A stretch of DNA of 64,000 nt from Bacteroidota bacterium. Lineage in GTDB: Bacteria > Bacteroidota > Bacteroidia > B-17B0 > Aurantibacillaceae. A program made the position numbers and the translations under genes. The notes beneath the pieces are model-generated. The model saw nothing but the letters and a program-made list of their open reading frames with translations, was not told where the DNA came from and made no database searches. Location: positions 1 to 64,000 of the forward strand of contig CAUJCR010000012.1 in assembly GCA_963169355.1 (NCBI GenBank). The letters are read 5' to 3'. Positions 1 to 64,000 of the stretch are shown here, piece by piece. Numbering within the stretch: position 1 is the first letter of the stretch; every line of letters starts with the position of its first letter.

Positions 1-478
1 TGATTTTATAATTATAGATTGTTGTCCGTCGTTAGGCCTTACTGTTATTAACTCATTAGCGGCAGCAGATAGCGTTATCATTACCCTACAAAGTGAATAC
101 TTTGCTTTAGAAGGTATGGGTAAATTACTACAAACCATAAAATTGATACAAGAAAATATTAATACCAATTTAGATATTGAAGGCGTACTTTTAACCATGT
201 ACGACCCTCGTTTAAAATTAGCCAACATGGTCGTGGAAGAAGTAAAGATGCATTTCCAAAATATGATGTTTAATACCATTATACAACGAAACACTAAACT
301 TGCCGAAGCACCAAGTCATGGAAAAACCATTATTATGCACGATGCCGTTGGAAAAGGTTCACTCAATTATTTAAACTTAGCTCGCGAAATTTTACAAAGA
401 AACGGACTAACAAAAATGACCGAAGAAGAACGTAATATTAATCCAATGGAATTTGAATCAGAATTTAACGAAGAATAA
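1..478 (+). CDS. parA: ParA/Soj chromosome-partitioning ATPase, C-terminal part
   Basis: The reading frame is already open at base 2 and runs to a stop at 478, so this is the last 158 residues of a gene that begins left of the window. The visible part starts with the ParA Walker B-type segment DFIIIDCCPSLG, followed by VINSLAAADSVIITLQSEYFA and the typical C-terminal region with PSHGKTI and a Gly-Ser-Xaa-Asn-Tyr-Leu segment. ParA-family ATPases bind DNA as ATP dimers and, with ParB, segregate the replication origin. The family usually has DCPPSLG; here the first proline is a cysteine (codon tgt). An internal ATG at 116 lies in the middle of the fold and is not a gene start. parB follows after 14 bp, so the two are almost certainly co-transcribed. 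Confidence 0.95.
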   Translation, partial: DFIIIDCCPSLGLTVINSLAAADSVIITLQSEYFALEGMGKLLQTIKLIQENINTNLDIEGVLLTMYDPRLKLANMVVEEVKMHFQNMMFNTIIQRNTKLAEAPSHGKTIIMHDAVGKGSLNYLNLAREILQRNGLTKMTEEERNINPMEFESEFNEE

Positions 479-492
479 ATACAGAAGAAAAG

Positions 493-1389
493 ATGAGTAG
501 CAGTAAAAAACCAGCATTAGGAAGAGGATTAAGCGCTTTATTACAAAATGCCAAAACAGATATTACCACAAAACAATCTGGAGAAGGAACTCCAGTTGTT
601 GGTTCGATAGCTGTTATAAAAATAAAAGATATTGAGGCAAATCCATTTCAGCCACGTACTAATTTTGAAGAAATTGCTTTACAAGAATTAGCCGATTCTA
701 TTAAATTACATGGCATTATCCAGCCAATTACCGTTCGTAAATTAGGATATGATAAATACCAACTCATTTCGGGTGAGCGACGTTTTAGAGCATCACAATT
801 AGCAGAACTAACGGAAATTCCAGCATACATAAGAGTAGCAAACGACCAAGCAATGCTGGAAATGGGTTTAATTGAAAACATTCAACGCGAAGACTTAGAT
901 CCTATGGAAATTGCCTTAAGCTACAAACGATTGATAGATGAATGTAATTTAACTCAAGAACAATTAGGAGAAAAAGTAAGTAAACAACGTAGTACAGTTA
1001 CTAATTTTTTACGTTTACTGAAATTACCCGTAGTTATTCAAAAATCATTGCGCGACAAAGAAATATCGATGGGACACGCTCGTGCACTATTAAGTATTGA
1101 AAATGAAGATAAGCAATTAGCTATTTTTGCAATGGCTGTTGAAAATGATTTATCAGTTAGACAGATTGAAGAATTAGCTCGAGGCGAAAAGATGCAGTTT
1201 AAACCTAAAGTAAGTCGTGTAGAAAAACCACTCACTATTGAAGACAAACAAATTGCCAAAAAATTAGAGAAACTATTTAATAAGTCTTATAAATTTAAAC
1301 GTAATGCTAAAGGCGTTGGTTCGGTAACACTTAATTTTAGTAACGATACCGAGCTTCAACATATTTTATCTTTTTTTGACATAAATTAA
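493..1389 (+). CDS. parB: ParB/Spo0J chromosome-partitioning CTPase/DNA-binding protein
   Basis: 298 residues, a normal ParB length. The N-terminus has the characteristic KPALGRGLSALL segment. The ParB/Srx domain follows, with the IEANPFQPR box and the arginine-rich box GERRFRA near residue 93, the motif that binds CTP in this family. A helix-turn-helix around residues 150-175 (LTQEQLGEKVSKQRSTVTNF) recognises parS. The C-terminal 40 or so residues are the basic dimerisation region. ParB spreads from parS sites near the origin and stimulates ParA ATPase. The ATG at 493 lies 14 bp after the parA stop. No parS site was recognised nearby. Confidence 0.96.
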   Translation: MSSSKKPALGRGLSALLQNAKTDITTKQSGEGTPVVGSIAVIKIKDIEANPFQPRTNFEEIALQELADSIKLHGIIQPITVRKLGYDKYQLISGERRFRASQLAELTEIPAYIRVANDQAMLEMGLIENIQREDLDPMEIALSYKRLIDECNLTQEQLGEKVSKQRSTVTNFLRLLKLPVVIQKSLRDKEISMGHARALLSIENEDKQLAIFAMAVENDLSVRQIEELARGEKMQFKPKVSRVEKPLTIEDKQIAKKLEKLFNKSYKFKRNAKGVGSVTLNFSNDTELQHILSFFDIN

Positions 1390-1407
1390 CCACACTGTAT
1401 TGGCTTA

Positions 1408-2019
1408 ATGAATAGTATGCTTACTATTTTTGATGAGGTGAAAAAAAATATTTACATATTACTATTGTTCTTTTTCGCCTCATCATTTTGTGTTGCTCAA
1501 CAATCCGACTCACTTCGTTTGTCGTATCAACACGATTCTATTCAAAAAAAACGAGCTGTAAAAAAAGCTATTTATTCCACTGCCCGAAAAGCCACTATTA
1601 TGAGTGCTTGCCTACCAGGCTTAGGGCAAATTTATAATAAGAAATATTGGAAAGCACCTGTTATTTACGTTGCATTAGGCGGCTTGGCGTATTGGGGAAT
1701 CAGTAATCATACAAAATATAAATACTACAGTAATAATCTTAGAGCCATGTATGACGATGACCCTAATACAAACAACACCACATTATATTCGAGCGACCAA
1801 CTTATAACACAAAAAAAATATTATGAAAAGTATCGTAATACGGCCATACTTGCTGGCACACTTGTATATGCTCTCAACATCATAGATGCCAATGTTGACG
1901 CGCATTTAAAAACCTTTGATGTAAGCGATGATTTAAGCCTTCAAGTAAAACCTTATTACCATCTTAATTATAATCACAACTGGCAAACTGGCGTTTCTAT
2001 CAAACTAACGTTTAAATAA
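1408..2019 (+). CDS. DUF5683 domain protein, exported, membrane associated
   Basis: 203 residues. A hydrophobic signal segment (about residues 14-30, ending CVAQQ) is followed by a charged linker and then the conserved core PGLGQIYNKKYWKAPVIYVA, with two hydrophobic stretches (about 70-95 and 148-160). This is the DUF5683 family, which in Bacteroidota sits between parB and dapB. The gene starts 18 bp after parB and ends 26 bp before dapB, so it is part of the same transcription unit. No biochemical function is established. The PGLGQIYN motif resembles the TM2-type small membrane protein motif, so a membrane location is likely. An alternative ATG lies at 1417; both give the same signal peptide. 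Confidence 0.85.
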   Translation: MNSMLTIFDEVKKNIYILLLFFFASSFCVAQQSDSLRLSYQHDSIQKKRAVKKAIYSTARKATIMSACLPGLGQIYNKKYWKAPVIYVALGGLAYWGISNHTKYKYYSNNLRAMYDDDPNTNNTTLYSSDQLITQKKYYEKYRNTAILAGTLVYALNIIDANVDAHLKTFDVSDDLSLQVKPYYHLNYNHNWQTGVSIKLTFK

Positions 2020-2045
2020 ATTAAAAAATCATAACTCTTTAAAAT

Positions 2046-2753
2046 ATGAAAATAGCATTATTAGGATACGGGAAAATGGGGAAAGAAATTGAAGCCATTG
2101 CCATTCAAAGAGGACATCACATTGTATTAAAAGTAACCGAAGAAAACGCTTCAGTTATTACCGACGAAGAACTATTACAAGCCGATGTTGCCATTGAATT
2201 TAGTACACCACATACTGTTATTGATAACATTAAACGATGTATAAAATTAAAACTACCTGTTGTGGTTGGCACTACAGGTTGGTATGATGAATTTAACGAA
2301 ATTGAGCGCTTGTGTTTAGAAAATAAATCCGCTTTATTTCATGCCACCAATTTTAGTCTTGGTGTTAATTTATTTTTTAAAGTAAACTCTTACTTAGCCG
2401 AATTAATGAATAAATACTCTCATTACGAGGTGGAAATGGAAGAAATTCATCACATTCATAAATTAGATAAGCCAAGCGGGACAGCCATTTCGTTAGCTAA
2501 TCAAATTATTGATAAGATAGATAGAAAAAATAATTGGAGCATTAGCAATAAAGAAACCGATACTGTTTTTATAAAAGATGTAAGAGAAGGAGAAGTGCCA
2601 GGTACACATATCGTTAAATATTTTTCCCCTATTGATGATATTGAAATTATGCACAAAGCGCATAACCGAAAAGGATTTGCCATGGGAGCCGTCATTGCTG
2701 CGGAGTTCTTAAAAAACAAGCACGGAGTTTATTCTATGAAAGATTTAATTTAA
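2046..2753 (+). CDS. dapB: 4-hydroxy-tetrahydrodipicolinate reductase
   Basis: 235 residues, shorter than the roughly 270-residue E. coli enzyme but normal for this phylum. DapB reduces hydroxy-tetrahydrodipicolinate with NAD(P)H in lysine and meso-diaminopimelate synthesis, supplying peptidoglycan. Visible motifs are the N-terminal Rossmann turn GYGKMGK, the VVGTTGW segment, and the signature EEIHHIHKLDKPSGTA, which holds the catalytic His pair and the Lys. It is the last gene of the par cluster in this window; the lepB gene often found next to it in related genomes is absent, and a palindromic repeat starts 30 bp after the stop. Confidence 0.96.
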   Translation: MKIALLGYGKMGKEIEAIAIQRGHHIVLKVTEENASVITDEELLQADVAIEFSTPHTVIDNIKRCIKLKLPVVVGTTGWYDEFNEIERLCLENKSALFHATNFSLGVNLFFKVNSYLAELMNKYSHYEVEMEEIHHIHKLDKPSGTAISLANQIIDKIDRKNNWSISNKETDTVFIKDVREGEVPGTHIVKYFSPIDDIEIMHKAHNRKGFAMGAVIAAEFLKNKHGVYSMKDLI

Positions 2754-2783
2754 TTAAAATCATCCTGCGATATAAATTGCATT

Positions 2784-2957
2784 TTAACCCAGATTGTGCA
2801 TTAGAAATTAGTAATGAGAGTTAAAAGCCCAATAAAATATGAACTTTTGCGAATGAAGCGTAGCCACTGCTACGGTGATTGAGAAAAAGTTGCGAAGCTT
2901 CATATTTTGCAGGGATTTTAGCTCGTAATAGAATTGCTAATGCATAATCTGGGTTTA
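2784..2957. repeat. 174-bp nested palindromic repeat element, copy 1
   Basis: The element has terminal inverted repeats of 21 bp (2784-2804 and 2937-2957, 19 of 21 pairing). Inside them is a second inverted pair, AAAATATGAA at 2834-2843 and TTCATATTTT at 2899-2908. At the centre is a perfect 6-bp stem, CGTAGC/GCTACG (2859-2864 and 2869-2874), with a 4-nt loop. All three pairs share nearly the same centre (about 2867-2871), so the whole element is one nested palindrome. A copy in reverse orientation lies at 42754-42928, about 89 percent identical by eye. There is no open reading frame. It lies 30 bp after the dapB stop. It resembles a MITE or REP/BIME-type element; its mobilising enzyme is not in the window. 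Confidence 0.9.
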
Positions 2958-3022
2958 ATAGGATAAAATTATCCTATTTTCAAAAATAAAAACTAAACCC
3001 TTATAAATTTCAAACAATTTAT

Positions 3023-3030
3023 TATATTTG
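3023..3030 (+). promoter_or_regulatory. Putative -7 promoter box for the lipoprotein gene at 3049
   Basis: TATATTTG matches the Bacteroidota -7 consensus TAnnTTTG, 18 bp before the ATG. No clear -33 TTG element is seen at the usual distance. Confidence 0.45.
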
Positions 3031-3048
3031 ATATAATATATTAAAACA

Positions 3049-3963
3049 ATGCCTATGCCTATTAAACGTATATTAGCTAGTTGTTTGCTTATTTCGTTGT
3101 TCTTATCTGCTTGTCAAAGTAACTCCGAAGAAACAACCGCTAACGACTCTCAAGAAAATTTAGATTCATTGACACAAACTAATGACTCGAGTGCAGTAAC
3201 TGAAGAAGAAGTAAGTTTTAACTTACCTTCGGCACTACAAATTGCTTACGTACTACGTAAATCGGGTGTTGAGTACGACCAAAGTTTAATGAATAACCCA
3301 AAAAACACTTCAAAATACACTTCCACTAATTACAAAAAGGCACTAAACTTTGGTGTGTATAGTACCGATTTGGCGTACTGTATATTTAATAAACGTTTTC
3401 AAGAATCTAAAGAAAGTTTAAAAGCTTGTAAAGAGATAGGCGCTTCATTAGGCTTAAATCAAGCTTTTGAGTCGGATAATATGGCACAACGTTTTGATAA
3501 GAATATTTCGAATGAAGATTCAGTGGTAAAAATTGTATCGAGTTTACAATTAAAATCTGATGCTATATTTGAAGAAAACAAACAAGAACACATTACCGTA
3601 TTAGCTTTTGCAGGTGCATGGACAGAAAGTTTACACATTGCCATGAGCATGTACGGAAAAGAAAACGAACAATACACTAAAGAAACAGGCAATAGAAAAA
3701 TATTAGGCAATATTTTAGAGCAGTTACTGATGTCTGAAACGATTATTAGAGCCTTAAAGAGTGTACAACATACCGAAGCTGAAATTCCAGAGCTGATTCA
3801 AAAGATAGAAGAAATTAACTCTAAAACTGTTGCTATTGCAGCTATTGAAAAAGCAATGGAAAGAGATGAAGATGTGGATTTTAGCACACTATCTATTTCT
3901 GCTAACGAATTAAAACCAATTTATGATTTAGTAAGTAACTTAAGAAGTCAAATAACTAATTAA
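3049..3963 (+). CDS. Uncharacterised lipoprotein
   Basis: 304 residues. The N-terminus is a lipoprotein signal peptide with lipobox LSAC (lipidated Cys at residue 22), followed by a Ser/Thr/Asn/Glu-rich linker to about residue 55. The remaining roughly 250 residues look alpha-helical, and include YSTDLAYC and a WTESLHIAMSMYG segment. I do not recognise a named family, though the overall type (helical lipoprotein with a conserved Tyr-Ser-Thr-Asp segment) is seen in Bacteroidota genomes. It is followed 11 bp later by another exported protein, so the two probably form an operon. A second ATG at 3055 gives the same signal peptide. Function unknown. Confidence 0.75.
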   Translation: MPMPIKRILASCLLISLFLSACQSNSEETTANDSQENLDSLTQTNDSSAVTEEEVSFNLPSALQIAYVLRKSGVEYDQSLMNNPKNTSKYTSTNYKKALNFGVYSTDLAYCIFNKRFQESKESLKACKEIGASLGLNQAFESDNMAQRFDKNISNEDSVVKIVSSLQLKSDAIFEENKQEHITVLAFAGAWTESLHIAMSMYGKENEQYTKETGNRKILGNILEQLLMSETIIRALKSVQHTEAEIPELIQKIEEINSKTVAIAAIEKAMERDEDVDFSTLSISANELKPIYDLVSNLRSQITN

Positions 3964-3974
3964 AACTAAATACT

Positions 3975-4418
3975 ATGAGATTATTCATCTTAATTTCTAT
4001 ATCAGTTATTTTAACAGCCTTTCAATCGGGCGATATATTATGCAATCCTAAGGCATTAAAAGAGAAAGCAAGAAATACTTTAGAAGCCTATAAGTATGAT
4101 AGTTCGGAGCTAACCCGTATCATGTACAAAAATAAAGAAACTGTTAAAGAAGTAGAAGTGCCATTATTTATTGGCGAAAAATACATGATGGTATTTGAAA
4201 TGGAAGCCTTGCCTAAACCAGTTGAAGTTCAAATCTATAATAAGAGTAAAGACTCTAAGAATAGAAAATTACTTTTCTCATCAAAAGATATTGGAGATAA
4301 AAAGGAATTTACCTTCGAGGTTTCTAAAACACGCCATGTATATGTAAACTATATTATTCCTACATCGGATAATGCTTCTTATACAGGTTGTGCCCTGTTT
4401 ATGGTTGGGTATAAATAG
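3975..4418 (+). CDS. Uncharacterised exported protein
   Basis: 147 residues with a hydrophobic N-terminus (residues 1-17) consistent with a signal peptide. The mature part appears beta-rich, with segments PLFIGEKYMMVFEMEALPK and VEVQIYNKSKDSKNRKLLF and a C-terminal Gly-Cys-Ala-Leu-Phe-Met-Val-Gly strand; two cysteines (about residues 23 and 140) could form a disulphide. It starts 11 bp after the lipoprotein gene at 3049 and presumably shares its transcript and function. I do not recognise the family. A repeat end begins 5 bp after its stop codon. Confidence 0.7.
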   Translation: MRLFILISISVILTAFQSGDILCNPKALKEKARNTLEAYKYDSSELTRIMYKNKETVKEVEVPLFIGEKYMMVFEMEALPKPVEVQIYNKSKDSKNRKLLFSSKDIGDKKEFTFEVSKTRHVYVNYIIPTSDNASYTGCALFMVGYK

Positions 4419-4423
4419 TATAT

Positions 4424-4440
4424 TTAACCCAGATTATGCA
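4424..4440. repeat. Solo end of the palindromic repeat
   Basis: This 17-bp stretch (TTAACCCAGATTATGCA) matches the terminal inverted repeat of the 174-bp element, but the rest of the element does not follow. It begins 5 bp after the stop at 4418. It is probably a decayed or truncated copy. Confidence 0.6.
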
Positions 4441-4558
4441 AAATGAATAAAAAAAACGCACGGATGCCAGTCAATCATCTCCCGCTTCATCTCCTCGCGA
4501 GCGGGATATTACAGAAACCCCACTCCGCAGTTATTTGTAATGCTGTGGCAATAAAAAC

Positions 4559-4590
4559 AAAAAACCGTAGCTAATCACTACGGTTTTTTT
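4559..4590. terminator. Bidirectional intrinsic terminator
   Basis: AACCGTAG and CTACGGTT arms around a 7-nt loop, with an A run on the left and a T run on the right, so it can stop transcription from either side. It lies between the convergent gene pair ending at 4418 (plus) and 4612 (minus). Confidence 0.8.
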
Positions 4591-4611
4591 GTAATAAAAC
4601 TTAAATAAGAA

Positions 4612-5772
4612 CTATAAAGTACCTCTTCTTTCTTGTTCTCTTTCAATCGATTCAAATAAGGCTTTAAAGTTGCCTGCACCAAATCCTTTTGCTCCCATTC
4701 GTTGTATAATTTCATAAAACAAAGTTGGGCGGTCTTCAACTGGTTTAGTAAATATTTGCAACAAATACCCTTCTTCATCGGCATCTACTAAAATGGATAA
4801 TTTCTGAAGTTCTTTAATATCTTCTTTCATAACATTCATGTGCACGCCTAATCTTCTAGGAATATCATCATAGTAGGCTTGAGGCGGTGGAGGTAAAAAT
4901 TCTACACCACGAGCTTTTAAATCGGCAACTGTTTTTATAATATCATCGGTAGCTAAGGCTAAATGTTGCACACCTGCTCCTTCATAAAAATCAATATATT
5001 CCTCAATTTGAGATTTCTTTTTCCCTTCGGCTGGTTCGTTAATCGGGAATTTAATGCGTCCATTTCCGTTACTCATTACTTTACTCATTAAAGCAGAGTA
5101 CTCGGTGGTAATTTGTTTATCATCAAAACTTAAAAAGTTTACAAATCCCATCACATCTTCGTACCATTTTACGGTTGCATTCATTTGGTTCCAACCTACA
5201 TTACCTACCATGTGGTCAATATATTTAAACCCAACAGGCGCAGGATTATACTCGCTTACCCAAGGCTTAAAACCTGGTAAAAAAGTACCTTTGTAATTTT
5301 TACGCTCTACAAATATATGTACTGTTTCACCGTAGGTGTAAATACCCGAACGAACCACTTCGCCATCTTCATCTTTTTCTACCGTAGGTTCCATAAAAGA
5401 TTTAGCACCACGCTTTGTTGTTTCTTCATAAGCTTTACGAGCATCTTCAACCCACAAAGCAATTACTTTTACACCATCACCATGTTTTTTTACATGTTCG
5501 CCAATAGGCGATTGGCTGTTTAAAGCGGTGGTAAGTACTAATTTTATTTTATCTTGTTTTAATACATAAGAGGTTCTATCTTTTAAACCAGTTTCTAAAC
5601 CTGCATACGCAAAGGATTGAAACCCAAAGGCTGTTTTGTAGTAGTGGGCTGCTTGCTTGGCATTACCAACATAAAACTCTACATAATCTGTTCCTAATAA
5701 CGGTAAAAAATCTTGAGCACCTTCAAATATTTTTTCTAATCCGTATTCTACATTTTTTAATTCTTTTGACAT
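4612..5772 (-). CDS. hppD: 4-hydroxyphenylpyruvate dioxygenase
   Basis: 386 residues, the usual HPPD length. The enzyme is a non-haem Fe(II) dioxygenase that converts 4-hydroxyphenylpyruvate to homogentisate, step two of tyrosine breakdown. Two vicinal-oxygen-chelate domains are visible: residues about 20-160 (TDYVEFYVGNAKQAAHYYK) and about 180-350. The metal ligands fit YIDHMVGNV (His), GVQHLALATDDI (His) and the C-terminal PTLFYEIIQRMG (Glu). It lies downstream of hmgA on the same strand with a 159-bp gap containing a short ORF, so the two probably form a tyrosine-catabolism unit. The terminator at 4559-4590 follows it. Confidence 0.96.
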   Translation of the reverse strand: MSKELKNVEYGLEKIFEGAQDFLPLLGTDYVEFYVGNAKQAAHYYKTAFGFQSFAYAGLETGLKDRTSYVLKQDKIKLVLTTALNSQSPIGEHVKKHGDGVKVIALWVEDARKAYEETTKRGAKSFMEPTVEKDEDGEVVRSGIYTYGETVHIFVERKNYKGTFLPGFKPWVSEYNPAPVGFKYIDHMVGNVGWNQMNATVKWYEDVMGFVNFLSFDDKQITTEYSALMSKVMSNGNGRIKFPINEPAEGKKKSQIEEYIDFYEGAGVQHLALATDDIIKTVADLKARGVEFLPPPPQAYYDDIPRRLGVHMNVMKEDIKELQKLSILVDADEEGYLLQIFTKPVEDRPTLFYEIIQRMGAKGFGAGNFKALFESIEREQERRGTL

Positions 5773-5836
5773 GATAATTTTTTTTAATGATTTAATAATT
5801 TAGTTAATGAATAATTTTTTTAAGAAAATGAATGTC

Positions 5837-5902
5837 TTACGACCACATGGCCATGTACATGGCTTTGAGCTCTAGTTGATTTTTTAAAACTTTAGATTCC
5901 AT
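5837..5902 (-). CDS. Possible 21-residue peptide ORF upstream of hppD
   Basis: An ATG-initiated frame on the minus strand encodes 21 residues, MESKVLKNQLELKAMYMAMWS, shortened here to its ends: MESKV at the start and AMYMAMWS at the end, rich in Met at the C-terminus. It lies between hmgA and hppD, 64 bp before the hppD ATG. It could be a leader or small protein, or chance. No promoter or attenuator structure was recognised, and Tyr/Phe are not enriched as in a classical aromatic leader. Confidence 0.25.
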   Translation of the reverse strand: MESKVLKNQLELKAMYMAMWS

Positions 5903-5931
5903 ATCGCATTTACTTTACGGTTTGTTACTAA

Positions 5932-7089
5932 TTATTCAAGCCAGCTTTTATAATACTTTCCATCATCTATAGCCATTGCCTCCTCAGTAACTTTAAGTGG
6001 ACGGAAAGTATCAACCATCACGGCTAGTTCTTGTGTTTCTTTTTGCCCAATGCTTCTTTCCATGGCGCCCGGCGCTGGGCCATGCGGAATACCTTTAGGA
6101 TGCAACGTAATATGACCTTGTTCAATATTATTTCGGCTCATAAAATCGCCATCAACATAATATAATACTTCATCGCTATCAATATTGCTATGATTGTAAG
6201 GTGCAGGAATTGCTTGAGGATGATAATCGTATAAGCGTGGACAGAATGAACATACCACAAATGCCGAAGTTTCAAATGTTTGATGAACAGGTGGTGGCTG
6301 GTGTACTCTACCGGTTATAGGTTCAAAATTATGAATAGAAAAAGCCCAAGGGAAATTGTAACCATCCCAACCTACTACATCAAAAGGATGTGTGGCATAT
6401 ACCACATCATGCATCATGCCTTCTTTTTTTATCTTAATTAAAAAATCACCTTTTTCATCATAGGTTTCTAACTGTGTAGGTAATTTAAAATCGCGTTCAC
6501 AAAATGGAGAATGCTCTAAATGTTGTCCGCTTTGATTTTTATAACGTTTAGGTGTATAAAGCGGATGCGGTGTTTCTACATAAAAAATACGGTTATCTGT
6601 TGTTTCAAAATGAAGTTGATAAATCATTCCTCGAGGAATTACCAAATAATCGCCATATTCAAAAGGAATATTGCCCATCAATGTTTTAAGCGTACCTTTT
6701 CCTTTATGAATAAACAATAACTCATCAGCATCAGCATTTTTATAAAAATAAGTAGTGGTACTTTGCTTAGGCGCTGCTAAACCAATATGGCAATCGCTAT
6801 TAAATAAAACAGTTTTTCTACTTTCTAAAAAATCGTCGCATGGCTTTATTTCAAAACCTTTTAGTAATAAGGCTTTTATGTTTTTTTCGATGGCTACTTT
6901 TGGCGACACATCGTAACTCTTTAAAACCTCTTTAACTTGTGTAGGGCGATGGGTATGATAAAGTAATGATGAAAAGCCACTAAAACCTTCGGTTCCAAAT
7001 AATTGTTCGTAGTAATGGTTTCCTTTGGGCGACTGAAAAACAGTGTGACGTTTTTGAGGAAAGTTTCCTAGTTTATGATAAATGGGCAT
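5932..7089 (-). CDS. hmgA: Homogentisate 1,2-dioxygenase
   Basis: 385 residues, the length of the shorter bacterial homogentisate dioxygenases. The enzyme opens the homogentisate ring to maleylacetoacetate using Fe(II), the step after HppD. It is a cupin-fold protein. The expected metal-binding region is present near the C-terminus: PYNHSNIDSDEVLYYVDGDF supplies His and Glu, and HPKGIPHGPAPG supplies the second His. It is transcribed before hppD on the minus strand. The next pathway genes (maleylacetoacetate isomerase, fumarylacetoacetase) are not in the window. Confidence 0.95.
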   Translation of the reverse strand: MPIYHKLGNFPQKRHTVFQSPKGNHYYEQLFGTEGFSGFSSLLYHTHRPTQVKEVLKSYDVSPKVAIEKNIKALLLKGFEIKPCDDFLESRKTVLFNSDCHIGLAAPKQSTTTYFYKNADADELLFIHKGKGTLKTLMGNIPFEYGDYLVIPRGMIYQLHFETTDNRIFYVETPHPLYTPKRYKNQSGQHLEHSPFCERDFKLPTQLETYDEKGDFLIKIKKEGMMHDVVYATHPFDVVGWDGYNFPWAFSIHNFEPITGRVHQPPPVHQTFETSAFVVCSFCPRLYDYHPQAIPAPYNHSNIDSDEVLYYVDGDFMSRNNIEQGHITLHPKGIPHGPAPGAMERSIGQKETQELAVMVDTFRPLKVTEEAMAIDDGKYYKSWLE

Positions 7090-7184
7090 TGGCTTAAATT
7101 ATAGTTGTGTTAGCAATTCAAAAAAATTAAGTATCACAATAATACAAAAATTAAATAATATTTCATTTTTTAAAAATACTGACA

Positions 7185-8273
7185 TTAATCGGGATTTTTT
7201 GAGTTTGCCATTTGTAATTTAATGAGTTCGGCTAAGTTTGGACGTAATCTACTTTTATAAACAGATAAACTTTCTTCTCCTTTTTTAATTCTACCTTTTC
7301 TTAATTTTTTTTGTTCTTCAATAGGTAAAGCTGCTATTTCTTGGCATTTAGGTGTGCAACAACCTTGCATTTTTTCGGCACAAGATTGACATTGTATAAA
7401 TAATAAATGGCAATCATCGTTTTTGCAGTTTACATGAGTATCACATGGCTCACCACATTGGTGGCATTTAGATAAAATATCATCAGTAATGCGTTCGCCA
7501 ATGCGTTCGTCAAATACAAAGTTAATTCCACGAAATTTACTTTCTAAATTCTGCTCTTTTACCTCTTGCGCATATTTAATGATACCGCCATGCAAATGGT
7601 TAACATCTTTAAATCCTTTGTGTTTTAAATAAGCACTGGCTTTTTCGCAACGTATGCCACCTGTGCAATACATAATTACTTTTTTATCTTCTTGCCCTTT
7701 TAAATGTTCTACCACCAAAGGCAGTTCTTCTCTAAATGTATCTGCATCGGGGCAAAAAGCTTTATCAAAACGACCTACTTCGCTTTCGTAGTGATTACGC
7801 ATATCTACCACAATGGTATCGGGTTGTTCAATAGCTTCGTTAAATTGTTTAGCGTTTAAATAAGTGCCTGTATTGAAAGCATCAAACTGTTTGTCCTCAA
7901 TGCCATCAGCTACTATTTTGTCTTTTACTTTTATCACTAATTTATAAAACGATTTTCCGTTTCCATCTACGGCTATCTTAAATGGCACATCTTTAAATCG
8001 CACATCGCTATACAATTCATTCACAAAGGTTTCCCAATTTAATTGAGGTACACTCATTTGAGCATTAATTCCTTCGTGTGCTACATAAATTCGCCCAAAG
8101 CAATTCAGTTGAGACCACTTTATAAACAACGAATCTCTTAATTCTTGAGGGTTTTCAATTTTTACATACTTATAAAAGGATATGGTAATGCGCTCGATGT
8201 TTTCTTGAGCTAAGCGACGTTTTAATTCGTCTTTATTAATCCGATTTCTTAAATCAGGTTTCTTGTTGTTCAT
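7185..8273 (-). CDS. trhO: tRNA uridine(34) hydroxylase, rhodanese-domain protein
   Basis: 362 residues. This is the YceA/TrhO (UPF0176) family, which hydroxylates wobble uridine 34 of certain tRNAs on the way to cmo5U or mo5U. An N-terminal ferredoxin-like/acylphosphatase-type part (about residues 20-120) contains YVAHEGINAQMS. A rhodanese domain (about 135-240) carries the active Cys in MYCTGGIRCEKA. The C-terminal part has many Cys/His residues (CHQCGEPCDTHVNC and later QSCAEKMQGCCTPKC), suggesting metal binding, as in the longer members of the family. It is encoded 95 bp upstream of hmgA and divergently from the SDR gene at 8417. Confidence 0.94.
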   Translation of the reverse strand: MNNKKPDLRNRINKDELKRRLAQENIERITISFYKYVKIENPQELRDSLFIKWSQLNCFGRIYVAHEGINAQMSVPQLNWETFVNELYSDVRFKDVPFKIAVDGNGKSFYKLVIKVKDKIVADGIEDKQFDAFNTGTYLNAKQFNEAIEQPDTIVVDMRNHYESEVGRFDKAFCPDADTFREELPLVVEHLKGQEDKKVIMYCTGGIRCEKASAYLKHKGFKDVNHLHGGIIKYAQEVKEQNLESKFRGINFVFDERIGERITDDILSKCHQCGEPCDTHVNCKNDDCHLLFIQCQSCAEKMQGCCTPKCQEIAALPIEEQKKLRKGRIKKGEESLSVYKSRLRPNLAELIKLQMANSKNPD

Positions 8274-8367
8274 AATAGATATAATTGCAGGTTATACTAT
8301 TGGTTTAATAAAATAAAGAATGATTTTAATTAGTTAAAGCTAAATTGCCTAATTGCCTAAATATTCT

Positions 8368-8375
8368 TACGTTTG
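8368..8375 (+). promoter_or_regulatory. Putative promoter of the SDR gene
   Basis: TACGTTTG fits the -7 consensus TAnnTTTG, with a TTG at 8345-8347 about 20 bp upstream as -33 element. The predicted transcript start (about 8380) lies downstream of the in-frame ATG at 8345, which decides the start in favour of 8417. Confidence 0.55.
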
Positions 8376-8416
8376 CAAAGGTACTAAATTTTCAAAATAC
8401 TAAAACATCTACTCGT

Positions 8417-9361
8417 ATGTACAATAAAGAAGATAAAATTTTAATTATAGGTGCAGGAGGGCAAATAGGTATAGAATTAACTCAAGAATTAAGTTTGTTG
8501 TATGGTTCAAGCAATGTAATTGCAGCCGATTTAAAACCAATTCCAGCACTTAGTAATAACGCTTTTGAGACTTTAGATGTTTTAGATAAAAATGCCTTAT
8601 TAAATATTGTAAAAAAACATGATATAGCCCATGTGTATTTATTAGCGGCCTTATTATCTGCCACTGGCGAACAAAAACCTGATTTAGCTTGGAAACTAAA
8701 TATGGAAGGCTTGTTTAACGTGTTAGATTTAGCTAAAGAAAAACACATTAAGCGCGTGTATTGGCCAAGTTCAATAGCCGTTTTTGGCCCTACGACACCA
8801 AGGGTTAACACGCCACAATTTACAGTAATGGAGCCTACAACGGTGTATGGCATCAGTAAGCAGGCTGGTGAGCGCTGGTGCGAGTGGTATTTTAATAAAC
8901 ATGGGGTAGATGTAAGAAGTTTACGCTATCCAGGCTTAATAGGTTGGAAATCAGCGCCCGGTGGTGGAACAACAGACTATGCAGTTCATATTTTTCATGA
9001 AGCCTTAAAACATAAAAAATACGAATGTTTTTTAAGTGAAAATACCGCTTTGCCTATGATGCACATGGAAGATGCGATTAGGGCAACTATAGAAATTATG
9101 CATGCTCCTTCCGAAAATATAAAAATTAGGGGTTCATATAACCTAGCTGGCATTAGTTTTACTCCTGCTCAAATTGCCGCCGAAATCAAAAATCATATCC
9201 CCGAATTCACGATTTCCTATAAACCAGACTTTAGACAACAAATTGCCGACAGCTGGCCTCAAAGTATTTTAGAGGATAGGGCTAAAAAAGATTGGAATTG
9301 GTCGGCAAAATATAATATTTCGTCGTTAACAGAGGATATGCTTAAAAATTTGGCACAATAA
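8417..9361 (+). CDS. NAD-dependent epimerase/dehydratase, L-threonine 3-dehydrogenase type
   Basis: 314 residues from the ATG at 8417. It is an extended short-chain dehydrogenase: NAD-binding turn GAGGQIG near residue 13, catalytic YGISK (Tyr-X-X-X-Lys), and the SLRYPGLIGWKSAPGGGTTDY stretch characteristic of SDR-type L-threonine 3-dehydrogenases. These oxidise threonine to 2-amino-3-ketobutyrate, which is usually cleaved to glycine and acetyl-CoA by Kbl; no kbl is nearby. The frame extends upstream to an ATG at 8345, but that lies before the predicted transcript start and adds 24 residues ahead of the Rossmann fold that the family lacks. Specificity for threonine is inferred from similarity only. 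Confidence 0.88.
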   Translation: MYNKEDKILIIGAGGQIGIELTQELSLLYGSSNVIAADLKPIPALSNNAFETLDVLDKNALLNIVKKHDIAHVYLLAALLSATGEQKPDLAWKLNMEGLFNVLDLAKEKHIKRVYWPSSIAVFGPTTPRVNTPQFTVMEPTTVYGISKQAGERWCEWYFNKHGVDVRSLRYPGLIGWKSAPGGGTTDYAVHIFHEALKHKKYECFLSENTALPMMHMEDAIRATIEIMHAPSENIKIRGSYNLAGISFTPAQIAAEIKNHIPEFTISYKPDFRQQIADSWPQSILEDRAKKDWNWSAKYNISSLTEDMLKNLAQ

Positions 9362-9505
9362 ATGTTAAAATAAAGTGTAACTTTTGTTTAAGTTATACGT
9401 ACAATAATAAACAAATTAGAAAATGGTCGGGTTTTTTGAGGGTTTGGTCTAATTTTTTATAAAAAACTAAACAAGAATGTGTATTTTAGTAAAAGCAATA
9501 TTATT

Positions 9506-10399
9506 ATGAAAAAAGTTTATATATTCTTAATTTTCTTCATTTATCAGGTAAGTCAAGGGCAATCCCAGTCTTATGAGATGAATGGTAAAGATACTATCAA
9601 TTTAATTGATTTTCAAGGCAAAAAACAAGGTAAATGGATTGTAAGAGGTAAACACAGACCTGGGACTTGTTATGCCGCAGACCAAAAAATTGAAGAAGGA
9701 AAATATACAGATAATAAGAAAATTGGAAAGTGGGTGGAGTATTATTGTAATGGTAATATGAAAAATCAACTGACTTTTCAAAATGGTCGCCCTGATGGTC
9801 ATGCGATTATGTACCACGAAAATGGTAAAATATCAGAAGAAGGAAATTGGAAAAACAACCGTTGGATTGGTCCTTACAAGTTATATTATGAAAATGGTAC
9901 GCCTCAACACGAATTTAATTTTAATGCTTCAGGAAAACGTGAAGGACCAGTAAAGTATTTTTATGAAAATGGTCAGTTAGCCATTGAGGGAAGTTTTGTG
10001 AATGGGAAAGAAGCTGGTGTAATAAAGGAATATCATGAAAATGGAGACTTAAAGGCTGAAAAAACCTTTAATGATGGCGCTGTAGATGTAGCATCTATAA
10101 AAGAATACGAACCTAAAAAACCAATTGTGAAAATAAAAGATGCACCATTAGAAAATGCGCCAAAAGTGGTATTAAAAGAAGATGAAAAACCAAATGGAGC
10201 AACAACTAAAGGGCCTATGGTGTTAAACGGACAGCATATTACATATAATAAAAATAAGCAAATTACAAAGGATGGAATATTTAAAGATAACCGTTTAATG
10301 GACGGGAAAGCTTATATTTATGATGAAAATGGTATTTTACAACGTATCGCAAAGTATAGAAATGGTATTTATATTGGAGATGCGCCAATTGAAAACTAA
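9506..10399 (+). CDS. Exported MORN-repeat protein (YwqK-like)
   Basis: 297 residues from the ATG at 9506; a longer frame from 9479 would place extra residues before a clean signal peptide (MKKVYIFLIFFIYQVSQGQ). The mature part contains at least six MORN-type repeats of about 23 residues with the pattern YYENG..xxEGxFxNGKxxG (for example MYHENGKISEEGNW and KYFYENGQLAIEGSF). A Pro/Lys-rich linker (about residues 205-240) is followed by one more repeat pair. Such proteins are common in Bacteroidota and are sometimes labelled YwqK-family antitoxins; no toxin gene is adjacent and that label should not be trusted here. Function unknown. A terminator follows. Confidence 0.85.
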   Translation: MKKVYIFLIFFIYQVSQGQSQSYEMNGKDTINLIDFQGKKQGKWIVRGKHRPGTCYAADQKIEEGKYTDNKKIGKWVEYYCNGNMKNQLTFQNGRPDGHAIMYHENGKISEEGNWKNNRWIGPYKLYYENGTPQHEFNFNASGKREGPVKYFYENGQLAIEGSFVNGKEAGVIKEYHENGDLKAEKTFNDGAVDVASIKEYEPKKPIVKIKDAPLENAPKVVLKEDEKPNGATTKGPMVLNGQHITYNKNKQITKDGIFKDNRLMDGKAYIYDENGILQRIAKYRNGIYIGDAPIEN

Positions 10400-10420
10400 T
10401 TCATAAAAATTATCAATTTA

Positions 10421-10452
10421 AAAAAAGACGGTTGTTTTACCGTCTTTTTTTT
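10421..10452 (+). terminator. Intrinsic terminator after the MORN gene
   Basis: AAAAAAGACGGT and ACCGTCTTTTTT form a stem with a 6-nt loop followed by a T run. It separates the MORN gene from cysS, which starts 23 bp later. Confidence 0.85.
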
Positions 10453-10474
10453 TGCTAAATTTAAAATCTCATTT

Positions 10475-11938
10475 ATGGAAAAATTATATATATACAACAC
10501 ACTTACACGTACCAAGCAGGAGTTTAAAGCTATTAATGCCCCATTTGTTGGTTTATACGTGTGTGGTCCTACCGTTTATAGCGATGTGCACTTAGGAAAT
10601 TGCCGCACCTTTATGTCGTTTGATATGATATACCGTTATCTTACTCATATAGGATATAAAGTGAGATATGTAAGAAATGTAACCGATGCAGGACATTTAG
10701 AAAGCGATGCTGATGTGGGTGAAGATAAAATCTCTAAAAAGGCGAAGCTATCACAACTGGAACCTATGGAAATAGTACAAAAATATACTGTTGGGTTTAG
10801 AGATGTGATGAGCCTTTTTAATGCGCTACCGCCAAGCATTGAACCTACGGCTACGGGACATATTATTGAACAACAAGAAATAGCTAAACAAATTATAAAA
10901 AATGGTTTAGCTTATGAAAGTAATGGTACGGTATATTTTGATGTCGAAAAATTTGCAAAGGATAACAACTATACAGTACTTACAAACCGTAAGTTAGAAG
11001 AACTACTTGAAAACACTAGAGAGTTAGACGGACAAGATGACAAACGTGGACGATTAGACTTTGCATTGTGGATAAAAGCAAAACCAGAACACTTAATGAA
11101 ATGGCCTAGTCCTTGGGGTGTTGGTTTCCCAGGTTGGCATATTGAGTGTTCAGCCATGAGTACAAAATATTTGGGTGAGCAATTTGATATACATGGTGGA
11201 GGGATGGATTTACAAGCCACCCATCACACCAACGAGATTGCACAAAACATTGCTTATTGTGGTAAAAGCCCCGCTAATTATTGGATGCACACAAATATGC
11301 TAACGGTAAATGGGCAAAAAATGAGCAAATCATTAGGAAATAGTTTTCTGCCTATGGAGCTCTTTACAGGCCAACATCCTTTATTAGAAAAAGGGTATTC
11401 GCCTATGGCAGTGCGATTTTTTATGATGCAAACACATTATCGTAGTACACTAGATTTTAGCAACGATGCTTTAAATGCGGCAGAAAAAGCTTACACGCGC
11501 TTAATGGAAAGTTATAAAACATTGCAAAATTTAAAACCATCACCAACTAGTTCCGAAAAAATTAATGAGTTAGAAAAAAAATGCTATGAGGCTATGAACG
11601 ACGATTTTAATACGCCTGTTCTTATTGCACATTTATTTGAAGCCATACGCATCATAAATTCTACCAACGACAACAAAGCCACTTTAACTCAAGAAGATAT
11701 TAATTTATTAAAGAACATGTACCAACACTTTGTGTTTGATGTTATGGGACTCAAGAAAGAGGAGGAAACAGGAAAAGCAAATCAAGCACTTGCAGGAGTT
11801 ATGGAACTTATTATTGATTTACGCAATAAGGCAAAAGCAAATAAAGATTATGCCACTTCTGATGCGATAAGAAATAAATTAACCGAAGTAAATATTCAAA
11901 TTAAAGACACTAAAGAAGGAACCAATTGGAGTATTTAA
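10475..11938 (+). CDS. cysS: Cysteinyl-tRNA synthetase
   Basis: 487 residues, a normal length. A class I aminoacyl-tRNA synthetase charging tRNA-Cys. Signature features are YVCGPTVYSDVHLGN near the N-terminus (HIGH motif as HLGN, plus the zinc-binding Cys), the zinc ligands around IECSAMS and HHTNEIAQ, and the KMSKS motif at about residue 282 (NGQKMSKSLGNS). The C-terminal helical part contains the DALIR-type region and ends with KDTKEGTNWSI, as expected. It is followed 16 bp later by the glutamine cyclotransferase gene and then polA, all on the same strand. Confidence 0.97.
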   Translation: MEKLYIYNTLTRTKQEFKAINAPFVGLYVCGPTVYSDVHLGNCRTFMSFDMIYRYLTHIGYKVRYVRNVTDAGHLESDADVGEDKISKKAKLSQLEPMEIVQKYTVGFRDVMSLFNALPPSIEPTATGHIIEQQEIAKQIIKNGLAYESNGTVYFDVEKFAKDNNYTVLTNRKLEELLENTRELDGQDDKRGRLDFALWIKAKPEHLMKWPSPWGVGFPGWHIECSAMSTKYLGEQFDIHGGGMDLQATHHTNEIAQNIAYCGKSPANYWMHTNMLTVNGQKMSKSLGNSFLPMELFTGQHPLLEKGYSPMAVRFFMMQTHYRSTLDFSNDALNAAEKAYTRLMESYKTLQNLKPSPTSSEKINELEKKCYEAMNDDFNTPVLIAHLFEAIRIINSTNDNKATLTQEDINLLKNMYQHFVFDVMGLKKEEETGKANQALAGVMELIIDLRNKAKANKDYATSDAIRNKLTEVNIQIKDTKEGTNWSI

Positions 11939-11954
11939 GCTCCAGTAAAAAGTT

Positions 11955-12803
11955 ATGAAAAAAATTAGAAGTATCATTTATATCAGCGCCTCCATCTCTA
12001 CTCTCTTGTTAAGTTCATGTAGTACTCAAGAGAAACCTGAGAACAAAACAATTCAAACAACTACGGTAGAAACAGTTACTCCAAAAACTCCTGAAATTAA
12101 ATATACTATCGAAAATAAATTTCCGCATGATATTAATTCTTTTACCGAAGGTTTTTTATTTCATGATAATAAGTTATACGAAAGTACAGGCTCTCCTGAT
12201 AATCTTCCTCAAACTAAATCGGTGTTTGGAGATGTAGATTTAAAGACTGGGAAAATAAATGTGAAGGTTGAATTAGATAGAAATACTTATTTTGGTGAAG
12301 GCATTGTTTTCTTGAACGATAAAATTTTTCAGGTAACCTATAAAAACCAATTAGGATTTGTTTACGATGCCAAAACCTTTAAACAAATAGGCACATTTAA
12401 CTACACCAATAGAGAAGGTTGGGGTTTAACAACAGATGGAAAGAGCATCATTATGAGTGATGGAACAAGTTATCTTACCTATTTTGATCCTACGAGTTAT
12501 GCGGTAACAAAAGTAGTAGATGTTGCCGAAAATAATTATGTAGTGGAGCATCTTAATGAATTAGAATATATAAATGGATTTATTTATGCGAATATCTGGA
12601 CAACCAATACCATTGTGAAAATTGATCCAAGTACTGGGAATGTTGTTGCAAAATTAGACTTAAGCGGATTGATGCAGGAAGCTAAAACACAAAATCCGTA
12701 CTCACTAGAGATGAATGGCATTGCTTACGATTCAATCAATAAAAAAGTATTGGTTACTGGTAAAATGTGGCCCACTATTTATGAAATAAAATTTGATTTA
12801 TAG
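11955..12803 (+). CDS. Glutamine cyclotransferase family lipoprotein
   Basis: 282 residues. Lipoprotein signal with lipobox LSSC (Cys at residue 22), a Thr/Glu/Pro linker to about residue 48, then a five-bladed beta-propeller of the plant/bacterial glutaminyl-peptide cyclotransferase family. Family segments seen are FTEGFLFHDNKLYESTG, YFGEGIVFLNDKIFQVTYK, REGWGLTTDG, LNELEYINGFIYANIW and the C-terminal MNGIAYDSINKKVLVTGK. These enzymes cyclise N-terminal Gln to pyroglutamate. In Bacteroidota, T9SS cargo often carries N-terminal pyroglutamate after signal peptide removal, so a periplasmic role in cargo maturation is plausible given the T9SS genes in this window; that link is inference. Confidence 0.9.
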   Translation: MKKIRSIIYISASISTLLLSSCSTQEKPENKTIQTTTVETVTPKTPEIKYTIENKFPHDINSFTEGFLFHDNKLYESTGSPDNLPQTKSVFGDVDLKTGKINVKVELDRNTYFGEGIVFLNDKIFQVTYKNQLGFVYDAKTFKQIGTFNYTNREGWGLTTDGKSIIMSDGTSYLTYFDPTSYAVTKVVDVAENNYVVEHLNELEYINGFIYANIWTTNTIVKIDPSTGNVVAKLDLSGLMQEAKTQNPYSLEMNGIAYDSINKKVLVTGKMWPTIYEIKFDL

Positions 12804-12833
12804 ACTCTATATTTCAAACCAAAAACAAACTAC

Positions 12834-15680
12834 ATGATTACAAAAGATACGCCTAAGAAATTATTTTTATTAGATGCTTATGCATTAATTTATAGGGCTT
12901 ACTTTGCTTTTAGCACTAATCCACGCATTAATTCTAAAGGCATGAATACCTCGGCTATATTTGGCTTTACCAATACCTTATTAGAAATATTAAATAAAGA
13001 AAAACCAACACACATTGCTGTTGTGTTTGATACACCCGAGGAAACAGTGCGTCATACCGAGTTTGTAGAGTACAAAGCTAACAGAGAAGAAATGCCTGAG
13101 GATTTAAGAACGTGTATTCCATACATATTTCAATTAATTGAAGGCTTTAATATTCCAATAATTAAAACGCCTGGATATGAGGCAGACGACGCTATTGGTA
13201 CATTGGCTAAAATAGCCGAAGAAAAAGGATTTACAACCTATATGATGACACCTGATAAAGATTACGGGCAGTTAGTAGATGCTAATACATTTATTTATAA
13301 ACCAGCAAGGTTTGGAAATGGAGCAGAGGTATTGGGTGTAGAAGAAATATGTAAAAAATGGGAGATTACACATGTAAAGCAACTCATTGATATTTTAGGA
13401 TTAATGGGCGATAAAGTAGATAACATTCCGGGTATTCCTGGCGTGGGCGAAAAAACAGCTATTCAGCTCATTAAAGATTTTGGAAGCATTGAGAACTTAT
13501 TAGATAATACAGATAAACTAAAAGGAAAATTAAAAGAGAAAGTAGAATTAAATAAAGATAAAGCCATTCAATCAAAATGGTTAGCTACTATTATTTTAGA
13601 TGTTCCAGTAGAATTTAATGAAGAGGAGTTAAAAGTTTCGGCTGTAAACAAAGACATTTTGAGAGAACTATTTACAGAGTTAGAGTTTAGAAACATTGCT
13701 CAAAAGGTATTAGGAGAAGATATTGGTGTTGCAAAAGATGCTAATACAAGTAATGAAAGTAGTACAAAACCTAAAAAAGAACCAAAGGCTGATTTGTTTA
13801 GTGTAGGCGATGATTTGTTTAGCGAAGCACATATTGAAGCTGTAGCAGAAGCTGATGCAAAAGTTTTTAAAACCATAAAAGACACTCAACCAAATTATAT
13901 ATTGTGTGATACAGATGAGAAGATACAACAATTGCTATCGGTATTACAATCTCATTCCGAATTTTGTTTTGATACTGAAACCACGGGTTTAGATACTATC
14001 TTGGCCGACATCGTTGGCATGTCGTTTTCAGTAAAAGCAGGTGAGGCATATTATGTGCCTTTTCCTATTGAGAAAGAAAAAGCACTCCAATTTATTCAAC
14101 CTTTTATTCCACTATTTAACGATACATCTAAAACACTGATTGGACAAAATATAAAATACGATTTTCAGATATTAAATAACTATGGGATTCAGATAAAAAA
14201 TAAATTATGGGATACCATGATTGCCCATTTTTTATTTATGCCCGATATGCGTCATAACATGAACGTATTAGCAGAAACGTATTTAGATTATTCGCCCATA
14301 AATATTGAAGAGTTAATTGGGAAAAAAGGTAAGGGACAAAGTAACATGAGCGATGTGCCACTCGAACAAATAAAAGATTATGCGGCCGAAGATGCTGATG
14401 TTACTATACAACTCAAACAAGTTTTTGAACCTAAACTAAAAGAATTACAAATTGAGAAACTTTTTAATGAAGTAGAAGTACCTTTAATAGAAGTATTATC
14501 GGGCATGGAGCGTGAGGGAATTAATCTAGATGTAAAGGGACTAACTGATTTTTCGCAGCAGCTACAAGAAGATATTTCGAGAGTAGATAAAGAGATTCAG
14601 GAATTAGCAGGTACTAAATTCAATATCTCTTCGCCAAAGCAGGTAGGCGAAATATTATTTGATTATTTGAAAATAATTGAAAAACCAAAGAAAACGAAGA
14701 CAGGACAATATGCTACCAGTGAAGATGTTTTATCAAAATTAGAAGGTAAACATCCCATTGTTGCTAAGATTTTAGATTATCGCGAACTCGTAAAATTAAA
14801 ATCAACTTACGTAGATGCTTTACCTTTATTAGTGAACGAGAAAACCAATCGCATTCATACCACATTTAATCAAGTGGTAGCTTCTACAGGTCGCTTGAGT
14901 AGCGATAGTCCTAATTTGCAAAATATTCCTATTAGAACCGAACGCGGAAGACAAATTAGAAAAGCATTTATACCAAGAGATGAAAATCATATTTTATTAA
15001 GTGCCGATTACTCACAAATAGAATTGAGAATTGTAGCATCTATTAGCAAAGACCCTGGCATGTGCGAAGCCTTTAATTTAGGTAAAGACATCCACACAGC
15101 TACCGCCGCAAAGGTTTATGGTGTTAATGATGAGGATGTAACAAAAGAAATGCGTTATAAAGCCAAGAGTGTGAACTTTGGTATTATATATGGACAAGGT
15201 GCTTTTGGATTAGCTGATAACTTAAATATACCACGTGCAGAAGCCAAAGAATTAATTGATAATTACTTTAAACAATATACGGGCATTAAATCGTATATGG
15301 AAAATGAAATTTCTTTTGCTAAAGAACATGGTTATGTACAAACTTTATTAGGACGTAAGCGTTGGCTAAAAGATATAAACTCGGCTAATGCAACGGTGCG
15401 TTCATTTGCAGAACGAAATGCTATTAATGCACCTATACAAGGTTCGGCGGCTGATATGATAAAAGTGGCTATGATTAGAATTCATCATGCCTTAAATCAA
15501 ATGAATGTAAAATCAAAAATGATTTTACAAATACATGATGAATTAGTATTTGATGTGTATAAACCAGAGTTAGAACTCATTAAACCAGTTATTGAAAAAC
15601 ACATGAAAGAAGCGCTCCCGCTAAACGTTCCTATTGAAGTAGGAATGGGTGTTGGACAAAATTGGTTAGAGGCGCATTAA
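12834..15680 (+). CDS. polA: DNA polymerase I
   Basis: 948 residues with all three domains. Residues 1 to about 290 are the 5'-3' exonuclease/flap endonuclease (acidic residues in YEADDAIGTL and TPDKDYGQLV, and the GIPGVGEKTA helix-hairpin-helix). A Lys/Asp-rich linker precedes the 3'-5' exonuclease, whose DTETTG (about residue 379) keeps the catalytic Asp-X-Glu, so proofreading should be active. The polymerase domain carries motif A DYSQIELRI (about 725), motif B RYKAKSVNFGIIYG and motif C QIHDELVFD (about 900). It fills gaps in repair and removes Okazaki primers. It converges with waaA, whose stop overlaps by 4 bp. Confidence 0.97.
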   Translation: MITKDTPKKLFLLDAYALIYRAYFAFSTNPRINSKGMNTSAIFGFTNTLLEILNKEKPTHIAVVFDTPEETVRHTEFVEYKANREEMPEDLRTCIPYIFQLIEGFNIPIIKTPGYEADDAIGTLAKIAEEKGFTTYMMTPDKDYGQLVDANTFIYKPARFGNGAEVLGVEEICKKWEITHVKQLIDILGLMGDKVDNIPGIPGVGEKTAIQLIKDFGSIENLLDNTDKLKGKLKEKVELNKDKAIQSKWLATIILDVPVEFNEEELKVSAVNKDILRELFTELEFRNIAQKVLGEDIGVAKDANTSNESSTKPKKEPKADLFSVGDDLFSEAHIEAVAEADAKVFKTIKDTQPNYILCDTDEKIQQLLSVLQSHSEFCFDTETTGLDTILADIVGMSFSVKAGEAYYVPFPIEKEKALQFIQPFIPLFNDTSKTLIGQNIKYDFQILNNYGIQIKNKLWDTMIAHFLFMPDMRHNMNVLAETYLDYSPINIEELIGKKGKGQSNMSDVPLEQIKDYAAEDADVTIQLKQVFEPKLKELQIEKLFNEVEVPLIEVLSGMEREGINLDVKGLTDFSQQLQEDISRVDKEIQELAGTKFNISSPKQVGEILFDYLKIIEKPKKTKTGQYATSEDVLSKLEGKHPIVAKILDYRELVKLKSTYVDALPLLVNEKTNRIHTTFNQVVASTGRLSSDSPNLQNIPIRTERGRQIRKAFIPRDENHILLSADYSQIELRIVASISKDPGMCEAFNLGKDIHTATAAKVYGVNDEDVTKEMRYKAKSVNFGIIYGQGAFGLADNLNIPRAEAKELIDNYFKQYTGIKSYMENEISFAKEHGYVQTLLGRKRWLKDINSANATVRSFAERNAINAPIQGSAADMIKVAMIRIHHALNQMNVKSKMILQIHDELVFDVYKPELELIKPVIEKHMKEALPLNVPIEVGMGVGQNWLEAH

Positions 15681-16927
15681 AAGTAAACTCTAATACCTTC
15701 CATAATTTTTTGTGTAGCACCCGAGTTTTTTTGTACATAATTTTTAGCAAGTGCCGATGCCTCACTTAGGTATTCAGAATTTGATAAAAAAGCCTGAATT
15801 TGTTTTTCTAACTCATCGGCATTTTGAAAAACAAAGCCTGCTTTTAAATCTAAAATTTGATGGGCTTCATTAAACTTATGATAATTAGGTCCAAATAACA
15901 CAGGCAAGCCATATACAGTAGGTTCTAAGATGTTATGAATTCCATTATTAAATCCACCACCAATTAAAGCAATGGTGCCGTATTGATAAATAGAAGATAA
16001 AAAACCAATAGCATTTATAATTAAAATGGAGTCTTTCATCTGAGGTTCGTTTTTTGAAAACAAATGAAAAGGTAAATGATGCTTATGTAATAAATTACAG
16101 AGCCTATCAATGTTCTTCTTTTCTATTTCGTGTGGTGCAATAATTAATTTTAAGGAGCTGTGTTTATTTTTTAATCGAGTATAGGTTTCAATTAAAATAT
16201 CTTCGTCTTTAGCCCAAGAGCTACCAGCTACAATTACAAAACTATTGTTAGCGAAGTGCTCAATTTCTGTGAGTTGCTTAGGTGCCGAACAAATTTGTAA
16301 CACCCTATCAAATCGAGTATCGCCAGCTAATACGCCCTTGTGATAACCTAATAACTTTAGCAATCGTAAAGAATAAACATCTTGCGTGTAAATAGTGTGA
16401 TACGTATGAATGGCTTTTCTAAAATTCCAACCATACCATTTAAAAAAAGGTTGATGGCGCTTAATAACAGTAGAAATTAAAAAAGTGGGGATTTGTTGTT
16501 GTTTTAATTCAGCTAAGTAATTTAACCAAAATTCATATTTAACAAATATGGCCACCTTTGGTTTTATAATGTTTAGAAATTTTTGGGCATTAGGCGCTGT
16601 ATCAATAGGTAGATACAACACCAAATCGGCTAATGGATAATGTTTTTGAATTTCGTATCCAGAAGGGGAGAAAAAAGTGAGAATAAGTTTTTGATGAGGA
16701 AATTGTTTTTTTATTTCTTCAATAACAGGTTTTCCTTGTTCAAATTCGCCTAAGGAGGCGGCGTGTAGCCACACAGCATTTTCAAGGTTTAAAGCGGCTA
16801 CTTGTTCTATTAATTTAGGTTTCCAATTTTTTCTGCCTTTAATCCATTGTTTTGCTTTGGGATTAAACAATGAAGCAATGCGTAAAGCAATATTAAATAG
16901 GTGTATGCCTAAATTGTATAAAAACAT
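15677..16927 (-). CDS. waaA: 3-deoxy-D-manno-octulosonic acid transferase
   Basis: 416 residues, a normal KdtA/WaaA (GT30) length. It transfers Kdo from CMP-Kdo to lipid A precursor at the inner membrane, an essential LPS step. An N-terminal hydrophobic anchor is followed by the GT30 N-domain with the catalytic Glu in HAASLGEFEQGKPV. The second Rossmann domain carries IAPHEIEKKNID, ALIGGGFNNGIHNILEP (sugar-nucleotide-binding signature) and PVLFGPNYHKFNEA. The stop overlaps the convergent polA stop by 4 bp. A promoter-like box is at 17038-17045, giving a leader of about 100 nt. Confidence 0.95.
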   Translation of the reverse strand: MFLYNLGIHLFNIALRIASLFNPKAKQWIKGRKNWKPKLIEQVAALNLENAVWLHAASLGEFEQGKPVIEEIKKQFPHQKLILTFFSPSGYEIQKHYPLADLVLYLPIDTAPNAQKFLNIIKPKVAIFVKYEFWLNYLAELKQQQIPTFLISTVIKRHQPFFKWYGWNFRKAIHTYHTIYTQDVYSLRLLKLLGYHKGVLAGDTRFDRVLQICSAPKQLTEIEHFANNSFVIVAGSSWAKDEDILIETYTRLKNKHSSLKLIIAPHEIEKKNIDRLCNLLHKHHLPFHLFSKNEPQMKDSILIINAIGFLSSIYQYGTIALIGGGFNNGIHNILEPTVYGLPVLFGPNYHKFNEAHQILDLKAGFVFQNADELEKQIQAFLSNSEYLSEASALAKNYVQKNSGATQKIMEGIRVYF

Positions 16928-17037
16928 GTTTTATAATTATATACAACTTCGCTTTTAAATAAAAGAAGCATCATTGTAGGTTTACTTGGCAGTGTATTGG
17001 GTTTTTAGCACTAATTTTTAAACGAAGAACTAGGGCT

Positions 17038-17045
17038 CAAATATA
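17038..17045 (-). promoter_or_regulatory. Putative promoter box of waaA
   Basis: On the minus strand this reads TATATTTG (consensus TAnnTTTG). A CAAA at 17061-17064 (TTTG on the minus strand) sits 15 bp upstream as a possible -33 element. waaA starts about 110 bp downstream. Confidence 0.4.
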
Positions 17046-17270
17046 GTAAAAAGTTTAAAACAAAGCATTTTAGGAAGCAAGGCGGGGATAGCTCTCGCAA
17101 TACACGCTTTATACCCTCCCAGCCTCCCCGTTTCGCTGCATTTGCAATGCTGCGATACTAAGTCTATTTGTTTATCTCATACTTATCTTCAAAATCCAAG
17201 TTAATGATTTTTATGTTTCTTTTACTTCAAGGTAAAAGAAAGTAAAGAATCAAAACAATGACTCATAAAA

Positions 17271-17304
17271 AAAAGAGGCTGTCCTTCATACGACAGCCTC
17301 TTTA
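17271..17304 (-). terminator. Intrinsic terminator of the M43 protease operon
   Basis: AAAGAGGCTGTC and GACAGCCTCTTT form a perfect 12-bp stem with an 8-nt loop, followed (minus strand) by a T-rich run. It lies 24 bp after the stop of the gene at 17328. Confidence 0.88.
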
Positions 17305-17327
17305 TCTTTTTATAATTTAAGAAATGG

Positions 17328-19748
17328 TTATTTTGCTATAATAATTCTTTGCACTAATTTTTCAGTTCCATTTGTAATGGTTACAAAATAAACACCTGCT
17401 TCTTTGTTGCTTAAATCAAGTGATAATACACCTTCAGAGAAAGCTTTATACTCTTGTTTGTACACTTCTTGTCCAAGTGTATTCGCTACATTTATACTTA
17501 CATCTTGAGTTTTTGGTAATGTTAATAATACATTAAATATTCCATTAGATGGATTAGGCATAATACTAAAATTAGCAGCTAATAAACCTGATTCATCAAC
17601 ACCTGTTACACAAGTCATTAATGGGAATATAGCCATGTTATTAACTAAACCGCCCCAAGATACATTCATATCATGCCATGTATTGTCATCAAACATTTCC
17701 CATGAAGTATTTGTAGAAGCATGAAAATCATTCATTATAACTGCTGTATCACCCGCGGTGGTAGGCGTTGTAACAGATAAGAAGAATCCGCCAGCAGGTG
17801 CTGCCACAGGGGTAGGGAAAGTATATTTATAAGGTATAGCAACATTACTTACATAAGTAACAGACGGATCGCCTGCTAAATAACCAAGGTTATTAGTTGC
17901 AGTAGCAGCAGTTATTAATCCTAAATTAGCCGTTGCCGTTGCAATACCAGTTATCCCTGTAGGGCCAGCGGCTAAGGTTCCATTATACATTTTTAAATTT
18001 ACTGCCCTTGAAGCTGTACCCGTAGTACCTTGAGTTCCATCTTTAAAGAAAACAACAACTGCTCCTGTTACATGTGCGTTAGTAATACTGCTATACTTTG
18101 CAGGCGCAAAGAAACTAGCCTTTTCTTTATCCTTATAACAATTAGATCCAAAAACCCAACCAGCATTTGGTGTACAACCAGATACTGCTTCAGCTCCTGC
18201 CCTTCCTACATACATTGTATCAGTAGATGAAATGTTTGTTATAGTTGCACTACAAGCCGAACCAGTACATGTACTTACAGTAATAGCATTTGTTTTGGTA
18301 CTTACAGCCGTTGTACCACTTTTAGCAGATAAAGTAACTACATAACTACCGTTATTAGCAAATGTAATTGTAGGATTAGCTGAATTAGCATTAGGATTAA
18401 ATGTAACACCCGTTGCAGGTGAAGCCGACCAAGTATAAGTAGGCGTTGGATTTCCTGTTGAATTATTAGTTACAGAAACTGCTACACCATTACATGCAGT
18501 ATTTGTCATTGAAAATGCCGCCACTGCTGGGGTTGAAGAACCAGTAGCACATAAGCCATGTGTTCCAAGAAATTTACGATAAGTACCATTAGCCATAACA
18601 GTTTGTGCACGGGTACGTTGATCTTCAGTAAACATATACATAGCGGCATCATCTGTATAATCCATAAAGTTCATAAACATCTCTCCATTAGCTCCATTTG
18701 GTGTTGTATTATTAGTTCCAGATGGGCTATTACATGAATTAGCAGAATAAGGGTACGAAGGAGAACCCGAATTACTTGAACTAGCTGGTGGTGTATCTAA
18801 ACAATAATCGGTTGCACAACTTCCATCACCCCAAATGTGGCGAAGACCTAACCAATGTCCAATTTCATGCGTTGCTGTACGTCCTTTGTTATATGGCGCT
18901 TGAAGTGTACCAGTATTTCCAAAAGCTCTTGACCAGCACCATAAACCATCCGTTGTGGCTGTTCCATTACCAGATATACCAGCTAAAGAAACACCAATTG
19001 GAAATGTTGCATAACCTAGTAATCCTACGCTCGAACTCTCATCAGTAACCCAAATATTCATATACTTAGTAGGATCCCAAATAGTAGCTGGCTTAATGTA
19101 TCCATCAATGAAATTCTGGAAAGTACTAATAGAAGTATAAGATGCAGGATTTTTACTTGGATATGAAGCAGATGTAGGTGTGGAAATAGAGTTATAATTT
19201 ACTCTATCTACACCTGGCTCCGACATTGTATTCCCATTCTTATCAATAGTTGCTAAACAAAAACTAATATTGAAATTGGAAATTTTCGGTCTTCCATTAG
19301 CATCTTTATTAGCTGCTGGCAAACCTGCATTGGTTGCATAAGTAGTAAAAGCAGTTGCAGGGTAATTAGCCACATTTAAACCAGTTCCTGCAAAATCATT
19401 ATTAAGTACAGTGATTTGAGAGGTTACCTGCGCATTAGACAAATTAGGATAAGATCCTACTGCTTGCCCACCATGAATAACATGGATTACAACCGGTATT
19501 GTGTAATTCGCCATTGTTTTATTTGCCTCAGATGAATTACTTTTAAACTGAGCTATTAATTGTTGGAAATCAGCTTCCCATTGTGCGTTAGGAGATTGTG
19601 TAGCACAACCTCTCCCTACAACATTCATAGGTGTATGATTATCATTTAAAGCTGGGGTAACTTGTTTAACAGTTCTACCCGTTTGTGCAAGCATTGTTGT
19701 TCCAAGGAACAGAGCCCCCACCGATAATTTTAAAAATCCATGTTTCAT
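17328..19748 (-). CDS. M43-family metalloprotease with PKD-like and T9SS sorting domains
   Basis: 806 residues from the second ATG (19748); an ATG three codons upstream is also possible. A signal peptide ending LAQ is followed by a pro-region, then a pappalysin/cytophagalysin-type zinc protease domain with HEIGHWLGLRHIWGDG (about residue 294; HExxHxxGxxH) and a Met-turn MFMNFMDYTDDA. A PKD-like domain (about 400-490, PTYTWSASPATGVTF) and a second beta-rich domain of unknown fold follow. The C-terminal 80 residues (from about NFSIMPNPSNG to VQRIIIAK) form a type A T9SS sorting domain. It should be exported by T9SS and attached to the surface or released. It begins 9-18 bp after its larger paralogue, so both are one transcript. 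Confidence 0.93.
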   Translation of the reverse strand: MKHGFLKLSVGALFLGTTMLAQTGRTVKQVTPALNDNHTPMNVVGRGCATQSPNAQWEADFQQLIAQFKSNSSEANKTMANYTIPVVIHVIHGGQAVGSYPNLSNAQVTSQITVLNNDFAGTGLNVANYPATAFTTYATNAGLPAANKDANGRPKISNFNISFCLATIDKNGNTMSEPGVDRVNYNSISTPTSASYPSKNPASYTSISTFQNFIDGYIKPATIWDPTKYMNIWVTDESSSVGLLGYATFPIGVSLAGISGNGTATTDGLWCWSRAFGNTGTLQAPYNKGRTATHEIGHWLGLRHIWGDGSCATDYCLDTPPASSSNSGSPSYPYSANSCNSPSGTNNTTPNGANGEMFMNFMDYTDDAAMYMFTEDQRTRAQTVMANGTYRKFLGTHGLCATGSSTPAVAAFSMTNTACNGVAVSVTNNSTGNPTPTYTWSASPATGVTFNPNANSANPTITFANNGSYVVTLSAKSGTTAVSTKTNAITVSTCTGSACSATITNISSTDTMYVGRAGAEAVSGCTPNAGWVFGSNCYKDKEKASFFAPAKYSSITNAHVTGAVVVFFKDGTQGTTGTASRAVNLKMYNGTLAAGPTGITGIATATANLGLITAATATNNLGYLAGDPSVTYVSNVAIPYKYTFPTPVAAPAGGFFLSVTTPTTAGDTAVIMNDFHASTNTSWEMFDDNTWHDMNVSWGGLVNNMAIFPLMTCVTGVDESGLLAANFSIMPNPSNGIFNVLLTLPKTQDVSINVANTLGQEVYKQEYKAFSEGVLSLDLSNKEAGVYFVTITNGTEKLVQRIIIAK

Positions 19749-19766
19749 AGTTATCATTTTTATTTA

Positions 19767-22700
19767 TTATTCTTTTACAATTCGTTTAGTTACTTGTTTA
19801 CCGCTATTTAATACTCTTACAACATATATTCCACTAGCGTACTGTTGAAGTGGGATTATTGTTTGTTCGTTTATGATAATCTGTGATATTAATAATTTTC
19901 CAGTTGCATCATATAATTCAATAGTAGTTAATTCATTAATTAAAGTAGCATCCATTGAAATATTTAAAACATCTTTAGCTGGATTTGGATAGATAGCCAA
20001 ATACGAACCCGCTAATTCCATAATTCCAGTACATGAACTTACAGAAACAGTTCTAGTAGCTACAGCTGAACACGAGTTAGCATCGGTATAATTATATGTA
20101 ATAGTAAAAGTACCTACACCTGCAGAAGCTGGATTAAATACATTTCCTGTTACACCTACACCCGAAAATGTACCACCAATAGGTGAACCAGTTAAATTTA
20201 CAGTTGGTCCATTTGTACACATTGGGCTAGTTAATGTTCCCATGCTAACCGACGGTAGAGGATTTACATTAACTGTTGTTGTTTTAACAGCAGTAGTCGT
20301 ACATCCTGTCATATTTCCCGAAACAGTATAAACCGTAGTAGCAGTTGGAGTAACTGCAATAGAAGGAGAATTTGATGATGTGTTCCAAGTATAAGTATTA
20401 ACTCCACTTGCTGTTAATGTAGCAGTTTGCCCTGCACAAATGGTAGAAGAATTTACAGAAATAGCAGGTGCTGCGCCAACCACTACCGATGCAGTTATCG
20501 TTTTAGAACATCCAACAGTTGAAGTTCCAAGAACAGTATATGTTGTATTAGAAGAAGGACTAGCTGTTAGTGTTGCAGAAGTAGAACCTGTACTCCAACT
20601 ATAAGTACTTGCACCACTAGCTATTAAAGTAGCAGTTGCCCCAGCACAAATAGTAGCTGAATTAGCAACAACATTTGGCAAAGGATTTACTGTTACTGTT
20701 AATGATCGAGAATGAGTACATCCAACACTATTAGTTCCTACAACTGTATAATTAGTGGTTATAGTAGGAGAAACAGATACTGAAGATGTAGTTGCACCTG
20801 TATTCCATGTATAAGAAGTTGCTCCTGATGCTGTTAAAGTAGTTGCAGAACCAAGACACACTGTTTTAGAAGAAGCAGTTACCGTAGGTGTTGTTTTAAT
20901 AGTAACTGTAGTGGTTCTTGTATTTGAACAACCTGTTGTAGCCGAGGTTCCTGTTACTGTATAAACAGTTGCTACCGTAGGCGAAACAGAAATAGAAGCT
21001 GTTGTTGCTCCAGTATTCCACACATAAGATGAAGCTCCACTAGCTGTTAATGTTGCTGATGAACCTCTACATATAGAAGCACTTGTGCTAGCTACACTTG
21101 GTAAAGCATTTACTGTTATAGTTTGAGAAACAGGAGTGCTTGTGCCTGATGAGTTAGCAGCAGTATGTGTTATGGTATAAGTTCCTGCAGCAGTATAAGT
21201 AACGGTTGGGTTTTGAGCAGTAGATGATGTAGGGCTTCCTCCAGGGAATGACCAAGTCCAACTAGTAGGAGAATTCGTAGAAGCATCTGTAAATGTAATT
21301 GGTTGTCCAACACACTTAGTAGAAGAACTTGTAAAACTAGCCGTAGGTGGTGCTGCGGCAGTTGTATATGAAACATTGATATTATCTAAATATAAATTAT
21401 TTCCCCAACCACTTCTATTTTCAAATTTTAAATACACACTGCTTTGCCCAGCATAAGCCGATAAACTAATACTATCTCTACGCCATTGTGCATTTGCTGT
21501 AGGAGTATAAGCAGAAGTGTAGGCACCTGCAACAGTTGCTAGTTGCGTGCCACCTTTTCCATATAGTTTAGTCCAAGTACCTCCACAATCTGTTGATATA
21601 TATACATTCAAGGTATCTAAATTTGATGTTCCATAATAACGATGAGATACATCAAATTTTACCTTTAAGCTACTATTGGCCGAAGCAAAACTTAATGCTG
21701 GTGTTCTTAAGGCATCTAACTGCCCAGTGATATCTGTACTACCCGAATAATTATCCATCTTAGCAATAGCAGTGCTTCCTGCCACTAAACCAGTTGAGTT
21801 AGTAACTCTTGTCCAAGTGTTGGCAGGATTTTGGGTATTAGCTGTTAGCTTTACCCATCCAGTTGGCGGGAATGTAGTTGATTCAAAGCCTTCAGTAAAT
21901 GGCAATGTTGCACCAACAGGTGCAGATGTAATAGTAAATGTAGAAGTCATTGAGTTATTAGCTGCATAACCATCAGCACCACCATTTGGATTAGTTACAG
22001 AAACTGAGAATGTGTGTGCACCGTTTGTTAAACCTGAGTAAGTATTTAAAGTTAAAACAGTAGAAGCTCCTGTAGCTAATGAACCCGACCAATTTAATGT
22101 TTGAGTAGCCATTGCATCCATCTTATAAAGTACAGTTGCAGATGTTAAAGTAGTAGAGCCTGCATTTACTAAAGTAACCTTTGGAATTACTGTGTTATTG
22201 CAAGAAGATGAACCACTAACTGGGCTAAGAATACTTGAGATACCTGCATCTAATGCTGTAGGCGGACTACATGCATTAGATGTTGCTAACACATTCCAAG
22301 GTGGATTACTTACCACCGCTTCCATTCTTGCAACTTGACCAGCTGTAAACATATATAAACAAGCGTCGTCTGAATAATCCATATAATTCATCCACATAGT
22401 ACCTGGGCTGCTTGGAGAGCAAGCATCCGTTTGAATAGAACCTGCCGTATAACATCCATAATGCTCCCCAGCCTGATTAGGTGTATCAGCGCATTGATCG
22501 GAACCAGAACAAGAACTTCCATCATCTCCCCAAATGTGAAATAAATTAAAACAGTGACCAAATTCATGTGTACCTGTTCTTCCTAAATTATAGGGTGCTT
22601 GAGCCGTTCCACCAATTCCAGTAGCTTGGTAGTCTAATACTAAACCCCAAGTATTACTCAAACTTCCAGTAGGAAATTCACCATATCCTAAAATTCCTCC

Positions 22701-23276
22701 GCCCAAATTACATACCCATATATTTACATACTTTGTTACATCCCATGGATCATCTCCACCTGATGCACTCGATTTCACCGCATCATTTGTACTAAAGGAA
22801 GAAACACCAGTAGATTTATAAACGACACCAGTAGTTGGATTCCCATTTGGATCGCGTTGTGCTAAACAAAAACGAATGTTAGCTCCCGATGCTACTGTTG
22901 AAAAAGTAGGTTGAGTAACTTTGATTGCATCAGCATTAAGTTTTGCGAAATCATCATTTAATACTTGAACTTGCGAAGTTGCTTGAGCCAATGAAATACT
23001 TTGAGTTGCATTTGCATATACTACGTGTACAACAACTGGAATAACAGTTGGTGTAGAGGCAGCAGAAGCAGTACCTGCTAACTTAGAAGCTGCTTTATTT
23101 AATAAATATTGATCAAGCATTTGATTATACTGAATACGATCATTCTCGTAATTAGGACGAGTTTGTTTTAAATATTCATGATGATCCATCGTACCACAAG
23201 TACGTTGTGTAGGCATTTGTGCAAAAGCTAATATGCTTAAGCAAGCCATTGCAATTAGTAAAAATGTTTTTTTCAT
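19767..23276 (-). CDS. Large M43-family metalloprotease with Ig-like repeats and T9SS sorting domain
   Basis: 1169 residues. Signal peptide MKKTFLLIAMACLSILAFAQ, then an M43 zinc protease domain with HEFGHCFNLFHIWGDD (about residue 237) and Met-turn MWMNYMDYSDDA. A CARDB-like domain (about 345-450, VTLVNAGSTTLTSATVLY) and a jelly-roll-like domain (about 455-640, containing FDVSHRYYG) follow. Next come a PKD domain (TSWTWSFPGG) and four Ser/Thr-rich repeats of about 70 residues with the core TATLTASGANTYTWNTG. The last 75 residues, from YLAIYPNPAKDVLNI to TKRIVKE, form a T9SS sorting domain. It is the first gene of a two-gene unit with the protease at 17328. Likely an adhesive surface or secreted protease. 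Confidence 0.93.
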   Translation of the reverse strand: MKKTFLLIAMACLSILAFAQMPTQRTCGTMDHHEYLKQTRPNYENDRIQYNQMLDQYLLNKAASKLAGTASAASTPTVIPVVVHVVYANATQSISLAQATSQVQVLNDDFAKLNADAIKVTQPTFSTVASGANIRFCLAQRDPNGNPTTGVVYKSTGVSSFSTNDAVKSSASGGDDPWDVTKYVNIWVCNLGGGILGYGEFPTGSLSNTWGLVLDYQATGIGGTAQAPYNLGRTGTHEFGHCFNLFHIWGDDGSSCSGSDQCADTPNQAGEHYGCYTAGSIQTDACSPSSPGTMWMNYMDYSDDACLYMFTAGQVARMEAVVSNPPWNVLATSNACSPPTALDAGISSILSPVSGSSSCNNTVIPKVTLVNAGSTTLTSATVLYKMDAMATQTLNWSGSLATGASTVLTLNTYSGLTNGAHTFSVSVTNPNGGADGYAANNSMTSTFTITSAPVGATLPFTEGFESTTFPPTGWVKLTANTQNPANTWTRVTNSTGLVAGSTAIAKMDNYSGSTDITGQLDALRTPALSFASANSSLKVKFDVSHRYYGTSNLDTLNVYISTDCGGTWTKLYGKGGTQLATVAGAYTSAYTPTANAQWRRDSISLSAYAGQSSVYLKFENRSGWGNNLYLDNINVSYTTAAAPPTASFTSSSTKCVGQPITFTDASTNSPTSWTWSFPGGSPTSSTAQNPTVTYTAAGTYTITHTAANSSGTSTPVSQTITVNALPSVASTSASICRGSSATLTASGASSYVWNTGATTASISVSPTVATVYTVTGTSATTGCSNTRTTTVTIKTTPTVTASSKTVCLGSATTLTASGATSYTWNTGATTSSVSVSPTITTNYTVVGTNSVGCTHSRSLTVTVNPLPNVVANSATICAGATATLIASGASTYSWSTGSTSATLTASPSSNTTYTVLGTSTVGCSKTITASVVVGAAPAISVNSSTICAGQTATLTASGVNTYTWNTSSNSPSIAVTPTATTVYTVSGNMTGCTTTAVKTTTVNVNPLPSVSMGTLTSPMCTNGPTVNLTGSPIGGTFSGVGVTGNVFNPASAGVGTFTITYNYTDANSCSAVATRTVSVSSCTGIMELAGSYLAIYPNPAKDVLNISMDATLINELTTIELYDATGKLLISQIIINEQTIIPLQQYASGIYVVRVLNSGKQVTKRIVKE
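20255..21105 (-). repeat. Four tandem ~210-bp coding repeats in the large M43 protease
   Basis: Four consecutive units of about 70 codons, each beginning with a Cys-x-Gly segment and containing ATLTASG, TWNTG or SWSTG, VSPTxTTxYTVxG and a closing TVTVNPLP-like strand. The repeats have diverged in DNA but are clearly related in protein. They resemble the Ig-like repeats of large T9SS-exported adhesins. Confidence 0.8.
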
Positions 23277-23565
23277 GTGTTATTGGGTTTAGTAAAGTTC
23301 AAGTTATTAAACCCAAATTGTAATTAAAAAGAAATGAGGTAAATTTTAGTATTAATTTTCAACGATTCTTGAACTCTTAGTTTAATTCGTATCTAACTGA
23401 TTTTAAGTAAATTAAACAATATTTATTTTCATTAGATTAGAAATCTTAAATAAAATCACTCATTCAAATTTGTATAAAAATTGGATTTTTTAATTGAAGT
23501 AATCCTAAAAAATTCCAAATGCTAAAAAAATACAAAATGATTTTTTATAAATAATCAGTCAAATT
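23277..23565. other. AT-rich intergenic region upstream of the M43 protease operon
   Basis: 289 bp without a supported gene. It must contain the promoter of the protease operon, but no exact match to TAnnTTTG was found on the minus strand. At 23307-23326 there is a weak resemblance to the palindromic-repeat end (AAACCCAAATTGTAATTA). Confidence 0.4.
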
Positions 23566-24279
23566 TTATTCAGAATAAATACCAAACACGGTAGGTACTT
23601 TATTAAACTGAGGCATTTCTTCACGTTTCCACTGTTGCACGGTTTTTACCATAATCACTTCATCATTAGTTGTAAGAGCTGAGGCAATTAATAATTTAGT
23701 ATGTGCTTGGAGTTGCTGTATTAAATCTTGAAACAAAGAGGTATTTCGATAAGGAGTTTCAATAAAATATTGTGCTTGTTTATTTTTCTGTGTGAGTAAT
23801 TCAAGCTCCTTTATGCGTTTTAATCGGGTAGGTTTTTCGATAGGTAAGTAACCATTAAAAGCAAAATTTTGTCCATTAAATCCACTTGCCATTATAGATA
23901 AAACAATAGAACTTGGTCCAACAAGTGGCACCACCTTAATGCCTTGTTTGTGCGCTAGTTTTATAATATCGGCACCTGGGTCGGCAATACCAGGGCAACC
24001 CGCATCGCTCATCAAACCCATATCCTGACCTTGTAGCAAAGGATTGATAAACAAGTTTAATTCCTCTTGCTTAACATGTTGATTGATTAATGAGAATTGT
24101 GCTTTCGATATATCTGGAAATTGACATTGCTTTAAAAATGCCCTAGCTTCCTTAGCATTTTCGGCAATAAAAAAAGTAAGTTGTTTTATTAAATCAATAT
24201 TTCGTTTTGGCAAAACATCTTCAACCACACTATTACCAAGTGTAACCGGAAATAAATATAATGTACCTTTTTGACTCAT
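23566..24279 (-). CDS. SAM-dependent methyltransferase, RsmI-like tetrapyrrole-methylase fold
   Basis: 237 residues. It belongs to the tetrapyrrole methylase superfamily and is closest to the RsmI branch (16S rRNA cytidine-1402 2'-O-methyltransferase). Seen features are the N-terminal strand GTLYLFPVTLGN, the SAM/substrate loop MGLMSDAGCPGIADPGADI, VVPLVGPSSIVLSIMASGFNGQ, and a C-terminal strand with QYFIETPYRN. It is shorter than canonical RsmI (about 280) and lacks its usual C-terminal extension; many Bacteroidota have this short version in addition to a full-length RsmI, so the exact substrate is uncertain. The start overlaps the recQ stop as ATGA, indicating translational coupling. Confidence 0.85.
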   Translation of the reverse strand: MSQKGTLYLFPVTLGNSVVEDVLPKRNIDLIKQLTFFIAENAKEARAFLKQCQFPDISKAQFSLINQHVKQEELNLFINPLLQGQDMGLMSDAGCPGIADPGADIIKLAHKQGIKVVPLVGPSSIVLSIMASGFNGQNFAFNGYLPIEKPTRLKRIKELELLTQKNKQAQYFIETPYRNTSLFQDLIQQLQAHTKLLIASALTTNDEVIMVKTVQQWKREEMPQFNKVPTVFGIYSE

Positions 24280-26189
24280 TGTTTTATACTTAATAATTGG
24301 CGATTATTCCATTCTATTTCATCATCATCAATCATCTTATTTATAATTTGATGTAAACGTAATGAATTGATTGCACTAAATTTTTCATTCAATTCTTGTA
24401 AAGAATAAGATTGTTGTTGTAATACCTCTTTAATATCGTGTTTAATTTGTTCTTCATTCTCCAAATATTGTTTTTGTTTTTCTACGCACACATCACAATA
24501 ACCACAATCACGGTGTTCGTTTTCATCAAAATACGCTAATAATAATCGGCTTCTACACGTTGTTGTTTCATTTACATAATTTACAACACTATTAATTCTT
24601 TGCTTGGCTTTTTCTTTTAAGATGGGATAATTAATTAATTGCAATGGGCTAAACTTTACATTAACTCGATTTCTTAAAAATATTAACTTAGGTAGTGTAG
24701 ATTGTGGGACATAAGAAATAACGCCTTGTGTGTGCAAATTATTTAGCATTGATTTAACCTCTGCCTCAGGAAACTTAGCCCGAAATGCTAACTGATTTTC
24801 GTTGATATAACAATACTGTTCAAACACGCCACCATAACTTCGTAATATGGTTTTTAGTAATAAATCGTATCTCGGAAATTTTAATTGAAAATTATATATC
24901 TCCTCTTTATTCATCACCAACATTAATTTTGCAGGCTCAAAACCATTGGTGTCATTGTAAGAGAAATAACCTTCTTTTTCAAGTACTAAAATAGAGTTAT
25001 ATAAAATTAAGGGTTTAATGTTATAATTTCTTGAAATCTCATTCATATCAAAATCAATTATCAGCCCTTCGCCGCTCTCAACCGGAACTTGATAAAAATT
25101 ACATATCGCTTGATAAGATTGTTTAATCTCTTCGCTACTTGGTGTTTGTTTTTCAAAAGATTCTTGTAGTGCAGAAACATCGCCTTTATCATATAACAAA
25201 ACAGCATAAGCTGTTTTTTCATCTCTACCTGCCCTACCCGCTTCTTGAAAATATGCTTCTAAGCTATCTGGTAAATCAATATGAACTACAAATCGCACAT
25301 CGGGTTTATCTATTCCCATTCCAAAGGCATTTGTAGCCACCATCACTTGCGTTTTATTATTAATCCAGTTTTTCTGAATTTGTTCCCTATCATTTGGTGT
25401 TAATCCTGCATGATAAAATGATGATGTAATATGTTGTTGATTTAACCATCGGCTAATCTCCTCCGTTTTCTTTCTATTGCGTACATAAATAATCCCCGAA
25501 CCTCCAATGTTTTTAATAATCTTTATCATTCGGGGATATTTATTTTCCTCTAGCTGAACAACGTATCTAATATTTTTTCGTTCAAAGGATTGACGAAACA
25601 CATTAGGTTTTTTGAATCCAAGTTTTTCTTGAATATCGCTCACTACATCTTTCGTTGCACTTGCTGTTACAGCAATTACATTTACATCTGGAAAGTAGGC
25701 TCTTATTTCGGCAATTTTTAAATAAGAGGGGCGAAAATCATATCCCCATTGCGATATACAATGCGCCTCATCTACTACAATTAACGAAATAGGTAAATAA
25801 CTCAAGCGCTCTTGAAACAACTTACTCTCAATACGCTCGGGAGAAACATATAAAAATTGTACGTGTCCTAAGGCTGCATTATTAAGCGCAATATCTATCT
25901 CTTTGGCGTTCATAGAAGATGTAATTGCAACCGCACTTATTCCTCTCTTTTTAAGATTTTGAACCTGATCATTCATTAACGCAATAAGTGGAGAAATAAC
26001 TAAACAAGTTCCTCCAATAGCTAAGCCCGGTATTTGAAAACAAATAGACTTACCACCACCCGTTGGTAATAAAGCCAATGTATCATCTTTAGTTAATACA
26101 GATTCAATGATTTCTTGTTGTAAAGGACGAAATGAATCATAATTCCAATACTTTTTTAGATAAAAGAATATGTCAGATGTTGAAGTCAA
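24276..26189 (-). CDS. recQ: ATP-dependent DNA helicase RecQ
   Basis: 637 residues from a TTG at 26189. Superfamily 2 3'-5' helicase for recombination and fork repair. Motifs: YDSFRPLQQEII (motif 0), LLPTGGGKSICFQIP (Walker A), VVDEAHCISQWGYDFRPSY (DEAH and the aromatic-rich loop), VTASAT, and QEAGRAGRDE (motif VI). A zinc-binding Cys cluster follows (CRSRLLLAYF, then CGYCDVC). The frame stays open up to 26246, but residues encoded there (hydrophobic, NSFVYCIIKNVILTYLFL) are foreign to RecQ. A promoter box at 26234-26241 puts the transcript start downstream of that codon, so TTG at 26189, giving MTSTSDIFFYLKKYWNYD, is preferred. An HRDC domain is not evident. Confidence 0.95.
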   Translation of the reverse strand: MTSTSDIFFYLKKYWNYDSFRPLQQEIIESVLTKDDTLALLPTGGGKSICFQIPGLAIGGTCLVISPLIALMNDQVQNLKKRGISAVAITSSMNAKEIDIALNNAALGHVQFLYVSPERIESKLFQERLSYLPISLIVVDEAHCISQWGYDFRPSYLKIAEIRAYFPDVNVIAVTASATKDVVSDIQEKLGFKKPNVFRQSFERKNIRYVVQLEENKYPRMIKIIKNIGGSGIIYVRNRKKTEEISRWLNQQHITSSFYHAGLTPNDREQIQKNWINNKTQVMVATNAFGMGIDKPDVRFVVHIDLPDSLEAYFQEAGRAGRDEKTAYAVLLYDKGDVSALQESFEKQTPSSEEIKQSYQAICNFYQVPVESGEGLIIDFDMNEISRNYNIKPLILYNSILVLEKEGYFSYNDTNGFEPAKLMLVMNKEEIYNFQLKFPRYDLLLKTILRSYGGVFEQYCYINENQLAFRAKFPEAEVKSMLNNLHTQGVISYVPQSTLPKLIFLRNRVNVKFSPLQLINYPILKEKAKQRINSVVNYVNETTTCRSRLLLAYFDENEHRDCGYCDVCVEKQKQYLENEEQIKHDIKEVLQQQSYSLQELNEKFSAINSLRLHQIINKMIDDDEIEWNNRQLLSIKQ

Positions 26190-26233
26190 AAGAAACAGAT
26201 ACGTTAAAATAACATTTTTTATAATGCAATATA

Positions 26234-26241
26234 CAAAGCTA
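26234..26241 (-). promoter_or_regulatory. Putative recQ promoter box
   Basis: On the minus strand TAGCTTTG matches TAnnTTTG. The implied transcript start near 26228 lies after the in-frame codon at 26246 and about 40 bp before the TTG at 26189. It is divergent from the box at 26256-26263. Confidence 0.45.
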
Positions 26242-26255
26242 TTCAATTGAAATTG

Positions 26256-26263
26256 TATTTTTG
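26256..26263 (+). promoter_or_regulatory. Putative promoter box of the YdcF-like gene
   Basis: TATTTTTG matches TAnnTTTG. The ATG is at 26270, only 6 bp after the box, so the transcript would be leaderless or nearly so. Confidence 0.4.
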
Positions 26264-26269
26264 AATGAT

Positions 26270-26926
26270 ATGGGGAAAAAATTTATTATCATTATACTCA
26301 TCAGTTTGACTTGTACATCCTGCTCATTGTTTCAACCGTCTGCCTCAAAATTGTACAATAGAGCCATAAAAGCGCACAGTAACTACGATGCTGTAATAGT
26401 ACCAGGTGTGCCATTTTTTGAGCCCACTTGGAGTAAAGTTATGCAAATGCGTGTAGCGTGGGCTGTACATCTTTACAAAAAAGGGATTGCTAAAAATTTA
26501 ATTATGAGTGGTAGCTCTGTTTACTCGCCATATATAGAAGGTGAAATTATGAAAGCTTATGCCATTACATTTGGAGTGCCTGCCGAACATATTATTGTAG
26601 AAAGTAAAGCCGAACACAGTACCGAAAATTTATGGTATGGCTACTTATTAGGTAAATCAAAAGGATATAACACCATTGCATTAGCTACCGATCCTTTCCA
26701 AACACGCATGACCTATCGTTTTGGAAGACGTTGGTTAAAACCATTAAAATTTTTACCTGTCAATCTCGACACATTAAGAACATTGCCTCATAGCGACACC
26801 ATGCTTATAGATTACAAACCTTTAAAAGTAGAAAATTTCACATCAATAGTTGAAACTCAAAGTAACTGGTATCGCTTAAAAGGAACATTAGGATATAATA
26901 TTAAACACAAGAAAAAACAACGGTAA
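26270..26926 (+). CDS. YdcF/SanA (DUF218) family lipoprotein
   Basis: 218 residues from the ATG at 26270; a TTG three codons earlier overlaps the promoter box and is not preferred. The N-terminus is a lipoprotein-type signal (IIIILISLTCTSCSLF). The DUF218 core follows: YDAVIVPGVPFFEP, the Lys-Gly-Ile-Ala-Lys-Asn-Leu-Ile-Met-Ser-Gly-Ser segment, EGEIMKAYAITFGVP, and ESKAEHSTENLWYG with the conserved Ser-Thr-x-Glu-Asn. The family includes SanA and ElyC, linked to envelope barrier function and lipid carrier use, but the reaction is unknown. It is the first of three consecutive exported proteins on this strand. Confidence 0.85.
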   Translation: MGKKFIIIILISLTCTSCSLFQPSASKLYNRAIKAHSNYDAVIVPGVPFFEPTWSKVMQMRVAWAVHLYKKGIAKNLIMSGSSVYSPYIEGEIMKAYAITFGVPAEHIIVESKAEHSTENLWYGYLLGKSKGYNTIALATDPFQTRMTYRFGRRWLKPLKFLPVNLDTLRTLPHSDTMLIDYKPLKVENFTSIVETQSNWYRLKGTLGYNIKHKKKQR

Positions 26927-26976
26927 TATTTTATTAAATATTTTTCGCTAACTTGCCTAACCTGTATTTTGCAACT

Positions 26977-27984
26977 ATGAAACAACTATACATTTTATTC
27001 CTCTTTATATCTTTTTCAACAATTACTTATTCCCAATCAGAAGATGGTTTAGTAAAATGGCTATCGTTTGAAGAAGCTCAAAAGTTAAACAAACAACAAC
27101 CAAAACCTTTTATAGTTGATATTTATACCGATTGGTGCGGATGGTGTAAACACATGATGAAAACTACCTACTCTAATCCTAACATTGCAGGCTACATTAA
27201 TCAGTATTTTTATCCAGTAAAATTTAATGCCGAAACTAAAGATACGATTGAATTTAATGGAAAGGTTTACAAACCAACTTCTCCTAATCCAAAAACACCA
27301 CACGAGTTAGCCATTAAATTTTTAGGAAACAGTTTAAGTTACCCTTCCACTATTTTTATTGCTAATAATTTTGAGTTTAATTTACTTTCTCAAGGATATT
27401 TAGAAGACAAAAAAATAGAACCACTTTTAATCTACACGGTAGAAAGTGTATTTAAGAGCGCTACTTACGACGACTTCTCTGCCCAATTTAATCATACTTT
27501 TTACGATACGATTTTTTCTAAACTACCTGTAAAAACATACACATTAAAAGAAATTGAAAAACTATCTAAAAAAACACCAAAGAAAATCTTAGTTAATATC
27601 TCGGCTGGCTTTTGCAACTCATGTAAAGTTCAATACGCCACTACATTAAAAGATTCTACAATTGCGGCTTATATCAATAAGAATTTTTACCTCATTAATT
27701 TTGATGCTGAAAGTAACGACACCCTTATGTTTAGAGGAGAAAAATGTTATAAAACCATTTTAAATGGTTACCCATTACATACATTTGCATTAAGAGCTAC
27801 CAATAACCGATTACAATTTCCAAGCATTGCGGTTTTAGATGACAAACAGAATACATTAGATGCCCTTAACGCATTTTTAACGCCGAAAAGTTTACTTCCT
27901 ATCTTAAAATATTACGCCGAAGACAAATACAAAACCACTCCTTGGGCAGATTACATAAAAGCATACCACGAAAATAAAAAATAA
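26977..27984 (+). CDS. Exported protein with two thioredoxin-like domains
   Basis: 335 residues from the ATG at 26977; the frame opens earlier with a TTG at 26953, but the ATG gives a clean signal peptide (MKQLYILFLFISFSTITYSQ). Two thioredoxin-fold domains are arranged in tandem. The first (about residues 25-160) has the redox motif CGWC in TDWCGWCKHMM. The second (about 185-310) has CNSC in SAGFCNSCKVQ. Both belong to the thioredoxin-7/DUF255-like group and share the pattern YxxYINxxFYxxxFxAE, so the protein arose by duplication. A periplasmic disulphide or protein-folding role is likely. It lies 50 bp after the YdcF-like gene and 7 bp before the next gene. Confidence 0.88.
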   Translation: MKQLYILFLFISFSTITYSQSEDGLVKWLSFEEAQKLNKQQPKPFIVDIYTDWCGWCKHMMKTTYSNPNIAGYINQYFYPVKFNAETKDTIEFNGKVYKPTSPNPKTPHELAIKFLGNSLSYPSTIFIANNFEFNLLSQGYLEDKKIEPLLIYTVESVFKSATYDDFSAQFNHTFYDTIFSKLPVKTYTLKEIEKLSKKTPKKILVNISAGFCNSCKVQYATTLKDSTIAAYINKNFYLINFDAESNDTLMFRGEKCYKTILNGYPLHTFALRATNNRLQFPSIAVLDDKQNTLDALNAFLTPKSLLPILKYYAEDKYKTTPWADYIKAYHENKK

Positions 27985-27991
27985 CAACGCC

Positions 27992-28660
27992 ATGTTTAGT
28001 TTTCAGTATGGTAAATTATATACATCATTTTATATTTCCGTAATTTTTATTGTGTTTGGATTTGCTACAAACATTAAAGCTCAACACAGCCATTATAACG
28101 AGCAATTAAAAAAACAAATCGCATTGTTTCATCAAACAAAAAATTATCAATCATTTAAAAAATTAGGCGCTACATTTAAACAACTTGCCGATGAACAAAA
28201 AAACGATTGGTTAGCATATTACTATGCTGGTACTTGTTATGCTTTATGTGCGCTTGAATCTCCAAAAGATGAAATTGATCATTTATGTCAACAAGCAGAA
28301 AACTTCGTTAAAACAGCCGATTCACTTTCTAAAAATAATTCTGAAATTTTAGTTTTAAAATCAATGATTTTTGCGGCAAGAATTTTAGTGAATCCTCAAA
28401 CTCGTGCACATAAATATGGCGCACAATCTTTAAAATATGCCAACGAAGCTATTCGTTTAGATTCAGAAAATCCACGAGCCTATTTACTAAAAGCACAAAA
28501 TGTACTTAATACACCAAAAACCCTAGGAGGCGGTAAAGAAAAAGCAAAAATTATTTTTGAAAAAGCTTTAGAAAAGGAGAAATCACAAAAAACATCCTCA
28601 GCATTACATCCTCATTGGGGAAAGCGACAAATTGAGGAAGGCTTGGAAAATACTAAATAA
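27992..28660 (+). CDS. Exported TPR-like protein
   Basis: 222 residues. An N-terminal hydrophobic segment (about residues 12-30, ending NIKAQ) is a signal peptide or anchor. The mature protein is all-helical with tetratricopeptide-like repeats: WLAYYYAGTCYALCAL, ILVLKSMIFAARI and ANEAIRLDSENPRAYLLKAQ, ending with a conserved-looking TPKTLGGGKEKAKIIFEKAL. This matches a widespread Bacteroidota TPR protein type without assigned function. It starts 7 bp after the double-thioredoxin gene and should be co-transcribed. The partners it scaffolds are unknown. Confidence 0.78.
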   Translation: MFSFQYGKLYTSFYISVIFIVFGFATNIKAQHSHYNEQLKKQIALFHQTKNYQSFKKLGATFKQLADEQKNDWLAYYYAGTCYALCALESPKDEIDHLCQQAENFVKTADSLSKNNSEILVLKSMIFAARILVNPQTRAHKYGAQSLKYANEAIRLDSENPRAYLLKAQNVLNTPKTLGGGKEKAKIIFEKALEKEKSQKTSSALHPHWGKRQIEEGLENTK

Positions 28661-28729
28661 ATTTGTTAGACCGAGTAAGGTGTTTCTTATTTATTGTTTC
28701 TAAAGCAGCCCAAATATTCATACAAAAAA

Positions 28730-28760
28730 AAGAAGCTACCCTTTTGAGGTAGCTTCCTTT
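28730..28760. terminator. Bidirectional intrinsic terminator
   Basis: GAAGCTACC and GGTAGCTTC form a perfect 9-bp stem with a 7-nt loop, with an A run on the left and a T-containing run on the right. It lies between the converging genes ending at 28660 (plus) and 28782 (minus). Confidence 0.82.
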
Positions 28761-28781
28761 AGTTAATGTAGATTAAATAGA

Positions 28782-30758
28782 TTATTTATTTACTACAAAC
28801 TTTTTAGTAACTGCATAACCATTTCCAATTTTTACTTGGTAGAAATAAATTCCAGCACTTAAATTAGAAATATTTAAAGATACAGCGTTTAAACCTGCAT
28901 TAGCTTGTGTAGAAGTTGTATAAACTGTTTGTCCTACTGCATTTAAAATAGCTACATTTAAGTTAGCATTGTCAGTTAATTGAATCTCAATTGTAGCATT
29001 AGTTTGAGCAGGATTTGGGTATACATTCACAGAAGCAATTGGTGAGTTATTATTTTTAATTCCAGTTGGAACAGAACAGTTATTACCAATATCAGATGTA
29101 GGTACTTTTACATAAATCATATCATTACCTTGGTCTAACTGATTACCATCAGGGTTAGTTCCAGAAGAAGCAGGAATACCATTACCAGGATAAAAATCTC
29201 TTTGATAAATAATATGCGCATCTGAATTTACATTTTTAGCTAATGAACCATACAATCCTTCTTGTTCAGCTCCAGCAGCAAATGGAACGATGTCATAAGG
29301 ACATTCCCAATTTGCACCTTCATCAGTAGATTTAGTAATGTATTGATGTCTCACTAATTTATCACCAGTAATTGAGATACAGCTATCCACCACCGAGCTA
29401 TATGATAAATATAAAGTATTAGCAGCATCAAATGCTAAGCTAGGGAAAGAAGTTAATGAATTAGCGCGTGTTAAACCAAATGGCCAAGAGCCCTGAGGTA
29501 CTGTAGGGAAATAAATAGTACCTTGTTGATATAAATCTTCCATTCCAGCTGCAATGTTAGTACCCATTACTGTACTTACTGTTTGAGTAGGCATACTTTC
29601 ATTCCAAATATATAATCCATCAGTATAAGGGAAATAGCTATATCCATTTGCAGATGGAGCATCATTTAAAATTCTCATACGTCCATAAGCAACAAATGCT
29701 TTTCCGCTATTGTTAAGCGCAATAGATAAATTACCATCATTTGTTTCTAATGTATCTGCAACCGCATCATTATCTATATCCGAAGTTGTAGTTGTGAAGT
29801 CCCATTTATTAATTGGGAAATCTAAAACTATAGAAGATGTCCAAGTATTACCACCATCAGTTGATTTAGATAAAACCAAATCCGTACCTGAATCACCAGC
29901 AATGATGGCTACAGTTGCACCTCTAGCAGCAATTGCATAACCATCGCCACTAAATCCTAAAAACTCAGTAGAAGTAAATCCATTTGGTTGGGTGTTTTGT
30001 ATATCCCAAGTTGCTCCTCCATCGGTAGAACGTGAAAATAATAAAGCACCGTCTAATCCATTATAAGCAGCTCCACCATTTGCAACAGGATATGTAATAG
30101 AAATAGCATAAATAGTATCACCACCGCTTGGATGAGAAGTTACCATACGAGGCCACCAATTTCCACCGGTTACATTAGGTAAAGCAGTAGTGCTATTATT
30201 CCAAGTTCCTGTTCCTTTAGTAGCACGAGAAGCAATATTTAATGAACTTCCACCAGCTCCATGAGCCAAAATTGCCTCTTTACCATTACGTGTATTTACT
30301 ACATTTCCCCAACCTACACGTACATTTTCAACTCTAGATGTGTTAGTAGAATTAAAAGGTCCTGAAACTGCCCAAGCTGTTCCATTATAATAATTATAAC
30401 CTGTACCTCTATCAGCATAAGTACCTCCATCACCAGCAGATGATGTCCAGCATAATGCGATAGAACCGTCAGCATTTACAACTATTCTATCTCCAACACT
30501 ACCATTGGATTGTAAATCATAATTTGTAAAACCAACTGGAGTCTCAGAATAAGCTGCTACTTTTTTATTATTAGCCGAAACTGATTTTGCCTTCTGAATA
30601 GCCTTCATTTGTTGAGGAGTTATTTTTTCATCCACAACTGCTGATTTTAATAATTTTTGATTAGCCAAGTGCGCCGGAATTTTTGCAACTCTGGCTACTT
30701 GCGCACTGAGTATTCCTCCTGCCAAAATACCCGTAGTGATTAGTAAGTGTTTTTTCAT
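28782..30758 (-). CDS. Secreted BNR/sialidase-like beta-propeller protein with T9SS sorting domain
   Basis: 658 residues. Signal peptide MKKHLLITTGILAGGILSAQ, then a basic pro-region to about residue 70. The central 500 residues contain Asp-box (BNR) type motifs of a sialidase-like propeller: FSRSTDGGATWDIQN, LSKSTDGGNTWTSS and ITKSTDEGANWECP (Ser-x-Asp-x-Gly-x-Thr-Trp pattern). The last 75 residues, from IASVNVYPNPAQTN to VTKKFVVNK, are a T9SS type A sorting domain. The catalytic residues of true sialidases are not obvious, so an enzymatic role is unproven. It is transcribed alone, with a promoter box at 30791-30798 and a terminator at 28730-28760. Confidence 0.85.
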   Translation of the reverse strand: MKKHLLITTGILAGGILSAQVARVAKIPAHLANQKLLKSAVVDEKITPQQMKAIQKAKSVSANNKKVAAYSETPVGFTNYDLQSNGSVGDRIVVNADGSIALCWTSSAGDGGTYADRGTGYNYYNGTAWAVSGPFNSTNTSRVENVRVGWGNVVNTRNGKEAILAHGAGGSSLNIASRATKGTGTWNNSTTALPNVTGGNWWPRMVTSHPSGGDTIYAISITYPVANGGAAYNGLDGALLFSRSTDGGATWDIQNTQPNGFTSTEFLGFSGDGYAIAARGATVAIIAGDSGTDLVLSKSTDGGNTWTSSIVLDFPINKWDFTTTTSDIDNDAVADTLETNDGNLSIALNNSGKAFVAYGRMRILNDAPSANGYSYFPYTDGLYIWNESMPTQTVSTVMGTNIAAGMEDLYQQGTIYFPTVPQGSWPFGLTRANSLTSFPSLAFDAANTLYLSYSSVVDSCISITGDKLVRHQYITKSTDEGANWECPYDIVPFAAGAEQEGLYGSLAKNVNSDAHIIYQRDFYPGNGIPASSGTNPDGNQLDQGNDMIYVKVPTSDIGNNCSVPTGIKNNNSPIASVNVYPNPAQTNATIEIQLTDNANLNVAILNAVGQTVYTTSTQANAGLNAVSLNISNLSAGIYFYQVKIGNGYAVTKKFVVNK

Positions 30759-30790
30759 GATTAGTTTTTTTTAATAAATTAAACAACAAA

Positions 30791-30798
30791 CCAAATAT
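30791..30798 (-). promoter_or_regulatory. Putative promoter box of the BNR-like protein
   Basis: Minus strand TATATTTG, matching TAnnTTTG, 32 bp before the ATG at 30758. Confidence 0.45.
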
Positions 30799-30853
30799 AA
30801 TTAAAAAATACTTTAAAAACTAATCATTTAAGAAATTAAGTTAATTATAAAAA

Positions 30854-32173
30854 CTACAAGAAACCTACAATTTTCTCAAGTTTAATCCCTCTAGAACCTT
30901 TTATTAAAATGGTATGATTCTTCATTGGATGAACGGAAAAATACATTGCTAAATCATCTGAATTATTAAAAAATTGGAACTGGCTAAAATCCTGAATATG
31001 TTTCATAAAATTTTCTCCTACCAAATAAACGTGATTAAAATGTAATGAAACAAGTTGCATTAATATCTTACGATGTTCGTCGTTACTATATTCTCCTAAC
31101 TCAAACATATCGCCCAATACAAGTACTTTATTTTGCAAATTTTGATTCGCAAAATTTTCTAAAGCTAATTTCATACTGCTTGGATTAGCATTATAAGCAT
31201 CTAAAATCAGGGTATTATCCGTTGTTTTTTTCACCTGAGAGCGGTTCATCTCTGGCAAATACGCAGCTAATGCATCATTAATATTTTGTTCTGAAACGCC
31301 AAAATAATTTCCAACACAAGCCGCACAAAGTGCATTTATAAAATTATAATGACCAAATAAGTGAGTCTTTACAAGTGGTTGATTTTGCAAATCTTTGTTC
31401 TTTTGATTCCAATTAAATTCAACATATTCTGAGTGTTTAATAGATGAACCATAAACATCATACATCTTGTTTAGTCCATAAGTTATAACCTGTAAGCCCT
31501 TTGTCATTTCCATTAACACTATATCATCAGCATTTACAAATATTTTCCCTGCTTTATTTCTCAGATAGTGATATAATTCACCTTTACCTTTTTTCACTCC
31601 TTCTGGGCCTCCAAATCCTTCAAGATGTGCATTTCCAATATTGGTTATTAATCCAAAATCTGGGTCAGCTATTTCACACAATTGCGCAATTTCTCCTTGA
31701 TGATTAGCCCCCATTTCAACAATCCCTATTTCATGTTGTGGCGTAATAGCTAATAAAGTTAGTGGCACTCCAATATGATTATTTAAATTCCCAAAAGTTG
31801 CATATACTTTGTATTTTTTAGATAATACAGCTTGAATCAATTCTTTGTGCGTCGTTTTAGCATTGCTGCCAGTAATGCCTATAATAGGAATAGCTAACTT
31901 TTTGCGATGATATGTAGCTAAATCTTGTAAAGACTGTAATACATCTTTTACTAAAAATATTGTATGGTTATCTGAAACTTGTTCATTATCTACAATTGCA
32001 AATTTGCACCCTTGTTCAATAGCTTGTTTGGCAAAGGTATTGGCATCAAAATTTTCACCTTTTAAGGCAAAAAAGATAGAGTCATTATTTAATTTTCTAG
32101 TGTCAGTTGTAACTTTTTGATGACATTGTATAAATAACTGATGTAACTCCTCTGTGGTTAGGTATTTTGACAT
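30854..32173 (-). CDS. murF: UDP-N-acetylmuramoyl-tripeptide--D-alanyl-D-alanine ligase
   Basis: 439 residues from the ATG at 32173. MurF adds D-Ala-D-Ala to the UDP-MurNAc-tripeptide, the last cytoplasmic step of peptidoglycan precursor assembly. The order is typical: N-domain (DSIFFALKGENFDANTFA), ATPase domain with P-loop ITGSNAKTTHKEL and EMGANHQGEI, and C-domain with ILDAYNANPSSM and VLGDMFELGEYS. The P-loop has Ala where Mur ligases nearly always have Gly before the Lys (GSNGKTT). An ATG at 32200 would lie inside the gldJ terminator, so 32173 is chosen. It follows gldJ on the same strand but behind a terminator. Confidence 0.94.
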   Translation of the reverse strand: MSKYLTTEELHQLFIQCHQKVTTDTRKLNNDSIFFALKGENFDANTFAKQAIEQGCKFAIVDNEQVSDNHTIFLVKDVLQSLQDLATYHRKKLAIPIIGITGSNAKTTHKELIQAVLSKKYKVYATFGNLNNHIGVPLTLLAITPQHEIGIVEMGANHQGEIAQLCEIADPDFGLITNIGNAHLEGFGGPEGVKKGKGELYHYLRNKAGKIFVNADDIVLMEMTKGLQVITYGLNKMYDVYGSSIKHSEYVEFNWNQKNKDLQNQPLVKTHLFGHYNFINALCAACVGNYFGVSEQNINDALAAYLPEMNRSQVKKTTDNTLILDAYNANPSSMKLALENFANQNLQNKVLVLGDMFELGEYSNDEHRKILMQLVSLHFNHVYLVGENFMKHIQDFSQFQFFNNSDDLAMYFSVHPMKNHTILIKGSRGIKLEKIVGFL

Positions 32174-32186
32174 GTGCATAAAATTA

Positions 32187-32220
32187 AAAAGCCCCTCCAA
32201 CTTTGTGGAAGGGCTTTAAA
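32187..32220 (-). terminator. Intrinsic terminator after gldJ
   Basis: AAAGCCCCTCC and GGAAGGGCTTT form an 11-bp stem with one G-T-type mismatch and an 8-nt loop, with flanking A/T runs. It lies 18 bp after the gldJ stop and 15 bp before the preferred murF start. Confidence 0.8.
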
Positions 32221-32237
32221 TATAGTTTTCAACAAAA

Positions 32238-33884
32238 TTATTTTCCTAATCCTACAGGACTACCTAAACGAACCATGGCACATCTAAATCCAATATGAGC
32301 GGTAGATTGACGTTGATCTAGATAACGACGCGTACCAGGGTTTAACCAATATGCTCTATCTCTCCAGCTACCACCTTTATATACACGGGCTTTGTCATTA
32401 ATTAAAGATGTTTTAGCGTACTCATACATTAAGCTATTGGCTCTTTCTGAATAAGCTTCTTCTCCATAAGCATAATAGATACTTGAGTTGACATCACCAT
32501 CTAAATAACTGATATAATCTGCCGTTTTATAATTTCTACGCTCATCTAAGTTATCCGATGCAATAGCTGCACTAACTTCTCTCCATTTTACACGACCAGG
32601 GATATCTGACTTACCATCAGCAGGTGCATTTTTGTAATTCTCTGCATCGTTAGTTAATATCGTTAATACACTATCTGTTACTTCTGTAGTTTCTTGACTC
32701 ACACCATGTGCACCTGGAGGGTTAACTTTATGAATAAATTTTTGGAAAACAGGTCCATCAATATTAGTAGCAATTGTATTATCTGTACTATCTTTTACTT
32801 GAGTTACAAATACGTTACCACGGAAAGGACGGAACTCATCCGCATCAGTAACTGTAGAGGCTCTGTAAACATCCATTACCCACTCCGATACGTTACCTGC
32901 CATATTGTATAACCCATAATCGTTTGGCCAATAAGAATATACAGGTGCTGTAACGTCAGCATTATCATTTAAGAAACCAGCAGTACCCATCATATCACCA
33001 GCGCCACGTACAAAGTTAGCAGCAATTTGTCCAATATATTTGTCCGATGAATTACGAACTCCATGTCCATTCCAAGGGTAAATTCTTCTGTCGGTAATAC
33101 GTTCACCAATAGTATTTCCAATTAAGCCATAAGCAGCGTATTCCCACTCAGCCTCGGTTGGTAGGCGGTATTTTGGTAAGAAGATACCATCTTCCATTCT
33201 CACATCTCTTTCAGGGTTTTGTTCATCAAATGAAGGTAATTTTTGTTTTAATTGCCCTTGCCATTTACCAGACAAATACGCTTCTGTACTAAAGTAGTCT
33301 TGATCTGATGGATTTGGAACGTGATCTAATAAACCTTCACGAATTAAAATAAATTCATTTACACGGTCAGTTCTCCAAGCACAAAACTCATTTGCTTGTA
33401 ACCAATTAATTCCCACCACAGGATAATCTCTATAAGAAGGATGACGCAAATAATACTCTACATAAGGCTCATTATAAGCTAATTTTTCTCTCCAAACTAA
33501 TGTATCAGGGAGTGCTTTATAATAAATATCTGGGAACGTAGGCCCAAATACACGATTTGTCCAATATAAATATTCAAGATAAGAGAAGTTACTTACCTCA
33601 GTTTCATCCATATAAAACGAAGAAACGGTAACACGACGCGGTACATTATTCCATTCGTAGGTTACTTCTTGTTCTGTTCTACCCATTGTAAAGGTACCAC
33701 CTTCAATTAAAACCAATCCTGGTCCTGTTTCTTGCTCCTCATAAGGTACTTTTTCAAAACCACCATTATCTGGGTCGTTGTATGCCCAACCTGTAACTGG
33801 GGAACGCTCTGTGCCACAAGATACAGCTAACACGGATAAAATTAGCGCTAGTGATTTTTTGCTTTTAATGAAATTAAACTTCAT
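32238..33884 (-). CDS. gldJ: Gliding motility/T9SS lipoprotein GldJ
   Basis: 548 residues. Lipobox LAVSC (Cys at about residue 23). The body is a formylglycine-generating-enzyme (FGE/SUMF) type C-lectin fold: LVLIEGGTFTMGRTEQE, SSFYMDETEVSN, YPVVGINWLQANEFCAWR, YRLPTEAEWEYAAYG, GLYNMAGNVSEWVMDVY and the C-terminal VYKGGSWRDRAYWL with RRYLDQRQSTAHIGFRCA. GldJ is one of the lipoproteins needed for the T9SS-linked gliding motor in flavobacteria; homologues also occur in non-gliding species. The true FGE active-site cysteines are not conserved, as expected of GldJ/GldK. It is 60 bp downstream of the PorP/SprF gene. Confidence 0.94.
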   Translation of the reverse strand: MKFNFIKSKKSLALILSVLAVSCGTERSPVTGWAYNDPDNGGFEKVPYEEQETGPGLVLIEGGTFTMGRTEQEVTYEWNNVPRRVTVSSFYMDETEVSNFSYLEYLYWTNRVFGPTFPDIYYKALPDTLVWREKLAYNEPYVEYYLRHPSYRDYPVVGINWLQANEFCAWRTDRVNEFILIREGLLDHVPNPSDQDYFSTEAYLSGKWQGQLKQKLPSFDEQNPERDVRMEDGIFLPKYRLPTEAEWEYAAYGLIGNTIGERITDRRIYPWNGHGVRNSSDKYIGQIAANFVRGAGDMMGTAGFLNDNADVTAPVYSYWPNDYGLYNMAGNVSEWVMDVYRASTVTDADEFRPFRGNVFVTQVKDSTDNTIATNIDGPVFQKFIHKVNPPGAHGVSQETTEVTDSVLTILTNDAENYKNAPADGKSDIPGRVKWREVSAAIASDNLDERRNYKTADYISYLDGDVNSSIYYAYGEEAYSERANSLMYEYAKTSLINDKARVYKGGSWRDRAYWLNPGTRRYLDQRQSTAHIGFRCAMVRLGSPVGLGK

Positions 33885-33944
33885 AGGTTCTAGATATTAA
33901 TGTAAGGCTATAACGATATTTTTATAAAAAGGTTACAATTTTTT

Positions 33945-34898
33945 TTAGAAAGATGGACAACTAATAGTTCTATACTTCTTTTTCTTAGGGCGACACTCAA
34001 ACTGAATTTGTAAAGAAACTTCGTGTGACCCAGCTGTGTTACTTGCTAATTTTGAGATAGTTACGTCATAACTATACCCAACTTTAAAATGATCGGTTTG
34101 CACACCTAACAACACAATAAAAGCATCTGCATTACGATACCATAATCCTCCCACAAAACTTCCTTTAACAAAATACAATCCTAAATTAAGTTGAGTAAAA
34201 TTTTGTTGTTGTTGGAATAAAATATTAGGTGAAATATAAGACTCGTTTCCTTTTTCTAATGGAATTACAGCACCAGCATGTCCAGTAAATTTAATTGGTA
34301 GCTTAGATGGCCCTAACAATCCTTCATCTGGTTGAGTAATATGATTTGCAGCAAAACCAAAGAAATAACGTTTGCTATATCCTAAAATTCCAGCAGAAAA
34401 ATCCATATTAGTTTTTGTTTGAGCCGGAATTGCTTCATTTGTATTCCAAACGAATCCTCTTCTAGCATCAATCATATCTCCAAAGTTTAATTTAGTACGA
34501 TCTAAAGATTTTTGAAAAAAACCAGCTTGTAAGCCTGCTTTAATAGAAAATTCACGAGTTACAGGTAATAAGTAAGAGTACATTAAGCTAGCGTTTGTAG
34601 ATTTTAAAGTTCCACGAGCTTGGTCATCTTGGGTAACTAATAAACCTATACCTCCACTAATTGCATCAATATGTTGGTCGTAAGAAGCACTATAAGTAAC
34701 ATAAGTTCCTGATAAATTTGGCCACTGATTACGGTAATTCATGCATATTCTAGGACATCTTGCTGTACCTGCAAAAGCTGGATTTAAATATAATGGATTT
34801 GCATAGAATTGCGTAAATTGAGGATCTTGTGCGTACGCTTGATTCCAAAACCCCGTCAAACAAGCAATGGTTAATAAAAATATTAGTTTCTTAGCCAT
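33945..34898 (-). CDS. PorP/SprF family type IX secretion outer-membrane protein
   Basis: 317 residues. Signal peptide ending AYAQ, then the family opening DPQFTQFYANPLYLNPAFAG and RICMNYRNQWPNL, SYDQHIDAISGGIGLLVTQD and repeated amphipathic strands ending in a positively charged tail. PorP/SprF proteins are outer-membrane barrels that cooperate with T9SS, and in some genomes bind the C-terminal domains of large adhesins. The gene sits between gldJ and the divergent porU. A promoter box is at 34931-34938. The C-terminus CRPKKKKYRTISCPSF is more basic than usual. Genomes often carry several homologues, so I do not assign porP or sprF. Confidence 0.93.
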   Translation of the reverse strand: MAKKLIFLLTIACLTGFWNQAYAQDPQFTQFYANPLYLNPAFAGTARCPRICMNYRNQWPNLSGTYVTYSASYDQHIDAISGGIGLLVTQDDQARGTLKSTNASLMYSYLLPVTREFSIKAGLQAGFFQKSLDRTKLNFGDMIDARRGFVWNTNEAIPAQTKTNMDFSAGILGYSKRYFFGFAANHITQPDEGLLGPSKLPIKFTGHAGAVIPLEKGNESYISPNILFQQQQNFTQLNLGLYFVKGSFVGGLWYRNADAFIVLLGVQTDHFKVGYSYDVTISKLASNTAGSHEVSLQIQFECRPKKKKYRTISCPSF

Positions 34899-34930
34899 AA
34901 ATATTTTTTATGTTAATCTTTTGGTAACTA

Positions 34931-34938
34931 CAAATATA
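34931..34938 (-). promoter_or_regulatory. Putative promoter box for the porP/sprF-gldJ unit
   Basis: Minus strand TATATTTG (TAnnTTTG) 33 bp before the ATG at 34898. Confidence 0.5.
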
Positions 34939-35017
34939 ATACTAATTTTAAAAATAAAAACTTTTAAGTAACAATATTTCATTTTCTTTGTCGTTTTTAA
35001 AGCCAGTAGGTTATATA

Positions 35018-38000
35018 ATGCAAAAAGTACATATATCAATATTTATTAAACAATTTGTCCTCATAATACTGTGTTTTTGCTTATCTATCGGGCATTCTCA
35101 AAGTAATAGTAGTAAAAACAACCAATTACAAACACCTTCATCTAAATCGATTGAAGAAACTGTTAAAAATGAAGCCTTTTTTACTAAAACTTTTCGTGAC
35201 TCCGAAAAAAAACTACTACCATATTATTCTGAACGATATGCTCTACAAGGAAATACCGCACCTTTCATGCAAATTGAAGCTACACAAATTAGAGAGTTAA
35301 CTACTTCAGAATTAAAAGAAATTGAAGATTGTAAACCTTATATTACATCAGAATTTAGAATTGAAAGTTATGTAGCAACGGCTCGTTTTCAAAAATACCT
35401 CTATTCTCATATTATTGCGGTTCGACTAAACCCAAACACTAATAAATATGAGGGATTAGTTCAATATAACCCAACATGGGATTTGAGTAAACCGAATAGC
35501 AATATCCAGCAAAAACAAATACAATCAACTCAAACATTCTCGGTTGCCAACTCATCTGTATTAGCAAGTGGCAACTGGTATAAAATTGCAGTTACAAAAA
35601 ATGGTGTTTATAAGTTAGATAAAACAGCGTTAACTAAATTAGGTATTAATGTTACAAGCATCGATCCACGTCATATTAGAATTTATGGAAATGGTGGAAA
35701 ATTATTACCCGAAGCCAATAGTAAGTTTAGATATGATGATTTATTAGAAAACGCTATCGTGGTAGTGGGCGAAGCTGATGGAAAATTTGATGCAAATGAT
35801 TATGTTTTATTTTATGGGGAAGGCACCGATCAATGGTATAAAAAAACAGGTTCTGCCATGCCTTTCTCTCATCAATTGCATTATTTTAGCGACACCTCTT
35901 ATTATTTTATTACAACTGATTTAGGGAATGGTAAACGAATTACCTCTCAAAACACATTAGTAAATAGTCCGAATACAACCACAAGCACACAAGATTTTTA
36001 TGATTATCATGAACAAAACACCACTAACCTTGTAAAAAGTGGCAGAGAATTTTATGGCGAAAAATTTGATATTACAACTAGTTATAATTTTTCGTTTAAT
36101 ATACCTGATGCAGTTGTAGGTGATAGTGTTTATGTGTATGGTAGCGTGTTAAGCAGGTGTGGTCCACCACAACTAAATTCAGTTTATAATTTTAGTTTCA
36201 ATTCTGGTACATTTGCAGTTACCTGTGCTACTACTTCTATTAGTTCGTACCTTGCTGATGTTGGGTATCCTGGCGAATCTTGGAAGGGAGGCATTTTATC
36301 ATCTAGTTATTTAACTGTAAATGTATCTAAACAAACTTCGCAAGCAGTGGGTTGGTTAGACAAAATTGAATTTTGTGCTCGACGCAACTTAATTTTTAAT
36401 CAATTTCAATTTAATTTCAGAGATAGAAAGACAGTATTAGGAAGTGGGAGTTTTGCTAAATATATTATAACCAATAACAATAGTGTAACCCCCACCATTT
36501 GGGATGTAACTGATAAATTAAATATTAAAGAACAGCTTGTAAATATTAATAGTAATCAATTAGATTTTACAGCAACATCTGACTCATTAAGGGAGTTTGT
36601 AGCATTTACAAGTGCTTTAACATACACACCTGCTTTATATGGTATTATTGAAAACCAAAACTTACATGCTGTACAACAAGCAGATTACATTATTGTAACA
36701 CATCCTTCATTTTTATCTCATGCTCAACGTTTAGCAAAACTGCATCAAGATTATGATTCATTAACTTATGTGATTGCTACAACTAATCAAATTTATAATG
36801 AATTTTCTTCGGGAACACCTGATATAGGTGCTATTAGAGATTTTGCAAGGATGCTGTATTTTAGACCAAGTAATCCAAATCAATCCGCAAAATATTTACT
36901 ATTGTTAGGCGATGGCTCCTATAAAAACAAGGATATTAATGTTTCTGGGAACACAGCCCTAGTACCTACCTATCAAACACCTAACTCTTGGTCATACACT
37001 AGCTCATTTGTTTCTGATGACTATTTCGGTATGATGGATATAAATGAAGGAACTGTAAGCGGATCAGATGCTGTAGATATAGGTGTTGGAAGAATAATGG
37101 CACATAACACATCAGAGGCAGATGCTATTATTTCTAAAATTGAGCATTACTATAAATTAAATCATGGGTTTGATCCAAATGCTATTGAATCATCATGTGT
37201 AACTGCCGAAAACGATTATCCTCAAGGCGATTGGAGAAATTGGGTTTGTTTTTTGGCGGATGATGAAGATAGAAATTTACATTTTAATGCCGCTAATGCT
37301 TTAGCCGACAAAGTGTATAATTTTAATAAACTATACAACGTAGATAAAATATTTATTGATGCTTATGTTCAATACTCTACTCCTGGAGGCGATCGTTATC
37401 CTGATGCAGTTAATGACCTAAACCGAAGAGTAGAAAAAGGCGCGTTAATTGTAAATTACACTGGTCACGGCGGTGAATTAGGGCTTACAGAAGAACGTAT
37501 TTTAGAAGTTTCACAAATATTAGAATGGAAAAATAAAAATAATCTACCTCTATTTGTAACCGCCACTTGTGAGTTTAGTCGCTACGACGACCCCGATAGA
37601 ACTTCGGCTGGCGAGTATTGTTTATTAAACCCAAATGGTGGTGCCATTGCTTTACTTACAACGGTGAGGTTAGCCTTTTCTGGCCCCAATGCCATCTTAA
37701 ATGATAAACTATTTGACTATGCATTAACCCCTATGAGTAATGGTAAAATGCCTCATTTGGGTGATATCTATCAACAAACTAAGTCGGTTGTGCTTGGTTT
37801 AGTTTATATTAATTTTGCATTACTAGGAGATCCCGCATTAAAACTAGCGTATCCTCAACAACGAGTATATACCTCAACTATTAACTCACAAACCTTATCT
37901 GTAAGTTCTAGCGACACTTTACGGGCCTTATCTTTAATTACCGTAAGCGGTTACGTAGGCGATAAACTAGGTAATAAGCTTTCAAATTTTAATGGCGTTG

Positions 38001-38953
38001 TTTATCCTACAGTATTTGATAAAGAAAAAACAATTTACACTCTAGGAAACGATCCAAATCCAAGCACAGGTTCTTATCCAGCGCCTTTCATACTTCAAAA
38101 AAATAATATTTATAGAGGTAAATCTGAGGTAAAAAATGGAGATTTTAGTTTTTCGTTTTTAGTACCTAAAGATATATCCTACTCATTTGGTAAAGGAAAA
38201 ATTAGTTATTATGCTCATAACGGAGTAACCGATGCTCAAGGATATTATGATAAAGTAGTAGTAGGGGGTTCAAACCCTAATGCTGCTAGCGATAATCAAG
38301 GACCAATTATTAATTTATTTATGAATGATGAGCGTTTTGTATCTGGAGGTACAACAAATGAATCTCCAAAAATTTACGCCAAAGTTTCTGACGAAAGCGG
38401 TATTAATACCATAGGAACCGGAATTGGGCACGATATTGTAGCTGTTATTGATGAGAATACAAAAAATGCCATTGTGTTAAATGATTTTTATGTATCTGAC
38501 TTAAACACCTTTCAATCTGGAAAAATTAGATATCCTTTAAATAGTTTATCAGAAGGAAATCATACGCTTAGCATAAAAGTATGGGATGTGCAAAATAATT
38601 CATCAAACACAAAAATAGATTTTGTAGTTGCTAATCAAGAAGACCTAGCAATAACACATATCTTAAATTACCCTAATCCATTTACAACAAAAACTAAATT
38701 TTTTATTGAACATAACCAATGTTGTACAGATTTAAAAGTTGTTATACAAATTTATACCATATCGGGTAAAATGGTAAAATCAATAGTTAAAACAATAAAT
38801 AACGAAGGATTTCGTTATGATGGCATAGAATGGGATGGAAAAGATGAATTTGGAGATAAATTGGCAAGAGGCGTTTATATCTATAAAGTCTCCGTTACCG
38901 ATTCGAATAAGAAAAAAGCAGAAAAAATAGAAAAATTGGTAATTCTAAATTAA
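35018..38953 (+). CDS. porU: T9SS sortase PorU (C25 gingipain-like)
   Basis: 1311 residues from the ATG at 35018; the frame opens with a TTG at 34988, but the ATG gives a signal peptide MQKVHISIFIKQFVLIILCF. A long beta-rich N-terminal region (to about 560) precedes the C25 caspase-like domain. The catalytic dyad is visible as His in NYTGHGGELG (about residue 817) and Cys in ATCEFSRYDDPDR (about 851). C-terminal Ig-like domains end with an FlgD-type segment (YNGIEWDGKDEFGDKLARGVYIYKV-like, here shortened). PorU cleaves T9SS sorting domains from cargo at the cell surface and joins A-LPS. porV follows after 44 bp. Confidence 0.94.
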   Translation: MQKVHISIFIKQFVLIILCFCLSIGHSQSNSSKNNQLQTPSSKSIEETVKNEAFFTKTFRDSEKKLLPYYSERYALQGNTAPFMQIEATQIRELTTSELKEIEDCKPYITSEFRIESYVATARFQKYLYSHIIAVRLNPNTNKYEGLVQYNPTWDLSKPNSNIQQKQIQSTQTFSVANSSVLASGNWYKIAVTKNGVYKLDKTALTKLGINVTSIDPRHIRIYGNGGKLLPEANSKFRYDDLLENAIVVVGEADGKFDANDYVLFYGEGTDQWYKKTGSAMPFSHQLHYFSDTSYYFITTDLGNGKRITSQNTLVNSPNTTTSTQDFYDYHEQNTTNLVKSGREFYGEKFDITTSYNFSFNIPDAVVGDSVYVYGSVLSRCGPPQLNSVYNFSFNSGTFAVTCATTSISSYLADVGYPGESWKGGILSSSYLTVNVSKQTSQAVGWLDKIEFCARRNLIFNQFQFNFRDRKTVLGSGSFAKYIITNNNSVTPTIWDVTDKLNIKEQLVNINSNQLDFTATSDSLREFVAFTSALTYTPALYGIIENQNLHAVQQADYIIVTHPSFLSHAQRLAKLHQDYDSLTYVIATTNQIYNEFSSGTPDIGAIRDFARMLYFRPSNPNQSAKYLLLLGDGSYKNKDINVSGNTALVPTYQTPNSWSYTSSFVSDDYFGMMDINEGTVSGSDAVDIGVGRIMAHNTSEADAIISKIEHYYKLNHGFDPNAIESSCVTAENDYPQGDWRNWVCFLADDEDRNLHFNAANALADKVYNFNKLYNVDKIFIDAYVQYSTPGGDRYPDAVNDLNRRVEKGALIVNYTGHGGELGLTEERILEVSQILEWKNKNNLPLFVTATCEFSRYDDPDRTSAGEYCLLNPNGGAIALLTTVRLAFSGPNAILNDKLFDYALTPMSNGKMPHLGDIYQQTKSVVLGLVYINFALLGDPALKLAYPQQRVYTSTINSQTLSVSSSDTLRALSLITVSGYVGDKLGNKLSNFNGVVYPTVFDKEKTIYTLGNDPNPSTGSYPAPFILQKNNIYRGKSEVKNGDFSFSFLVPKDISYSFGKGKISYYAHNGVTDAQGYYDKVVVGGSNPNAASDNQGPIINLFMNDERFVSGGTTNESPKIYAKVSDESGINTIGTGIGHDIVAVIDENTKNAIVLNDFYVSDLNTFQSGKIRYPLNSLSEGNHTLSIKVWDVQNNSSNTKIDFVVANQEDLAITHILNYPNPFTTKTKFFIEHNQCCTDLKVVIQIYTISGKMVKSIVKTINNEGFRYDGIEWDGKDEFGDKLARGVYIYKVSVTDSNKKKAEKIEKLVILN

Positions 38954-38956
38954 TTA

Positions 38957-38964
38957 TATCTTTG
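38957..38964 (+). promoter_or_regulatory. Putative promoter box of porV
   Basis: TATCTTTG matches TAnnTTTG, with a TTG at 38936-38938 18 bp upstream. Part of it follows the porU stop, giving porV its own promoter. The ATG is 33 bp downstream. Confidence 0.5.
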
Positions 38965-38997
38965 AAGTCCGTTTTTTAAATTAAATTTGGAACATAC

Positions 38998-40260
38998 ATG
39001 CAAAAAATTATCATAGGAACTGTTGGAACGAGTTTGTTGTTTACATCACAAATGATAGCACAATCAAGCAGTTCAAGTAAACTATCAACACAAGATTTAA
39101 GTGGTAGAGTTAACACCATTACTACCGCTGTTCCTTTTTTGATGATAACTCCAGACTCTCGGCAAGGAGGTATGGGTGAAGTTGGAGTGGCTACACCTTC
39201 CGATGGAAATAGCATACACTGGAACTCTGCAAAACTAGCTTTTGCTGAAAAGAAAGCGGGTGCTGCCATATCTGTTACTCCATGGTTACGCCAATTGGTG
39301 CCAGATATTTATTTATATTATGTATCAGGTTACTCTAAGATTAGTAAAACACAAGCGGTAGCAGCCTCAATGCGTTATTTTTCATTAGGTAATATCGTAT
39401 TTACGGATATTGTTGGAAATACCACTGGGCAATTTAAACCAAATGAATTTGCATTTGATGCTGCATTTTCACAAAAATTATCCGAAGTATTTTCAGTTGG
39501 ATTAGCCGCAAGATATATTCGTTCTAATTTAACAGGTAATTATACACTCAACAATGGGCAAACAACCAAACCTGGTTACTCGGTTGCTGTTGATTTAGGT
39601 TTATATTATCAATCTAAAAAATTAAAAATAAACGACAAAAAAGCCATTGCAACTGCGGGGTTAGCTATTACAAATATTGGTTCAAAAATTTCATACTCAG
39701 TTAAAAAAGATTTTATTCCAATTAATTTAAGATTAGGTGCTGGTTTAAAACAAATTATTGATGATAATAACACCTTTGGAATATATGCCGATGTAAATAA
39801 GTTACTTGTACCCACACAACCAGTATATTTAAAAACATCTACTGGCTTAGATTCTATCAACTACTCTACTAATGAAAAAATTATCTTAGCAGGAAAAAAT
39901 CCAGATGTGGCTGTACCTAAAGGCATGCTTCAATCGTTTAACGATGCACCAGGTGGTGGCAAAGAAGAATTAAATGAAATTAATTGGAGTGTTGGATTTG
40001 AATACTGGTATGCTAATACTTTTGCGGTAAGAGGTGGATATTTTAATGAATCTAAAACCAAAGGGAATCGTAAATTTTTTACAGCAGGTATTGGTGTAAG
40101 GTATAATGTGTTTGGATTAGATATGGCTTATTTAATTCCTATCACACAACGTAACCCATTACAAAACACTTTACGTTTTACTTTAACTTTTGATTTTGCA
40201 TCATTTAAAAATCAAAATAAAGAAGAAGCTGCACCAGCTGCCTCTAACTTAAATCCTTAA
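38998..40260 (+). CDS. porV: T9SS outer-membrane protein PorV
   Basis: 420 residues. Signal peptide MQKIIIGTVGTSLLFTSQMIAQ. FadL-like beta-barrel with the PorV hallmarks VPFLMITPDSRQGGMGEVGVAT, SIHWNSAKLAF, ISVTPWLRQLVPDIYLYYVSGY and FSLGNIVFTD, and a C-terminal aromatic strand. PorV carries cargo from the Sov/SprA translocon to PorU. The order porU-porV is typical of Bacteroidota. The stop overlaps the convergent DUF2279 stop by 4 bp. Confidence 0.95.
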   Translation: MQKIIIGTVGTSLLFTSQMIAQSSSSSKLSTQDLSGRVNTITTAVPFLMITPDSRQGGMGEVGVATPSDGNSIHWNSAKLAFAEKKAGAAISVTPWLRQLVPDIYLYYVSGYSKISKTQAVAASMRYFSLGNIVFTDIVGNTTGQFKPNEFAFDAAFSQKLSEVFSVGLAARYIRSNLTGNYTLNNGQTTKPGYSVAVDLGLYYQSKKLKINDKKAIATAGLAITNIGSKISYSVKKDFIPINLRLGAGLKQIIDDNNTFGIYADVNKLLVPTQPVYLKTSTGLDSINYSTNEKIILAGKNPDVAVPKGMLQSFNDAPGGGKEELNEINWSVGFEYWYANTFAVRGGYFNESKTKGNRKFFTAGIGVRYNVFGLDMAYLIPITQRNPLQNTLRFTLTFDFASFKNQNKEEAAPAASNLNP

Positions 40261-41150
40261 TAGTAATTTACTTTTAATTTACCTTCGCTTAACTCTATAT
40301 TAGGGAATGGTAGTTTAATAATGTTTAACGCATTGAATACAGTTTTCAAAAATTTAGATTTTACTGGTATTCTGTTTAAATCTACATCTAATGAAAAATA
40401 GGCTTGGCGGTATCTGTTATAATTAATTACCTTTCCTGTTTCATCTTCAATTAAAATATTATTATAACGCGCACCCAACATACCATCGGCGCCATAGCCA
40501 AAAGCAAAACTTAACCATTTTGGGAATCGAGTTTCTTGTTTCATAAAACTAGAAGGATTAATACTTAACCAATACGTTTGCCCATTGTAATCTTTTAAAA
40601 TTTGTGTGCTTAAACTTTTACCTAATAAATCTGGGCGATATTGTGCAAAGGGTGATGTATAAAAAGAAAACTTAAGTTGGATGCGTTGTTGATTCCATAT
40701 TGCTTTTTGACCAATCGCAACGCCCGTACCAATTGCATTAGCTAACATATCACCCCAGCTAAATCCCCACGCTGTGCTGTAAGCATCCATCATTTCAATA
40801 GCAGTCATATAGGCAAAACCACTTAAACCACCTACAAAAATTTGCGTGTTTTTTTTATACCCAGCCCACTGCATATAATCCATCATCAATCTAGCGGTTT
40901 GATAATTAGAAAGCACATGACCACATTTATCCATTTGAAGCCACTCATCATTATCGTCAAAAAAATGGAAAGCAGATTTGTGATAATCTTCATACCAAGC
41001 CTGATTTAAGTATATGAGAGAACCCGTAGCTAATGGAACACAAGTTAATCCGAGAGCTAATTTTCTTTTTTTAAATACTAAACTAGAATCTGAAGCTTTA
41101 ACTTGTAATCCTAAGAAACAAAAAGAAATTATGAAACACCTTAACAACAA
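40257..41150 (-). CDS. DUF2279 family exported protein
   Basis: 297 residues. A hydrophobic N-terminus (CFIISFCFLGLQVKAS) is a signal peptide. The family core is present: MDKCGHVLSNYQTARLMMDY (His in a helix), GGLSGFAYMTAIEMMDAY, WGFSWGDMLANAIGTGVA and RPDLLGKSLSTQILKDYNG. The family, related to YfiM, has no assigned function; the conserved Asp/His/Glu suggest a membrane or periplasmic enzyme. No ATG exists before the signal: the frame starts with tandem TTG codons at 41150 and 41147, so translation probably uses TTG. It lies between the convergent porV and the upstream GH3 gene. Confidence 0.8.
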   Translation of the reverse strand: MLLRCFIISFCFLGLQVKASDSSLVFKKRKLALGLTCVPLATGSLIYLNQAWYEDYHKSAFHFFDDNDEWLQMDKCGHVLSNYQTARLMMDYMQWAGYKKNTQIFVGGLSGFAYMTAIEMMDAYSTAWGFSWGDMLANAIGTGVAIGQKAIWNQQRIQLKFSFYTSPFAQYRPDLLGKSLSTQILKDYNGQTYWLSINPSSFMKQETRFPKWLSFAFGYGADGMLGARYNNILIEDETGKVINYNRYRQAYFSLDVDLNRIPVKSKFLKTVFNALNIIKLPFPNIELSEGKLKVNYY

Positions 41151-41190
41151 TTGAAATAAAATTTAAGCCTAAATTAATAAAAGTTTTAAT

Positions 41191-41208
41191 TAAACCCAGA
41201 TTGTGCAT
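41191..41208. repeat. Solo end of the palindromic repeat
   Basis: TAAACCCAGATTGTGCAT repeats the terminal inverted repeat of the 174-bp element. The rest of the element is absent. It ends at the stop codon (41209-41211) of the GH3-family gene. Confidence 0.6.
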
Positions 41209-42723
41209 TTATTTAGCAGAGTAAAATTTAATAATATCATCTACAATGGTTCGATTATTATTTAAACGAGGCACTTTAAACTGACCACCTAAACGATTAT
41301 TAGCTTTAAGCCAGTTGTAAAATGTGCCTTTTGGTAATACTCTTATCATTGGAGCTTTTAAAATATAGTTATTAAATCGTTTAGCTTCATAATCGCTATT
41401 CATTTGTTTTAAAGATTCATCCAACACGTTATTAAAATAATCTAAATTATTGGGATGATGCTCAAACTCAATTAACCACTCATGAGCCCCCGTTGTTTCA
41501 TTCATAAATACAGGCGCTACGGTATAATCATTAATATATGCTCTGGTTTTTTCGCAAGCTAACTTTAATGCGTGCTCGGCATTATGAATCATTAATTCTT
41601 CGCCAAAGGCATTAATATATTGTTTTGTACGACCCGTAATTACAAAACGATAAGGATTGGTATTTGTAAACTTGATAGTATCTCCTATTTGATAACGCCA
41701 TAAACCAGCATTGGTAGTAATTAACATGGCATAATCTTTCTCTTTTTTCACTTCCGATAAATGATATACGGTTGGGTTTTCTTTTTGCAAATCGGAGGTT
41801 TGAATAAATTCGTAATAAATACCATAATCCAACATTAACAACATTTCATCACTCTCACGTTCATCTTGTATCCCAAAAAATCCTTCGGAGGCGCTATATA
41901 ATTGCATAAACGCAACTTTGTTATTATTAAATAACTGATCAAATAGTTGGCGATAAGGTGTAAAACTAACGCCACCATGAAAATACACTTCTAAATTTGG
42001 CCATATATCTTTAAGGTTATCTACTTTCTTTAATTCTAAAATTCTTTTAATGAGAACCAACATCCAGCTAGGAACTCCTGCTAAACTTGTTACATTTTCA
42101 TTGGCCATAGAGTGTGCCATCTTCTCTAATTTCTCTTCCCAATTTTCCATTAAAGCAATATCAACATCAGGTGCTCTAAAATATTCTGCCCACATGGGTA
42201 AGTTTTGAATAATAATAGCGCTTACATCACCATGATACGAATCGTGTTGCCCGAAATTATCTATTTTGTAACTACCTCCTAATGCCAAATTTTTTCCTGT
42301 AAACAATTTTGTATTTTCATTATTTACACAATGAAACGTAATCATATCGCGCCCTCCATTATAATGACAGCCATCTAAAAATTCTTTGGTTACAGGAATA
42401 AACTTACTCTTATCCGTTGTGCCACTACTTTTAGCAAACCATTTAATCTCACTAGGCCACAACAAATTCTGTTCACCTCGTCTAGTTCTTTCTATCAATG
42501 GTTTTAAACTTTCATAATCATGTACGGGAATTTGAGATTTAAAATCATGGTAATTTTTAATCGTTTGAAATCCGAATTTCTTTCCTATTTCAGTATCTTT
42601 TGCCGTGACAACTAATGTTTGTAACCATTCTTCTTGTACATCGTGAGGATATTTCATAAAAAGCTCAATTTGGTGCATGCGCTTTTTCATAAACCAAGAT
42701 GCAATAGAATTAAGTATAGCCAT
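41209..42723 (-). CDS. GH3 auxin-responsive-promoter family adenylate-forming protein
   Basis: 504 residues, the usual length of bacterial GH3 proteins. The family adenylates carboxylates and may conjugate them to amino acids; plant members conjugate auxin and jasmonate, the bacterial substrate is unknown. Seen motifs are the ATP loop AKSSGTTDKSKFIPVT, LYSASEGFFGIQ, ITTNAGLWRYQIGDTIKF and FVITGRTKQYINAFGEELM. It is common in Bacteroidota. A -7 box (42731-42738) sits only 7 bp before the ATG, implying an extremely short leader. The stop abuts a solo repeat end. Confidence 0.9.
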   Translation of the reverse strand: MAILNSIASWFMKKRMHQIELFMKYPHDVQEEWLQTLVVTAKDTEIGKKFGFQTIKNYHDFKSQIPVHDYESLKPLIERTRRGEQNLLWPSEIKWFAKSSGTTDKSKFIPVTKEFLDGCHYNGGRDMITFHCVNNENTKLFTGKNLALGGSYKIDNFGQHDSYHGDVSAIIIQNLPMWAEYFRAPDVDIALMENWEEKLEKMAHSMANENVTSLAGVPSWMLVLIKRILELKKVDNLKDIWPNLEVYFHGGVSFTPYRQLFDQLFNNNKVAFMQLYSASEGFFGIQDERESDEMLLMLDYGIYYEFIQTSDLQKENPTVYHLSEVKKEKDYAMLITTNAGLWRYQIGDTIKFTNTNPYRFVITGRTKQYINAFGEELMIHNAEHALKLACEKTRAYINDYTVAPVFMNETTGAHEWLIEFEHHPNNLDYFNNVLDESLKQMNSDYEAKRFNNYILKAPMIRVLPKGTFYNWLKANNRLGGQFKVPRLNNNRTIVDDIIKFYSAK

Positions 42724-42730
42724 AATGTTA

Positions 42731-42738
42731 CAAAGTTA
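42731..42738 (-). promoter_or_regulatory. Putative promoter box of the GH3-family gene
   Basis: Minus strand TAACTTTG (TAnnTTTG). The ATG at 42723 follows 7 bp later, so initiation would be leaderless or nearly so. The upstream part of the promoter would lie in the palindromic repeat. Confidence 0.4.
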
Positions 42739-42753
42739 AAATTAAATATTACT

Positions 42754-42928
42754 TTAACCCAGATTGTACATTAGCAATTCTATTACGATCTAAAAAAACC
42801 TGCAAAATATGAAGCTTCGCAACTTTTTCTCTTTCACCGTAGTAGTAGCTACGCTTCATTCGTAAGAGTTCATATTTTATTGGGTTTTAAATTCTCACTA
42901 CTAATTTCTAATGTACAATCTGGGTTTA
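42754..42928. repeat. 175-bp nested palindromic repeat element, copy 2 (inverted)
   Basis: It is the reverse-orientation copy of the element at 2784-2957, about 89 percent identical by eye, with one 1-bp length difference. Its ends (GTACATTAG at 42766-42774 and CTAATGTAC inside the right arm) pair perfectly, where copy 1 has GTGCATTAG and CTAATGCAT. The inner AAAATATGAA/TTCATATTTT pair and the central CGTAG/CTACG stem are kept. It fills the gap between the GH3 gene and polX; the last bases include the polX stop codon. Confidence 0.9.
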
Positions 42929-44524
42929 ACTTTTGTGTTTTAAAAATTGCTCAAAGCTTTGCAAATCCATTGTATTTAAACATGCCTCTTTAGTAAGCAA
43001 TCCTTTTCTAGCAACTAAAGTACCATAACGCATATCGTGATAACCATTAAGTTGATGTGCATCAGGATTTATAGAAATCATCACACCCTTTTCTAAACAA
43101 TAAGGTATCCAGCGCCAATCAATATCCAAACGATAAGGATGTGCATTTAGCTCAATAACTACTTTATTGGCGGCGCAAGCATCAATAATTTTTTTATGAT
43201 TAATAGGATAGCCTGGTCTGCCTAATAATAAGCGACCTGTGGGATGACCTAAGATAGTGGTGTATGGATTTTCAATTGCTTTAATTAAACGAGTATTCGC
43301 TTTTTCTTCATCCATTTTTAAATTAGCATGAACAGAGGCCACAACAAAATCGAATGTTTTTAAGATAGCTTCTTCATAATCTAAATCGCCGTTTCCTAAA
43401 ATATCGCTTTCTATTCCTTTAAAAATTTTAAATGGAAATAATTCTTCATTTAGTTTATCAATTTCTTGATGTTGCAGTAGTATGGTTTCGGGTTTTAATC
43501 CATCGGCATACACAGCAGTTTGAGAATGGTCGCAGATACCTAAATATTGATAACCTAATTCTTTACAATACAAAGCCATTTCTTTTAAAGAATTCATACC
43601 ATCGCTATATGTTGTGTGATTGTGAAGAATGCCTTTTAAATCGCTGTACTCAATAAGTTGAGGGAGTTGAAATTGCTTTGCTTTTTCTAATTCAAATAAT
43701 CCCTCTCTTAACTCTGGTTCGCAATACTGAATATTGAGTGATTGATACACAGACTGTTCACTGTCGTATTTTTTTATTGCTAAATCCTTAAAATTTATTC
43801 CTTGTAAATGAGCTATGGTAGAAGATGTTTCTACTAATGTTTTATAATATAGATGGGGGTTTACTTTTATAAAATTGATGGGTATTGTATCCGATTCAAA
43901 TTCATCAATATCAATTTCTTCGTCGCCAATTAAAATGTCAATTTCTTCTATTGTTTCGCAACGGCGATGCATAGCACCTGTAAAACTTACTAAATCAGTA
44001 TGCTGTTTTAATTTATCAATAATAACTTGTCCTATTTTTTCGGCATAGGCATAATGATACCAGCCTGCATTTTTTTGTTTAAACTCAATATTTTGAATGA
44101 TGCTATTTTGCGTTTTTTCGCCAAATCCTTTTAACTCTACTAATCGATTTTCGTTACAGGCGTACAATAATTCGGTAACACTTTCCAACTCTAACTCTTT
44201 CCAAAGCTGTCGTACTTTTTTAGGTCCAAGTCCTTTTATGCCAAGCATTTCAATAACACCCTTTGGTGTTTGATGTATTAAATCGTTTAATTCTTTACTA
44301 GTACCAGTTGTATGGAATTCCAAAATTTTTTCAGCTAAGCTCTTCCCTATTCCATCAATTTTAGTTAAATCTTCTATTGTTTGATTAGATAAATCGATAC
44401 GTGTTTTACTTAATTTATAAGCCGCACTATTGATGGATTTTATTTTAAACGGATTTTCATTATGCAACTCCATTAATTTCCCTGTTAACTCAAGCGATTC
44501 AGCAATATCTTCGGTAGTCATCAT
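42926..44524 (-). CDS. PolX-like helix-hairpin-helix and PHP-domain protein
   Basis: 532 residues. Order: helix-hairpin-helix/8-kDa part (about 1-140; IDGIGKSLAEKI, IKGLGPKKVRQLW), polymerase palm (about 170-290) and a PHP phosphoesterase domain (about 295-532; LHNHTTYSDGM, GICDHSQ, VASVHANLKM, LGHPTGRL, ELNAHPYR, SINPDAHQ). PHP metal ligands look intact. In the palm, the expected DxD pair is E194-I-D196 within RRCETIEEIDILIG, and the segment where the third catalytic Asp should be reads INFIKVN, so polymerase activity is doubtful. The exonuclease may be the working part. The start overlaps the ispD stop (ATGA), so the two are coupled. The stop lies in the end of a repeat. Confidence 0.88.
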   Translation of the reverse strand: MMTTEDIAESLELTGKLMELHNENPFKIKSINSAAYKLSKTRIDLSNQTIEDLTKIDGIGKSLAEKILEFHTTGTSKELNDLIHQTPKGVIEMLGIKGLGPKKVRQLWKELELESVTELLYACNENRLVELKGFGEKTQNSIIQNIEFKQKNAGWYHYAYAEKIGQVIIDKLKQHTDLVSFTGAMHRRCETIEEIDILIGDEEIDIDEFESDTIPINFIKVNPHLYYKTLVETSSTIAHLQGINFKDLAIKKYDSEQSVYQSLNIQYCEPELREGLFELEKAKQFQLPQLIEYSDLKGILHNHTTYSDGMNSLKEMALYCKELGYQYLGICDHSQTAVYADGLKPETILLQHQEIDKLNEELFPFKIFKGIESDILGNGDLDYEEAILKTFDFVVASVHANLKMDEEKANTRLIKAIENPYTTILGHPTGRLLLGRPGYPINHKKIIDACAANKVVIELNAHPYRLDIDWRWIPYCLEKGVMISINPDAHQLNGYHDMRYGTLVARKGLLTKEACLNTMDLQSFEQFLKHKS

Positions 44525-45192
44525 AAATACAATTCGGCAAATTTTAAATCGTAAGGTGTTGTAATTTTTATATTTTCAATATTTCCTTCCACAAGATTGA
44601 TGCTTTCATCTAAACCTTCTAATACAGTAGCATCATCAGTAAAAAAAGGAGAATAAGGTTGCTCAAAAGCTTCCTTTATTTTTGAAACAATAAAGCATTG
44701 TGGTGTTTGTACAATCTTATAATCATCTCTACTCACTGCTTTATTTATTCCATTAGTTACCATTCTTAAACTTTCATTTATTGGCAATATGGGTGTTGCG
44801 TTACCTTTATCAGCGGCTGTTTCAAAACATCGCTTTATGGTTTCAACCGATACAAAAGGCCTAGCCGCATCATGAATTCCTACAACATCATTTTTGTTCA
44901 CAATACAATTTAATCCATTTTTAACAGAGTGATAACGCGTTTCGCCCCCAACAACTACTTGAATGTTTTTATCAGGAAAATGTTCGGCTAACATAAAATT
45001 GGCATCCGTAATAAAATCCTTGTGCACAACTACTACCACATTCATATATTCATCAAATTCTAGAAACTTTTCTATCGTGTGTATTAAAATCGGTTTTCCT
45101 TTAATTTCAATAAACTGTTTTGGAATGGTAGATTGCATCCGGGTTCCAGTTCCACCCGCAACTACAATAATATTATATTGAGAATGATTCAT
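44521..45192 (-). CDS. ispD: 2-C-methyl-D-erythritol 4-phosphate cytidylyltransferase
   Basis: 223 residues. IspD couples MEP with CTP to give CDP-methylerythritol in the non-mevalonate isoprenoid pathway. The nucleotide-binding start IIVVAGGTGTRMQSTIPKQF is clear, as are GGETRYHSVKNGL, GIHDAARPFVS, QTPQCFIVSKI and the C-terminal VEGNIENIKITTPYDL. It is the first gene of a coupled pair with the PolX-like gene (4-bp overlap), an uncommon neighbour for an isoprenoid gene. It is divergent from the outer-membrane cluster starting at 45445. Confidence 0.95.
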   Translation of the reverse strand: MNHSQYNIIVVAGGTGTRMQSTIPKQFIEIKGKPILIHTIEKFLEFDEYMNVVVVVHKDFITDANFMLAEHFPDKNIQVVVGGETRYHSVKNGLNCIVNKNDVVGIHDAARPFVSVETIKRCFETAADKGNATPILPINESLRMVTNGINKAVSRDDYKIVQTPQCFIVSKIKEAFEQPYSPFFTDDATVLEGLDESINLVEGNIENIKITTPYDLKFAELYL

Positions 45193-45444
45193 TTGTAAAA
45201 AATGGGCTTTTTAGGCTAAAGTTTAAGTATAAAATATGAAACTAACAATTATCTGTTTAAAATTAACAATTCAGCTAAAAAAACTAGTCTTTTTTTTAGT
45301 TTAGTTTTGTTTTGGTCGAAAAAAGTACTAATTTAATCGGATAATAAATGATTCAAACACGAAATGGAATAGATGTTGATAACTTAAACAAATCACATCT
45401 TACTCTATTTGAGTAGAATCTTAAAACTAAATAAATATCTATTT
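45193..45444. other. Intergenic region between ispD and the envelope cluster
   Basis: 252 bp. The promoter-like TAGTTTTG at 45302-45309 points right; no exact TAnnTTTG match was found for ispD. An ATG-started 22-codon frame (45348-45416) has no supporting evidence. Nothing else was recognised. Confidence 0.4.
45302..45309 (+). promoter_or_regulatory. Putative promoter box of the envelope cluster
   Basis: TAGTTTTG matches TAnnTTTG. The first ATG of the cluster is at 45445, so the leader would be about 130 nt. Confidence 0.35.
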
Positions 45445-46719
45445 ATGAAGAGAATTTATACAAAATTAGTTCTTATAGCTTTTTCAAGTGTAATTACATT
45501 AGTAAGCTATGCTCAATTATCCGTAACAGCACAAGCTGGTGGTCTTAAGTATTTAGGCGACGTAGGGAAACACGGTAATGCCAATTTTTTTAGCGACATG
45601 CGTATAGGTTACAACCTAGGTGTTGAATACCGTATTGGTAAAATTCTTGGAATTGGTATTGACGGTATGTATGGAAAATTAGCAGGTACCGACAATGATA
45701 AAACATCTCACCTTAATTTTCAATCAACCATTATGGGTGGAGGATTAAATGTGTTTGCCTTTTTTGACAAACTAGGAGAAAAAGAAAAAAACGTAGCACC
45801 ATATATTCATGCGGGCTTTGGTTACTTAATGTTTGATCCGTACGGAGATTTAAGAGACAAAAATGGAACAGCTTATAATTATTGGAGTGATGGTTCAATT
45901 AGAAACTTAGCTGATTTACCAGCTAACGAATCTACTTCAGTTATATTAAAAAGAGACTATGATTACGAAACCCAATTAAAAGACTCTGTAAAAAACTATG
46001 CACGCAATACTTTCTACATTCCAGTAGGATTAGGTGCAAAATTTAAAATGGGTTACAGAGCAAGCTTAAGAGTGGGCGCAACTTACAATATTGCATTAAG
46101 CGATTATATTGATAATTACAAAAAAGGCGGTAATGATAGTTGGGCATCAGCTTATGTTGGTGTTAATATTCATTTTGGCAAAAAACCAAAAGACGCTTAC
46201 AGTAATGTAGATTTCTCAGCCATTGACAACTCAGATTCAGATGGCGATGGTGTGAAAGATATTAATGATATGTGTTTAGGCACTCCAAAAGGTGTAAAAG
46301 TTGACGGAAAAGGTTGCCCAGAAGATAAAGATGAAGATGGCGTGTTTGATTATCAAGACAAAGAATTAACTACTAAGAAAGGTGCTAAAGTAGATGGAAA
46401 TGGTGTTACTATTGATGAAGAAGCATTAGCAAAAAGACAACTTGAATGGGATAGTTTGTCAACCGAAAGAAGCGAAGGATTTAATGCTGCTCCAAGCTTA
46501 AGTTATTTAAAAGATGTTGAAGCAAAATCTAAAGAAGTGAAAGCAGCAACAGGAAAAACATCTAAATTACCAGCTGAATTTGCCGAAGCTGATTTGAATA
46601 AAGACGGGGAAATTTCTGCATCTGAAATCACACAAACAATTGACGGATTCTTTGAGGGTGCCAACTCATTTAATGTAGAAAAAATTAACCGACTCATTGA
46701 TTATTTCTTTGAACAGTAA
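45445..46719 (+). CDS. Outer-membrane beta-barrel protein with thrombospondin type 3 repeats and EF-hand-like end
   Basis: 424 residues from the ATG at 45445 (a TTG at 45409 opens the frame). Signal peptide MKRIYTKLVLIAFSSVITLVSYAQ, then a beta-barrel domain of about 240 residues (GGLKYLGDVGKHG, NLGVEYRIGKILGIGIDGMYG, YIHAGFGYLMFD, LRVGATYNIALSDYIDNY). Acidic repeats follow: DNSDSDGDGVKDINDMCLGT and EDKDEDGVFDYQD, the thrombospondin type 3 pattern that binds Ca2+. The end contains an EF-hand-like loop DLNKDGEISASE. There is no OmpA C-terminal domain. It is paralogous to the barrel part of the protein at 48214 (both share YNYWSDGSI or YYYWSDGSI). Confidence 0.85.
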   Translation: MKRIYTKLVLIAFSSVITLVSYAQLSVTAQAGGLKYLGDVGKHGNANFFSDMRIGYNLGVEYRIGKILGIGIDGMYGKLAGTDNDKTSHLNFQSTIMGGGLNVFAFFDKLGEKEKNVAPYIHAGFGYLMFDPYGDLRDKNGTAYNYWSDGSIRNLADLPANESTSVILKRDYDYETQLKDSVKNYARNTFYIPVGLGAKFKMGYRASLRVGATYNIALSDYIDNYKKGGNDSWASAYVGVNIHFGKKPKDAYSNVDFSAIDNSDSDGDGVKDINDMCLGTPKGVKVDGKGCPEDKDEDGVFDYQDKELTTKKGAKVDGNGVTIDEEALAKRQLEWDSLSTERSEGFNAAPSLSYLKDVEAKSKEVKAATGKTSKLPAEFAEADLNKDGEISASEITQTIDGFFEGANSFNVEKINRLIDYFFEQ

Positions 46720-46728
46720 ACATAACCT

Positions 46729-48180
46729 ATGATAAAACCACTCATCATCCTATTTAACACCGTAACGGTTTTCTTTTTCAGTTTATTAATGGGCGATGGC
46801 CCTGTTACAGTTACAGGTAACATTCCTCAATCAGCACCTATAGGTTCTGAGTTTACAGCAGAGATAACTGTTCGTAAAGGTTCAGTAAGTGGTTTTGCAA
46901 AATTACAATTAGACGTGCCTCAAGGTTTTACAGTAAAAGAACAAGAGAGTAAAGGAGGTAATTTTTCATTTACAAACAACATTGCTAAAATTATCTGGAC
47001 ATCAATGCCAAGCGATGCCGACTTTACAGTTAAATTTACAGTAGTAGCAGATGCTTCGGCTAGTGGTGCTAAAACCATTGCCTCTAAATTTTCGTATGTA
47101 AATAATAACAATAAAGAAGTAGCGGAAATGACTCCTGCCAATATTACTATTGGCGATGGAGCTGTTGCTGTTGCGCCAACACCAGAACCTACACCGGTAA
47201 ACAACACGCAACCAAGTACACCAGAACCTACACCAGCACCTGTAACTTCTAGTCAACCACAAAGCACTAGCCCAGCTACTAATTCTAATTTTGATAATCA
47301 TGCCGAGCCAAATGCTAATATTGTATGTGTTCGTTCAATTACAAAAGGAGCAAGCGATAAAGAATATAATATTGAAGTGAAAATTAAAAAAGGTGGTATC
47401 AAAGGATTTGCTAAATTTCAAGAGGCAATACCTAATGGATTTAGTGCAAAAGGCGGACAACTAAATGGAAGTTCATTCTCGGTAGCTGACGGTAAATTAA
47501 AATTCGTTTGGGTATCATTACCTACTGACGAAGAAATGACTATTTCGTATGTACTTGAAAACACGGGGTCAACAACGGAAAATACGGTATTAGATAAAGG
47601 TGAATTTTCATACCTAGAGAATGACCAAAGTAAAAAAATTAAATTAGCTAACGACAACTTACCTTTAAGCAATAATACAGCAGTTGCACGTACCGAAAAT
47701 CCAACCCCAACCACAACTACTGAACCAAACGTAAGCAACAATACACAGCCTGAAACACAAGCTGTTACTCAAACTACCACAACTAATAACGAGCCTATAA
47801 AAACGGAAGCAGTTGCAACAACACCCGAACCAGTTACTACTTCTAACCCTACTCCAACACCAAATACAACAACTGAACCATTAGCCAAAAAACAAGGCAA
47901 TGTAATTTACAATGTACAAATAGGTGCATTTAGCAATGCGATTCAATCAGAAGTCTTAGCCAAAAAGTTTAATATTTCAGAAAATATAAAAAGTGAAATG
48001 GCAGAAGGCTATAACAAATTTATGGTAGGTAATTTTAGCGAATACAAAGAAGCGCGCTCTCATAGAGAAACAATTAAACAAAAAGGATGTCAAGGCGCTT
48101 TTGTAGTGGCATATAATGGCGCAAAACGTATCACAGTACAAGAAGCCTTAATGATTACGAGTCAAAAATGGTTTAAATAA
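46729..48180 (+). CDS. Exported protein with duplicated beta domain and C-terminal SPOR domain
   Basis: 483 residues. Hydrophobic N-terminus (to about residue 20). Two homologous beta domains of about 110 residues (about 25-140 and 200-315) share GFAKLQLDVPQGFTVK or GFAKFQEAIPNGFSAK, then FSFTNNIAKIIWTSMPSD or FSVADGKLKFVWVSLPTD. They may be of the cohesin/Ig type. Pro/Thr-rich linkers follow each. A C-terminal SPOR domain (about 398-483) begins VIYNVQIGAFSNAI and contains YNKFMVGNFSEYKEARSHRE; SPOR domains bind glycan strands denuded of peptides. It starts 9 bp after the barrel gene at 45445. A terminator begins inside its last codons. Confidence 0.85.
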   Translation: MIKPLIILFNTVTVFFFSLLMGDGPVTVTGNIPQSAPIGSEFTAEITVRKGSVSGFAKLQLDVPQGFTVKEQESKGGNFSFTNNIAKIIWTSMPSDADFTVKFTVVADASASGAKTIASKFSYVNNNNKEVAEMTPANITIGDGAVAVAPTPEPTPVNNTQPSTPEPTPAPVTSSQPQSTSPATNSNFDNHAEPNANIVCVRSITKGASDKEYNIEVKIKKGGIKGFAKFQEAIPNGFSAKGGQLNGSSFSVADGKLKFVWVSLPTDEEMTISYVLENTGSTTENTVLDKGEFSYLENDQSKKIKLANDNLPLSNNTAVARTENPTPTTTTEPNVSNNTQPETQAVTQTTTTNNEPIKTEAVATTPEPVTTSNPTPTPNTTTEPLAKKQGNVIYNVQIGAFSNAIQSEVLAKKFNISENIKSEMAEGYNKFMVGNFSEYKEARSHRETIKQKGCQGAFVVAYNGAKRITVQEALMITSQKWFK

Positions 48181-48190
48181 AACCATTTTT
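48164..48190 (+). terminator. Intrinsic terminator overlapping the stop codon
   Basis: AAAAATGGTTT (48164-48174) and AAACCATTTTT (48180-48190) pair perfectly over 11 bp with a 5-nt loop, followed by TTTATTTTTG. The left arm includes the last codons (Lys-Trp-Phe) of the SPOR protein, so it ends that transcript or attenuates it before the next gene. Confidence 0.65.
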
Positions 48191-48191
48191 T

Positions 48192-48199
48192 TATTTTTG
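48192..48199 (+). promoter_or_regulatory. Putative promoter box of the 726-residue barrel protein
   Basis: TATTTTTG matches TAnnTTTG and lies in the tail of the preceding terminator, 15 bp before the ATG at 48214. This suggests a separate transcript for the right half of the cluster. Confidence 0.45.
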
Positions 48200-48213
48200 T
48201 AGAAAAGCAAATC

Positions 48214-50394
48214 ATGCTTAAACGAATAGCACTCATATCATCTATTATAATTTGTTCTTTTCTCAAAGCTCAAACCGACTCAACTGTTACTACATCAAAC
48301 ACACAAACTGTAACTACAAGTACATCAACTCCTAGCACTCAAACATCATCTACCCCTGCTCCGCCAACGCTTGGTAGTATTATTAAACCTAAAATTTCTC
48401 TTGGAACTGGGATGTTATCTTTTCATGGCGATTTATACGCTGAACATTATCAAGCACCTTGGACAGCGCGCATTGGTTACGACTTAAATATATCGCAACG
48501 ATTATTCAAATCCTTACAACTTAATTTTAATGTTTTATTTGGTAAGTTAGGAGCTAATGAATGGATAAATAATCGACAAGAAAATTTCCAATCTGAAATT
48601 CGCGCAGGTGGATTAAGTTTAATGTACGATTTTGGCAATTTTATCTCAGATGATTATCGAATTAGACCTTGGATATCGGTAGGCGTTAATGGATTTGAAT
48701 TTTTATCAAAGACAGACTTATATGACCGCTATGGGAACAAATATTATTACTGGAGCGATGGTTCTATTAAAAACATAGATGAAAGTGCGCCAACAGCCTC
48801 TTTAGCCATCAACTTAAATAGAGATTACGTGTATGAAACTGATATTAGAGAACGTAATAAAGATGGCTTTGGAAAGTATCAGGAACGCGCGTGGGCTTTT
48901 CCTGTGGGCGCAGGAGCTTTAATGAAAATTACCGACCGAGTAGATTTTAAAATAGGATTTCAATATTATTTTACTACCACCGATTATATTGACGGGATTA
49001 CAAAAAACAGTTTAGGAACTCGCCAAGGGACAAAACAAAAAGACAATTTCGTTTACACATCATTTGCATTACAATATGATTTAATTGTCAATAAAAAATC
49101 GAAATTAGACACCTTACCTGATGATTATTATGACGAAGTGAATTGGTTAGCGATTGATAATGATGATTATGACGGTGATGGCGTAAGAGATTGGGACGAT
49201 AAATGCCACGGTACACCATCGGGCGTAAAAGTAGATGCCTTTGGTTGCCCATTTGATGATGATAATGATGGTGTAGCTAACCATGAAGACGAAGAAGCTA
49301 ATTCGGTACTTGACTTTGGTGTAAATTCAAAAGGAGTAGCCTTAACAGATGAGTATTGGCAAAATTGGTACAATATGTATATGGATAGCGGTACTGTAGT
49401 AAAAACCGAAATTGTAGAAAACTTTTATGCTTTAAAAGACACAAGCAATACCAAAACATCTGACACAAAGAAAAATGAGAAAGAATACACCGTAGAACTT
49501 GCGAGATATAGTGGGCCTGTTCCAAATGATGAAATGGCTTACTTATTAAGTATTGGTGATGTTAAATCAACTATTTTGCCAGACAACTCTACTGTGCTGT
49601 ACACCGCTGGAACATATAACGAAATTCAAGAAGCTGTAAAACGTAGAGATGAATTTATTGCAGAAGGTAATAAAGGAGCTAAAGTAGGTTATTTTAAAAA
49701 TGGTGATATTGTAACACTAACAGATGAAGAAATAAAAGCACTTATGCCAAATGCTAATGACACACTTGCACACACCAACGACAACAAGCATAAAGAAGAG
49801 GTGTTTGCTAAAGGCGATATTGTGTATCGTGTTCAATTAGGAGCTTATAAAAATCGTATTTCAAAAGATGTATTTAAGAATGCTGGCGAGATTGTGGAAT
49901 TAAAAACCAATGATGAGTATTTTAGATATGCAACACGAGGTTTAAAAACCATTCAAGACGCTGCTAATTTAAAAGCCGACTTAGTACTTGAAGGTTATGT
50001 AGATGCTTTTATTACAGCCTATAAAGATGGTAAACGCATACCAATGAATCAAACTAAAGCCACTGTAATTAGTAACGAAAAAGAAGACGTTACAAAATTA
50101 GAATCGTTTAGCTCTGTAGATAAATCATTAGTTACTTTTAAAGTTCAATTAGGTGCTTTAAGAAAAGCTGGCGGTAATGATATGGAGGAAAAAATTAAGG
50201 ATATGAAAGATGTTGAAAAACAAGCTACGGGTTCGGGCATGATACGTTATACCTCTGGAACTTTTAAGAGCTACACAGAAGCTGATAAATATAGAGAAGA
50301 ACTTACCAACAAAGGTTTAATTGAGGCGTTTGTAATAGCCATGTTTAAAGGAGAAATCATTTCGATACAAGAGGCACAAGAATTGCTGAAATAA
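48214..50394 (+). CDS. Outer-membrane barrel with thrombospondin type 3 repeats and three SPOR-like repeats
   Basis: 726 residues. Signal peptide ending FLKAQ, a Ser/Thr/Pro linker (to about 55), then a barrel domain of about 250 residues related to that at 45445 (YYYWSDGSIK, FPVGAGALMKITDRVDF, FTTTDYIDGI). Acidic repeats DNDDYDGDGVRDWDDKCHGT and DDDNDGVANHEDEE (about 305-360) follow. The C-terminal 300 residues contain three SPOR-like units: EYTVELARYSGPV (about 425), VYRVQLGAYKNRI (about 533) and TFKVQLGALRKAG (about 640), each with a later YxxG or YTSGTF turn and an AF(V/I)xAxxxGxxI strand. The last ends QEAQELLK. Unlike OmpA it would contact peptidoglycan through SPOR-like folds. Confidence 0.83.
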   Translation: MLKRIALISSIIICSFLKAQTDSTVTTSNTQTVTTSTSTPSTQTSSTPAPPTLGSIIKPKISLGTGMLSFHGDLYAEHYQAPWTARIGYDLNISQRLFKSLQLNFNVLFGKLGANEWINNRQENFQSEIRAGGLSLMYDFGNFISDDYRIRPWISVGVNGFEFLSKTDLYDRYGNKYYYWSDGSIKNIDESAPTASLAINLNRDYVYETDIRERNKDGFGKYQERAWAFPVGAGALMKITDRVDFKIGFQYYFTTTDYIDGITKNSLGTRQGTKQKDNFVYTSFALQYDLIVNKKSKLDTLPDDYYDEVNWLAIDNDDYDGDGVRDWDDKCHGTPSGVKVDAFGCPFDDDNDGVANHEDEEANSVLDFGVNSKGVALTDEYWQNWYNMYMDSGTVVKTEIVENFYALKDTSNTKTSDTKKNEKEYTVELARYSGPVPNDEMAYLLSIGDVKSTILPDNSTVLYTAGTYNEIQEAVKRRDEFIAEGNKGAKVGYFKNGDIVTLTDEEIKALMPNANDTLAHTNDNKHKEEVFAKGDIVYRVQLGAYKNRISKDVFKNAGEIVELKTNDEYFRYATRGLKTIQDAANLKADLVLEGYVDAFITAYKDGKRIPMNQTKATVISNEKEDVTKLESFSSVDKSLVTFKVQLGALRKAGGNDMEEKIKDMKDVEKQATGSGMIRYTSGTFKSYTEADKYREELTNKGLIEAFVIAMFKGEIISIQEAQELLK

Positions 50395-50412
50395 AAATAA
50401 ATACATCACACC

Positions 50413-50673
50413 ATGAAAAAAATAATCATCACATCATTTATGATAATGTTAGCATTTACTATAAATGCACAAGAAGCAAAACAAAAAGAATCTAAAGCAA
50501 CTGAAGCACCAGCAAGTTCAAACTCTCAAGAAAGAGCTATTAGCGAACCAGGTGTTTCGGTAAAATCTGAACCTAAGAAATCTAAAAGTTCTGCTAAAGT
50601 AAATTCAACTGCTACGCCTGTAAGCAACGAAAACAAAAAGGAAACTACATCAGACGCTAAAAAACCAGAATAG
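50413..50673 (+). CDS. Small exported Ser/Lys-rich protein
   Basis: 86 residues. Signal peptide MKKIIITSFMIMLAFTINAQ, then 66 residues of low-complexity Lys/Ser/Glu/Thr/Ala/Pro sequence without recognised domain, probably disordered. It starts 18 bp after the 726-residue barrel gene and should be co-transcribed. It could be a disordered periplasmic linker or a highly divergent partner. No family recognised. Confidence 0.6.
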   Translation: MKKIIITSFMIMLAFTINAQEAKQKESKATEAPASSNSQERAISEPGVSVKSEPKKSKSSAKVNSTATPVSNENKKETTSDAKKPE

Positions 50674-50771
50674 GTCTGTAAATTTCTTACGCTGTTTTTT
50701 CATTTTTTAACAAGGTAATCACGATTATAAACCGCTTGTAATATTTGCAACATCAAGTTTTATTAAACTTT

Positions 50772-50779
50772 TACATTTG
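50772..50779 (+). promoter_or_regulatory. Putative promoter box of the TonB-dependent receptor
   Basis: TACATTTG matches TAnnTTTG, 20 bp before the ATG, with TTTG at 50744-50747 upstream (24-bp gap). Confidence 0.5.
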
Positions 50780-50799
50780 TATTATCTTATTTAAAATAC

Positions 50800-53316
50800 A
50801 TGCGAAATATATTTTTCATTTTTACCTTACTTTTATCCTCATTCATCTATGCCCAAATGCCAGGCGGTTTGCCAAAGGGCATGAAAGACCCTAAACTTGG
50901 TCGAGTTTATGGAAAAGTATTAGATGCTAACACTGGAAAACCCGTTGAATATGCCTCAGTACAAGTATTATGGTATAGCAAGGATAGCTTATTAAATGGT
51001 GGATTGGTGAAAGAAAATGGTGATTTTGCTGTAGATGGTTTACCTTCATTTGGTCAAGTAAGAGTTCGTATCAAGTTTATTGGTTACAAAGATTATAATC
51101 AAAAAGTTTACATCATGCCACCTGATAAAGTAGATCAGGATTTAGGAAATATTAAACTACAAGTAGATGATAAATTATTAAATGAAGTAGAAGTAACAGC
51201 CGAAAAAAGTGCCGTTGTACTTTCAATCGATAAGCGAACTTATAACGTAGATAAGGATTTATCTGTAAAAGGGGGGACAGCCATTGATGTCATGAAAAAC
51301 ATACCTGGACTAACAGTTGATGCTGACGGTAACGTGCAATTAAGAAATCAATCGCCCATGATATATGTAGATGGGCGACCTACTACGCTTACTTTACAAC
51401 AAATACCAGCCGATCAAATAGAAAGAGTAGAAATTATCACCAATCCATCTGTAAAATTTGATGCAAGTGCTACGGGTGGAGTACTTAATGTGATTATGAA
51501 ACGTAATAATAAACCAGGTTATAATGGTATGTTAATGGCTTATGTTGGTACTGGCGACAGATACGGTGGAATGGGCAACCTTAATATTAAACAAGGAAAA
51601 TGGAATACATCATTAATGTACTCATATAACCAATCCATCAACAGTACAACTGGTTTTACCAAAAGAAAACAACTAGATAGTGGCGCTACAACAGGACATT
51701 ATGACCAAGAGAATAACACCTTAATGAAGATGATTTTTAATTTCGGAAGATTAGGTATTGATTATAATATTGACAACCGAAACACCATTTCATTAAACGG
51801 AATGGTAATGGCTGGACAATTTGGAACAAATGACAAACAAACATACTCAGCCGATTACCTTGATTTACCAATGCCACTCTATATATCAGGTTCACAATTA
51901 AACCAACAAAAAGCCGCCTTTCAAAACTATAACGGGCAATTAATGTATCGTCGTACTTATCCTAAGGTTGGAAAAGAGTGGACTATAGATGGAAATTATA
52001 ATTACACAACATCTAATAACGGCTATCTTTTTACTACTACTACCCAGTTAAACCCTGATACGATAAGTATTCCTACCAGCTATCAAAAAAACATTGGAGG
52101 GACTACTGCTAATCAATATGTTTTGCAAACAGATTTTGTAAATCCGTTAACCGAAACTAGAAAAATAGAATTTGGTTTAAAAGCATTTTATAAGAACTCT
52201 ATAAGTGTTAATAATACCTCAAAAGCCACAGGTAGCGAGGACAACTATGTAAAAGATACCATTATGAGTAATCGCTACTCTATTGATGATATGGTAAATG
52301 CCGCTTATATTAACTTTAGTGATAAAATGTTTTGGGACATTGGTTACCAAGCAGGTTTGAGATTTGAACAGTCGTACTATGCGGGACACATAACGGATAA
52401 AAACCAACATTTTTCATATAACTATCCATCAACCAGTAACGACATTCTCAAATCATTATTTCCTGCCATTTATTTCTCCAAAAAATTAAAAAAGAGCCAA
52501 GAAGTGCAATTAAATTTTAGTCGTAAAATTCAACGACCAAATTTCTTCCAATTAATGCCATTTGTAATGTTTGCCGATAAACAAAACTATCGAATTGGAA
52601 ATCCTCAATTAAAACCAGAATTTAAAAACATTGCCGAAGCCAACTATAACAAGCTATTTTCAAAAGGTAGTTACTTAGTATCAGGTTATTTCCGTTACGA
52701 AGAACAACCTATTACAGATGTTGCTTATCCCGATCCAGACCCAACCAAAAATAATGTATTAGTAAATACAACTATTAATGGCGATAACGCTATTCGATAT
52801 GGAATGGAACACACCTTTAAGTGGACATTCTTTAAGAAACTAGATTGGACAATTAATGCCAATGCTTATTACATTTACTTAAAAGGAAAAATTGTACCTA
52901 CCGAACCTGAAGTAAAAGCCGAAGGTTACGCATGGAATGGAAAAACAACCTTATCTTATAAATTTCCTGAAAACATTACCCTACAAGTAAATGGAAATTA
53001 TGAATCACCAAAAATTATGTTACTTGGTGTATCAAATGCCATTTATTCTATGGATATTTCACTTAACTATATGTATAAAACAAAATGGATTTTTAATGCC
53101 ACATTAAGCGATGTGTTTAACACTCGTAAAATGGGTACGCACTACGAAACGCCTTATTATATTCAAGATTTATCACGCCGAAGAGAATCGAGATATGTGA
53201 GATTTACCGTTACCTATTTATTTGGCAAAATGGATTCGTCTATTTTTAAACGTGGTAAACAAATGCGTAATATGGGTAATCAAGAAGGAAACCAAGATGG
53301 TTTAGACTTTAAGTAA
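50800..53316 (+). CDS. TonB-dependent receptor-like outer-membrane protein
   Basis: 838 residues. Signal peptide (MRNIFFIFTLLLSSFIYAQ), a carboxypeptidase-regulatory-like domain (about 38-125; GRVYGKVLDANTGKPVEYAS), then a plug domain (TAIDVMKNIPGLTVDADGN, IYVDGRPTT, QIERVEIITNPSVKFDASATG) and a large beta-barrel of the OMP_b-brl_3 type ending RFTVTYLFGK plus a polar tail. The family imports siderophores, oligosaccharides or peptides, or acts in envelope homeostasis; the substrate cannot be deduced. No SusD partner is present. It converges with rlmH (7-bp gap). Confidence 0.9.
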   Translation: MRNIFFIFTLLLSSFIYAQMPGGLPKGMKDPKLGRVYGKVLDANTGKPVEYASVQVLWYSKDSLLNGGLVKENGDFAVDGLPSFGQVRVRIKFIGYKDYNQKVYIMPPDKVDQDLGNIKLQVDDKLLNEVEVTAEKSAVVLSIDKRTYNVDKDLSVKGGTAIDVMKNIPGLTVDADGNVQLRNQSPMIYVDGRPTTLTLQQIPADQIERVEIITNPSVKFDASATGGVLNVIMKRNNKPGYNGMLMAYVGTGDRYGGMGNLNIKQGKWNTSLMYSYNQSINSTTGFTKRKQLDSGATTGHYDQENNTLMKMIFNFGRLGIDYNIDNRNTISLNGMVMAGQFGTNDKQTYSADYLDLPMPLYISGSQLNQQKAAFQNYNGQLMYRRTYPKVGKEWTIDGNYNYTTSNNGYLFTTTTQLNPDTISIPTSYQKNIGGTTANQYVLQTDFVNPLTETRKIEFGLKAFYKNSISVNNTSKATGSEDNYVKDTIMSNRYSIDDMVNAAYINFSDKMFWDIGYQAGLRFEQSYYAGHITDKNQHFSYNYPSTSNDILKSLFPAIYFSKKLKKSQEVQLNFSRKIQRPNFFQLMPFVMFADKQNYRIGNPQLKPEFKNIAEANYNKLFSKGSYLVSGYFRYEEQPITDVAYPDPDPTKNNVLVNTTINGDNAIRYGMEHTFKWTFFKKLDWTINANAYYIYLKGKIVPTEPEVKAEGYAWNGKTTLSYKFPENITLQVNGNYESPKIMLLGVSNAIYSMDISLNYMYKTKWIFNATLSDVFNTRKMGTHYETPYYIQDLSRRRESRYVRFTVTYLFGKMDSSIFKRGKQMRNMGNQEGNQDGLDFK

Positions 53317-53323
53317 TAAACGA

Positions 53324-53797
53324 TTATTCGTGATGGTATTTCTCATTTTTTAAAATAGTGAAAGCACGATATAATTGCTCACTAAAAAACAAACGAACCA
53401 TTTGGTGAGAAAATGTCATGGCTGAAAGCGACAAAGCATATTGCGATTTCTCTAAAACGGTTTTATCAATTCCATAAGGTCCTCCAATAATAAACACCAA
53501 ACGTTTGCACCCAGAAACCATGCGTTTATTTAAAAATTCGGCAAAAGCAGTTGAAGATAGTTGCTTGCCATGTTCGTCCAAACACACCACAAAATCAGAT
53601 GGTTCTATCAAGTTTAATATTTCTTTTGCTTCGGCAGTTTTTTGTTCATCCATTGGTTTTTGCCTTACCGATTTGGGCATAACAATGGTTTCGGTAGCCA
53701 ATGAAATATAGTTTTTTAGACGCTCGTTATAATTTTTTATTCCCTCCAAAAGGTATAAATCATTTGTTTTTTCTATCTGAATAAGTAAAATTTTCAT
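53324..53797 (-). CDS. rlmH: 23S rRNA (pseudouridine1915-N3)-methyltransferase
   Basis: 157 residues, the standard RlmH (YbeA) length. It is a SPOUT-fold enzyme methylating pseudouridine 1915 in helix 69 of 23S rRNA. Family features: start MKILLIQIEKTNDLY, DFVVCLDEHGKQLSS, the knot LVFIIGGPYGIDKTVLE and C-terminal LSLSAMTFSHQMVRLFFSEQLYRA-type helix (shortened). A -7 box lies at 53852-53859 on the minus strand. It is divergent from the DUF4783-nadC pair. Confidence 0.96.
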   Translation of the reverse strand: MKILLIQIEKTNDLYLLEGIKNYNERLKNYISLATETIVMPKSVRQKPMDEQKTAEAKEILNLIEPSDFVVCLDEHGKQLSSTAFAEFLNKRMVSGCKRLVFIIGGPYGIDKTVLEKSQYALSLSAMTFSHQMVRLFFSEQLYRAFTILKNEKYHHE

Positions 53798-53851
53798 TGC
53801 TACAAAATAATTCCAGTAAGTTTAGGCATAATAATTGTTACTTTAGGGTAG

Positions 53852-53859
53852 CAAATCTA
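53852..53859 (-). promoter_or_regulatory. Putative promoter box of rlmH
   Basis: Minus strand TAGATTTG (TAnnTTTG), 55 bp before the ATG at 53797. It sits just ahead of the DUF4783 start on the other strand. Confidence 0.4.
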
Positions 53860-53864
53860 CTAAA

Positions 53865-54239
53865 ATGAAAAATTTAGTTATTATTTTAATTAGTTTTTTT
53901 AGTCTTTCCTTCGGAATTATGGATATTCCAGAGGATATTGCTGGTGCTTTAAAACAAGGAAACACTTCCGAATTAGTTAAAATATTCTCTGACAAAGTGT
54001 CGATAAAAGTGTTAAATCAAGAGGATTTACTAAGCAAACCACAAGCTCAGGCCGTTATTGAAGATTTTTTTAGCAAACATAAAGTAAAAAGCTACCAAAC
54101 AGCACACACCAGCATTGTAAATGGTAATCAGCAATTTATTACAGGTGTATTAGATACCAATAATGGAAAATATAGAATTTCCATATTAGTGAGAGGAAAT
54201 GTAATTTCGCAGTTCAGAATTGAATACGATAATGGATAA
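53865..54239 (+). CDS. DUF4783 domain exported protein
   Basis: 124 residues. A signal peptide (to about residue 17) precedes a small alpha+beta domain of the DUF4783 family (IPEDIAGALKQGNTSELVKI, then AQAVIEDFFSKHKVKSY), resembling an NTF2/SnoaL-like cone. No function is known. In Bacteroidota it is typically encoded just before nadC, as here, and its stop overlaps the nadC start by 8 bp. Confidence 0.85.
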   Translation: MKNLVIILISFFSLSFGIMDIPEDIAGALKQGNTSELVKIFSDKVSIKVLNQEDLLSKPQAQAVIEDFFSKHKVKSYQTAHTSIVNGNQQFITGVLDTNNGKYRISILVRGNVISQFRIEYDNG

Positions 54240-55101
54240 TTACATTTTAAAACACAAAAAGCACTTTAATTTAAAATCCTTTGTAAAAAATGCTTACCTA
54301 GAAGATGTGGGTGATGGCGATCATTCTGCCTTAGCAACCATACCAGTTTCTAAAAAAGGAAAATGCCAACTATTAGTAAAAGAAGCTGGCATTATTGCAG
54401 GCATAGAAGCTGCTAAAGCAATTTTTAAAATAATAGATCCTTCTATAAAATTTAAAGCTTTAAAAAAAGATGGCGATTCGGTTACCATTGGTGATGTGGC
54501 ATTTATAGTAGAGGGCAACTCTCGTAAATTACTAACTGGCGAACGTTTAATTTTAAATATCATGCAACGCATGAGTGCCATTGCTACCAAAACCAACTAC
54601 TTACAACATTTGTGCAAAGGCACCAAAGCCAAAGTAATTGATACTCGCAAAACAACACCTGGTTTCCGTTTTTTTGAAAAATGGGCAGTAGTAATTGGTG
54701 GTGGCGCTAATCATCGCTTTGGATTATATGATATGATTATGATAAAAGATAATCATATTGATTTTGCTGGCGGAATTATTGAAGCTATTGATGCTACACA
54801 AGCCTACTTAAAAAAAACAAAACGAAAACTACCTATTGAAGTTGAAACACGCACTTTGCAAGATGTGAAACAGATTGTAAACAAAGGCGGTTTTCAACGA
54901 ATTATGTTAGATAACTACAGTATTGCCGATACCAAAAAAGCAGTAGCTATCATTGGCAACAAATACGAAATAGAAAGTTCGGGTGGTATTACCGAAAAAA
55001 CTATTGCAGCTTATGCAAAATGTGGTGTTGATTTTATCTCGGTTGGTGCATTAACACACCATGTAAAAAGCCTTGATTTAAGTTTAAAAGCCATTAAATA
55101 G
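54232..55101 (+). CDS. nadC: Nicotinate-nucleotide pyrophosphorylase (carboxylating)
   Basis: 289 residues from ATG 54232 (a TTG at 54220 also opens the frame). NadC converts quinolinate and PRPP to nicotinate mononucleotide in de novo NAD synthesis. Family motifs are LEDVGDGDHSALATIP, GERLILNIMQRMSAIAT, VIDTRKTTPGFRFFEKWAV, MIMIKDNHIDFAGG, IEVETRTLQD and ESSGGITEKTIAAYA. The start lies inside the DUF4783 gene. nadA and nadB are not in the window. Confidence 0.95.
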   Translation: MDNYILKHKKHFNLKSFVKNAYLEDVGDGDHSALATIPVSKKGKCQLLVKEAGIIAGIEAAKAIFKIIDPSIKFKALKKDGDSVTIGDVAFIVEGNSRKLLTGERLILNIMQRMSAIATKTNYLQHLCKGTKAKVIDTRKTTPGFRFFEKWAVVIGGGANHRFGLYDMIMIKDNHIDFAGGIIEAIDATQAYLKKTKRKLPIEVETRTLQDVKQIVNKGGFQRIMLDNYSIADTKKAVAIIGNKYEIESSGGITEKTIAAYAKCGVDFISVGALTHHVKSLDLSLKAIK

Positions 55102-55116
55102 TTTTTACATCAACTA

Positions 55117-55239
55117 CTAATGGCAACAATCGCCACCATCATTGCAATTATTTTTCTTAGTAAAAATTTTTTGATAGGCTTTATATCCAATGTACACAAA
55201 GGCTAAAACAACAATGAGTATGGCAATGATATCTTGCAT
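55117..55239 (-). CDS. FeoB-associated Cys-rich membrane protein type small protein
   Basis: 40 residues. One transmembrane helix (about residues 3-20, IIAILIVVLAFVYIGYKAY), a basic stretch KIFTKKNN, then a Cys-rich tail CNDGGDCCH. This matches the small FeoB-associated proteins of Bacteroidota, which accompany ferrous iron transport genes. The ATG overlaps the GH16 stop as TAATG (shared base 55239), so it should be translated by coupling. No feoA or feoB is nearby, so its role here is inferred from family only. Confidence 0.75.
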   Translation of the reverse strand: MQDIIAILIVVLAFVYIGYKAYQKIFTKKNNCNDGGDCCH

Positions 55240-56510
55240 TAATTTTTATTAATATCTCCAATCTTAGCTGGATTAAGCACTGGCACATTGTGTGTTAATG
55301 TTTGACCATTTACTAAAATCTTCACATCATAAGGCCCTGTAGGTAATTGACTTAAATCTAAAATATGATACGTGGTGTTTTGCAAATGAATACTCATTTG
55401 CTTTTTTTGTTGGTAATCATATACTTCAACAGTTATATCTGACAATGGCTTTCCTGCAATGGATAAACTATACTTGTTATAAAAAATAGGCAACAAAGTA
55501 ATAGTGCCTAACTCGACAGATAATTGCTTTTTGTTATACACAAAATTTACTTTCTTTTTCAGTTCTGTTTCGTACAACTTATTACCATCAATGGTGCGGG
55601 TACTGTGTTCAAATAGCTTATAGTTATTCATGATATTAGTTGTTAGGTTTTCTTTTTCGCCCCAAATCCGTACATAATCTATTTTCACTTCGTTTGGAAA
55701 AGTTGTGCTGTTATCTGGGCCTGGGTTAAAAGCTTTACCATCACGAGCTACCGCACTATTTAATATAAGATTTTGAGCTGTTTTAAAATCGCCCTCGTAA
55801 TACGCTAATGGCTCTCCGTTTAAAAAAAACTTAACATAACCTGGTTGCCACTCTCCCGAAATAATATTCCAACCATCAGCTAAACTATGTTTGGTTTTTA
55901 TCCACGCTCCCCAATTTTTTTGAAGTTTTAAAAAGCCTCCTTTATAATCTTCGCAACCCGATGGGCAATGCACATCTACATGTATTTGATTGGCGCGTTC
56001 TCCTTTCCCTTCATAAAAATCAATCTCTTCATTTGGGCTACCGCCATATAACCAAAAGGCTGGCCAAATTCCCTTTTCGGCATTGGCTTTAAAACGCATT
56101 TCAAAATATCCATACTTATACGTTTGTTTAGATGAAAAAGCCCCTCCCGAATAGTCGTATAGTATTTCTCCTTTATCATTAGGCAACTTATTTTTCTTTT
56201 TCAAAAATTCTAAATCTAAATTCTCGTTGACAATAGGTTGCGGCGTAACGGGTTTTTGAGTAATTAATTTTACAACACCTTTATCTAATTGCACATTTTC
56301 TTTTTTATATAACAAATCTAATTCATATACATAATTACCCCACGGATAACCATATTTCCATTTGCTTTCATCAAGGCTTTCTCCCGAAAACTCATCTGTT
56401 TCTTGCAAAAACCATTTTTGAGTTCCACTTGTTTTTACCTGCCACATAACCTGCGCCGATACAGAGCCAAGCGCCAATAATAAATAAAAAATTAAATGAA
56501 TAACCTTCAT
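55239..56510 (-). CDS. Secreted glycoside hydrolase family 16 protein
   Basis: 423 residues. Signal peptide MKVIHLIFYLLLALGSVSAQ. GH16 beta-jelly-roll domain (about 35-285) with the catalytic signature NEEIDFYEG (E-x-D-x-x-E), flanked by FEMRFKANAEKGIWPAFWLYGG and IDYVRIWGE. GH16 enzymes hydrolyse beta-1,3/1,4-glucans, galactans or related polysaccharides; the target is not deducible. A C-terminal region of about 120 residues is beta-rich and unassigned (VYDYQQKKQMSIHLQN). No T9SS sorting domain or SusCD genes. The stop overlaps the ATG of a 40-residue membrane protein. Confidence 0.88.
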   Translation of the reverse strand: MKVIHLIFYLLLALGSVSAQVMWQVKTSGTQKWFLQETDEFSGESLDESKWKYGYPWGNYVYELDLLYKKENVQLDKGVVKLITQKPVTPQPIVNENLDLEFLKKKNKLPNDKGEILYDYSGGAFSSKQTYKYGYFEMRFKANAEKGIWPAFWLYGGSPNEEIDFYEGKGERANQIHVDVHCPSGCEDYKGGFLKLQKNWGAWIKTKHSLADGWNIISGEWQPGYVKFFLNGEPLAYYEGDFKTAQNLILNSAVARDGKAFNPGPDNSTTFPNEVKIDYVRIWGEKENLTTNIMNNYKLFEHSTRTIDGNKLYETELKKKVNFVYNKKQLSVELGTITLLPIFYNKYSLSIAGKPLSDITVEVYDYQQKKQMSIHLQNTTYHILDLSQLPTGPYDVKILVNGQTLTHNVPVLNPAKIGDINKN

Positions 56511-56552
56511 AAATCTCCCTTCTTATTTCATAAATAGTTTACTAATTAAACT

Positions 56553-56560
56553 CAAAAGTA
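56553..56560 (-). promoter_or_regulatory. Putative promoter box of the GH16 gene
   Basis: Minus strand TACTTTTG (TAnnTTTG), 43 bp upstream of the ATG at 56510. Confidence 0.4.
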
Positions 56561-56599
56561 AGCTAAAATTGGTATTTTCGCTACAAATTATAATTTGTT

Positions 56600-58600
56600 A
56601 TGATTACTGCCGAAACACCTGTAAAGTTTGATCGTCGAAAAGTAAAAGATGATACCTTATTACAACTCTATAAAAACATCTTAACCCCTCGCCTTATTGA
56701 AGAAAAAATGTTGATTTTACTTCGACAAGGTAAAATTGCAAAATGGTTTAGCGGCATAGGACAAGAAGCCATTTCAGTAGGCGTGGCATCGGCTTTGCAA
56801 GCAGATGAATACATCTTACCAATGCACCGTAACTTAGGTATTTTTACCACACGTGGTATTCCTATGAATCGCTTATTTTCTCAATTTCAAGGTAAACCAG
56901 GTGGCTTTACGCAAGGGCGTGATCGTAGTTTTCATTTTGGCACTCAAGAGTATCATATTATTGGAATGATTTCGCACTTAGGCCCTCAAATGGGTGTGGC
57001 TGATGGTATTGCCTTAGCACACAAATTACGTAAAGACAAAAAAATAACCGTTGTGTTTTCGGGTGATGGCGGAGCGAGCGAAGGCGATTTTCATGAAAGT
57101 ATAAACACTGCTGCTGTGTGGGATTTACCAGTTATTTTTGTAATAGAAAATAATGGCTATGGTTTATCTACACCAAGCAACGAACAATTTAGATGTAAAT
57201 CGTTTGCCGATAAAGCCATTGGCTACGGCATAGAAGGTGTAACCGTAGATGGCAATAACGTTTTAAAAGTATATGAAACAGTAAAAAATTTAGCCGAATC
57301 ATTACGCGAAAATCCACGCCCTATTTTATTGGAGTGCGTAACTTTTAGAATGCGAGGACACGAAGAAGCATCGGGTACCAAATATGTTCCTAAAGAATTA
57401 TTTGACGTGTGGGGAAGAAAAGACCCAGTGAATAATTTTGAGAAATTTTTATTAGATGAAGGTGTTTTAACGGAAGAACTCATCGAGTCGTATCGTGCTG
57501 ATATTAAAAAAGAAATTGATGCGGGGCTTGAAATTGCCTTTGCCGAAACATTGCCTCCACCCGATACACACAAAGAGTTATCGGAAATGTATAAACCAGT
57601 TCAAATTCAAGACACCTCTGCTCAATCTGGAACAAAAACCAACAAACGTATGATTGATGCTATAAGCGACGGATTACGTTTAGCCATGCGAAAACATAGT
57701 AATTTAGTATTAATGGGGCAAGACATTGCCGACTATGGTGGCGTTTTTAAAATTACAGAAGGTTTTGTGGCAGAATTTGGGAAAGAACGTGTGCGTAATA
57801 CACCTTTGTGCGAATCGGCCATTATTGGAGCTGGTTTTGGCTTATCTATTAATGGTTACAAAGCCATGGTAGAAATGCAATTTGCTGATTTTGTGAGTGA
57901 GGGCATGACTCAAATTACTAATAACCTAGCAAAATCGCACTACCGATGGGGACAAAATGCTGATGTAGTGGTGCGTATGCCTACTGGTGCAGGTGTTGCG
58001 GCTGGTCCTTTTCATAGCCAAAGTAACGAAGCTTGGTTTTTTAAAACACCTGGATTAAAAATTGCCTATCCTGCTTTTCCGAGCGATGCCAAAGGTTTAT
58101 TATTAAGTGCATTTGAAGATCCGAATCCAGTGATGTTTTTTGAACATAAAGCACTTTATAGAAGCATTGATGAAGATGTGCTAGACGAGTACTACACTAT
58201 TCCATTTGGTAAAGCCCGTTTGGTAAAAGAAGGTAGCCAAGTTACTATTGTTACCTATGGTTTAGGCGTTCATTGGGCTTTAGATGTTTTAAAAGAGCAT
58301 CCCGAAATTTCGGCCGATTTAATTGATTTAAGAACCTTATCGCCATTAGATACCGACACCATTTATCAATCCGTTAAAAAAACCAACAGAGCCTTTGTTT
58401 TGCAAGAAGATACGCTAACAGGCGGAATTGCTGGTGAAATTAGTGCCTTAATAACCGAACATTGTTTTGAGTACCTAGATGCGCCTGTAATGCGTGAAGG
58501 TAGCCTTGATACGCCTGTGCCTATGAATGCCGATTTAGAAAAGAATTTTTTACCTAAAGAGCGTTTTAAAGCTAAATTATTGAAGTTAATCAATTATTAA
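56600..58600 (+). CDS. Fused E1 alpha/beta subunit of a 2-oxoacid dehydrogenase
   Basis: 666 residues. N-terminal half (to about 330) is E1 alpha, with the thiamine diphosphate motif FSGDGGASEGDFHESINTAA and VIFVIENNGYG, and the phosphorylation-loop-like region RMRGHEEAS. The C-terminal half (about 350-666) is E1 beta, with LMGQDIADYGGVFKITEGF, TPLCESAIIGAGFGLS and MPTGAGVAAGPFHSQS. Separate in many bacteria, the two are one chain here, as in Bacteroidota. It decarboxylates a 2-oxoacid, probably pyruvate or branched-chain 2-oxoacids, for an E2/E3 complex. E2 and E3 are not adjacent. Substrate specificity is not decidable. Confidence 0.92.
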   Translation: MITAETPVKFDRRKVKDDTLLQLYKNILTPRLIEEKMLILLRQGKIAKWFSGIGQEAISVGVASALQADEYILPMHRNLGIFTTRGIPMNRLFSQFQGKPGGFTQGRDRSFHFGTQEYHIIGMISHLGPQMGVADGIALAHKLRKDKKITVVFSGDGGASEGDFHESINTAAVWDLPVIFVIENNGYGLSTPSNEQFRCKSFADKAIGYGIEGVTVDGNNVLKVYETVKNLAESLRENPRPILLECVTFRMRGHEEASGTKYVPKELFDVWGRKDPVNNFEKFLLDEGVLTEELIESYRADIKKEIDAGLEIAFAETLPPPDTHKELSEMYKPVQIQDTSAQSGTKTNKRMIDAISDGLRLAMRKHSNLVLMGQDIADYGGVFKITEGFVAEFGKERVRNTPLCESAIIGAGFGLSINGYKAMVEMQFADFVSEGMTQITNNLAKSHYRWGQNADVVVRMPTGAGVAAGPFHSQSNEAWFFKTPGLKIAYPAFPSDAKGLLLSAFEDPNPVMFFEHKALYRSIDEDVLDEYYTIPFGKARLVKEGSQVTIVTYGLGVHWALDVLKEHPEISADLIDLRTLSPLDTDTIYQSVKKTNRAFVLQEDTLTGGIAGEISALITEHCFEYLDAPVMREGSLDTPVPMNADLEKNFLPKERFKAKLLKLINY

Positions 58601-58665
58601 ATTGTATTTCGACTGATACTTAATTCTGTAATACATATTTCGGGATTAATTCAAAAATTTAACTT

Positions 58666-58673
58666 ACCTTTGC
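58666..58673 (+). promoter_or_regulatory. Putative promoter box of pyrG
   Basis: TACCTTTG matches TAnnTTTG, 21 bp before the pyrG ATG. Confidence 0.5.
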
Positions 58674-58694
58674 TTACAGTTTATTAAAAACTGT

Positions 58695-60296
58695 ATGTCA
58701 TCCAATACTAAATATATTTTTGTTACAGGTGGTGTAACATCTTCTCTCGGAAAAGGAATTATTGCTGCATCATTAGCCAAATTACTTCAGGCACGTGGCT
58801 ACACTGTTACCATTCAAAAACTCGATCCTTATATTAATATCGACCCAGGTACCTTAAACCCATACGAGCATGGCGAATGTTACGTAACAGATGATGGTGC
58901 CGAAACCGACTTAGACTTAGGGCACTACGAGCGCTTTTTAAATGTAGCTACCTCGCAAGCTAATAATGTTACCACAGGGCGCATTTACCAATCGGTTATT
59001 GATAAAGAACGCAAAGGCGAATTTTTAGGTAAAACGGTGCAAGTGATTCCGCACATTACCGACGAAATAAAAAACCGCATCAAAATATTAGGACAAACAG
59101 GTCAATATCAATTTGTAATTACCGAAATAGGTGGTACTGTAGGCGATATTGAATCGTTACCATACATTGAAACCGTAAGACAACTTAAATGGGAACTTGG
59201 CGATGATTGCACCGTTATTCATCTTACGCTGTTGCCTTATTTAGCAACATCGGGCGAGTTAAAAACCAAACCTACCCAACACAGTGTAAAAATGTTATTG
59301 GAATACGGTGTACAACCCGACATTTTGGTGTGTCGCTCCGAACATCCAATTGGTGCTGATATAAAACGTAAAATTGCCTTGTTTTGCAACGTATCGCAAG
59401 ACGCCGTTATTGAAGCCCTTGATGCTCCTACCATTTACGAAGTGCCATTATTAATGGAGGCTGAAAAATTAGATGAAATTGTATTAAAAAAATTACACAT
59501 TTCGCAACCATCGCCTGTAAAATTAGATAAATGGAAAATCTTTTTAGAAAAATTTCATCACCCAAAACATCAAGTTACTATTGGCTTGGTAGGAAAATAT
59601 GTAGAGCTTAAAGATTCTTACAAATCAATAGCCGAGGCATTTATACATGCTGGTGCGGTAAATGATTGTAAAGTAAACTTAAAATGGATACATAGCGAAA
59701 GCCTATCCGAACAGAATATAAAAGAAACACTTAAAGACTTAAAAGGTATTTTAGTTGCACCCGGATTTGGCAACAGAGGCATTGAAGGAAAAATTGCGGC
59801 TATTAAATATGCGCGCGAAAACAACATTCCGTTTTTTGGTATTTGCTTAGGCATGCAATGTGCAGTTATTGAATTTGCTCGCCATGTATTAAACCTTAGC
59901 GATGCGCATAGCCGAGAAATGAACCCTCAAACAACGCATCCTGTTATTGATTTACTAGAAGAACAAAAACATATTTCGCACATGGGAGGCACCATGCGCT
60001 TAGGCTCGTACCCTTGCAAAATTACCGAAGGTACTTTAGCTTATAAAATTTACGGACAAAGCAATATACAAGAGCGTCATCGCCACCGTTACGAATTTAA
60101 TAACCACTACATGGCTGCATACAAAGAAGCAGGCATGGTGCTTTCGGGATTAAACCCCGATGCTAACTTAGTGGAGATTGTAGAAATTCCTTCTCATCCA
60201 TTTTTTGTAGGCGTGCAATTTCATCCCGAATATAAAAGTACAGTAGAAAATCCACATCCATTATTTGTACACTTTGTGAAAGCAAGTATGCAGTAA
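58695..60296 (+). CDS. pyrG: CTP synthase
   Basis: 533 residues, normal length. It aminates UTP to CTP using glutamine. N-terminal amidoligase domain ([53 protein letters not shown]) and C-terminal class I glutamine amidotransferase with nucleophile Cys in [15 protein letters not shown], and [13 protein letters not shown] (His-Glu). A close upstream promoter box fits independent transcription. It converges with the XRE gene (18-bp gap). Confidence 0.98.
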
Positions 60297-60314
60297 GATG
60301 ATGGTTTGTACTTA

Positions 60315-60578
60315 TTAATTTTGATTTCTTATACGATTTTTAGTAATCTCAAAATCAAAAATATCTTTCATACAAACATCCAATGCTAAAGAGATGGCAT
60401 AAATCATACTTGTTGTAACATTATGTTCGCCTCTTTCAATGCGCCCAATTTGTTTACCAGAATTACCAATCAAAAAACCTAGCTCCTCTTGAGTTAATTT
60501 TTTGAATTTCCTTAACTCACGTATCCTTTTTCCAAGTAGAAGCAAGAAATTTCTATCAGTAATATTTTGCACATACAA
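60315..60578 (-). CDS. XRE-family helix-turn-helix regulator
   Basis: 87 residues. A Cro/C1-type helix-turn-helix occupies about residues 15-70 (LGKRIRELRKFKKLTQEELG, then SGKQIGRIERGEHNVTTSMI), ending ALDVCMKDIFDFEI. No second domain. No ATG lies upstream in frame: the start is TTG at 60578 or GTG at 60572. It may control the divergent large secreted protein at 60679 or act elsewhere; no operator was identified. Confidence 0.85.
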   Translation of the reverse strand: MYVQNITDRNFLLLLGKRIRELRKFKKLTQEELGFLIGNSGKQIGRIERGEHNVTTSMIYAISLALDVCMKDIFDFEITKNRIRNQN

Positions 60579-60601
60579 TATTGCCTTTGCTTACAAAAAA
60601 T

Positions 60602-60632
60602 AAAAAGCCCATACATGGGTTATTTTAAAAAT
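60602..60632. terminator. Weak hairpin upstream of the large secreted protein
   Basis: AAGCCCA and TGGGTTA around a 4-nt loop with flanking A/T runs. It could be a terminator or an operator of the divergent region between the XRE gene and 60679. Stem is short. Confidence 0.3.
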
Positions 60633-60639
60633 TCTTTTA

Positions 60640-60647
60640 TATATTTG
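60640..60647 (+). promoter_or_regulatory. Putative promoter box of the large secreted protein
   Basis: TATATTTG matches TAnnTTTG, 31 bp before the ATG at 60679. Confidence 0.5.
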
Positions 60648-60678
60648 TATTTAAAACACACATATAAACCTACTAACT

Positions 60679-63600
60679 ATGAAATCATACTTTAATACTA
60701 AGCATTGGGTAATACTATTACTCCTAACAGCTGTTTGTCAAATAAGCAATGCACAAGTGGCATGTTCTACTACCAATACCCCTTGTAACTATGTAACTAA
60801 TGGAGGATTCGAAAATAGTCTTTGGATTGATCCTGATTCAACTTGTACTACATTAATTCAGTCTAGCCCTAATTTCTCTTTATGTGTAACAGGTCATGAC
60901 CCTAAAAATATGTTTTCTTGTGACTTTTCTGTTTGTAGTTGGACAACTGCTCCACTCTACGGCACCGGCACACCTGATTACTATCACGCTTGCGCAAGTA
61001 CAAATCCGTATAATCTTGGAATAAAAGCAAGTACAAATGCTTATAATAATTATACAAGTAATTTTATAGGCACGGTTGCTCCTCACAGTGGCAATGGATA
61101 TACAGGTGTATTTGTGTATAATGGTAGTTGTGGTGCCTGCCCTATAGAAGTTATGTATCAAACACTAAACACATCACTTAAAAAAGGCAAAACCTATATT
61201 ATTGGTATGTGGGTGAGATTAGCTCATGTTAGTAAATATGCTTGTTCACTATTTGCTGAAATTAATGGTGACTTATTAGATTTTGGACCAAATATTATTA
61301 GTGATAAAAATAACTGGACTTATATTTCTACTTGCTATACAGCTACAAATGATACAAATTATTTATCTTTAGTTTATGGCGGAAACCAATTTGATTTAGA
61401 CCCTAATAATCTTTGGCATTATACTTTGCCTAATCAATTAGATAGCCTTGACCACTTAGACGCTTCCTATTATTATATTGATGATGTAAGTATTACACCT
61501 CTTAGTGTAGATGCTGGGCCAGATATTGTGTCATTATTTCCAGGTTGCGGTACTACTATTGGTACTAATAATGGTGGATTTACTTGTTTACCTACAGGTG
61601 CTACAATTACATATAGCTGGAGTCCATCTACTGGACTAAGTTCAACAAATACAGCTACAACAATAGCTAGCCCTAGCGTTACAACAAGTTATGTGCTTAC
61701 AGCTAATGTAACTTATACCAATGAAGCTGGTGTGCAAACGATGTGTAGCTCTTACGATAGTGTTACTGTAAATGTTGTTACACCTACCATAAGCATTACG
61801 CCTAGTTATACTTGTAATTTTAATGGTGTTACCAGTTTTACTGCAAACCCATTACCAAGTGGTAGTTACACCTATAGCTGGACAGTAAAAGATGCCGTTA
61901 CTGGTACTGTAGTTGCTGTTGCTGGCACAGGCACTACTGGCGCTACTCCTAGTTTTAGTTTAAATAATGTAACACAACCCGTAAACATTTGTGCTAGTAT
62001 TATAAACCAATACGGTTGTCAAAGTGCACCAAGTTGTTATTATCTTCCTAATTGCTGCCCTACTGGCACCAATGTGATTAAATACGCTAACACAACCTAT
62101 TCTACCTCTACTGTTTTAAACTCGGCATCGGGTACAAATAGCATTGCGCTTGGTGGAACCATTACTGTAAACTCGGGTGGTACATTATCCATTATTTCTA
62201 AAAATGTATTGATGGAGCCTAATACCAAAATTATTTTAAATGGTACAGGACGAATTAATTTATTAAATAGTTATGTGCAAGGTTGTAATTATATGTGGGA
62301 TGGTATTTATGCCAACACAACTAATACCGTAAATATTAGTAATAGCCGAGTAGAGGATGCCAAGCGAGTTGTTGTAGATTCATTAGGCACCGCTAGTTTA
62401 AATATTATAAACAATTACCTCAATAAAAATTACATTGGTATTATTATAAAAGCCGCCAAATCATCCAGCTCTAGTGTTGTTATAAAAAACAATTTCTTTT
62501 CTTGTAGCTCAATTCCTACTACAGGCTCGGTACCATATAAACCAATTATTACTAACTTAACTAATGCAGCTAGCCTTGGCGCATATAGTAGCACTACTTT
62601 AAAAGCACCTTATAGTACACTACATTCAAATTGTGGTATATTTGCTATAACAGCATCACACACAGGGAAAGCAAACTCTGCTATTACTATAGGCGGAAAT
62701 ACAGGGCAAGAAAACGTGTTTGATAAAATGCAAATAGGTATTTGGTCTTACGACTCAAAAACAAAAATTCAAAACAACGTTATTCAAAATATAAAAAGTA
62801 GCATTGCGCCGTATGGTGGCGTAAACGCAGGCATTGTACTTTTGGGGCCTATATTTGGCACGGGTAATGGTAGTTATATGGAAGTAGGTGGAAGCTCTAC
62901 GGCATATAAAAATACGTTTATAAATAATGATAATGGTATTTATAATATTGAGGAATCAGCTTTGTTAACTACATACAATACCTTTAGTGTACAGGGTACT
63001 GGAATTTATGTAAATGCTAATAATAATGGCAAAACAATAAACATTCGTAACAATAATTTTTATCAAAACAACTTGGGAGTTAAGTGTTATGCCAATGTTA
63101 ATGTAACCACCAGTATAAAAGATAATAATTTTAACAATACAGCATCGGCAGTTGGTACTTATTCCGATAATTTTGCTATACACTGTACAGAAGCTACCTT
63201 AGCCACTAATCCAAGTGCATATCCAGCTTTTGATATTGATAATAATAATATTAGTGGCTACTATAATGGTATTTATACGTCACAAACCTTGCTTCCTGTT
63301 ATTTATGACAATGAAATACATTTACGACAAGATAACACCACCGACCATTGGCAAAGTGGTATTAATGCCGCTAATACCAATAGCGCAACTATTAATAATA
63401 ATATTATAGATATGACAAGCTACAACCAATGGGCGTATTGGCAATTAGGTATTAACTTATCTACTAATCAAGTGCCTAAGGTGCAGTGTAACAGCATTAA
63501 TAATCTTAACATGGCTATAACAGCCAGTGGTAGTAATTTAACACCAGCCAACAATGGCATTATAGGAAATTATATGCAAAATGCCAACTATGGAGTTTGG

Positions 63601-64000
63601 CTAGTAAACAATGGTGAAATAGGCGACCAAGCTGGCAACACAGGTAGCAATAGCTCGGATAACGCTTGGGCTAGCTCTTGTAATTACTACACCTTTGCTC
63701 AAAACAGTAGTAACCTAAATAGCCATATTTTTTATACCCGTAGCCTAGGCTCTGGTTATGATTTACCAAATGCTAAAGCAGAATATGATTTTAGCTCTGG
63801 ATGTGTAAAAATGTTTGGTAATAACAGTTCAGCGGCTTCATCAGGCTCATGTAATGTAAATGCTGCTACACCATCTAATACCAAATTGAGTGGTGCTGCC
63901 TCATTAGCAAAACTTATGCAAACAGCCGAAGATATTGCGGGCGATTACAACCAAGTAACTAATTTTAGCATGGCTGCGGCTAGTAACCTTACCGCTACGG
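60679..64000 (+). CDS. Very large secreted beta-helix protein, N-terminal part (truncated by window end)
   Basis: Open from the ATG at 60679 to the last base: 1107 codons with no stop, so the gene continues beyond the window. Signal peptide MKSYFNTKHWVILLLLTAVC then QISNAQ. Residues about 30-280 look like a Cys-containing lectin or CBM-like beta domain (VTNGGFENSLW, KKGKTYIIGMWVRLAH, YYIDDVSIT). About 280-460 are PKD/Ig-like domains (DAGPDIV, TYSWSPSTGLSS, SYTYSWTVKDA). From about 480 a right-handed parallel beta-helix is suggested by repeated short strands with Asn-rich turns (IKNNFFSCS, IRNNNFYQNN, ISGYYNGIYT). The composition (Thr/Ser/Asn rich) suits a T9SS cargo; its sorting domain would lie outside. 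Confidence 0.88.
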   Translation, partial: MKSYFNTKHWVILLLLTAVCQISNAQVACSTTNTPCNYVTNGGFENSLWIDPDSTCTTLIQSSPNFSLCVTGHDPKNMFSCDFSVCSWTTAPLYGTGTPDYYHACASTNPYNLGIKASTNAYNNYTSNFIGTVAPHSGNGYTGVFVYNGSCGACPIEVMYQTLNTSLKKGKTYIIGMWVRLAHVSKYACSLFAEINGDLLDFGPNIISDKNNWTYISTCYTATNDTNYLSLVYGGNQFDLDPNNLWHYTLPNQLDSLDHLDASYYYIDDVSITPLSVDAGPDIVSLFPGCGTTIGTNNGGFTCLPTGATITYSWSPSTGLSSTNTATTIASPSVTTSYVLTANVTYTNEAGVQTMCSSYDSVTVNVVTPTISITPSYTCNFNGVTSFTANPLPSGSYTYSWTVKDAVTGTVVAVAGTGTTGATPSFSLNNVTQPVNICASIINQYGCQSAPSCYYLPNCCPTGTNVIKYANTTYSTSTVLNSASGTNSIALGGTITVNSGGTLSIISKNVLMEPNTKIILNGTGRINLLNSYVQGCNYMWDGIYANTTNTVNISNSRVEDAKRVVVDSLGTASLNIINNYLNKNYIGIIIKAAKSSSSSVVIKNNFFSCSSIPTTGSVPYKPIITNLTNAASLGAYSSTTLKAPYSTLHSNCGIFAITASHTGKANSAITIGGNTGQENVFDKMQIGIWSYDSKTKIQNNVIQNIKSSIAPYGGVNAGIVLLGPIFGTGNGSYMEVGGSSTAYKNTFINNDNGIYNIEESALLTTYNTFSVQGTGIYVNANNNGKTINIRNNNFYQNNLGVKCYANVNVTTSIKDNNFNNTASAVGTYSDNFAIHCTEATLATNPSAYPAFDIDNNNISGYYNGIYTSQTLLPVIYDNEIHLRQDNTTDHWQSGINAANTNSATINNNIIDMTSYNQWAYWQLGINLSTNQVPKVQCNSINNLNMAITASGSNLTPANNGIIGNYMQNANYGVWLVNNGEIGDQAGNTGSNSSDNAWASSCNYYTFAQNSSNLNSHIFYTRSLGSGYDLPNAKAEYDFSSGCVKMFGNNSSAASSGSCNVNAATPSNTKLSGAASLAKLMQTAEDIAGDYNQVTNFSMAAASNLTAT

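Follow-up and report, generated by a model that had tools for sequence, protein, structure and literature searches.

The window, i.e., the whole 64,000-nt stretch of DNA that was analysed, encodes on its minus strand a 40-residue protein, here called SM (for small membrane protein), whose gene directly follows that of a GH16 glycoside hydrolase and converges with nadC (Table 1). The GH16 product resembles the laminarinase/carrageenase type by its match to PF00722 and contains the sequence EIDFYE, which we take to be a catalytic-type motif, and all NCBIfam equivalog models scored far below their cut-offs against it. The TAA of GH16 and the ATG of SM have one base in common (TAATG), exactly as a preliminary description of this DNA had stated. 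On the far side of GH16, a short divergent intergenic region leads to the gene of a 2-oxo-acid dehydrogenase E1, and GH16 thus sits between SM and the divergent E1 gene.

Table 1. Features at the SM locus (window coordinates)
Feature	Position	Strand	Basis or remark
NadC (quinolinate phosphoribosyltransferase), convergent with SM, genus-conserved neighbour	54232..55101	+	gene order
SM, 40-aa single-helix Cys-tailed membrane protein (FeoB_associated/PF12669-like)	55117..55239	-	ORF, conservation, constraint, AlphaFold2
GH16 glycoside hydrolase, signal-peptide-like start	55239..56510	-	PF00722, 62.8 bits (cut-off 22)
Divergent intergenic region, GH16-SM / E1, 89 bp	56511..56599	.	gene coordinates
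Putative GH16-SM promoter box TACTTTTG, exact TAnnTTTG match	56553..56560	-	50 nt before GH16 start
666-aa alpha/beta-fused 2-oxo-acid (pyruvate-type) dehydrogenase E1	56600..58600	+	orthologue is immediate divergent SM neighbour in other families

Read from the sequence, SM possesses one hydrophobic stretch, at its N-terminus, and a C-terminal tail, CNDGGDCCH, with the cysteines C32, C38 and C39. An AlphaFold2 model computed from single-sequence input shows one helix (residues 2–30) followed by a loose coil tail, with a mean pLDDT of 76.7, in agreement with the single transmembrane helix and Cys tail that had been described. Because a Lys-rich stretch follows the helix, the Cys tail should be cytoplasmic according to the positive-inside rule. 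A PDB sequence search with SM gave no match at E values up to 10, and the sole NCBIfam match was unrelated and sub-threshold.

A protein search of 60 genomes with SM gave matches in 40 of them at E values up to 1, many of which were weak and outside the genus. A convincing copy was found in 19 of the 20 genomes of the window's genus, the match in the remaining one (G002) being weak and covering 17 residues only. Six columns of the 19-row alignment are invariant, including C32 and C39, and the Cys spacing is altered in the window SM and its nearest relative (CNDGGDCCH in the window vs. the commoner form CGDGDCGCK). Between SM and this nearest relative, dN is 0.053 and dS 0.271 (dN/dS 0.195), and the ratio ranges from 0.07 to 0.53 among the pairs for which it was computable; judged from these ratios, SM is under purifying selection. 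The ORF goes beyond chance, since its frame is present in 19 of 20 genus genomes and dN/dS is well under 1. A chance ORF, for which the very short length of SM would speak, is refuted by the conservation, the constraint and the family match described below, leaving it a negligible probability, and the 40-residue Cys-rich membrane ORF of the preliminary description is thus a genuine gene.

Against the Pfam family FeoB_associated (PF12669), SM scored 25.9 bits (E = 1.2e-5), 1.1 bits under the gathering score of 27, and a match above the cut-off was obtained in 8 of 41 genomes, five of which belong to the window's genus (G001, G009, G013, G016 and G019). The earlier designation of SM as a FeoB-associated small protein therefore holds for the family type, close relatives passing the PF12669 threshold, but the window SM itself does not reach it. 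SM shares with this family its length, the MQ start, one N-terminal helix, a Lys-rich hinge and a short Cys tail, and the same alignment model caught SM copies located directly after feoB. However, the window SM is not adjacent to feoB, its score is sub-threshold, its cysteines are spaced C-x5-C-C rather than in the genus form C-x4-C-x-C, and it has three cysteines, in contrast to the four-Cys motif given in the excerpt of PMC8749426. Gammaproteobacterial FeoC is likewise a small, Cys-containing protein of the Feo accessory type, although FeoC is cytoplasmic and encoded downstream of feoAB according to the same excerpt, whereas SM has a predicted membrane helix and is unlinked.

In the excerpted text of PMC8749426, PF12669 peptides are discussed as possible FeoC-like elements, their genes following feoB chiefly in Firmicutes and Bacteroidetes, and it is named as an unanswered question whether their ORFs are translated into functional peptides. 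Passages of two other papers place FeoB-associated genes among the responses to an iron regulator or to iron depletion in Bacteroidetes (PMC9478572, PMC10434189), the response of such a gene being 1.8-fold (P 0.040) in the latter, and a passage of PMC8980893 mentions rare fusions of FeoAB to a FeoB-associated peptide, with function unknown. Searches of the open-licence PMC literature brought up no paper on a FeoB_associated member that is orphan or linked to E1.

The junction with GH16 is conserved within the genus. In 17 of the 19 SM-bearing genus genomes, SM starts at the stop of the GH16 orthologue, with an overlap of 1–11 nt (mostly 1 nt; 4 nt in L017; 11 nt in L019 and L023) or a gap of 2 nt (L006 and L011). 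All 17 genus genomes with the GH16 orthologue at the locus retain the SM frame; the loss of the small frame from relatives that keep GH16, raised in the preliminary description as a point against the pair, was thus not seen in the genus. The same pair, with another downstream gene, is present in one genome of a sister genus (G024). In G001 and G014, SM occurs without that GH16, and these genomes have a 34%-identical paralogue of it in the opposite orientation. When 13 GH16 loci were checked for a small Cys-tailed ORF downstream, it was present in two genus members and absent beside all 11 more distant family members. Among the loci examined, the GH16–SM pair was confined to G024 and the window's genus, and the pairing looks local and secondary. 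As an ancient partnership it was rejected, since other families have SM beside E1 or feoB, and GH16 was absent from their fetched loci. NadC was rejected as a partner as well, being conserved within the genus only, with a different downstream gene in G024. Divergent GH16 paralogue pairs were also seen near NadC in the genus (L040, L096, L075 and L076), G001 and G014 retaining the divergent one only, and the GH16 match of G011 (L091) contains an in-frame TGA.

Beyond the genus, SM was found in 62 of 119 Bacteroidia genomes using a 39-position search model built from a 27-row alignment (A2; E up to 0.01). Sixty loci were inspected together with up to 5 kb of flanking sequence, namely 58 fetched from these 62 genomes plus those of G024 and G030, the window's own locus and those of G134, G146 and G171 being left out. 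In 25 of the 60 loci and 15 families, a pyruvate-type E1 fusion gene lies upstream of SM in divergent orientation, which makes it the commonest neighbour; the distance between match edges is 42–233 bp in 22 loci and 1.5–2.8 kb in three. Nine loci have feoB upstream of SM on the same strand, i.e., SM adjoins feoB on its downstream side there, as it does not in the window's genome, and 26 have neither E1 nor feoB nearby; the one locus with GH16 is that of G024, counted within the 25 E1 loci. Clustering of the neighbouring ORFs, with no partner specified beforehand, recovered E1 in 15 families, FeoB in eight and all others in at most four GTDB families. A rough ORF scan of the region preceding E1, run on 40 further genomes chosen from those without E1 beside a fetched SM, revealed three SM-like ORFs that the model had missed (G131, G128 and G106). 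Because the SM–E1 arrangement is wider than GH16–SM, the gene order is best read as GH16 having come between SM and E1, rather than being ancestral there. An association of SM with E1 was not detected in the 119 genomes, E1 being present in 52 of 62 genomes with SM and 50 of 57 without it (52/10/50/7, p 0.61). In one family (f45), SM lies 1–12 bp downstream of a presumably citrate-synthase-like gene (L145, L146 and L169); 90-residue pieces of this neighbour and of another, which we take to be of the MBL fold, gave no Pfam match.

The SM–E1 intergenic regions were also inspected for TAnnTTTG, which we take to be the Bacteroidota -7 box consensus. Toward SM, it occurs in 17 of 22 regions (17 sites, vs. 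a mean of 1.3 and a maximum of 6 sites in mononucleotide shuffles), and toward E1 in 13 of 22 (16 sites, vs. a mean of 1.8 in such shuffles). An exact TAnnTTTG within 130 nt is missing in 5 of 14 genus loci, including both SM loci without the upstream GH16, so that the promoter argument is weaker in the genus than at the E1-linked loci.

The window's genome has its own feoAB (PF02421, PF07664 and PF04023) at about 79.5–81.8 kb of the same contig, ~24 kb from SM. The earlier remark that no feo gene is near thus applies inside the window, but not further along its contig, where the suggested check for feoAB elsewhere identified the genes. Directly upstream of feoAB in this genome and in G018, a 76-aa Cys/His-rich single-helix ORF was observed (L062:9928-10158 minus; L063:8661-8891 minus), which matched no Pfam family above cut-off; from its sequence, it is a candidate second Feo accessory peptide and could be the real partner of the genome's own feoAB.

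SM is confined to FeoB genomes among the near-complete genomes sampled, and is mostly unlinked to feoB. In the first sample (119 genomes), FeoB was present in 58 of the 62 SM genomes, the exceptions being one partial match and three genomes whose completeness is below 90%. Restricting this sample to the 111 genomes at least 90% complete and dropping two partial or odd matches (those of G146 and G171, either incomplete or embedded in a long ORF) gave 54 genomes with both, none with SM alone, 40 with FeoB alone and 17 with neither. The corresponding counts were 45/0/40/17 (p 2e-5) with FeoB-linked SM copies removed, 32/0/18/6 (p 0.004) by family, and 26/0/18/6 (p 0.008) by family without the families whose fetched SM is only feoB-linked; families are the only control for kinship here, and the counts outweigh the p-values because the Fisher values ignore the tree. 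In a larger sample of 296 near-complete Bacteroidia genomes, requested at 90% completeness or more, all 130 SM genomes have FeoB and none of the 49 FeoB-less genomes has SM (130/0/117/49); variants of this count dropped G171 and G304, and the 185 new genomes gave 79/0/74/32 with two matches inside long ORFs dropped. FeoB does not require SM in every genome, since 117 of the 247 FeoB-bearing genomes lack an SM match, partly reflecting copies missed by the 39-position model. Within-family contrasts were noticed in f5 and f12, both with FeoB-linked SM. One genome (G301) carries two SM copies ~27 kb apart (C1:663595-663702 and C1:690952-691059), one of them close to feoB.

The unexpected coupling of a glycan hydrolase with an iron-linked peptide that the preliminary description had pointed out could mean that the two proteins work as a pair, in which SM anchors, regulates or aids the folding of the exported enzyme. 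The start–stop coupling kept in the genus and in G024, with no genus genome seen to have this GH16 orthologue without SM, is consistent with such a pair. However, SM is retained without this GH16 in 2 of 19 genus genomes (G001 and G014) and across other families, is missing beside all 11 more distant GH16 homologues checked, and follows FeoB presence, and its Cys tail and the exported GH16 are predicted to lie on opposite sides of the membrane; a functional pair is thus quite improbable, and the glycan-hydrolase link, while real in terms of gene order, is probably not a functional one. A tie to E1 deserves somewhat more weight but is still unlikely: SM could serve, e.g., as a membrane iron/redox sensor that is expressed together with central carbon metabolism through a shared bidirectional promoter, with the FeoB correlation reflecting iron-dependent lifestyles. 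E1 is always divergent where it neighbours SM, the ORF scan adds three cases to the 25, and promoter-like boxes point both ways, yet 10 SM genomes have no E1 orthologue at the cut-off, no association with E1 was found, and other SM copies lie at feoB or elsewhere.

Marginally better placed, though again doubtful, is the view that SM, as a small membrane protein, deals with metals or thiols in general and makes no contact with FeoB, the co-occurrence of the two stemming from phylogenetic inheritance. The variable contexts, with 26 of 60 loci having neither partner nearby, and the families as sole ancestry control would fit it, but the contrast of 130/130 vs. 0/49, the family-level p of 0.004–0.008 and the presence of the same family directly after feoB in nine loci argue against it. 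The reading we favour, and consider rather likely, is that SM assists FeoB in trans as an accessory peptide and does not partner the glycan hydrolase. Against this reading stand the sub-threshold Pfam score and three cysteines of the window SM, the 51 of 60 loci that do not adjoin feoB, and the conserved E1 link, which a pure FeoB role does not explain.

On this reading, SM belongs to the small, Cys-rich, FeoB-associated proteins of the inner membrane, its N-terminal helix being predicted to span the membrane and its Lys-rich stretch and Cys tail to face the cytoplasm. Its most likely role would be to assist, in trans, the ferrous-iron importer FeoAB, whose genes lie ~24 kb away; the Cys tail may bind metal or sense the thiol/redox state, and SM may thereby stabilise FeoB or adjust its activity, a role proposed for FeoC-like elements. 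In other families the divergent promoter region directly separates SM and E1; in the genus and one sister genus, GH16 lies between this region and SM, so that SM is read as the second gene of a GH16–SM unit by start–stop overlap. The coupling would serve the transcription and translation of SM, not a task shared by the two products. A more far-reaching, and speculative, idea is that a FeoB-dependent SM left the feo operon across Bacteroidia and came to share a bidirectional promoter with E1, linking ferrous-iron import to carbon entry into the TCA cycle while acting in trans on FeoB. At loci away from feoB, the constraint on SM, the promoter-like box and the nesting within FeoB genomes speak for FeoB-associated peptides being functional, a point left open in the excerpt of PMC8749426, and such loci allow the peptide to be deleted with feoB left intact.
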